Assembly: GCA_009694415.1 (NCBI GenBank) | Contig: SHUZ01000008.1 | Span: 1-36,874, forward strand | From: Acidimicrobiia bacterium | GTDB taxonomy: Bacteria > Actinomycetota > Acidimicrobiia > IMCC26256 > JAENVU01 | DNA: 36,874 bases | Reading direction: 5' to 3' | Shown: one piece after another, positions 1 through 36,874 of the stretch | Layout: each line of letters opens with the position of its first letter | Numbering within the stretch: position 1 is the first letter of the stretch | Notes under the pieces: model-generated | What the model was told of the DNA's origin: nothing | Database searches by the model: none | The model's input: the letters and a program-made list of their open reading frames with translations, nothing else | Position numbers and translations under genes: made by a program

Positions 1-1
1 A

Positions 2-1672
2 CGTGTTGCCGATCCGATGGTGGCCTGGGCATTGATCGTTGCACTGTCTGTAGCGCTCTTCTTTTTCATTTTTATGGCGTTCGCTGCGAACCCATTTGAA
101 CTCGTTAGCGGTGTTATCCCAGCCGATGGACGCGGTCCGAATCCGTTACTTCAGAACCACCCGCTGATGGCGTTTCATCCGCCGATGCTCTATCTCGGGT
201 ACGTCGGAATGACTGTGCCGTTCTCATTCGCGATGGCAGCGTTAATAACCGGTCGGTTTGGTGAAGGATGGCTCGAAGATACGCGGCGGGCGACGCTAAC
301 TGCGTGGGGTTTCCTTACGGTTGGGATAATTCTCGGTGCATGGTGGAGTTATGAGGTTCTCGGCTGGGGCGGTTATTGGGCATGGGACCCGGTTGAGAAC
401 GCGTCGTTGCTCCCGTGGTTGACCGCGACCGCCTTTATCCATTCAGTGCTCGTTCAAGAGCGACGAGGCATGCTTCGCGTCTGGAACTTGTCGCTAGTAA
501 TAGCGACGTTTTGTTTGACGATTCTCGGAACGTTTCTGACCCGCTCCGGCATTATCAATTCGGTTCATTCGTTCACCCAATCCGGGATTGGGCCCTGGCT
601 GCTCGGGTATTTGGTAATAGTCGCGATAGTTGGCATTGGGTTGATTGCATGGCGTGCAGATGAATTGCACTCAACGGGTCAGATTGACTCCGTAGTCTCC
701 GGCGAAGCTGCGTTCCTAGCCAACAACCTGTTATTCGCGGGCCTCGCATTTGTTGTGCTTCTAGGTACCGTTTTCCCATTGGTAGCTGAAGCAGTCAGAG
801 GGTCGCGGTTGACGGTAGGCGAGCCCTATTTCGACCGGATGGCCTCGCCTTTGGGACTCGCGCTGTTATTCCTTATGGCCGTGGCACCAGCGTTGCCGTG
901 GCAGGGAACTTCGGGCGATGTGTTGGGTCGGCGATTACTCGGTCCCGCATACGGGGGAGCGGCAGTGATGATCGCAACTTTGATCTTCCTGACACGTGAT
1001 CTCGGAACGGCACTCGCATTCGGACTGGCGGCATTCGCTCTCCTGGGCATAGCGCGTGAAGTAACGCACGCCGTATCGCAACGAAGGAGTATCGATGGGA
1101 TTGGACCAACACGCGCCTTGGTCCGAACGGTAGGTGGCAATCCGCGTCGCTACGGCGGCCTTGTAGTTCACGTTGGAGTCGTCCTCATTGCATTGGCACT
1201 CGCTTCGGCCAGCGCCTTCGGGACCAAACGTGAAGTGCGGCTCGAGGAAGGCGAGTCTGTCGTCGTGGGTGGTTACGACCTCAAATTCATCGGTACGCGC
1301 ACCACAACGACCCCACAGAAGATCACTGTGTTGGCAGATCTAAGTATTCATCGAGATGGCCGATCGCTTGGGACGTACGCGCCTTCGATCTCTACGTTTC
1401 CAAACTCCAACATGGGAATCGGCACCCCTTCGGTACGAACAGGCCTGTTGGAAGATCTGTATCTAACGCTCGTATCGTCACCGACTGAGCGAGGCCGCGT
1501 GACGATCAGTGTCTCGGTGCATGCGATGACGCTTTGGCTTTGGATTGGCGGCTTGGTCATGGCCCTCGGAACGGCTATTGCGCTGCTGCCTTCATTGCGT
1601 CGACGTACGAATCGTTCGGATCCATCGGTATACGAGGGAGACGCTGAGCCAATCGTCGAGGTCAGCGGGTGA
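2..1672 (+). CDS. ccmF: Cytochrome c heme lyase CcmF (5'-truncated at window edge)
   Basis: Frame is open to the window start (RVADPMV...). WWD-type motif WGGYWAWDPVENASLLPWL, multiple TM segments, followed by ccmG/ccmH-like genes. Confidence 0.93.
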   Translation, partial: RVADPMVAWALIVALSVALFFFIFMAFAANPFELVSGVIPADGRGPNPLLQNHPLMAFHPPMLYLGYVGMTVPFSFAMAALITGRFGEGWLEDTRRATLTAWGFLTVGIILGAWWSYEVLGWGGYWAWDPVENASLLPWLTATAFIHSVLVQERRGMLRVWNLSLVIATFCLTILGTFLTRSGIINSVHSFTQSGIGPWLLGYLVIVAIVGIGLIAWRADELHSTGQIDSVVSGEAAFLANNLLFAGLAFVVLLGTVFPLVAEAVRGSRLTVGEPYFDRMASPLGLALLFLMAVAPALPWQGTSGDVLGRRLLGPAYGGAAVMIATLIFLTRDLGTALAFGLAAFALLGIAREVTHAVSQRRSIDGIGPTRALVRTVGGNPRRYGGLVVHVGVVLIALALASASAFGTKREVRLEEGESVVVGGYDLKFIGTRTTTTPQKITVLADLSIHRDGRSLGTYAPSISTFPNSNMGIGTPSVRTGLLEDLYLTLVSSPTERGRVTISVSVHAMTLWLWIGGLVMALGTAIALLPSLRRRTNRSDPSVYEGDAEPIVEVSG

Positions 1673-2214
1673 AATACCCGTGGCGATGGGTTGCTATCGC
1701 ATCCGGACTGATGGTCGCCGCGCTCGCGGTTGTATTGGCTCTGACTGTAGGAACAGACCCGCGAGCGGATACGAAGGTCAGTGCGTTGCTGGGCGAACAA
1801 TCGCCGCGATGGAGCGCCACGATGCTCGATGGGACGCCAGTTTCATCCGAGTCCCTAGCCGGCAAGACGGTGATTATTAACTTCTGGAACTCGTGGTGCA
1901 TCCCCTGTCGTGAAGAACTTCCCGCCCTACAGGAGTGGCACTCACGCATTTCTGCGGACACGTCCGTTGTATTGGTGGGCATACCGAGAGACGACACCAC
2001 TAGTGCGATCCGCGAGGCGGCTGAAGCGGATGAAATGTTGTGGGCGGCGCGGCAGGATGCGGATGCTGAAGCAGCGACATTGGCATTCGGAACGCGCGGA
2101 CAACCGGAAACATTCGCGATTGGGCCCGACGGTGTAATCGTGGGATCGAAGTATGGGCCTATAAGTGTGAGTGAACTCGATCAGATGGTGGCCCGCGCGC
2201 AAGGTTCAGGATGA
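1669..2214 (+). CDS. Thioredoxin-like thiol:disulfide protein, CcmG/DsbE/ResA type
   Basis: N-terminal TM anchor, thioredoxin fold with active site FWNSWCIPCREELPAL; overlaps ccmF end by 4 bp. Confidence 0.88.
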   Translation: MKYPWRWVAIASGLMVAALAVVLALTVGTDPRADTKVSALLGEQSPRWSATMLDGTPVSSESLAGKTVIINFWNSWCIPCREELPALQEWHSRISADTSVVLVGIPRDDTTSAIREAAEADEMLWAARQDADAEAATLAFGTRGQPETFAIGPDGVIVGSKYGPISVSELDQMVARAQGSG

Positions 2215-3254
2215 GACGCCACTCGCGCGGATGGTTCCAAATGGTGGTACTCGGAGCCTTGCTGTTCGGAGCCGTCGCATTCGCGCTTTGGCCGAATGGT
2301 TCATCGGAGTCAATTGATGAGCACACGAACAGACTCGCAACCGAGTTTCGTTGCGTGGACTGCGAGGGCTTGTCGGTAGCGGAGTCATCGACAGCGTCAG
2401 CGCGCGCGCAACGCCGAGATATTGAAACTCGTATTCGAGATGGACAAAGCGACGCGACGATAAGGCGTGTATTTACGAACCGTTTCGGAGAGTCGATCCT
2501 GTTGGAGCCGCCGGCCGAGGGTGTGGGTTTGTTGCTGTGGGCAATGCCAATAACGGTGATAATTGTTGGAGGAGGCTGTCTAGTCCTGGCCATACGACGA
2601 TGGCGTCGTGCTGACGACGTTGTTGACGAACTAGATGGTTTTGCTCGCGATGAGAGCGCGAACGCATCGCCTGCCCGCCGGATTGGCGTGGCCGTTGCCC
2701 TTGTTGGTTTTGCGATCGCCGCCGGTATTGCGCTCGCAATTGGAACTGGTGTGCGGGCGCCTGGCTCGAACCCGACTGGGCGCTCCGCAGAGAGTGCTCA
2801 GGTATCGGATGAATCGAGAGAACTGATGCTCGAAGCCGCCGTGGACAGGGCGCCGGGAGACGCATTGGCGCATCTCGCTCTAGCTCGGTTTCGCTTGGGG
2901 CGGCAGGACCGCGCTGGCGCACTGGAGGCTTATCGACAGTCGGCAACGCTCGACCCAACCGACCCCGAACCGTTTGCTTACAGCGGCTGGGTTATTCGAC
3001 TCGGAGGATTTCCTGACGAAGGGCTCGAACTAATAGACAAGGCCATTGCGATCGATCCCCTGTATCCGGATGCCAGATTCTTTCGAGGGACGATCCTTCT
3101 GCGTGACCGCGGTGACCCCGCTTCCGCGATACCCGAGTTTCAGCGGTACCTTGTTGGGGACCCCGATGGTCCAATGGCTAATGCGGTGCGCGGACTCCTT
3201 GCAGAAGCCGTGAAGACATCGCCAACGACCCTACCCAAACAAGCCTCCCGCTAG
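2211..3254 (+). CDS. ccmH: CcmH-type cytochrome c biogenesis protein fused to C-terminal TPR (CcmI-like) region
   Basis: CcmH-like FRCVDCEGLSVAESS...ESILLEPPAEGVGLLLWAMP, then TM segments and TPR-like repeats (ALAHLALARFRLGRQDRAGALEAYRQSATLDP...); overlaps the previous gene by 4 bp. Confidence 0.85.
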   Translation: MRRHSRGWFQMVVLGALLFGAVAFALWPNGSSESIDEHTNRLATEFRCVDCEGLSVAESSTASARAQRRDIETRIRDGQSDATIRRVFTNRFGESILLEPPAEGVGLLLWAMPITVIIVGGGCLVLAIRRWRRADDVVDELDGFARDESANASPARRIGVAVALVGFAIAAGIALAIGTGVRAPGSNPTGRSAESAQVSDESRELMLEAAVDRAPGDALAHLALARFRLGRQDRAGALEAYRQSATLDPTDPEPFAYSGWVIRLGGFPDEGLELIDKAIAIDPLYPDARFFRGTILLRDRGDPASAIPEFQRYLVGDPDGPMANAVRGLLAEAVKTSPTTLPKQASR

Positions 3255-3262
3255 GAGCGAAC

Positions 3263-3736
3263 GTGCCTGAGTTACCTGAATATCAAATCGACGGGTCCAA
3301 GATCTATAGGACGACGATCAAGACCGAACGCGGCGACATCGTCATGGACCTTGACCCGAAATTGGCAGCGAACACGGTCAACAACTTTGTAGGCCTCGCG
3401 CGCGGTGGATATTACGACGGACTTAATTTTCACCGTGTTGTTCCTGATTTCGTCATCCAGGGTGGCTGCCCGCAAGGGACCGGAACTGGTGACGCGGGTT
3501 ACAAGTTTCACGACGAGGAAGTTCTGGGCGAATACACACTTGGCGCAGTTGCAATGGCGAACTCAGGCAAGAACACAAATGGGTCGCAGTTCTTCATCAC
3601 GATTGACGACTGCACGCGCAAGTTGGGGAAGGACTACAACTTGTTCGGTTACGTGGTGGAGGGCATTGAAATCGTGCAATCGACAGAAGTGGGCGATGTG
3701 ATGCTTAGCGTTATTGTCGACGAAGTAGATCGTTAA
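3263..3736 (+). CDS. Cyclophilin-type peptidyl-prolyl cis-trans isomerase
   Basis: Cyclophilin motifs FHRVVPDFVIQGGCPQGTGTGDAGYKFHDE, MANSGKNTNGSQFFIT. Confidence 0.94.
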   Translation: MPELPEYQIDGSKIYRTTIKTERGDIVMDLDPKLAANTVNNFVGLARGGYYDGLNFHRVVPDFVIQGGCPQGTGTGDAGYKFHDEEVLGEYTLGAVAMANSGKNTNGSQFFITIDDCTRKLGKDYNLFGYVVEGIEIVQSTEVGDVMLSVIVDEVDR

Positions 3737-3773
3737 GCACACTGAGCACCGAGGACGGAACACGGAGCACGCA

Positions 3774-6053
3774 ATGGGCAAGGTAGTTGGATGCAACGCT
3801 TCTATCGATGAGGTGCGGTCGACGTACGAGAAGCTCGTAAGAAACGTCGATATTGCACGTCGTCGCCTTGGGAGATCGCTTACGTTTGCTGAGAAGGTGT
3901 TGTTCGGTCATGCGAACGACGTCGAGACAATCGAAACCGTTCGAGGGCTGAATTACGGCGACTATCGCCCCGATCGCGTTGCGATGCAAGATGCGACAGC
4001 GCAGATGGCGCTGCTGCAGTTCATGATTGCTGATCTTCCCGCGGTGTCTGTGCCAACGACCGTGCACTGCGACCACCTGATTCAGGCGCGAGTTAGCGCG
4101 CAGCCGGACTTAGCCGCGGCTCTCGAGGAGAACGACGAGGTGTACGACTTCCTCGCATCGGTGAGTGCCAAGTATGGAATCGGCTTTTGGAAACCAGGAC
4201 AAGGGATCATCCACCAGGTGGTGCTCGAGCACTATGCATTCCCTGGCGGGATGATGATCGGCACCGACAGTCACACACCGAATGCTGGTGGGCTCGGGAT
4301 GATTGCAATCGGAGTCGGTGGCGCCGATGCCGTAGATGTGATGGCAGGATGGCCGTTCAACACGCGGGTCCCGCAGGTGATCGGCGTGAGACTTTCGGGC
4401 GAGCTGTCCGGTTGGGCATCTGCCAAGGATGTGATTCTGAAGGTGGCGGGGATCCTCACCGTGAAAGGCGGAACAGGGGCCATCATCGAGTACTTCGGGC
4501 CGGGCGTTTCGACGATTGCTGCAACCGGTAAGGCGACTATCTGCAACATGGGTGCCGAGATCGGCGCAACGTGCTCTGTGTTCCCCTTTGACGACCGTAT
4601 GGCCGCGTATATGAAGGTAACCGAACGAGCCGAATTGGCTGTGCTCGCAGAGCAACATAGCGAATACCTTCGGGCGGACCCAGAGGTTGCAAGCGATCCC
4701 GAGCGTTATTTCAACCGCGTGATCGATGTGAACCTCTCAGAATTGGAACCACACCTTGTTGGTCCCGGTACTCCTGATCTCGATCGTCCCTTGTCAGCGG
4801 TAAGCGAAGCCGTGAAGGTTGAGGGGTACCCGGCGCGGATATCTCAGGCGCTGGTAGGTAGTTGCACGAACTCAAGCTACGAAGACATCGGGCGTGCAGC
4901 CCATGTCGCGCGTCAGGCTGCTGCCGCTGGCATCCGCGTCCAGGTCCCACTCTTGGTGACTCCTGGAAGTGAACAAATACGCGCCACGATCGCCCGCGAC
5001 GGTCTTCTAGCCGACCTCGAAGCGATCGGTGCCACTGTGATGGCGAACGCGTGCGGACCATGCATCGGTCAGTGGAAACGGACAGACACGGAACCGGGAG
5101 AAGTGAACACGATCGTGTCATCGTTCAATCGCAATTTCCCTGCACGCAACGACGGCAATCCGTCGACCTTATCGTTTATCGCTTCACCCGAGACCGTAAC
5201 CGCAATGGCATTGACGGGCCGCCTCGACGTGGATTTCGTTCACGAACCACTCACCGCTCCTGATGGTTCCCAGATTCAACTGCGCGCGCCGGAAGCTGCT
5301 GAGTTGCCAGCAGGTGGTTTCGACACGGGGGAAATGGGATTCGTCGCACCCGCTACTGATCCGTCGACAGTCTCGGTGGTGATCGCACCTGGATCGGAGC
5401 GTTTAGAAGCCCTCGTTCCATTCGCGGCTTGGGACGGATCTGATTTCTTGGGATTACAGGTGCTACTCAAGGCCACAGGTAAATGCACGACGGACCACAT
5501 CTCGCCTGCGGGGCGTTGGCTTCAGTTCCGAGGTCACCTCTCCAACATCTCGGACAATCTTTTCATAGGCGCGAACAACGCGTTCTCGCTTGATGAACCT
5601 GGCACCGGCATCGATGTACGAGATCGATCCGTAAAGTCGCTCGCGACTCTGGCTCGCGAATACAAGGACGCAGGAATTGCCTGGGTCGCCATCGGCGATG
5701 AGAACTATGGCGAAGGATCGTCCCGTGAGCATGCTGCGATGGAACCGCGTTACATGGGAGCGCGTGCAATTATCGCTCGCTCTTTCGCGCGCATCCACGA
5801 GGCGAACCTCAAGAAGCAGGGAGTGTTGGCACTCACCTTCGCTAAATCATCAGACTATGAGCGGATTCTGGTCGACGACAAGATCGACATTTGTGGTCTC
5901 CAAGAGTTAGCCCCAAATGTGGTAGTAAATGTGGTCTTGAGGCATGCAGATTGTTCGAGCGATGAGATCGAAACAACCCACACAATGTCCGACGAGCACA
6001 TCGGGTGGTTCAGGGCCGGTTCAGCTCTCAACCTCTTGGGGGCAAATCGGTGA
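3774..6053 (+). CDS. Aconitate hydratase (mitochondrial-type, ~759 aa)
   Basis: N-terminus YEKLVRNVDIARRRLGRSLTFAEKVLFGH; GTDSHTPNAGGLGM; Fe-S ligand motifs GSCTNSSYED and ANACGPCIGQW; C-terminal GDENYGEGSSREHAAMEPRYMGARAII. Confidence 0.95.
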   Translation: MGKVVGCNASIDEVRSTYEKLVRNVDIARRRLGRSLTFAEKVLFGHANDVETIETVRGLNYGDYRPDRVAMQDATAQMALLQFMIADLPAVSVPTTVHCDHLIQARVSAQPDLAAALEENDEVYDFLASVSAKYGIGFWKPGQGIIHQVVLEHYAFPGGMMIGTDSHTPNAGGLGMIAIGVGGADAVDVMAGWPFNTRVPQVIGVRLSGELSGWASAKDVILKVAGILTVKGGTGAIIEYFGPGVSTIAATGKATICNMGAEIGATCSVFPFDDRMAAYMKVTERAELAVLAEQHSEYLRADPEVASDPERYFNRVIDVNLSELEPHLVGPGTPDLDRPLSAVSEAVKVEGYPARISQALVGSCTNSSYEDIGRAAHVARQAAAAGIRVQVPLLVTPGSEQIRATIARDGLLADLEAIGATVMANACGPCIGQWKRTDTEPGEVNTIVSSFNRNFPARNDGNPSTLSFIASPETVTAMALTGRLDVDFVHEPLTAPDGSQIQLRAPEAAELPAGGFDTGEMGFVAPATDPSTVSVVIAPGSERLEALVPFAAWDGSDFLGLQVLLKATGKCTTDHISPAGRWLQFRGHLSNISDNLFIGANNAFSLDEPGTGIDVRDRSVKSLATLAREYKDAGIAWVAIGDENYGEGSSREHAAMEPRYMGARAIIARSFARIHEANLKKQGVLALTFAKSSDYERILVDDKIDICGLQELAPNVVVNVVLRHADCSSDEIETTHTMSDEHIGWFRAGSALNLLGANR

Positions 6054-6069
6054 GCACTGACAAGAAAAA

Positions 6070-8295
6070 GTGACTCCTCTCGGTCGGTTGGGCGGTGCGG
6101 CATTTAGGCGGCGCTGGTGGGTGATCTCGGCGTGGCTGGTCATCCTGGTGACACTCGGAGTCGCGAGTTCTTCTGTTGGTTCGACATTTCGCGACGAGTT
6201 CACAATTCCAGGTACCGACGCGCAACACGCGATCGACCTGCTGGAAGCGAGATTTCCGCAACAGAATCTTCTGACCACCCAAGTTGTACTTCATTCCAGT
6301 TCCGGGCCGATAGACAAGGCCCTTATCTCTACTGTGGCGACCTCGGTTGGAAAGATTCACGACGTTCATCTCGTCGGTCCGCCGCAGGTCTCAGCAAACG
6401 GTAAGACGGTCTTAATGCAAGTGGCCTATTCGGCTCAGTGGAGTGATCTGCCTACCAATGGAATAGCGCAACTCAATTCGGCCACCCGTGCGGCTCGCGA
6501 AGCCGGGGTACGAGTTGAATACGGAGGACCTGTAGCCGACGCCCTATTGGCGAAAAAACAAAGTGGCAGCAACGCTGACGCGATAGGACTGCTTGTTGCA
6601 CTTGTGATCTTGATCTTTGTTTTCGGCACCGTGGTAGCCGCGCTGGTACCTGTCGGCATGGCGATTATGGGAATAGTCATCTCAGTATCGCTGCTTACCG
6701 TCGTGGCGACGATGTTTACCGTCGGTACTGTCGCTCCGGTTATCGGAGTGATGATCGGCTTAGGCGTAGGGATCGACTACTCCCTACTTATTGTCACCCG
6801 ATTTCGTCAGAATCGTGACGCAGGAATGGATATTCAGGAGGCGATCGAAGTTGCGATGGCCACCGCAGGAAGTGCCGCACTGTTTGCCGGCGCTTGCGTC
6901 ATGATCTCGTTGGGGGGTCTGTGGTTCGCGAGGATTCCTTATGTTTCGATGCTCGGATTCTCTGCCGCGCTATTCGTTTTTGTGATGGTCCTTGTGTCGC
7001 TGACACTCTTGCCAGCGCTCCTCGGCGTGTTGGGTCACCACCTGGATCGCTTGCGCGTGTTTCCGAAACGACATTCTCACACCGATGCAGGTGGCGGATT
7101 TTGGTATCGATGGGGCCATGCCGTAGCGAAATATCGGTGGCCTTGTCTTGTGGCATCCCTCGCGGTCTTACTGCTGCTGGCTTGGCCAGCTCTTGGATTA
7201 CAGCTTGGCTTTGCAACCGACGGCGATGATCCAACTAGCTACACGCAACGTCGCGCGTACGACTATGTGAGCGAAGCGTTCGGTCCCGGCGTGAATAGTC
7301 CGCTACTCATCACAATGAAGTTCGCACCCGCTGCCAAGCGTGACGTCGCTGCAGATCTTTCCGCAGTACAGCGCATCCTCGGTGCGGTCAAAGGGACTAA
7401 AGGAGTGGTATTGGCTGAGGGGCCTCTACTCAACAAGACGGCTTCAGCGGGAGTATTGATCGTCATCCCGTCAACCGAAGGCAACGCACCAGCAACGCAA
7501 GATCTTGTCCGCACACTTCAGAATCGCGTCATACCGACTGCTACAGCGGGAACCCCGCTAGATGGGAATGTGTTTGTCGGCGGAACCACCGCCGAACTGA
7601 TTGCCGTAACCGATCGCATTTCAGAGCGTCTGCTTTGGTGTATCGGATTTGTTGTGCTCGCGGCGTTCTTCTTATTGATGTTGGTGTTTCGGTCCATCTT
7701 GGTTCCGCTCAAGGCCGCGGTGATGAATTTTTTATCTATCGGGGCCGCTTTTGGCATTTTGGTCGTCGTGTTCCAGTGGGGCTGGGGACGTGAATTGATC
7801 GGGGTGCATGAGATGGTTCCAGTTGTTTCATTCGTGCCGCTAATAATGTTCGCGATCCTGTTCGGTTTGTCGATGGACTATGAAGTGTTCCTGTTGACAC
7901 GTGTGCGCGAGGAATACCTCGCGACAGGTGACAACCGCGAAGCCGTCGCAACTGGCTTGGCGAAGACGGCGAGGGTGATCACATCTGCGGCTGTGATCAT
8001 GATCTCGGTGTTCCTTGTATTCGTTACCAACTCGTCGCCAACGGTGAAGATGCTTGGAATCGGCCTGGCGGCTGCAGTCGCAGTTGACGCTACGATCGTG
8101 CGCTTGGTGCTCGTTCCATCCACGATGGAACTGCTTGGCAAAGCGAACTGGTGGATGCCCAAGTGGCTGGATCGCATTCTGCCGCGCCTCGACGTCGATG
8201 GTCCATCGGAGTTATCTGATCGTTCGCTATCTGCTCTAGCCACAGATGGAACTTTCGACGAAGCCGCGGGAGCTGGCAGTAACGCCGAGGGCTAG
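6070..8295 (+). CDS. MMPL/RND-superfamily membrane transporter
   Basis: GTG start; two repeats of extracytoplasmic domain plus TM bundle; GLGVGIDYSLLIVTRFRQNRDAG and GLSMDYEVFLLTRVREEY motifs. Confidence 0.93.
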   Translation: MTPLGRLGGAAFRRRWWVISAWLVILVTLGVASSSVGSTFRDEFTIPGTDAQHAIDLLEARFPQQNLLTTQVVLHSSSGPIDKALISTVATSVGKIHDVHLVGPPQVSANGKTVLMQVAYSAQWSDLPTNGIAQLNSATRAAREAGVRVEYGGPVADALLAKKQSGSNADAIGLLVALVILIFVFGTVVAALVPVGMAIMGIVISVSLLTVVATMFTVGTVAPVIGVMIGLGVGIDYSLLIVTRFRQNRDAGMDIQEAIEVAMATAGSAALFAGACVMISLGGLWFARIPYVSMLGFSAALFVFVMVLVSLTLLPALLGVLGHHLDRLRVFPKRHSHTDAGGGFWYRWGHAVAKYRWPCLVASLAVLLLLAWPALGLQLGFATDGDDPTSYTQRRAYDYVSEAFGPGVNSPLLITMKFAPAAKRDVAADLSAVQRILGAVKGTKGVVLAEGPLLNKTASAGVLIVIPSTEGNAPATQDLVRTLQNRVIPTATAGTPLDGNVFVGGTTAELIAVTDRISERLLWCIGFVVLAAFFLLMLVFRSILVPLKAAVMNFLSIGAAFGILVVVFQWGWGRELIGVHEMVPVVSFVPLIMFAILFGLSMDYEVFLLTRVREEYLATGDNREAVATGLAKTARVITSAAVIMISVFLVFVTNSSPTVKMLGIGLAAAVAVDATIVRLVLVPSTMELLGKANWWMPKWLDRILPRLDVDGPSELSDRSLSALATDGTFDEAAGAGSNAEG

Positions 8296-9560
8296 AAGGT
8301 CGTGAACTGTGCCTCGGTCGGCTCTGCGCAGCAGAACCAGGGTTCAGATAGGTGCGGTACTGAAATGTCCGGAGCGTTGACCGGTTCTAAACCGAGTTCG
8401 ACCCGCACCGCATCGAATGTTTCAGAGACTGGATTGTCGGTCATCTTCTCGACGATGGTCGCCACCCTTGCCTGAAGTGCATCTAATGGAGACTCCCAGG
8501 GGTACGAGAGCCGCTCTGGATCAAACGGCATGAGCCCATCGATGTCTCCGATCAGTAGCGAACCTTGCGGAACGAGAAGTCTGATCGAGTAGTGAACGGG
8601 GTCTACGTTACTTACGAGGTCATTGCCGGCGACGAAGTTTGTAATTTCCTGCACATCTCGTAGTTCAGACCATGGCGTGAACGGCAACCAAGTCGGACGT
8701 ACAGCGATTCCGTGACCCCTCAACACAGCAACTGCTCGCTGCCCATCCTTTGCCGTGTGGCCTTTGTCGAGTCTTGCGAGAATTGTGTCGTTTACGGACT
8801 CGAATGCACTCACAACGAATAGGCATCCGAGTCCGGCCATCTCGCTCCACACTTCTTCGTGTCGCAAGATGTGTTCGACCTTCACAGTGCAGTCGAAGGT
8901 CAAGTCCGGCACTGCTTCATGGACTGCACGCGCGACGCGTAACGCGTGGTGGATCCCGTTGAAGAAATCAGGGTCGCCGAAGGTGACGTGCCGCGCGCCA
9001 GCATTCTTCTGGGCGACTACGTCATCAACTATCGCGTCTACCGGCACAATTCGCGTACGTCCGTCGTACACGACAGGTACAGGGCAGTGCTTACATCGGT
9101 GTGCGCAACCAGTGGATGCCTCGACATACGCTGTCGGCAATTCGCTGTCGGCCAACACCAGACGCGCGTAACTCGCGAGTGGGGGGAGAAGGTTCCGCGC
9201 CGGTAGGGCTCTAACGTGCTCGGCGAGTGGATCTTCTTCAATCCATTGCAACAGGGCGGTTTCCGGATCGCGGTCCACCAAAGCGGTCGCGACTTCAGCG
9301 CACATCGCAGCGTAGAGACCATAGGCCGCGACGGGCACCTCGAACTTCGGCGCTATCGACCGCGCGAGTCTCGCTGCAGTGTGCATTGGAACAGAAATAG
9401 CGACGCGGTCGGCCCAATTAGCGAGCGCTCCATCCCACTCCTCCACGGAGAGGTCTAGGCAGCGGACTTCGTGTCCCCGCGCCTGCAACATTCCTGCTGG
9501 CCCTGCGACGCCGAGCGGCTGGTGGCCGAGTTCGTAGGTGGACACCAGCAGGATCCTCAT
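8292..9560 (-). CDS. Radical SAM protein with C-terminal CCAEP tail and N-terminal B12-binding-like region
   Basis: Start placed at ATG 9558-9560 (MRILLVSTYELGHQPLG). Radical SAM motif STGCAHRCKHCPVP; C-terminus SEPWFCCAEPTEAQFTTF. ATGA overlap with the upstream ATP-grasp gene. Confidence 0.87.
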   Translation of the reverse strand: MRILLVSTYELGHQPLGVAGPAGMLQARGHEVRCLDLSVEEWDGALANWADRVAISVPMHTAARLARSIAPKFEVPVAAYGLYAAMCAEVATALVDRDPETALLQWIEEDPLAEHVRALPARNLLPPLASYARLVLADSELPTAYVEASTGCAHRCKHCPVPVVYDGRTRIVPVDAIVDDVVAQKNAGARHVTFGDPDFFNGIHHALRVARAVHEAVPDLTFDCTVKVEHILRHEEVWSEMAGLGCLFVVSAFESVNDTILARLDKGHTAKDGQRAVAVLRGHGIAVRPTWLPFTPWSELRDVQEITNFVAGNDLVSNVDPVHYSIRLLVPQGSLLIGDIDGLMPFDPERLSYPWESPLDALQARVATIVEKMTDNPVSETFDAVRVELGLEPVNAPDISVPHLSEPWFCCAEPTEAQFTTF

Positions 9561-10720
9561 GCAATGACGATATCGAGGTGAGAGACCGCCTCCCGTAGGG
9601 CAGCTTCGACTTGTTCGGGGAAGTCTGCGCGCGCAAAGAGAAAACCTAGGTAGCGATCGCCTTCGGGCAAGGGGACAACGCGATGACCAATCGGAATTGT
9701 GATCTCTAGTCCTACGACTCCCGGCACCCCGAGTGCTCTTTCGCGGCCGTTTACGGCGACCAACGTGCCTTCCTGTGCGATCGGGAGCATTGTCACACCG
9801 GATGCGCTGCTCTCGCGCGCGAGGTCGGTCATCGGTAAGTGGAGAGCGTGTCGTAACACGACTTCCTCGAGGCTGATCCCTGCGCCGAAACGAAGGGCGC
9901 GCGCGCACAGGCCGCCCACCGAACGGGAAGCCACCTCGATTACCCAGGCTTGGCCATCTTTGACGCGCACCTCGGCATGCACCGGTCCCTCAGTCAATCC
10001 CAATGCAACACAAGCAAGCGAAGCGGCCCGTTCTGCAGCCCCTAGGTCGCGAGGAACAAGCCGCGACGGTGTGACGTACATCGTCTCTTCGAAATAGGGA
10101 CCGACAAGTGGATCGGGCTTGTCGAAAGTCGCAAGCACCTCGAGTCGTCCATTTGTGAGCAAACCTTCGAGAGCAATCTCTACCCCGGGGACGTATTGCT
10201 CAACCAATAGTGGCCCGTCCCAAAATGTTGCGATACGGATCCGGGCGGCCGACTCCTGCTCTGCCGTATCGGCGCGGATGACCCCTCGGCTTCCGGACAG
10301 TCCTGTTGGTTTCACAACACATGGGTATCCGACCTCCGCTCCCGATGATCCGAATCGAGGTTGGGTTACTTCGGATTTTGCAAGGCGCCTTCGCATCTCG
10401 GCTTTGTCGCGAGTCGCTGCGACCGAGTCGGGCGGACTGTGCGGAAAGCCGAGGCGTTCTCCGGCATGAGCGGCAGCAAGCGTTCCACCGTCATCGACAG
10501 CCACAACCGCATCGATCCCGTGTTCGCGGTCGAAAGCTTCGATTGCATCGGCCGCAACCAACGGATCATCCAGCGGGATTTGGACAAGACCGCGCCCGTT
10601 TCCCACGGGTGAAGGCATCTCGGTGCCAATGACCAAGTCAACCTCGATTGCCTTGGCGGCGGCTATGAAATCCTGGGCTCTATATGTGGCCGAGGGAACG
10701 AGGAGGAGAATCCTTGCCAT
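9557..10720 (-). CDS. ATP-grasp domain protein (carboxylate-amine/thiol ligase-like)
   Basis: Likely start MARILLLVPS (10720; an upstream ATG at 10732 is also in frame). GYPCVVKPTGLSGSRGVIRA, VEQYVPGVEIALEGLL, GPVHAEVRVKDGQAWVIEVASRSVGG are ATP-grasp signatures. Confidence 0.87.
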   Translation of the reverse strand: MARILLLVPSATYRAQDFIAAAKAIEVDLVIGTEMPSPVGNGRGLVQIPLDDPLVAADAIEAFDREHGIDAVVAVDDGGTLAAAHAGERLGFPHSPPDSVAATRDKAEMRRRLAKSEVTQPRFGSSGAEVGYPCVVKPTGLSGSRGVIRADTAEQESAARIRIATFWDGPLLVEQYVPGVEIALEGLLTNGRLEVLATFDKPDPLVGPYFEETMYVTPSRLVPRDLGAAERAASLACVALGLTEGPVHAEVRVKDGQAWVIEVASRSVGGLCARALRFGAGISLEEVVLRHALHLPMTDLARESSASGVTMLPIAQEGTLVAVNGRERALGVPGVVGLEITIPIGHRVVPLPEGDRYLGFLFARADFPEQVEAALREAVSHLDIVIA

Positions 10721-10738
10721 ACGGCCTATCATGGCCCC

Positions 10739-11362
10739 ATGAGCGACGCGATGACACCACTGCTGACCGTGACCGATGAAGCCCGCACCAAGATCATTGA
10801 TGTTCGGGCGGCGGAGCCGGATTCGGAATCACTTGCACTTTGGCTCGAGGTGAGCGGTGTGCAAGGGACGGCGTACACGTACGAGATGTATTTCCGCAGA
10901 CTCGATGAAGCAGGTGAGGACGAGGTAGTGCAGAGCGGCGATGACCTATCCGTTGTAGTTCCGAGTGCGGACGCGGAAAAGGTTCGGGGATCGACGCTGG
11001 ATATTTCAGGCGGCGGCATGGTTCTCCAGAATCCGAATGTTCCCCAAGTTGGTCCTTCCGCCCCAGCAACCGAACTCGACCTGAGTGATCCGATTGTCGC
11101 GCGCGTCGTCGAGATACTTCAGACCGACATCAATCCGGCAATCGCGGCGCATGGCGGATATGCCGAATTGGTTGCGATTGAAGATTCGCGGGCATACATG
11201 CGTATGGGTGGCGGTTGCCAGGGATGCGGCATGGCAGCGGCGACGCTTTCTCAAGGCATCGAGGTAGCGATTCTCGATGGTGTTCCTGAGATCACCGAAG
11301 TCATCGATGTCACCGATCACGCTTCAGGAACCAATCCGTATTACGAGAGTGCCAAGAAGTAG
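10739..11362 (+). CDS. nfuA: Nfu-type Fe-S scaffold/carrier (A-type-like N-terminus plus NifU C-terminal domain)
   Basis: C-terminal NifU domain DINPAIAAHGGYAELVAIEDSRAYMRMGGGCQGCGMAAATLSQGIE with the CxxC; N-terminal HesB/IscA-like fold. Confidence 0.9.
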   Translation: MSDAMTPLLTVTDEARTKIIDVRAAEPDSESLALWLEVSGVQGTAYTYEMYFRRLDEAGEDEVVQSGDDLSVVVPSADAEKVRGSTLDISGGGMVLQNPNVPQVGPSAPATELDLSDPIVARVVEILQTDINPAIAAHGGYAELVAIEDSRAYMRMGGGCQGCGMAAATLSQGIEVAILDGVPEITEVIDVTDHASGTNPYYESAKK

Positions 11363-11378
11363 GCAACAAACAAAGTGA

Positions 11379-12095
11379 CTAGGCGAAGCGCGTAGCGTCT
11401 TCGGATGCGTACCTGGAAACTGCGGCGTCGGCGATCGCATTTTTTTCGATCGCTTCTATTGCGGCCCCCAGTTTCTCGGCCGGAATCGCGCATGTCATTT
11501 CTGTGGCCGGCATGCCCGTGCGGACTCGGCTCAATGCACAACCAACACTTGCGGCTATCTCCCGCTGTTCCTTCGCTATCGCGACGATGTGACACTGAGG
11601 TTTACCTTCGATGCGCAACCCTGGGATTGCGTCTGACAAAACCATGAGTTGCTTACCGTTCACGCGGATGAAAACTACGTCGGGATCGAAAGATGTGTCA
11701 GCAAGTGGCCCGTATGTAACAGACCCAGGCTTTTTGGTAATGACTGGGATGTGAGGCACTAGCTCCATCGTCACCCAACCGGAGCCGACCAATGCTGCAA
11801 CGTCGTCGTTTCCAGCCACTTCGTCGAGAGTCTTGAAACCGTGTGTCATGCTCCCGACGCTGCAGTTACCGTGATCTTGTTCAACCGTCGAGAAGGTGTT
11901 TGTTTCTCCGTGGATCCAAAAGACGCATCCCGCTGCCGCTCGTCCGGTCCTGCCATCGGCCAGGGGAGAGGGAATGGGAAGGCCACATGGTTTGACCCCG
12001 TCCGGGGGCGCGTCGTGGAAAGTGATTGCTAGCGGAGCATTTGCGAGATTCAGCGATCCAGAGAGGCGCCGTGCCAGTTCTGACCAGTTGTTCAT
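11379..12095 (-). CDS. DUF169 family protein (Cys-rich, unknown function)
   Basis: KPCGLPIPSP, AAGCVFWIHG, DHGNCSVGSMTHGF, and C-terminal GCALSRVRTGMPATEMTCAIP resemble the DUF169 (COG2043) family; 22 bp downstream of the NifS-like gene. Confidence 0.72.
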   Translation of the reverse strand: MNNWSELARRLSGSLNLANAPLAITFHDAPPDGVKPCGLPIPSPLADGRTGRAAAGCVFWIHGETNTFSTVEQDHGNCSVGSMTHGFKTLDEVAGNDDVAALVGSGWVTMELVPHIPVITKKPGSVTYGPLADTSFDPDVVFIRVNGKQLMVLSDAIPGLRIEGKPQCHIVAIAKEQREIAASVGCALSRVRTGMPATEMTCAIPAEKLGAAIEAIEKNAIADAAVSRYASEDATRFA

Positions 12096-12117
12096 TGGTT
12101 CGTTCTACCACGCATAA

Positions 12118-13251
12118 CTAATTGGTACCGAACAGGGCACGGAGTTGCGTAACTACGCCCGAGAACTCGGAAATGAAGAGATCTATCTCGGCATCGGTTG
12201 TGTTCCAACCGACACTCACTCGAAGCGAGTGGTCTGCATCGACTCCCATAGCCATGAGCACTGGCGATGGTTCTAGGGATTCGCTTGAGCACGACGAGCC
12301 AGAGTGAATGGCGATGCCGCGTTGATCTAGGCCGAGCAAAATGGGTTCCGCCTCTACACCGTCCACGCCGAAACAGAGAATATTCGGGAGCCGATCTACT
12401 GGATCCCCGAATCTTGTGATGCCCTTGACGTCATTCGAAATCGCCGTGAACGCTCGGGCAGTGTTACGCCGCGCAATCTCTTCCTCTGAACTGAGGGTCA
12501 CCGATACCCCGGCCGCGGCCGCACCGAATCCGACGATCGCAGGGATATTTTCTATCCCACCGCGCCGCGCACGCTCTTGCGCGCCTCCCAAGATCAAAGA
12601 TGGGATACGAAGGCCGCGCCGCACAAGCAATGCGCCAGTGCCCTTCGGGCCACCCCACGTGTGTGCCCCGACGCTGCAGAGATCTGCGCCGAGCGCGGCG
12701 AAGTCGATCGGCACCTGACCAATAGCTGCGCATGCATCGACATGTACAAGGGCGCCGCAAGCGCGCGCAAGAGCGCATACCTCTGCTGCGGGCTGCATGG
12801 TTCCAACTTCGTGATTGGCGAGTTGGATGGTTACGAGAGCCGTCGTCGGCGAGATGTTGGAATGGATCTCAGCTGGATCAAAACGTCCGTGGCGATCGAC
12901 GCCAACCGCAATGGTCTCGAGTTCCTCGCGGTGACACGCTTCGATGACGCTCGAATGTTCTACCGCCGTGGTGACTAGACGGGTTGGGTTCGCGCAGCGG
13001 CGTACCGCCCCAAATATCGCGGCATTGACAGATTCGGATCCACCCGACGTAAAGATCACCTCGCGCGGGCGTGCACCGAGTAACGAAGCGACTTGTTCTC
13101 TCGCAAGTTCTACGGCCGATCGTGTCACCTTTCCCGGTCCATGAAGGCGTCCAGGGTCCGCATGATGCGCATGCAAAAAAGGCAACATCGCCTCTAGCGC
13201 GGACTCACGCAGTGGTGATGCTGAAGCGTGGTCTAGGTAGGCGCTATTCAC
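12118..13251 (-). CDS. NifS/IscS-like class V aminotransferase-fold protein (annotatable as cysteine desulfurase, but PLP Lys replaced)
   Basis: AYLDHASASPL, FTSGGSESVNAAI, TTAVEHSSVIEA, HVDACAAIGQ, GAHTWGGPKGTGALLVRRG, SGSSCSSESLEPSPVLMAMG. The expected HK is HT (T198). Confidence 0.85.
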   Translation of the reverse strand: MNSAYLDHASASPLRESALEAMLPFLHAHHADPGRLHGPGKVTRSAVELAREQVASLLGARPREVIFTSGGSESVNAAIFGAVRRCANPTRLVTTAVEHSSVIEACHREELETIAVGVDRHGRFDPAEIHSNISPTTALVTIQLANHEVGTMQPAAEVCALARACGALVHVDACAAIGQVPIDFAALGADLCSVGAHTWGGPKGTGALLVRRGLRIPSLILGGAQERARRGGIENIPAIVGFGAAAAGVSVTLSSEEEIARRNTARAFTAISNDVKGITRFGDPVDRLPNILCFGVDGVEAEPILLGLDQRGIAIHSGSSCSSESLEPSPVLMAMGVDADHSLRVSVGWNTTDAEIDLFISEFSGVVTQLRALFGTN

Positions 13252-13967
13252 ACGCGGGCGACGCAGTGCGCGTCGCCTTCAGGTCGGCTTTGTTCGAAGT
13301 GTGGTTGTGTCTCACCGTAGAGGCCGGCCATTAGACCGCGGATGAGGCCGCGATCTACCGCGCACACAACATGTGGATACAACTGGGCAGCGTCGCCGAA
13401 CGGGCAGTGTTCGGAAATGATCGTCATCGAATCGCCGTGCTGTTCGGTATGCGCGGCGAAGCCGTGTGCCGTGAGGGCGTCAGCCACCGTCGCGAGCGCG
13501 GCCTTGACTGATCGGTGACCCTCGCTGGGGGCGATGCGGTCCGCGAGTGCGCGTCCGTAGTCGTATCCAACTTCTTCGGCCATGACGGACGCTTGATCTG
13601 GCGGCAATACTTCGAGCGCGCGGGCGAGCAGTGTTGCGAGAAGGTCGTCGCGTCGTGGAGGAAAGTTCAGTGAATGGTCGAGTTGAGTAACCCGGTATCT
13701 CTTCGATGGACGGCCTGCTGAACGAGCGCCTTCCGGCCGACCCATATCGACGACGAGATAGCCGCCCGCAGTCAATTTTTCTAGATGGTGTCTCGCGACG
13801 TTTGGATGGAGTTCGAATCGTTCAGCGATCTCTCCTGCTGTTGCGCCTTCGGAAGCTTCACGTATTGCCAGATAGATCTCGCGTCGTGTTGTGTCGCCGA
13901 AAGCGTTGGTGACGGAGGTGACGGCGGCGCTGAATCCCGAGGCGTCGAGCGGTGCGGGGGAGGACAT
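13248..13967 (-). CDS. SufR-like winged-HTH transcriptional regulator with Cys-containing C-terminus
   Basis: Likely start MSSPAPLDASG (13967). ArsR/DeoR-like HTH ATAGEIAERFELHPNVARHHLEKLTAGGYL; C-terminal CPFGDAAQLYPHVVCAVDRGL...GDAHC. ATGA overlap with the NifS-like gene. Confidence 0.78.
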   Translation of the reverse strand: MSSPAPLDASGFSAAVTSVTNAFGDTTRREIYLAIREASEGATAGEIAERFELHPNVARHHLEKLTAGGYLVVDMGRPEGARSAGRPSKRYRVTQLDHSLNFPPRRDDLLATLLARALEVLPPDQASVMAEEVGYDYGRALADRIAPSEGHRSVKAALATVADALTAHGFAAHTEQHGDSMTIISEHCPFGDAAQLYPHVVCAVDRGLIRGLMAGLYGETQPHFEQSRPEGDAHCVARV

Positions 13968-14002
13968 CCCCGGTATTGTACCTAACTCCGTAGTGGTAAA
14001 TC

Positions 14003-14017
14003 GCTGGCGCCGCCAGC
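14003..14017. promoter_or_regulatory. Perfect palindrome GCTGGCG-C-CGCCAGC in the SufR-like/Mrp divergent intergenic region
   Basis: 7-bp arms around a single central base, 18 bp upstream of the Mrp ATG; candidate operator or hairpin. Confidence 0.45.
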
Positions 14018-14035
14018 ACTCGGCAAGGAGACTCA

Positions 14036-14842
14036 ATGCCAGGCGAGAACCCGTTCACACACGCCAATACGAGGGTTATTGCGATTGCATCGGGCAAGGG
14101 CGGAGTCGGCAAGTCATCGGTAACGACGAACCTTGCAGTGTCGCTTGCGCGAATGGGCAAGCGCGTGGCGGCGCTCGACGCAGATGTATGGGGATTCTCG
14201 ATGCCCAGGATGCTTGGCATTAGCGAGGCGCCGTCGATCAAAGATGACAAGACGATGATTCCGCCTTCGTCCTTCGGGGTGCGTTGCATCTCGATGGGCT
14301 TCTTCGTTCCAGAAGATCAGGCCGTTGTTTGGCGAGGACCAATGCTTCACAAGGCTCTCGAGCAATTCCTCACGGATGTTGATTGGGGAGAGCCTGAATA
14401 TCTAATCGTCGACATGCCCCCTGGCACTGGAGACGTAGCGCTATCGCTAGCCGAGTTCTTGCCGCGCGCAGAAGTCGTGATCGTCACCACGCCGCAGCCC
14501 GCAGCACAGGCAGTCGCGCAACGCGCGGCGGCAATGGCCGACAAGGTCGATCTAGATGTCATCGGCGTAATCGAAAACATGAGCTTCTTCCGAGGCGATG
14601 ACGACAAGGCCTATGAGATCTTTGGAAGTGGTGGAGGACAAGACTTGGCTACTCGGCTCGAGGTGCCGCTGCTCGGACGTATTCCCTTGGTCAAAGAATT
14701 GCGAGAGGGTGGTGACATCGGACGCCCGATAGTGGAAACGGATCCGTCGGGTGAAACATCTCAAGTGTTCGGCGCGATCGCAACAGCCATCGATTCAATG
14801 GCGCCTAAACGCATTTACAAGAAAGAACTTCGCCTCTCCTGA
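14036..14842 (+). CDS. Mrp/ApbC/NBP35-type P-loop ATPase (Fe-S carrier family)
   Basis: IAIASGKGGVGKSSVTTNLAVSLA, DADVWGFSMPRMLG, LIVDMPPGTGDVALSL, IENMSFF...FGSGGG; AAGGAG Shine-Dalgarno before ATG. Confidence 0.92.
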   Translation: MPGENPFTHANTRVIAIASGKGGVGKSSVTTNLAVSLARMGKRVAALDADVWGFSMPRMLGISEAPSIKDDKTMIPPSSFGVRCISMGFFVPEDQAVVWRGPMLHKALEQFLTDVDWGEPEYLIVDMPPGTGDVALSLAEFLPRAEVVIVTTPQPAAQAVAQRAAAMADKVDLDVIGVIENMSFFRGDDDKAYEIFGSGGGQDLATRLEVPLLGRIPLVKELREGGDIGRPIVETDPSGETSQVFGAIATAIDSMAPKRIYKKELRLS

Positions 14843-15002
14843 ACCCTCGTTGCAGCAGACTGATGCCGTCCCCAACATGTCAATGGCGCGGTAGCCCGGT
14901 TGGTCGCGCAGAGATGGCCTGCTCGTTGTTTGGCGTACTTCTACCGATGTTGGGCGGTTGACTGAGTGGCCACGTTTCGGACGCGACTTGGCCAACACGG
15001 CG

Positions 15003-15024
15003 CATATTCCATAAGCGGAATATG
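15003..15024. promoter_or_regulatory. Inverted repeat CATATTCC-ATAAGC-GGAATATG upstream of the DUF3107/ArsA operon
   Basis: Perfect 8-bp arms with 6-nt spacer, about 54 bp upstream of ATG 15078; followed by a second short palindrome CGGGT-G-ACCCG at 15026-15036. Confidence 0.45.
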
Positions 15025-15077
15025 GCGGGTGACCCGACTACGCTGCGAGTCCGCTCGAATCGTCGGAGGATCGCCAA

Positions 15078-15305
15078 ATGGAAGTTCGAATCGGTGTCAT
15101 TTACTCGCCCAAGGAACTTACAGTTGAGATAGATGGATCTCCAGAACACGTAGTGGCGCTTGTCGAGAAAGCGATGGCTGAAGGGTCTCCGATCCTGTGG
15201 ATCGAAGACGTCAAGGAACGTCGCGTCGGTGTCCCAGTCGACAAGATCGCTTACATAGAAGTGGCCGCTGACGATGAGAGTCGCCGGGTCGGCTTCGGGA
15301 GATAA
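15078..15305 (+). CDS. DUF3107 family protein
   Basis: 75 aa, MEVRIGVIYSPKELTVEIDGSPEHV...VPVDKIAYIEVAADDESRRVGFG; matches the actinobacterial DUF3107 pattern. Confidence 0.85.
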   Translation: MEVRIGVIYSPKELTVEIDGSPEHVVALVEKAMAEGSPILWIEDVKERRVGVPVDKIAYIEVAADDESRRVGFGR

Positions 15306-15313
15306 TTCGCTCG

Positions 15314-16279
15314 ATGTTGCGTGCGCCTGATCTACTCGGGCGGCGTCTCCTGTTCTTCACCGGTAAAGGCGGGGTTGGCAAGAGCACCGTCACGGCGGCT
15401 ATGGCGCTGCTGGCATCTGAACGCGGCAAGCGTGTACTTGTTGTCGAGGTCGACGGCAAGAGTTCCATTGCGGACCGCTTCGAGACAGCGGAACTGTCGT
15501 TCACGCCGACCGAGGTGTATCCGAACGTATTCGCGATGGCAATGGATACAGAGGCAAGCCTCAAGGAGTATCTGAAGCTCAATCTGCGTGTCCCGATTGT
15601 TGGTGGATTGGGACCGTTGGCGAAGGCGCTCGATTTCGTGGCTACCGCTGCTCCTGGCGTCAAAGAGATTCTCACGATCGGCAAGATTTGCTGGGAAGTG
15701 CGTGAATCTTTGGAAGGCCGTGCTGCGTGGGACCTTGTAGTCGTCGACGCGTCGGCGACAGGGCATGTTGTTTCACAGCTGGGCGCGCCTGATGCAATTC
15801 GCGATGTCGTAGCCGTCGGCCCAGTCCGGTCACAAACGGATTGGATGAGTGCGCTGCTCGCCGACCCATCAATTACTGCGCTCAATATCGTCGCGACCGC
15901 CGAAGAACTTCCAGTTGCCGAAACGATTGATCTGGTTTCGCGCGTGCGGGAACAGTTGGATGTAAGTCTTGGCGCCGTTGTGGTCAATCAGGTTCTCCCC
16001 GCGCTGTTCACCCGGTCGGACGAGGTAGTTTTCGAGCGTCTCTGCGGTGCAGATGCACGCGAGGTGCTGGGAATAGCGGCTGGAGGAGATGTAGGCGTAG
16101 TTCTCGAGGCGGCGAGGCTTGCTGTGTCGCTACGCACAACTCGTGCGACGCACTTGGAGCGATTGCGTGAGACGGTCGACCTTCCAATGCTGTTCCTGCC
16201 CTACTTGTTCGCGCGTTCACACGGATTGAGGGAGACGCGGCTAGTGGCAGACGCACTTGGAGCGGAGCTCGGGCTGTGA
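15314..16279 (+). CDS. ArsA/Get3-like ATPase (first of a pair)
   Basis: FFTGKGGVGKSTVTAAMALLASERGKRVLVVEVDG; DLVVVDASATGHVVSQL. Confidence 0.88.
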   Translation: MLRAPDLLGRRLLFFTGKGGVGKSTVTAAMALLASERGKRVLVVEVDGKSSIADRFETAELSFTPTEVYPNVFAMAMDTEASLKEYLKLNLRVPIVGGLGPLAKALDFVATAAPGVKEILTIGKICWEVRESLEGRAAWDLVVVDASATGHVVSQLGAPDAIRDVVAVGPVRSQTDWMSALLADPSITALNIVATAEELPVAETIDLVSRVREQLDVSLGAVVVNQVLPALFTRSDEVVFERLCGADAREVLGIAAGGDVGVVLEAARLAVSLRTTRATHLERLRETVDLPMLFLPYLFARSHGLRETRLVADALGAELGL

Positions 16280-17529
16280 CCGCGGCTGACGAAGACTCCA
16301 TCGAAGGCTCTCAGGCGAGATCAGGTGCCGAGTCGCTTCACAAGAGTCTTGAACCGCTATTGGCTTCGAAGGAGATGGTCGTGTTTTGCGGCTCTGGCGG
16401 TGTTGGCAAGACGTCGATTGCTGCCGCATCGGCACTAGCAGCGGCGGCGACGATGCCAGGAAAGGTTTTGGTACTAACAATTGATCCGGCCAAGCGACTA
16501 GCCGATTCCCTCGGGCTTCAAGAGATTGGAAATATCGAAACGCGTGTTCCTCAGACGGCATTTACTGCCGCCGGTCTTGAACCCCGCGGAGAACTCTGGG
16601 CCGCCATGCTCGATACGAAGCAGAGTTGGGATGCTTTAATTCTTCGGCACGCGAGTGGTCCAGAGGCAGCGTCGAGGATCTTGGAGAATCGGCTGTATCA
16701 CAACGTGACCGCGCGGTTCGCTCAGAGTCACGACTACATCGCAATGGAGAGACTTTTTGAGATCCATGAATCAGGTCGATACGACTTGATTGTGATTGAT
16801 ACTCCTCCAACACGTAACGCTCTCGACTTCCTCGACGCCCCAGCGCGAATGGCGGAGTTCTTTGGTGGTCGCCTCTTGCGATGGCTCACGCTGCCATATC
16901 GCGTGGGAGGTAAACGTGGCGCGCGATGGCTCAACTATGCCAGCAAGCCCTTCTACCAAGTCGCCGACCGTCTTCTTGGGAACCAGTTTCTCGAAGACAT
17001 CGCTGAGTTCTTCTTGAGTTTTCAAGAGATGTACGAAGCCTTTGTCACGCGTGCTCGTGCCGTCGAGCGACTGCTTCACGATAAGCGGACAACTTTCGCC
17101 GTGGTCACAACCCTCGAAGATGGCCCGTTGCACGAAGCGGAGTTGTTTTGCGCAGAACTAGAGAAGAGGAACCTTCACCTTGGATGCCTCGTGATCAACA
17201 AAGTCTTACCTTCGTACCTCCTCTCGCATAGCGGCGTTCAAGCCGCGGACAAGTTGTCCGTTAACGCCGAGTCTGTAGCCGAACGCCTAGCTGCTACCTG
17301 TGGGTCTCCTTTCGATGACACGGCGCGTACCGTTCGCGTACTTACAACAATTGGGGAATCCTTTAGGAACTTCACAGTGGTCGCTAGGCGCGAGTCCGAA
17401 CTTCGCAGCCACCTCGGTAGACATGGCGAAGTGTTGATCGAAGTGCCCGCTTTCGAGGTGGACATTGCCGACATCGACGGTCTCGCACGATTGGCAGAGT
17501 TCCTACTTCCTATTGAGCGAACGGTTTGA
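16276..17529 (+). CDS. ArsA/Get3-like ATPase (second of a pair)
   Basis: VVFCGSGGVGKTSIAAASALAAA; TIDPAKRLADSLGL; LIVIDTPPTRNALDFLDAP; overlaps the preceding gene by 4 bp. Confidence 0.9.
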   Translation: MTAADEDSIEGSQARSGAESLHKSLEPLLASKEMVVFCGSGGVGKTSIAAASALAAAATMPGKVLVLTIDPAKRLADSLGLQEIGNIETRVPQTAFTAAGLEPRGELWAAMLDTKQSWDALILRHASGPEAASRILENRLYHNVTARFAQSHDYIAMERLFEIHESGRYDLIVIDTPPTRNALDFLDAPARMAEFFGGRLLRWLTLPYRVGGKRGARWLNYASKPFYQVADRLLGNQFLEDIAEFFLSFQEMYEAFVTRARAVERLLHDKRTTFAVVTTLEDGPLHEAELFCAELEKRNLHLGCLVINKVLPSYLLSHSGVQAADKLSVNAESVAERLAATCGSPFDDTARTVRVLTTIGESFRNFTVVARRESELRSHLGRHGEVLIEVPAFEVDIADIDGLARLAEFLLPIERTV

Positions 17530-17566
17530 ACGTTTCCTGATCTTGATGCGCCGGTAGCCTGTTTCA

Positions 17567-19051
17567 ATGGCGACGCTGGAGGAACTTGCACGTCAGCACA
17601 CAGACGTGAGCGAAGATGCACTGGCACACCTCGAAAGACTCGCGCTTTCGTGGCGCCTCTTGGCAGACCTTTCGATTTCCGACCTTTTACTATTTGGTCC
17701 AATCGCCAACGAAGACGGCGGCAGGTTCGTGGTCCTCGCGCAGGTTCGGCCAACGACCGGACAAACCATCTACGCGACGGACTTGGTTGGGCAGGTCGTT
17801 ACCGAAGTAGAGCGTCCGTTAGTTAAGCGTGCATGGAAACGAAGTGAAATCTGTGATGGTGATGCCGGCGCCCTGGGAAGTCGGGAACGGGTTCGACTCC
17901 AAGTGATTCCAGTGAAGCACCGCGGGCGCGTAGTCGCCGTAGTCACGCGAGAGACGCCGACCACATCGTCGCGGCGGCCAGGGGAGTTGGAGCGTTACTA
18001 CCTCGAGTGCTTCGATCACCTTGCGCACATGGTGTTAGAGGGATCTTTCCCATTCGCGCGTGAAGAGGTGGAACTAGAAGGAGCGCCTCGCGTTGGAGAC
18101 GGTGTCGTGGTGCTCGGTATCGATCACCGCGTCAAATATGCGAGTCCGAATGCCGTCAGCGCTTTGCACAGAATGGGCATCCACGCGTACATATCTGGAG
18201 CACATCTCGCGCAGATCGGTTTTGACGAAGGCGCGGTAGATGTGGCGGTGCGCGGTCGTATCCCGGTGATTGAGGAGATTGAACGGGAAGACGCTTCGGT
18301 GCTCCTTCGGGTGATTCCGCTGCTTGCAGATCGAAATCCCGTCGGTTGCTTGGTATTGATGCGAGACGTAACTGACTTGCGGCGGCGTGATCGGATGTTG
18401 ATGTCCAAAGACGCGACCATTCGGGAAGTGCACCACCGCGTCAAGAACAACCTCCAGACGATCGCTTCGCTTTTGCGGTTGCAGGGAAGACGTCTCGATT
18501 CTCCTGCGGCGCGTCAGGCGATTGAGGAGTCGGAGCGACGCATCCGATCGATTGCAATAGTGCACGAGACGCTTTCGCGTGAAGCGAGCGAAGATGTTGA
18601 ATTCAACGCTGTCATCAAGCCGCTCGTCCGGATTGTCGAGGAAACGGTCTCGGTAGGCGAGGGAGGCCTTAGATTCGAGGTCACTGGCGATGCAGGGGAA
18701 GTTCCCGGAGAATTGGCAACGCCACTCGCCGTGGTACTCAATGAACTTATGCAGAACGCCGTTGATCACGCCTTCCCTGGCGATGACCCTGCCAGCGGTA
18801 CCGTCCGCGTAGAGCTAAGCCGTCGGTCGGGTGAGTTAACGCTTGCGGTCGTGGACGACGGCGTAGGCCTACCTGATGGCTTTGTTTTGGATCAGCAGAA
18901 AGGGCTTGGTCTGACGATTGTCCAAGCGCTCGTCACCGGCGAACTTGGCGGCCAGATTGAGATGACCAACACCGACCATGGTGCTCGCGTATTGGTGACT
19001 GTGCCGCTAGCTGAAGCAGCCGCGACCCAAGTAGTTGAACCGCCAAGTTGA
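17567..19051 (+). CDS. pdtaS: Sensor histidine kinase, PdtaS-like (HisKA_2 type)
   Basis: N-terminal GAF-like domain, PAS-like middle, H-box REVHHRVKNNLQTIASLLRLQGRR, N-box LNELMQNAVDHAFPG, G-box VDDGVGLP; adjacent to whiB. Confidence 0.88.
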   Translation: MATLEELARQHTDVSEDALAHLERLALSWRLLADLSISDLLLFGPIANEDGGRFVVLAQVRPTTGQTIYATDLVGQVVTEVERPLVKRAWKRSEICDGDAGALGSRERVRLQVIPVKHRGRVVAVVTRETPTTSSRRPGELERYYLECFDHLAHMVLEGSFPFAREEVELEGAPRVGDGVVVLGIDHRVKYASPNAVSALHRMGIHAYISGAHLAQIGFDEGAVDVAVRGRIPVIEEIEREDASVLLRVIPLLADRNPVGCLVLMRDVTDLRRRDRMLMSKDATIREVHHRVKNNLQTIASLLRLQGRRLDSPAARQAIEESERRIRSIAIVHETLSREASEDVEFNAVIKPLVRIVEETVSVGEGGLRFEVTGDAGEVPGELATPLAVVLNELMQNAVDHAFPGDDPASGTVRVELSRRSGELTLAVVDDGVGLPDGFVLDQQKGLGLTIVQALVTGELGGQIEMTNTDHGARVLVTVPLAEAAATQVVEPPS

Positions 19052-19080
19052 TTCGTTGATTACTGGATATCGGCGTCTTG

Positions 19081-19368
19081 TTACGAAGCGCGCTTGCTGG
19101 CGAGCCAACCTTTGCGGAGCTTGCGGCGCTCTTCCTCGGTCTTGCCTCCCCAGACTCCAGCCTCCTGGTTGGTCGCGAGCGCGAACTCAAGGCACTCAAA
19201 GTCGACTGTGCAGATATCGCAGATCTCTTTTGCCGCGTCGATTTGATCCACCGCGAGTCCAGTGGCACCTATCGGGAAAAACAGGTCAGCGTTCGAATCA
19301 CGACATAATGAATCGGCTCGCCAATCGTCAGTATCCCAATCGTGCGTCCGTATCCAGGTGAGCGCCAC
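19081..19368 (-). CDS. WhiB-family Fe-S transcriptional regulator (WhiB1-like)
   Basis: LCRD...AKEICDICTVDFECLEFAL (C, CxxC, C spacing) and GVWGGKTEEERRKLRK. Confidence 0.95.
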   Translation of the reverse strand: MALTWIRTHDWDTDDWRADSLCRDSNADLFFPIGATGLAVDQIDAAKEICDICTVDFECLEFALATNQEAGVWGGKTEEERRKLRKGWLASKRAS

Positions 19369-19500
19369 TCGGTGCCTTTCGATAGTACGTAGGTGCGATT
19401 CTCGGCCTAACTCGTGCGCACGTTCAAGGGTCCCTGGGAGACAATCCCCTCAAGGCGTGATGCCCACGATACGGCTAGTACCAAGCATTCCGCAAGGGGT

Positions 19501-19530
19501 TTGACCTGCGGTTATTCGACGTCGTATCAG
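19501..19530 (+). promoter_or_regulatory. Possible promoter upstream of the glycerophosphodiesterase gene
   Basis: TTGACC followed 18 nt later by TATCAG, about 20 bp upstream of the proposed GTG start. Weak consensus match by eye. Confidence 0.25.
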
Positions 19531-19548
19531 GAACCTACGCTGTTCCCC

Positions 19549-20283
19549 GTGCCACCCGTGGAGACTGAACCTAACCGTACCCGTCCTTTGGTTATGGGGC
19601 ATCGGGGTGCCTCGTTAGTGGCGCACGAGAACACGATCGCCGCTTTTATCGCTGCCCGCGATCAGGGTGCCGACGGCGTTGAATTGGATGTGCACGCGAC
19701 AGCGGATGGGAACCTAGTTGTTCATCACGATGCCGAGGCCGAAGGCGTCGGCATCCTCGCCGAGCGAACCGTTGCTGAAATCACTGCCGCGTTGCCGTTT
19801 GTACCGACCCTCGACGCGGTACTCGATGTCTGTACCGGACTTCTCGTGAACATTGAGATCAAGAACTCGCCTAACGACTCTGGCTTTGATCGAGATGAAT
19901 GCGTCGCGGCTGCTGTTGTCGAGTTGTTGCATAGTCGAAACATGCTCGATCGGGTGCTGGTCTCTTCGTTCCACCTCCCTTCTATCGACCGCGTACGTGA
20001 ACTCGACGCGGGAATCGACACCGGGTACCTATTCGTGCTCGATCCGACCGTGCTGATCGCCGCTGGCATTGCAGTTGAGCGCGGACACTCGGCGATACAC
20101 CCGTTTTTTGGGGTATTAGCAGGCGAATCTGCGGCGGAGTTAATAGATGCAGCTCACGCCCAAGGATTACAAGTGAATGTGTGGACCGTGAACGACGAAG
20201 CCGAGATGATCCGGTTGGCTAACGCAGGTGTCGATGCAATCATGACGGACAGCCCCGAATTAGCGCGTCGCGTTCTCGGCTGA
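19549..20283 (+). CDS. Glycerophosphodiester phosphodiesterase family protein
   Basis: Likely GTG start at 19549 (VPPVETEPNRTRPLVMGHRGAS). MGHRGASLVAHENTIAAF, GVELDVHATADGNLVVHHD, LVNIEIKN, VNVWTVNDEAEM...GVDAIMTDSP. Confidence 0.92.
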   Translation: MPPVETEPNRTRPLVMGHRGASLVAHENTIAAFIAARDQGADGVELDVHATADGNLVVHHDAEAEGVGILAERTVAEITAALPFVPTLDAVLDVCTGLLVNIEIKNSPNDSGFDRDECVAAAVVELLHSRNMLDRVLVSSFHLPSIDRVRELDAGIDTGYLFVLDPTVLIAAGIAVERGHSAIHPFFGVLAGESAAELIDAAHAQGLQVNVWTVNDEAEMIRLANAGVDAIMTDSPELARRVLG

Positions 20284-20293
20284 CTGTGCTTAT

Positions 20294-21208
20294 TCACGGC
20301 ACGACGATATTGAGTGCATCGGGGACGAACGCGACGTCTAACTGATTGACTTCTCCCAGGTAGTCGCCATCCATTTGATACGGGAACGGGGTGTTCCCGG
20401 AGATTGTCGCGCCAGTTATGTTTGCGCGGTGTTCGACGTCGCGTCGACCGTGCAAACGCTTGGGATATAGGAGAGCCGTCGCGGCGATACTCATCATCGC
20501 TGGAGCGTGCCTGGCCTTCACGACAGTTATCGAGAGCGATGAATCGAGATTTGTTTCAGGTGCAACGACGATTGGCGTGCCACCTAGGTAGGTGTACGGG
20601 CTCGTCTTCGAGAGGATTGCAAGCGTGCCGCCATCGATCACCTCACCGTCGTCGAGGGTAACGGTGAATCTGCCGCGCGAATGATCGTAGGTTCGCAACC
20701 AGGTGTCGAACGCTGCGCCGACGAAAATCGGGTGGGCCGCATATCGCTTGAACGCGGCTTTGCGTTCAACCTGCTCGACGACTGACGCATCGAAGCCGAC
20801 ACCGGTATGGAAGAGGAAGTGTCTGCTGTTCACACGACCGAGGCCGACGCGTCGAAAGGTCCTGCGATCCAACGACCCGAGCAATTGGGCAGTCGCATCC
20901 ACTGGGTCGCGGGATACTCCAATTGTTCGGGCGTAGACGTTGGTGGACCCGCCAGGCAGGGGAGCCAATGCAGTATCGGTGCCTACGAGTCCATCGGCGG
21001 CTTCGTTTAGTGTTCCGTCTCCAGCGAGAACGACGACCACGTCTACGCCGTCATTGGCGGCACCGCGTGCGATGCGGGCGGCGTGGCCCCTGCGCCCTGT
21101 CTCAAATACCTCAAGGTCATGCCCGGCACTCAATGCCTTCTCAATTACAACCTTGCGCCTAGCCGTGAAACTTGACGCGGTGGCATTGACTACGAGAACT
21201 AGGCGCAC
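20294..21208 (-). CDS. Diacylglycerol kinase catalytic-domain / lipid kinase-like protein (YegS/BmrU type)
   Basis: LVVNATASSF, VVVVLAGDGTLNEAADGL, PLPGGSTNVYARTIG; start either GTG 21208 or ATG 21229. Confidence 0.88.
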   Translation of the reverse strand: MRLVLVVNATASSFTARRKVVIEKALSAGHDLEVFETGRRGHAARIARGAANDGVDVVVVLAGDGTLNEAADGLVGTDTALAPLPGGSTNVYARTIGVSRDPVDATAQLLGSLDRRTFRRVGLGRVNSRHFLFHTGVGFDASVVEQVERKAAFKRYAAHPIFVGAAFDTWLRTYDHSRGRFTVTLDDGEVIDGGTLAILSKTSPYTYLGGTPIVVAPETNLDSSLSITVVKARHAPAMMSIAATALLYPKRLHGRRDVEHRANITGATISGNTPFPYQMDGDYLGEVNQLDVAFVPDALNIVVP

Positions 21209-21227
21209 CGCGAGCAAGATAGTGGGC

Positions 21228-21932
21228 ATGTCCGAGGACTCGTTGGCTCGACTCCATATTGAAATTGGCGAATGCCGCCGTTGCGACCGCCTTGTGGCTT
21301 GGCGGGAAGCGATTGCTACTGAGCGCAGGGCGGCATTTCGGGACGATCAGTACTGGGGGAGGCCCGTGACGGGTTTCGGTGACCCCCAAGCCTCCGTTCT
21401 GATCACTGGTCTCGCACCCGGCGCTCATGGCGCCAACCGGACAGGGCGAGCGTTCACGGGAGACAGGTCTGGCGATTGGTTATTCGCAGCGTTGAAGCGC
21501 ACTGGGTACGCCAATCAGGCAGAGTCGGTAAGCCTCGGCGATGGCCTCATGTTGAGCGGTGCGTATATCTCGATAGCGGTGCGGTGTGCACCACCAGCCA
21601 ATAGGCCGACACGCGATGAGCGCGACAGATGCTTGCCATTTCTTGTCCGCGAATTAGCGCTCCTGCCGAACGTCAAGGTAATTGTCGCTCTAGGAAAATT
21701 CGCGTTCGACTCCGTATGGCAGGTATTGCGCGACTCCGGAATCGCGCTTCCGAACAAGAGACCGGTATTCGGCCATGGTGTCGCGATTCAAACTCCCGGA
21801 GCCGTAATCCTGTGTAGCTATCACCCGAGCCAGCAAAATACGTTTACAAAAAAACTCACCGAGCCAATGCTTGACAATGTTTTTGTAAGTGCGCGGGAAC
21901 TCGCGAAAACGCCCGACAGTGTTATCGAATGA
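21228..21932 (+). CDS. Uracil-DNA glycosylase, family 5 (UdgB-like, Fe-S)
   Basis: Start placed at ATG 21228 (MSEDSLARLHIEIGECRRCDRL). ITGLAPGAHGANRTGRAFTGDRSGDWL, CAPPANRPTRDERDRC, SYHPSQQNTFT. Confidence 0.9.
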   Translation: MSEDSLARLHIEIGECRRCDRLVAWREAIATERRAAFRDDQYWGRPVTGFGDPQASVLITGLAPGAHGANRTGRAFTGDRSGDWLFAALKRTGYANQAESVSLGDGLMLSGAYISIAVRCAPPANRPTRDERDRCLPFLVRELALLPNVKVIVALGKFAFDSVWQVLRDSGIALPNKRPVFGHGVAIQTPGAVILCSYHPSQQNTFTKKLTEPMLDNVFVSARELAKTPDSVIE

Positions 21933-22755
21933 GAACGATGATTTCGCCGACGCCGTACATCAACGCGATTAGGCCAAGCCCATAGGCGACTATTAGTCGC
22001 AGGCGGTGTTCATGCGCTCGGATAGCTAGGTGTGCTCCAACTCGAGCGCCAGGAATTACGGCGACGCATAAGGGCAACGCGTAGAACCAGTTGATGTTCC
22101 CCAAAATTTGATGTGTGATCATTCCCGGAATCGCGAGTATCCCGACGCAGGCGAGGGAGGTGCCGATCGCCGCTTTGATGTCGAGCTTCACCCAGCCGGT
22201 GAACGCGGGCACCATTACGAGCCCTCCTCCGATTCCCAGCAACCCGCTTAAGAGTCCTGCACCACATCCGATCACGACGAGCTTCCACGGCTCGTCATGA
22301 GGTTTGCCTGCCGCAGGCGCGATGTCTATGAGATCTGGGTCCTCCGAGGGCGCGACTTCTTCGGCATCTGCGGGGTCAGGACGGTCTGGTGACTGGGTCA
22401 TCCGGAACGCAGTGAAGCCGACTAGGCCAGCGGTGATGATCATAAGAAAATGTCCGTCGCCCGGCACAACTTGCGATGAGAGCGCGCCAAGGATGACGAA
22501 GATCGCTCCTGAAAGCCCCGTCCATCTAACGATGCCCCAATTCACGAAGCCCTCGCGGTGGTAGCGAAGGGCGCCGCTGATCGAGGAAGGAACAATCGAA
22601 GGAAGTGTGCTCGCCAGGGCTTCCATCGGAGACGCGCCGAGGGCGCGGATGGCGGGCGTCGAAATAACAGCCCCTCCGACCCCAAACATTCCAGAGAGGA
22701 TCCCCGTGAAGAAGCCGGTTACCAACACGAGGCAGAGGGTTATGGGATCCGACAT
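21922..22755 (-). CDS. TauE/SafE family sulfite exporter-like permease
   Basis: GFFTGILSGMFGVGGAVISTPAIRALG and GAGLLSGLLGIGGGLVMVPAF paired motifs; multiple TM segments. Confidence 0.92.
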   Translation of the reverse strand: MSDPITLCLVLVTGFFTGILSGMFGVGGAVISTPAIRALGASPMEALASTLPSIVPSSISGALRYHREGFVNWGIVRWTGLSGAIFVILGALSSQVVPGDGHFLMIITAGLVGFTAFRMTQSPDRPDPADAEEVAPSEDPDLIDIAPAAGKPHDEPWKLVVIGCGAGLLSGLLGIGGGLVMVPAFTGWVKLDIKAAIGTSLACVGILAIPGMITHQILGNINWFYALPLCVAVIPGARVGAHLAIRAHEHRLRLIVAYGLGLIALMYGVGEIIVLIR

Positions 22756-22795
22756 CGGGGCGACACTACCGAAGGCATGCCGGTACGCTGTGGGA

Positions 22796-23692
22796 ATGGC
22801 GACCGATCTTCAGCTCAGGGGCGTTTATGTGCCCCTCATCACCCCATTCGCCGCGGATGGCTCCGTGGCTCTCGACGCGGTCGTGGGGCTCTGCCACGAG
22901 TATCTGGAGGCTGGCGCCGCAGGCATTGTGCCGTTGGGAACGACAGGTGAAGCCAGTTCTCTTACGGCGGGTGAGAAGAACGCTGTAATCGAGGCATGTT
23001 CGGTGGTTTGCAGCGAACGTGATGCGCAGATGATCGTTGGAGCGGGCACGAACAACACGGCGTCGACGGTCGCAGCGGTTGAAGCCTTCGAAGGTAATCC
23101 CGCGATCACGGCAGCTCTAATTGTTGTTCCTTATTATGTGCGGCCGTCGGAGGAAGGAATCGTCGCGCACTTCCGCGCGGTGGCCGATGCATCGCCTGTT
23201 CCCGTTGTGCTCTACAACATCGCCGCGCGCACGGGCCGCCACTTGAGCGCGCAAGGTGTCATCCAAGCAGCAGCTCATCCGAACATCGTCGGAATCAAGC
23301 AAGCCGCCGCAGGCCTTGATCTCGACACCATTCAGTTGCTCGCTGACTCCCCGCGCGATTTCGCAGTACTCGGCGGCGAGGACCCTTTGCTGTTCCCCAT
23401 GATGCTCATGGGCGCTGCCGGTGCGATCTGTGCTTCTGCCCACCTGTGTACGGAACGCTTCGTCGCCATGATTGAGTGTGGTTTGGCAGGCAAGGTCGAC
23501 GACGGTCGAGCGCACGCCGAAGCATTGTTGCCGCTTGTTGTTGCTTGTTTCGCCGAGCCGAACCCAGCGGTATTCAAGGCTGTGTTGCACGCGCAGGCGC
23601 GTATTCCAACTCCTGATGTACGGCTACCGCTCATGCCGGCAAGCGATGCCGCGCTCAATGCCGCGCTCAATGCAGTGCGCGTTGCGTCGTGA
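22796..23692 (+). CDS. Dihydrodipicolinate synthase family protein (DapA-like)
   Basis: Start placed at ATG 22796 (MATDLQLRGVYVPLITPF). VPLGTTGEASSLTAGEK, VVPYYVRPSEEGIVAHF, VVLYNIAARTG, IVGIKQAAAGLD. Schiff-base Lys present. Confidence 0.9.
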   Translation: MATDLQLRGVYVPLITPFAADGSVALDAVVGLCHEYLEAGAAGIVPLGTTGEASSLTAGEKNAVIEACSVVCSERDAQMIVGAGTNNTASTVAAVEAFEGNPAITAALIVVPYYVRPSEEGIVAHFRAVADASPVPVVLYNIAARTGRHLSAQGVIQAAAHPNIVGIKQAAAGLDLDTIQLLADSPRDFAVLGGEDPLLFPMMLMGAAGAICASAHLCTERFVAMIECGLAGKVDDGRAHAEALLPLVVACFAEPNPAVFKAVLHAQARIPTPDVRLPLMPASDAALNAALNAVRVAS

Positions 23693-23722
23693 CCTTCCGC
23701 AATAACGCTATATAGGCCTCCG

Positions 23723-25261
23723 ATGAGTCAATCACAGATGGTGCAGGAGAAGGCGTACGAACGGCGGTGGGCGGTGTTGGGAGTGCTGTGTTTCAGCCTC
23801 CTTGTGATCGTCTTGGACAACACGATCCTCAATGTGGCCATCCCGACTATTTCGAATGACTTAAACCCGACTACTGCCCAACTCCAATGGATGGTTGACT
23901 CCTACACACTGGTATTCGCGGGACTTCTACTAACTGCTGGGAGTCTTGGCGACCGGTTCGGACGGCGTGGGGCGCTGCAGATTGGTCTCGTTCTATTCGG
24001 AATTGGTTCCGTGTTGTCGGCGTTATCAAACACGCCAAACGAACTCATTGCTGCACGCGCGTTCATGGGGATCGGCGGTGCATTCATCATGCCAGCGACG
24101 TTGTCCATTATCACGAACATCTTCCCCGATGAGGAACGTGCGCGAGCTATTGGGATATGGGCTGCGACCGCTGGAGTTGGGGTAGCTCTTGGTCCTATCG
24201 TTGGCGGCGCGTTGGTAGCAGATTTCTATTGGGGCTCAATCTTTTTGGTGAATATCCCGATTGTCGCCGTGGGCCTTATCGCGGGCTTGTTTTTGATCCC
24301 GACATCGAAGGATCCTTCAGCCTCGAAACTTGACGTGCCAGGTGCGTTGCTGTCGATCACCTCCCTTACAGCGATTCTGTTTGCAATCATCGAAGGTCCC
24401 CCTAGAGGATGGACGGACCCCGTCGTCGTTGCATCCTTCGTTGGCGGGGTGATGCTCTTAGGTGCGTTTATCTGGTGGGAACTAAAGACCGAAACGCCGA
24501 TGCTCAACATGCAGTTCTTCCGCAATCGTCGTTTCACCGCCTCTACATTCGCAGTAGCGATGTCGTTCTTTGTCTTGTTCGGTTCAACATTTCTACTCAC
24601 GCAGTACATGCAGTTTGTGCTCGGATACAGCCCGTTACAAGCGGGTACGCGGTTGTTGCCTTTCGCGGCGGTGATTCTTGTTGTGGCGCCTCTTAGTCCG
24701 CGGATTGTCCAAAGCATTGGTACCAGAGTCACCGTTTCTGCAGGGCTAGCAATTGCAGGGCTAGCAATGTTGCTGATGACTGGCCTAGACGCAACGAGTT
24801 CGTACGCGGACATTGTTTGGATGCTCATGCTCATGGCATTGGGCCAGGCGCTTGTGATGGCTCCGGCGACGGATGCGATTATGGGATCCGTACCGCGGGA
24901 GAAAGCCGGTGTTGGGTCAGCGGTTAATGACACGACACGCCAAGTGGGTGGCGCGCTTGGGGTGGCGGTTATCGGCAGCGTGATGTCGTTGATCTATTCG
25001 CCCAAAATTGTCGATTTCTTTGCGGGGCCCGGTGCATTGGTGCCTGACTCGGCGAAAATTGTGGCTGAGGATTCCATCGGTGGAGCCCTTCAAATTGCGG
25101 GTTCTGTACCGGGAGCGATCGGAGACCAACTTGCAGAGGTGGCGAAGGGCGCCTTCGTATCGGGTCTGCATGCCGGACTGTTAGTCGCAGGTGCGGTGGG
25201 ATTAGTTGGTGCCGTCGTCACGTACATCGTGCTTCCGGCATCGCATGACGAAAGCAGCTAG
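23723..25261 (+). CDS. MFS transporter, DHA2 (EmrB/QacA-like) family
   Basis: VLDNTILNVAIPTISNDL, WMVDSYTLVFAGLLLTAGSLGDRFGRR, multiple TM helices. Confidence 0.93.
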   Translation: MSQSQMVQEKAYERRWAVLGVLCFSLLVIVLDNTILNVAIPTISNDLNPTTAQLQWMVDSYTLVFAGLLLTAGSLGDRFGRRGALQIGLVLFGIGSVLSALSNTPNELIAARAFMGIGGAFIMPATLSIITNIFPDEERARAIGIWAATAGVGVALGPIVGGALVADFYWGSIFLVNIPIVAVGLIAGLFLIPTSKDPSASKLDVPGALLSITSLTAILFAIIEGPPRGWTDPVVVASFVGGVMLLGAFIWWELKTETPMLNMQFFRNRRFTASTFAVAMSFFVLFGSTFLLTQYMQFVLGYSPLQAGTRLLPFAAVILVVAPLSPRIVQSIGTRVTVSAGLAIAGLAMLLMTGLDATSSYADIVWMLMLMALGQALVMAPATDAIMGSVPREKAGVGSAVNDTTRQVGGALGVAVIGSVMSLIYSPKIVDFFAGPGALVPDSAKIVAEDSIGGALQIAGSVPGAIGDQLAEVAKGAFVSGLHAGLLVAGAVGLVGAVVTYIVLPASHDESS

Positions 25262-25274
25262 CGGCACAAGTCGT

Positions 25275-26681
25275 TCAGGCGCGAAGAAGTTCGGCGACCT
25301 GGAAGGCGAGATCTAACGATTGCCGAGCATTGAGGCGCGGGTCGCACATTGTCTCGTACCGGTTCTCAAGGTGATCGCCGAGTACTTCTTCAGTACCGCC
25401 CAAGCATTCAGTTACATCTTCGCCAGTGAGTTCGATGTGCATCCCGCCGGGGCGCACTCCTGAATTGGCACACGCGGCAAAGAATTCCCGCAACTCGGCC
25501 ATCACGTCGTCGAAGTTGCGCGTCTTGTATCCGCTCGAATGAGCGAATGTGTTCCCGTGCATTGGGTCGCATACCCATAAGACCGGATGACCCGACTGGC
25601 CAACCTTTTCGAGCAACGGCGGAAGGCGTTCTGCCACGAGATCTGCTCCCATCCTTGTTATTAGGGTGAGCCTTCCGGGCGAATGTTGGGGGTCCAACCT
25701 GTCGCAAAGCGCTATTACGTCGTCGACCTCGCTTGTAGGGCCGAGTTTGATGGCGATCGGATTGTTGACTCCTGCGAGGAATTCGACGTGTGCGCCGTCT
25801 AGATGGCGGGTGCGGTCGCCGATCCAGAGCATGTGAGCTGAACAGTCGTACCAGTCGCCAGTGAGGCTGTCTTGGCGGGTCAATGCTTCTTCGTAACCGA
25901 GCAGTAGGGCTTCGTGGGACGTGTAAGCATCGACCTGGTGGAACGCCATTTCATGGTTTAGATCTATCCCGCAGGCGTTCATGAAACGCAACGCTCGGTC
26001 GATTTCGTTAGCAAGCGCTTCGTACTGTCGTCCTTGGGGACTTGCGGTCACGAACTCCTGGTTCCAGGAATGAACGCGACTGAGATCGGCAAACCCACCT
26101 TTCGTGAACGCGCGCCAAAGGTTGAGCGTCGAAGATGATTGGTGATACCCGCGCAGCAGCCTTTGTGGATTTGGGATACGTGCATCCGGAGTGAATGCAA
26201 AGTCGTTCACCATGTCGCCGCGAAAACTTGGGAGCGTCGTCCCATCCCGTGTCTCGGTATCTGATGATCGTGGCTTTGCGAACTGGCCAGCGATGCGGCC
26301 GACCTTGATAGTTGGCACTCCCGCTCCGTAGGTGAGAACCACGGACATCTGCAGGATGATTTTGAGTTTGTCCCGTATTGAGTTGGCAGAAAACGCCTCG
26401 AATGATTCGGCGCAATCGCCAGCGTGGAGCAGAAAAGCCTTGCCCTCGGAAGCGAGAGCTAGCGATTCGGTCAAGGTGCGCGCCTCTCCTGCGAAGACAA
26501 GCGGAGGCAGCGCGGAGATCTCACTCAGGACTGCATCGAGTGCTTCTTGGTCCGGCCAAGCTGGCTGTTGTACGACAGACCGGGTGCGCCATGACGACGG
26601 TGTCCACGATTGTTCGGTGGCTGATTTAGGAGTCATGGGTGGGATGGCCTTGTCATCAATCGGTGCGCGCCAACGAGGCAT
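25275..26681 (-). CDS. 3-deoxy-D-arabino-heptulosonate-7-phosphate synthase, class II
   Basis: FLLHAGDCAESFEAFSANSIRDKLKIILQMSVVLTYGAGVPTIKVGRIAGQFAKPRSS; WVCDPMHGNTF; HIELTGEDVTECLGG. Confidence 0.96.
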   Translation of the reverse strand: MPRWRAPIDDKAIPPMTPKSATEQSWTPSSWRTRSVVQQPAWPDQEALDAVLSEISALPPLVFAGEARTLTESLALASEGKAFLLHAGDCAESFEAFSANSIRDKLKIILQMSVVLTYGAGVPTIKVGRIAGQFAKPRSSDTETRDGTTLPSFRGDMVNDFAFTPDARIPNPQRLLRGYHQSSSTLNLWRAFTKGGFADLSRVHSWNQEFVTASPQGRQYEALANEIDRALRFMNACGIDLNHEMAFHQVDAYTSHEALLLGYEEALTRQDSLTGDWYDCSAHMLWIGDRTRHLDGAHVEFLAGVNNPIAIKLGPTSEVDDVIALCDRLDPQHSPGRLTLITRMGADLVAERLPPLLEKVGQSGHPVLWVCDPMHGNTFAHSSGYKTRNFDDVMAELREFFAACANSGVRPGGMHIELTGEDVTECLGGTEEVLGDHLENRYETMCDPRLNARQSLDLAFQVAELLRA

Positions 26682-26697
26682 CGCTCACGCTGTCAGG

Positions 26698-27510
26698 CTA
26701 CCCGTCACTCCCCATAGCCCACTCACCAATTTCTTGTCCCGGAGGGCGACGGCCCGACGCGCCCTTGATGCGGGGTCCCGGTACTTCGTGGAAGTGGTAG
26801 GGCTCCGCGTCTCGGCCTGGCTGGCAGACCCAACATTCACCGGTGCGACCAGTTGTGACAATGGACAGCACGGCGTCGGCGATCTGTGACGCTGGCATCA
26901 ATGGAAACGCGACCTTTTCGAAGAGTGCCTTCGTCTCGTCAGTCATGATCTTGGTGTCGGTCATACCGGGGTTGACGGTATTGGCAGTGATGCCAAGTGG
27001 GACGAGTGTTGGAGCAATGCTGCGGATGAATCCAACGACCGCGTGCTTGGTGAGGTCGTACACGGGGTCCAGTTGGAATGGGATCAGTCCCGCCAGAGAA
27101 CTGGTAGCGACGATCGCCCCTCCGCCGCGGCGCTGCATTGCGCGGATGGCAGCGCGAGCGCCGTAGAAGACCCCGTCTACGTTCACGCGCATAATTTTGG
27201 TGTACAACTCGTTACTGAGTTCCGTCATGTTGGCTACGCCGATCGCAATGCCAGCGTTCAGGAACGCGATGTCTACTCCTCCGAGTTTGCTCTCGCACTC
27301 GGCGAAAACAGCGTCAACTTCGTCAGAGTCGCCTGTGTCTGCGCGTGAGAAGATTCCACTAACTGTGGCGGCGGTCTCTTCGCCGCCAACGGTATCGATA
27401 TCGACACAAAAAACGCTCGCTCCCTCTTGGGCGAAACGCTCCGCGGTAGCACGACCGATGCCAGAACCAGCTCCGGTGATGAGTGCGACCTTGCCGTCTA
27501 GTGCTCCCAT
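26698..27510 (-). CDS. Short-chain dehydrogenase/reductase
   Basis: KVALITGAGSGIGRATAERFAQEGASVFCVDID; FLNAG; YDLTKHAV (YxxxK). Confidence 0.93.
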   Translation of the reverse strand: MGALDGKVALITGAGSGIGRATAERFAQEGASVFCVDIDTVGGEETAATVSGIFSRADTGDSDEVDAVFAECESKLGGVDIAFLNAGIAIGVANMTELSNELYTKIMRVNVDGVFYGARAAIRAMQRRGGGAIVATSSLAGLIPFQLDPVYDLTKHAVVGFIRSIAPTLVPLGITANTVNPGMTDTKIMTDETKALFEKVAFPLMPASQIADAVLSIVTTGRTGECWVCQPGRDAEPYHFHEVPGPRIKGASGRRPPGQEIGEWAMGSDG

Positions 27511-27540
27511 AGTTTTCCTTTCGGTCGAAGAAGTAATGGG

Positions 27541-28959
27541 TCAGAGTTGTATGACAATCATTCTTTCTTCGGTCATTTCGCGTACCGCGTAGTGCGGACC
27601 TTCCCGTGTATTGCCAGAATCTCTAACACCGCCGTATGGCATCTGATCGGTTCGGAAGGTCGGCATTTCATTCACGGTGACGCCGCCGAACTCCAAGGCA
27701 TGAGCCGCCCTCATCGCAGCGGCAAGGTCGCGCGTAAATATCGCGGCCTGTAATCCATATCTGGAATCATTCGAAAGCGCTATGGCGTCATCAAGGGTTG
27801 AATATGCAGCGATACCGATTACAGGACCGAAAATCTCGCCCTTGCAAACTTGCATGTCTGGGAGCACGCCGGTGAGGACGGTTGGTTCCAGAACGCCGCC
27901 GCTGCCGGTACCTCCACAAGCGATCTTCGCTCCGCCCGCGACAGCTTCGTCAATCCACTCTGAGATGCGATCGCATTCTGACTGGTTAATGAGTGCCGAG
28001 ACATCCGTCTTCTCATCGAGTGGGTCCCCGACAATGAGCGATGTCACCTTGTCAATGATGAGTTCGACGAGAGCGTCGCAGATGCGTTCGTGTGCATAGA
28101 CGCGTTGCACTGAGATGCATGTTTGCCCCGAGTACCCAAATCCACCTGCAACGATTTTTGATGCTGCCAATTCAAGGTCAGCATCGTGTTCCACAATCAC
28201 CGGAGCATTGTTGCCAAGTTCCAATGCAACCTTTTTCTTGGGTGCACGCGAGCGAATATCCCAGCCGACTTCGGGCGATCCAGTGAACGAAATCATCGCT
28301 ATGTCGTCGTGGTCGACGATTGCCTGTCCGACAGTGGCGCCACCTCCTGTAACGACGTTGAGCCACCCCGGTGGGAGTCCACACTCATCAATCAGGATTT
28401 CCGCTAGCAATAGCGCGGTTAGTGGCGTCTGAGAAGCGGGCTTCAGTACAACCGCACAACCCGCTGCTATTGCCGGCGCGATCTTGTGCGCCACCAAGTT
28501 GAGTGGGAAGTTAAACGGACTGATCGCACCGATGACTCCGATCGGAACGCGGATGGTAAACCCAAGTTTCCCGATTCCTGCGTCGTTACCGTCCATAGCG
28601 ATCATGTCGCCCGTCAGCGTGCGGGCCTCGACGGCGGCAAATTTGAATGTTCCGGCAGCGCGAGCGGCCTCAACCCTCGCGCTCTTCAAGGGCTTCGCGG
28701 CCTCGCTCGCTATCGAGCGCGCCAATTCTTCATGGCGGGCCTCGATTCTGCACGCAGCTGCTTCGAGGATCTCGGCTCGGCGAAAGGCCGGTAGTGGGTC
28801 GCGCATCGCCGCGAGCGCAGCAGAAACTGCAGCATTAACTTGCGCGATTCCTGCTGATGGGACTCTGCCCAGTTCTTGGGCGTTGAAAGGCGACAAGACG
28901 ATTATCTCGTCGCTCGTTGTGACCGTTTCAGATCCGATGCGTAACGGGACAACTGTCAT
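27541..28959 (-). CDS. Aldehyde dehydrogenase family protein
   Basis: PFNFPLNLVAHKIAPAIAAGCAVVLKPASQTP, ISFTGSPEVGW, LELGNNAPVIV, GYSGQTCISVQRV catalytic Cys. Confidence 0.95.
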   Translation of the reverse strand: MTVVPLRIGSETVTTSDEIIVLSPFNAQELGRVPSAGIAQVNAAVSAALAAMRDPLPAFRRAEILEAAACRIEARHEELARSIASEAAKPLKSARVEAARAAGTFKFAAVEARTLTGDMIAMDGNDAGIGKLGFTIRVPIGVIGAISPFNFPLNLVAHKIAPAIAAGCAVVLKPASQTPLTALLLAEILIDECGLPPGWLNVVTGGGATVGQAIVDHDDIAMISFTGSPEVGWDIRSRAPKKKVALELGNNAPVIVEHDADLELAASKIVAGGFGYSGQTCISVQRVYAHERICDALVELIIDKVTSLIVGDPLDEKTDVSALINQSECDRISEWIDEAVAGGAKIACGGTGSGGVLEPTVLTGVLPDMQVCKGEIFGPVIGIAAYSTLDDAIALSNDSRYGLQAAIFTRDLAAAMRAAHALEFGGVTVNEMPTFRTDQMPYGGVRDSGNTREGPHYAVREMTEERMIVIQL

Positions 28960-29021
28960 CGCACAATGATGCCCGGCTGAGTCGTCATCTGTGGACTCGA
29001 ACTAGCAATGCGGCGGTTGGG

Positions 29022-30011
29022 CTACTCGTTGAACAGAACAGAGTCGAGGAGTTTTTCAGCAGTGAAGGCGCCAATCGGGTCGAAACGGAAGTTTGCGAAG
29101 TCTTTAGTGAACTCCAGGTCGATCGCTGCTGGGCCCGAGCGGTTCTTCTCGATAGAGAAAATGACCTGGTTGCGGTACCGGTCCGCCCTGGCTGAGTCGA
29201 ACGCCAGATGCTCCTTCGTCACTGCGGTGAACTTTTCGTTGAGGAGAATAATTAGGTCTGGTTCATGAGCAAGGGCCGTAGATCCCCGTAGGTGATGCAT
29301 GCGTGCTCGACGGGACAACAAGCCGTCATGGTCAACGGCGCTTAGAGCTACGACAGCCGTATCGAGCCTAAGGGCCATCTCCTTGAGGGCCTCAGCGACG
29401 ACGTTCGTTCGTTCGAGCTCATTGCCTACGTTGATCGGTGGCTGGAGCTTTTGCATGTAGTCCACGAAGACAATCGAGGGCAGTGGGGTCGTACTCGCTA
29501 GTTCCGCGATGTCGTCGAGAGTGAGCGTCGCGGCTCTCGCACCAACGATCGTGAGGTTCTCTCCGTACCTCGTGACGCGCCCGCATGCTTCTTCGCCGAG
29601 AGGTTCGCGAGTGAGTTCATCTAGTGACGCTGCGCCAATTGCCAAGTCGGTGATCATGCGGCGCAGCCGATCGCGATCTCCAACTTCATCGCTGCGTGAG
29701 ATGCTCGCCAGTTCTAAGGCGAGCAAGCGTCCGAGCACTGCCGATGGGCCATCTTCTAAGTTCACGTATACGACGGGCCGACCAGCCGTCGCGCTGGTGC
29801 GGGCCCACTGCAGTGCGGCGATCGTCTTGCCTGCACCTGGCTTGCCTCCCACCAGGGTGAACTCGCCCGGATGGAAGCCGCCACCTAAAACTGTGTCGAA
29901 CGGTTCGAAACCCGTGGGCCAAGGCTTGGATCGCGCGATGCTCCCTGCGTCGAGCGACTGGCCAAGCGATTCGATCGTCTGGCGAATTGTCTGTGCATTG
30001 TTGTGTTCCAC
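29022..30011 (-). CDS. DnaB-helicase-C-like RecA-fold ATPase at the 3' end of the Tad operon
   Basis: Likely GTG start at 30011, 2 bp after the TadC stop. FDTVLGGGFHPGEFTLVGGKPGAGKTIAALQWA (Walker A), VYVNLEDGPSAVLGRLLAL, SIVFVDYMQKLQPP (Walker B), LRGSTALAHEPDLIILL. Confidence 0.78.
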   Translation of the reverse strand: MEHNNAQTIRQTIESLGQSLDAGSIARSKPWPTGFEPFDTVLGGGFHPGEFTLVGGKPGAGKTIAALQWARTSATAGRPVVYVNLEDGPSAVLGRLLALELASISRSDEVGDRDRLRRMITDLAIGAASLDELTREPLGEEACGRVTRYGENLTIVGARAATLTLDDIAELASTTPLPSIVFVDYMQKLQPPINVGNELERTNVVAEALKEMALRLDTAVVALSAVDHDGLLSRRARMHHLRGSTALAHEPDLIILLNEKFTAVTKEHLAFDSARADRYRNQVIFSIEKNRSGPAAIDLEFTKDFANFRFDPIGAFTAEKLLDSVLFNE

Positions 30012-30013
30012 AT

Positions 30014-30931
30014 TTAACCGCCGAATCCGCTGTTGCTGAGGCGGATCACCGCTGGTCCCGCAACAATGACAAACAATGCAGGGAGAATGCACAACACAAC
30101 AGGGAAAACGAGTTTTACCGGCATCTTCATTGCCATTGCTTCCGCGCGTTGACGACGCTTATCGCGCATGTCGGCGGACTGAACGCGCAACACATGTGCA
30201 ATCGGTATTCCGTATCGCTGAGCCTGCGAGAAGGCGTGGACGAAAGTTCGCAGGTCCACAACGTCTGTCCTGTGTAGTAGTTGTTCCATCGCGCGGGCGC
30301 GCGGGAGGCCCATCTGAATGTCTTGGAGCATGCGACCAAGTTCGTTTGACAGTGGCCTGTTGCTAGAAGCGACCTGGGCGACGGCAGCTTCGAAAGCGAG
30401 TCCTGACTCCACGCAGATCGTGATTTGGTCGAGGCTGTCTGGCAGGTCTCGTCCGATCTGGCCTTGGCGTTCACGCGCGCGGCCTCCGACGATTACGTCA
30501 AACGCGAAGAAGAGGCCTACAGCAAGCAAGGCCCATGCGAGAAATCGGATGACCGATGGATCGAGAGCGAACAGCAGGGCGCCGATGATGGCGCCGATGA
30601 TTCCGGAGGTCACCTTTGTTGCTAACGCACGTTCGATACCCCACTCTTGAGACATCCCAGCCAAAAGAATGCGATGTTCTAAGCGTTCTTCGAACCCTGA
30701 GGGGGTAAGGCTTCGAGCCCGATTAGCTAGGGCCAACATTGATGGAGTGACGACGCGCTCGCGAGCGGAATCTTGGAGTTGTTTTTCGCGGAGGTTGGTT
30801 GTCTCGATTGGGCCCTGTCTTAGATTCACCCGCACCGATTTCGTGGGGGAGCGTTCGCTGCCAAGTGCCCAGAATGCGAGTGGGATGGATGCCGCTATTG
30901 CTAGTGCTGCAAGCCATATGAAAATCGGCAT
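30014..30931 (-). CDS. TadC-like type II secretion system F domain protein
   Basis: Start MPIFIWLAALAI at 30931. DLPDSLDQITICVESGLAFEAAVAQVA, FVHAFSQAQRYGIPIAHVLRVQSADMRDKRRQRAEAMAMKMPVKLVFPVVLCILPALFVIVAGPA. Confidence 0.9.
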   Translation of the reverse strand: MPIFIWLAALAIAASIPLAFWALGSERSPTKSVRVNLRQGPIETTNLREKQLQDSARERVVTPSMLALANRARSLTPSGFEERLEHRILLAGMSQEWGIERALATKVTSGIIGAIIGALLFALDPSVIRFLAWALLAVGLFFAFDVIVGGRARERQGQIGRDLPDSLDQITICVESGLAFEAAVAQVASSNRPLSNELGRMLQDIQMGLPRARAMEQLLHRTDVVDLRTFVHAFSQAQRYGIPIAHVLRVQSADMRDKRRQRAEAMAMKMPVKLVFPVVLCILPALFVIVAGPAVIRLSNSGFGG

Positions 30932-30941
30932 CGGATTCCTC

Positions 30942-32846
30942 CTAAAAGACGAGTCGGGTGATGCGGCGCATCCAAAGTCCACCGAGCAACATAAGAACTC
31001 CGCCGCCAATAAGCATCGCAATGCCCGCGCTCGAAGATGTGAGTTCACCGAAGTACTCGGGGTTGATGAACTGCAGAACTACGCACATGCCGAGGGGGAG
31101 GAGAAACAAAATGATGGCGGATAGGCGGCCCTCCCCACTCATCGCTGCGACCTGCCGTCGCACATGGTTCCTGTCGCGGATCGTTTTGTCGACGTTGTCG
31201 AGCACCTCCGCTAAGTCCCCGCCGACTTGACGGTGGATATCGATCGCTTGAACTACCCAACGGAAGTCGTCGTCGTCGACTCGGTCCGCCATTGCTTGCA
31301 ACGAGTCCACTAAGTCTCGGCCCATTCGAGTTTCAGTAACAACTCGGCGGAACTCCTCCGAGGTGGGCGACTCGCTTTCGGTCGCTACGGCATCGACGGC
31401 TTGCATGAGTCCGAAACCAGCGCGCAGCCCCGAGGCAATCAGCGGCAACGTTTGGTCAAGTTGTTCGCCGAATTTGCGACGCCGCCGCGATGCCTTGTGG
31501 TTTATGTAGTACCTAACGCCGAAGAATGTGGCGAAGGCGATTACGAGCCCGACAATGGCATTCGTTAGTAGGTAGAACAAAGCGAACGCGCTGAAGGTAA
31601 CGGTGAGTTGCAACACGACGAACTCACCTGGGCGCATTGCGATGCCTGCACGTTCTAAAGCTACGTTGAGGTGCCCGGCCTTCCCTGACTTCTCTAGCTT
31701 TTCTTGCGCGTAACTCGTAGCTCGGTCTGCTAGTTCGGAAATGCTTGAGCCATCGGCTTTGACGGCGCGGTTCGAAGTCAATTGACTCGGATCGTCGCGG
31801 GAACGAAACATGAGTAGTCCGAATACAAGGAGCCCGACGAAGAGCGCCACTAATCCGATGATGAGCATCGGCATTTTCCCGGCGAATCCTGGTTCTTCGA
31901 TCGTGATCACTTTTGGTGCCGCGATTGTTACTTCGGTTGTAATGCTGTTATGAGGGGGGACCATTATTCGCGTGGAACCCGAAGCCGCTACCCCAGCTGA
32001 CTTGGCGCGGATCGTGAATCCGATCGAACCAATACCAATTGCACGGATCTCGAGGATGTATTGATTCGATAGTTCGCCTGCTATCGAGCCATAGATATTG
32101 GCCAGTGCATTCGGATCGGTGGTCTCTAGAAGTTGCCCGCTAGACGCGACCGTGAGCGCATCTAGAGCTGGTATCCCTTGTTCTGCAGTCTGGAGTAGAA
32201 CCGCGTAGAACGATGCTTTCGATGCAACGAGCGCAGTGGTTGCTTGCTCGAAACTTCCAGCACTCGCGGTGTCTTTGCCGTCGGACAGCAACACCAAAGA
32301 TGCTTTTTCGGCTCGGGCGGCGAGTTCGGAACCGACGGTGACGGCGTCGTACAAGGCGGTTTCACCCGAAGCTTCGAGCCTTTCTATTTGGCTTGCCAGT
32401 AGCGTCCTATCGGTGCTGAACCCGCTAACCGTGTACGGGGCAGACCCGAACCCGACGATCGCAACGGCGACGTCAGGCGGCAGCCCGACGAGCAATTGAG
32501 TAGCAGCGGCCTTCGACGCCTCTAGCGCGGCTCCACGCATGCTTCCTGATGTGTCGAGAACCATTACGACATCGAACGGATCCGATGGAACGCCGGTAAC
32601 CCGTGCTTTACGCAATGCGCCAGATTCGCGCACCTCAAAATCGGACGCGTTCAGCACCGCTCCAGAAAGTTCGGGCGGAGTAGACACGGTGATGCTGATG
32701 CGAGGAGATGTAGTTGTATCGACGCCTAGGACCGCCAAGTCTCCGTCTTCGGCTTGGGCCGTACCCGGGAAGATTAGAAACACCATTACGCAAGCGGCTA
32801 GCAGTGCCACAGTTCGAGATGGGCGCGATTGCCGAGCGCGCATCAC
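30942..32846 (-). CDS. VWA domain - TadB (T2SSF) fusion protein
   Basis: Signal peptide, VWA MIDAS VVMVLDTSGSMRGAALEASK, then TM and TadB-like GEQLDQTLPLIASGLRAGFGLMQAVDAVATESESPTSEEFRRVVTETRMGRDLVDSLQAMADR...FLLPLGMCVVLQFINPEYF. Confidence 0.92.
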   Translation of the reverse strand: MMRARQSRPSRTVALLAACVMVFLIFPGTAQAEDGDLAVLGVDTTTSPRISITVSTPPELSGAVLNASDFEVRESGALRKARVTGVPSDPFDVVMVLDTSGSMRGAALEASKAAATQLLVGLPPDVAVAIVGFGSAPYTVSGFSTDRTLLASQIERLEASGETALYDAVTVGSELAARAEKASLVLLSDGKDTASAGSFEQATTALVASKASFYAVLLQTAEQGIPALDALTVASSGQLLETTDPNALANIYGSIAGELSNQYILEIRAIGIGSIGFTIRAKSAGVAASGSTRIMVPPHNSITTEVTIAAPKVITIEEPGFAGKMPMLIIGLVALFVGLLVFGLLMFRSRDDPSQLTSNRAVKADGSSISELADRATSYAQEKLEKSGKAGHLNVALERAGIAMRPGEFVVLQLTVTFSAFALFYLLTNAIVGLVIAFATFFGVRYYINHKASRRRRKFGEQLDQTLPLIASGLRAGFGLMQAVDAVATESESPTSEEFRRVVTETRMGRDLVDSLQAMADRVDDDDFRWVVQAIDIHRQVGGDLAEVLDNVDKTIRDRNHVRRQVAAMSGEGRLSAIILFLLPLGMCVVLQFINPEYFGELTSSSAGIAMLIGGGVLMLLGGLWMRRITRLVF

Positions 32847-34237
32847 TACTTCATTTTCCCTTTAGGCGCTCTTTCTGTAATGCCAAAGCAATAGTTCGGG
32901 ATCTCGATGCCTTGGTCTGCTAGGCGATCAACGAATCGCGCCCGTAGCCCTGTTGGGGTGGCGTTGCCGCGGAAGTGGCCGTGCTCGTCTATGCCGGCCG
33001 CGTAATCGAACACGTAGAGGTCGGTGAGGGTTATGACATCTCCCTCCATCGTGTTTACCTCGGTCAACTGCGTGACCCGTCGCGTGCCATCACGAAGGCG
33101 GCTTAGGTGAACGATGAGGTCGACCGCAGAAGCGATCTGCTCACGAATAGCGCGTACCGGCAAGTCAAGACCTGCCATGAGCACCATTGTCTCGAGGCGG
33201 GCCAGTGCGTCTCGAGGGGAGTTGCAATGTAACGTCGAGAGCGAGCCCTCGTGTCCCGTGTTCATCGCTTGGAGCATGTCGAGGGCCTCGCCGCCCCGGA
33301 CTTCGCCAACGATGATTCGATCTGGCCTCATGCGTAGGGCATTGCGTACGAGATCGCGGATCGTGATCTCGCCCTTGCCCTCGATGTTTGGTGGACGCGC
33401 CTCAAGACGTAGGACGTGTTCCTGAACGAGTCTGAGTTCGACCGCGTCTTCGATAGTGATTACACGTTCGGTCTCCGGAATGTATTGAGACAGCACATTC
33501 AAGAGTGTCGTCTTTCCGGTTCCAGTACCACCCGTGACTAGAACGTTCAACTTTCCGGATACTCCGGCAGCGAGGAGTTCACACAGTTCGGGTGTCAGCG
33601 TCGACAACCTGACCAGATCCTCATCGGAATACACCTGCTTCGCGAACTTGCGAACCGTCAGAACGGGACCGTCCACAGCAAGCGGCGGAATTATCGCGTT
33701 CACGCGCGATCCATCCGGAAGACGTGCATCGACCATCGGTGACGATTCGTCGATCCGACGACCGACGCGTGAAACGATGCGATCGATTACTTGACGGAGA
33801 TGTTCCGCAGAGGTGTAGCGCGATCCAGTCCTCTCGATTTTTCCGCGGCGCTCTACGTAGATGCCGTCGAGAGCGTTCACCATGATCTCGGTTACATCTG
33901 GATCGGCCAGCCATTGCTCAATCGCACCGAAACCTAGAACGTCATCACGGATTTCCGCGACAAGGCGCGCTCTTTCGCTCGAGTCGAGTGGTATGTGTTC
34001 CTCTTCGACCACTCGACTGAGTTCCTGCACAACCAGCACATCGAGTTGGTCAGAGCCGAGTGAAGCATCGTAGAGGCGCGCGCCCATTCGAGCGAACAGC
34101 GCATCTTGTGCTCGTTGCTTCAGGAGCGCAAACGGATCCTGCACGACGGTGGTGGTGAGATCGTCAGTGGATACCCGCAACGCTCCTTGAGAGTTTTGTT
34201 CTGCCTGCGCGGCTCGTAGCCGGTCACCTAATTTCAT
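32846..34237 (-). CDS. TadA/CpaF-type secretion ATPase
   Basis: [80 protein letters not shown]. Confidence 0.95.
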
Positions 34238-35427
34238 CGTGGGTCCCGTCGTCGCCAGGATTTCGTGCTTCGGTCTTGGACGGGAGTAGCAGCATGTGAG
34301 CCATTGGTGCTGAATCGGTCTAGCAATTCGACGAGCGACTTGCTCACCGGCGTGCGTTTCTGCGATTCGAGAATCGGAACCCCCTGGTTCATCGAGATAG
34401 GAACGGATCGAGAACTCGGGATGAGAATGTCCATTGTCGTCCCAAGGGTGCTCTCGATATCAGAAGCACTTAACCCGACCTTCGAGTCCGCTCGGTTTTG
34501 GACGAAGTGCCGCTGTTGGCTTGTGATGCCGAGGAGATCGAACGCGTCCAAGGCCTTGCGAGCACTTCGAGCGCTTGCGACGTCCGTACCTGATACCAGA
34601 ATTATGTCGGTCGAGCATTCGAGAGCCGCGAGGGTCCACTCGTCTAATCCTGCTGATGTGTCAATGATGACGTAGGTAAATTCATGAGCGAGAAGTTCTA
34701 TAACCTGTGACCCGTGCTTGGGCGAGATCTCGTCCGCGTCCGCGGGCGATTTGGGAGCGCATAGGGCTAGAAGGTCGGTCGGATGTGGGGTCAGGAACGC
34801 CTTTATGGAGGTTGTGTCAATAGATATGCCAGGAACGACAGTGTCTGCAATCGTTGAATCTGGAACCAAACGCAAAGCATTTCCAACGTCACCGAACTGC
34901 AGATCTAGGTCGATAATTACGACATCGTGCGGGTGCCGTTGCGCTAGGCCAATGGCGAGGTTTGTTGAGATGAGCGTCTTGCCCGCTCCACCCTTTGGCG
35001 AAACAACTGCGATCACTCGATTGCTGCGAGTCGGCGTCGGTGCAACGCTGTTCGACTGGCGTCTCCGCCCGACTTCCATCGCCCGCTCGAACGAATTTCG
35101 CATGGCTTCTGGCGACGCATCGGGCGCGACTATTTCTCGGATACCCGCTCGAAGCGCCTGCTCCCAGACAGCGGACGTTGGCTGCGCCAGCAGAACGACC
35201 GCGACGTCAGGGTGGCGCCGTTCTATGGCGCCAGCGAGAGAGATAGCCGCTTCATCTTCGATAGCGGGTCCGATAGCGACAACGAGTGGTCGTTCGGCGT
35301 CCATTCGGTCGAGAACGCCAGTCGGGTCATCGGAGCGTACAATGTCTCTAATGGCTGCAGCTTCTAGCGCAGCGCGCACTCGCGTTATGAGTTCTATATC
35401 GCAAGCAGTCAGGAGCAGTTCGCTCAC
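34234..35427 (-). CDS. CpaE/TadZ-like protein (receiver-like N-terminus plus MinD-like ATPase)
   Basis: VIAVVSPKGGAGKTLISTNLAIGLAQ, VVIIDLDLQFGDVGNALRLVPDSTIADTV; 4-bp overlap with tadA. Confidence 0.92.
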   Translation of the reverse strand: MSELLLTACDIELITRVRAALEAAAIRDIVRSDDPTGVLDRMDAERPLVVAIGPAIEDEAAISLAGAIERRHPDVAVVLLAQPTSAVWEQALRAGIREIVAPDASPEAMRNSFERAMEVGRRRQSNSVAPTPTRSNRVIAVVSPKGGAGKTLISTNLAIGLAQRHPHDVVIIDLDLQFGDVGNALRLVPDSTIADTVVPGISIDTTSIKAFLTPHPTDLLALCAPKSPADADEISPKHGSQVIELLAHEFTYVIIDTSAGLDEWTLAALECSTDIILVSGTDVASARSARKALDAFDLLGITSQQRHFVQNRADSKVGLSASDIESTLGTTMDILIPSSRSVPISMNQGVPILESQKRTPVSKSLVELLDRFSTNGSHAATPVQDRSTKSWRRRDPR

Positions 35428-36179
35428 TGGTAGACGTTCGTTGCGGTGACAATCCTGGTGGGTGCATCGCTGGCTGACCTAGGTTCAATCGACAGCCAAA
35501 TCGATCCATATTCTGCGGCGAAGATTACGCGAGCAGATGCCGTGGCATCGAGAGCGAGAGTCACTAGGAATCGGCCTGTTGGGGCTACGCCGGGTTCGAC
35601 GGCCGAGGAATCGCTTGCGGGCTCTTCCGTTGTGGTTTGTGTGGAGTCGCGCGACTCGATTTGCACATTGGTGATTAGCACCTTGTGCAACATCATGCTG
35701 GTTTGGAGTTCGCCAGCGTCGGGTTTAATGCTGACCGTGAGGGCGACGGTGCCGCCAGGAATGAGCGCTCCGCCTACTGCTCGCTCGGGGTCCAATGCAA
35801 TTGTCGTCTGGAGAAGTCCGTCAGGAATGGCGACGACGACGCCCTTCGCCCGGTAAACGCTAGGGGCGACGAATCGTCGTTCGATTACCTGTTCTCCCGA
35901 CAAGAGCTGGACAGCGGCTACGTAGTTTCCTAATGACGAAACTTTTGCCACCGCTCCTTCGGCTACAAGGTTCTTTGAGACCTCCTCCAATTTCACGCGG
36001 TCACCTAATTCCGATGCGGGCGTACCCGCAGGGATCTCTTCCTGTACGACCAGAACCTTCACCATCTCCTGGCCTTCAAGAGCGCGATTTTCCGCGCTGT
36101 TCACATAGGCCACAATCGCGATTGTTCCTATAAGCGCCAGGGCGATAGCACCGATAAGTCCGATCATCCTGCGTGTCAC
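35424..36179 (-). CDS. CpaB/RcpC-like Flp pilus assembly protein (SAF domain)
   Basis: N-terminal TM, VLVVQEEIPAGTPASELGDRVKLEEV, GEQVIERRFV, IPDGLLQTTIALDPERAVGGALIPGGTVALTV; 4-bp overlap with cpaE-like gene. Confidence 0.86.
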   Translation of the reverse strand: MTRRMIGLIGAIALALIGTIAIVAYVNSAENRALEGQEMVKVLVVQEEIPAGTPASELGDRVKLEEVSKNLVAEGAVAKVSSLGNYVAAVQLLSGEQVIERRFVAPSVYRAKGVVVAIPDGLLQTTIALDPERAVGGALIPGGTVALTVSIKPDAGELQTSMMLHKVLITNVQIESRDSTQTTTEEPASDSSAVEPGVAPTGRFLVTLALDATASARVIFAAEYGSIWLSIEPRSASDAPTRIVTATNVYQ

Positions 36180-36207
36180 GAAAAAATCTCCTTAGCCGTC
36201 CTCATTA

Positions 36208-36874
36208 TTACGTCCCGCAGCCTCGCGAACTTGTGTCTGGAGCGAGGGTATCGATGTCACAAATTCGTATCACCCGCGTTCCGGTATCAAGTCCAGTACC
36301 GCAACACTTTCCTTGTATCACGCCCTTCGAAAAGATGAGGTCGAAGTAGCGGGTCTGGACCGAGCCAGTGATCTTGTACGCGACCAATTTCACGTTTACT
36401 ACCGCCACGATGTGCATCGTTGCGTTTGAGCCGTTGCCTGCAATTGAGTCGAAAATCGGCAGTGCGAACGACGCACCACTCGCTGCCAGGAACGCGAGTT
36501 GGCTACCAAGCGAATTGCTAATCGCTCCGGTGTTGCCAGGAACATTGCTACCTATGGCGACCGTGCCGGGGTAACCGTCTTCCAACCATGTCCTGGTGTC
36601 ATTGTTCGAGTTGTTGCCACCATCGAAGTCAGCAACACCCCAGTTTCCGCTCGCATTACCGCACGGGTTCGTCTGGGGGTTCGCGAATATAATACGAATA
36701 GTTCCCGAAGTTCCTGTGGGGCCCGCCGGAAGGTTGAGCCACGAAGTCATTAGTGGGTTAGCTGTAAGACAGAGCGCGATTGGGCGCAGGCCCATTACTC
36801 CAGCGGGTTTTCCCCATTCAGAAGTTGTTGTCGATCGAACACTCGAGTTTTCGATGCCGAGCACGCCTGCGAAG
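36208..36874 (-). CDS. Tad/TadG-like pilus assembly protein, C-terminal part (5'-truncated at window edge)
   Basis: Frame open through window end (FAGVLGIENSSVRSTTTSEWGKPAGVMGLRPIALC). Position upstream of CpaB in the same strand suggests a Tad-like surface or minor-pilin protein. Confidence 0.62.
   Translation of the reverse strand, partial: FAGVLGIENSSVRSTTTSEWGKPAGVMGLRPIALCLTANPLMTSWLNLPAGPTGTSGTIRIIFANPQTNPCGNASGNWGVADFDGGNNSNNDTRTWLEDGYPGTVAIGSNVPGNTGAISNSLGSQLAFLAASGASFALPIFDSIAGNGSNATMHIVAVVNVKLVAYKITGSVQTRYFDLIFSKGVIQGKCCGTGLDTGTRVIRICDIDTLAPDTSSRGCGT

Follow-up and report, generated by a model that had tools for sequence, protein, structure and literature searches.

Recurrent absence of the pyridoxal lysine from a NifS/IscS-like protein encoded beside a SufR-like regulator in the Acidimicrobiia

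A 36,874-nt stretch of DNA (the window) from the metagenome-assembled genome of an aquatic actinobacterium of the class Acidimicrobiia (G000; 2.25 Mb, 81% complete) encodes a NifS/IscS-like protein with threonine at the position of the PLP Schiff-base lysine and with its catalytic-loop cysteine in place. The absence of the lysine is recurrent in the protein family, and is neither unique nor accidental. It is judged rather likely that the window protein is a third, SufR-linked cysteine-desulfurase paralogue in which desulfurase chemistry has been lost and which acts via its Cys loop, as a persulfide carrier or a cluster ligand. Natural lysine-less IscS proteins are, as far as could be found, already known from a few archaea only; a literature search with most subscription journals outside its reach found no lysine-less desulfurases in bacteria and, as far as that search shows, the bacterial, recurrent, SufR-linked form is new.

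The protein and its PLP-lysine position

The gene (12118-13251, minus strand) runs from a GTG start at 13251 through 377 codons with no internal stop. Codon 198 is ACG (12658-12660), and in HMMER alignments H197 and T198 of the 377-residue product fall exactly on the His-Lys pair of solved IscS proteins, e.g. SAHKMYGPKG, which bears out the first-pass annotation in reading a Thr for Lys replacement next to a retained His197. The same annotation had the catalytic-loop cysteine retained, and this too was correct: it is C321, within HSGSSCSSESLEPS, and the loop begins as H316-S-G-S-S-C321 (12289-12306, minus strand). Membership of the Aminotran_5 family is clear (Pfam PF00266, 212 bits against a cutoff of 21.5), but none of the four NCBIfam equivalog or subfamily cutoffs is approached; the best match is NifS, at 334.5 against 530.75 bits, followed by DndA (238 vs 480), IscS (234.7 vs 643.2) and SufS (123 vs 475). 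An AlphaFold model (mean pLDDT 94.9) superposes on human NFS1 and on the IscS proteins of M. tuberculosis, E. coli and A. fulgidus at TM 0.92-0.95. D172, H99, H197 and R344 are all retained, and the equivalent of E. coli IscS Gln183 is Ala.

Two further changes had been listed beside the lysine replacement, DATQ to DACA and NNE to NHE. Both are present, but neither goes with the loss of lysine: the His of NHE is found in 103 of 104 family members, and Ala or another residue for Gln is the norm in the order, with the Gln183 equivalent replaced across most of it, lysine-bearing members included. The lysine of the GPKG motif was considered as an alternative Schiff base and rejected, as it is missing in many relatives (HTWGGGLG in G006, for example). 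More generally, 6 of the 17 lysine-less members described below contain no lysine at all, so that no substitute Schiff base is possible in those six, and the earlier suggestion of an enzyme using another lysine is not upheld.

Recurrent lysine loss in a constrained family

Orthologues at 57-98% identity occur in 49 of the 58 genomes of the order; of the 395 genomes of the class, 108 have a match at E<=1e-76. The lysine site could be scored in 104 members, 87 of which have Lys and 17 another residue: Thr in G000, G001, G002, G004, G005 and G006 (all HTW), G047 and G010; Ser in G045, G028 and G017; Pro in G049 and G052; Arg in G315, G292 and G230; and Leu in G393, a long branch for which the alignment at this site is less certain. 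Within the window's family, HT is fixed in genera g1 and g3, which form a sub-clade, and not in g2. On a tree built with the lysine-site columns left out, a minimum of about eight changes is needed at the site, only three of them forced by strongly supported branches, and a single origin, with the lysine-less rows held together, is rejected (p-AU 3e-45). Lys is the state of the outgroup and of most members, and loss is therefore the simplest reading of the changes. The nearest public record, CAMBEL010000002.1 (L039), encodes a 98% identical protein and is titled 'Bifidobacterium breve'; its relatives are Acidimicrobiia and it is likely mislabelled.

The housekeeping paralogues served as a control. 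Canonical SufS, adjoining SufU, and canonical IscS are both present in the window's own genome, and in the sister genome G001 IscS adjoins mnmA. In alignments the lysine is kept in all 18 SufS proteins of the same genomes and in 16 of 16 IscS proteins (copies that are 45% or more identical to the genome's own IscS), as well as in three at 40-45%; recurrent lysine loss is therefore specific to the NifS-like paralogue. Only one more class V protein without the lysine turned up in this comparison, an extra IscS (G003:C385:1850-3150; L266, L177) of G003, a relative in the same family as the window's genome; this IscS has Asp at the lysine site (LSSNDIYGPQ, as in A. fulgidus IscS) and directly adjoins a true IscU. 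It lies on a short 3.9-kb contig, and transfer or contamination is possible.

Pairwise dN/dS values (NG86) for the three closest lysine-less pairs are 0.10, 0.13 and 0.11, within the range for lysine-bearing pairs (0.09-0.19), which shows that the lysine-less members are under purifying selection; more distant lysine-less pairs reach 0.30, with dS saturated in one. H316, C321, E324 and R344 are invariant in lysine-less and lysine-bearing members alike. Across the family C321 and H316 are conserved in 104/104 members, H147 in 103/104 and C293 in 102/104; C321 is likewise invariant among the canonical homologues compared, where the positions of H316, H147 and C293 are S/A, N and N/H. The PLP pocket meanwhile frays among the lysine-less members, where H99, the PLP-stacking residue, is lost in 4 of 17 and H197 in 5 of 17. 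C293, a second family-specific cysteine located in a C-terminal domain strand, could pair with C321 in a disulfide or as a fellow ligand.

These observations bear on two trivial explanations. A sequencing or assembly error at codon 198 would need a change of one base (AAG to ACG) in a metagenome assembly, but the identical HTW state recurs in six separate genomes of the window's family, and other residues are found in unrelated families; the relatives thus rule an error out, with a probability close to nil. Neutral decay, in which SufS and IscS suffice, the activity is dispensable and the genes are on their way to becoming pseudogenes, would accommodate some eight separate losses of the same catalytic residue; the relative G057 does carry an in-frame TAG that splits the gene. 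Against it, the frames of the lysine-less members are full-length, dN/dS is near 0.1 for close pairs and the pairwise values already point to ratios well below 1 on lysine-less branches, the Cys loop is invariant, and gene order is conserved in the lysine-less genomes. Decay is accordingly considered very improbable, and the first-pass description of a maintained divergent protein, as opposed to a decaying pseudogene, holds for the full-length frames and their dN/dS. Orthologues in two frames were seen in two genomes, with the in-frame TAG in G057 (L089) and two pieces in G014 (L080), reflecting either decay or assembly error.

A SufR-like neighbour and a candidate operator

Directly upstream lies a gene for a winged-helix regulator (13248-13967, minus strand; likely ATG start at 13967), the stop codon of which is combined with the NifS-like start codon in a 4-nt overlap, GTGA. 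This HTH regulator is most likely a SufR; the SufR-type cluster-ligand cysteines C211, C225 and C258 in its C-terminal domain (numbered on the longer TTG ORF, 13248-14036) are present in 97 of 97 SufR-like neighbours, and the ligand cysteines of M. tuberculosis SufR (Rv1460) are C203, C216 and C244 (PMC6034842). The protein misses the NCBIfam SufR_cyano cutoff (25.7 vs 178.8 bits), a model built on cyanobacteria. The lysine-less gene is probably part of a SufR-like operon and regulated together with the SufR-like gene. Divergent from this pair is a gene for an Mrp/ApbC (NUBPL-type) Fe-S carrier ATPase (14036-14842, plus strand). The order aconitase, optional cassette, CSD, HTH, Mrp, BagA, BagB, PdtaS is conserved order-wide, and CSD-HTH-Mrp across most of the class. 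The f44 genomes (L142, L145, L155, L160, L159) retain CSD, Mrp and the lysine but have no SufR-like gene at the locus.

The optional cassette comprises four genes in the window, for a B12-binding radical SAM protein with a CCAEP tail (8292-9560, minus strand), an ATP-grasp ligase (9557-10732, minus), an NfuA-like Fe-S carrier (10739-11362, plus) and, downstream of the NifS-like gene, a DUF169 (COG2043) protein (11379-12095, minus). Across the order its four genes mostly occur together or are missing together (8292-12095 here; also L061, L090, L105 and others), between aconitase and CSD. The cassette is found in most lysine-less genomes of the order, but a tie between cassette and lysine loss was ruled out, as G010 and G052 seem to be without it and many lysine-bearing genomes have it.

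Between the likely start of the regulator gene (13967) and mrp (14036) lies a 29-nt operator-like element, GGTATTGTACCTAACTCCGTAGTGGTAAA (13972-14000, plus strand), conserved in the window's family and in part of family f10 with scores of 22-29 of 29 against a shuffled maximum of 18; the weight matrix was built from these same sites and the scores are descriptive. In a genome-wide pattern search, all ten genomes covered had the sufR/mrp site. G052 had an additional mrp site, and the only two sites elsewhere, in G002 and G003, both lay directly upstream of sufB; the reversed control pattern gave three matches in total. In G000 and G001 the same predicted element also precedes sufB, with a weaker copy upstream of sufC-sufS-sufU; it was not found at the iscS-mnmA locus. 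The element is a candidate operator common to the SufR-like promoter and sufB in G000-G003.

Possible roles and comparison with known systems

E. coli IscS variants K206A, H104Q and Q183E are each without desulfurase activity (PMC9978102), and A. fulgidus IscS, with Asp at the lysine site, is likewise inactive and provides a Cys ligand for a [2Fe-2S] cluster carried by IscU (PMC7585200). By analogy with these proteins it is very probable that the window protein lacks desulfurase activity. A dispensable lysine, an indispensable cysteine loop and the putative SufR operon together fit a persulfide carrier or a provider of a cluster ligand, and it is proposed that the lysine-less protein is kept because the IscS scaffold and the loop cysteine still work. 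Most likely it would either take up a persulfide made by SufS or IscS, the true desulfurases, or supply C321 as ligand for an Fe-S cluster in formation. Either activity could serve Fe-S assembly, or loading or sensing by the co-expressed SufR-like repressor. No IscU was found in the window's own genome (81% complete), where the only match is of SufU type, beside sufS, and none lies at the NifS-like locus; the A. fulgidus arrangement of IscS with IscU is thus not simply transferable, and the candidate partners would be SufU, Nfu, Mrp or SufR itself. We infer both the role and the partner. The first-pass annotation had offered a non-PLP persulfide carrier and a regulatory paralogue among its options, and the predicted SufR operon context favours these. 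The lysine-bearing members, the majority, may be active desulfurases, so that the role of the family need not be independent of desulfuration everywhere.

A more specific and tentative proposal, for which the chances are put well short of even, is that the SufR of Acidimicrobiia has a dedicated, co-translated IscS-derived partner, the loop cysteine of which, and not PLP chemistry, would load, repair or sense the SufR Fe-S cluster; repeated loss of the PLP lysine would then follow from the cysteine being all that is needed. In M. tuberculosis, the SufR regulon is reported to change when IscS is lost (PMC10848736), which hints independently that SufR can be fed by a protein of IscS type.

Two other readings retain a function for the lysine-less fold. 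The protein could still be a pyridoxal enzyme, holding PLP or PMP non-covalently and carrying out a slow or different reaction (transamination, a lyase reaction, or desulfuration via an amine of the substrate or a partner). PLP binding without the lysine could occur, as some PLP stays with E. coli IscS K206A, in which reaction intermediates build up (PMC9978102), and D172, H99, H197 and R344 are intact here. That mutant has no desulfurase activity, however, and the losses of H99 and H197 among the lysine-less members, the Asp at the Ser203-equivalent phosphate site in three g14 members, and the chemical diversity of the replacements (T, S, P, R and L, not one catalytic residue) make a pyridoxal enzyme unlikely. 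Slightly more doubtful is a silent subunit in a heterodimer with canonical IscS or SufS, tuning the amount or the target of sulfur. Desulfurases of class V form dimers whose active sites lie at the interface, and the same genomes do encode true IscS and SufS, but the window protein shares only about 39% identity with its own IscS, it has no genetic linkage to iscS or sufS, and its lysine-bearing orthologues presumably homodimerise.

With about eight losses of independent origin, and with close lysine-bearing orthologues in the same operon, this bacterial family amounts to a natural experiment on what the IscS fold does beyond persulfide making. It would also tie a lysine-less protein to the SufR regulon, and 'cysteine desulfurase' annotations in the class Acidimicrobiia may be wrong.

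Compared with E. coli IscS, M. tuberculosis IscS and human NFS1, the window protein has the same fold, Cys loop and carboxylate-binding Arg, and it differs from canonical NifS/IscS in having no PLP lysine, an Ala at the Gln183 equivalent and scores well below every NCBIfam equivalog cutoff. Its closest counterpart in the combination of a non-Lys residue at the Schiff-base site and a retained loop Cys is A. fulgidus IscS (PDB 4EB5, 4EB7 and 4HVK; D199K mutant 4R5F), an IscS-fold protein with a natural Asp (SSNDIYGPKG) at 36-37% identity in the structural alignment. That protein is archaeal and works with IscU, whereas the window protein has Thr, a family-specific HSGSxC loop with C293, a SufR-like neighbour and no linked IscU partner. 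Methanosarcina acetivorans IscS1, another natural lysine-less homologue (PMC7585200), is similarly archaeal and is paired with IscU1. As for the regulator, the resemblance to SufR of Synechocystis and of M. tuberculosis (Rv1460) lies in the three cluster-ligand cysteines and, putatively, in an operator-like promoter element that recurs before sufB, but sufR of M. tuberculosis heads the suf operon itself (PMC6034842), whereas here the SufR-like gene probably shares an operon with the lysine-less gene, away from suf.
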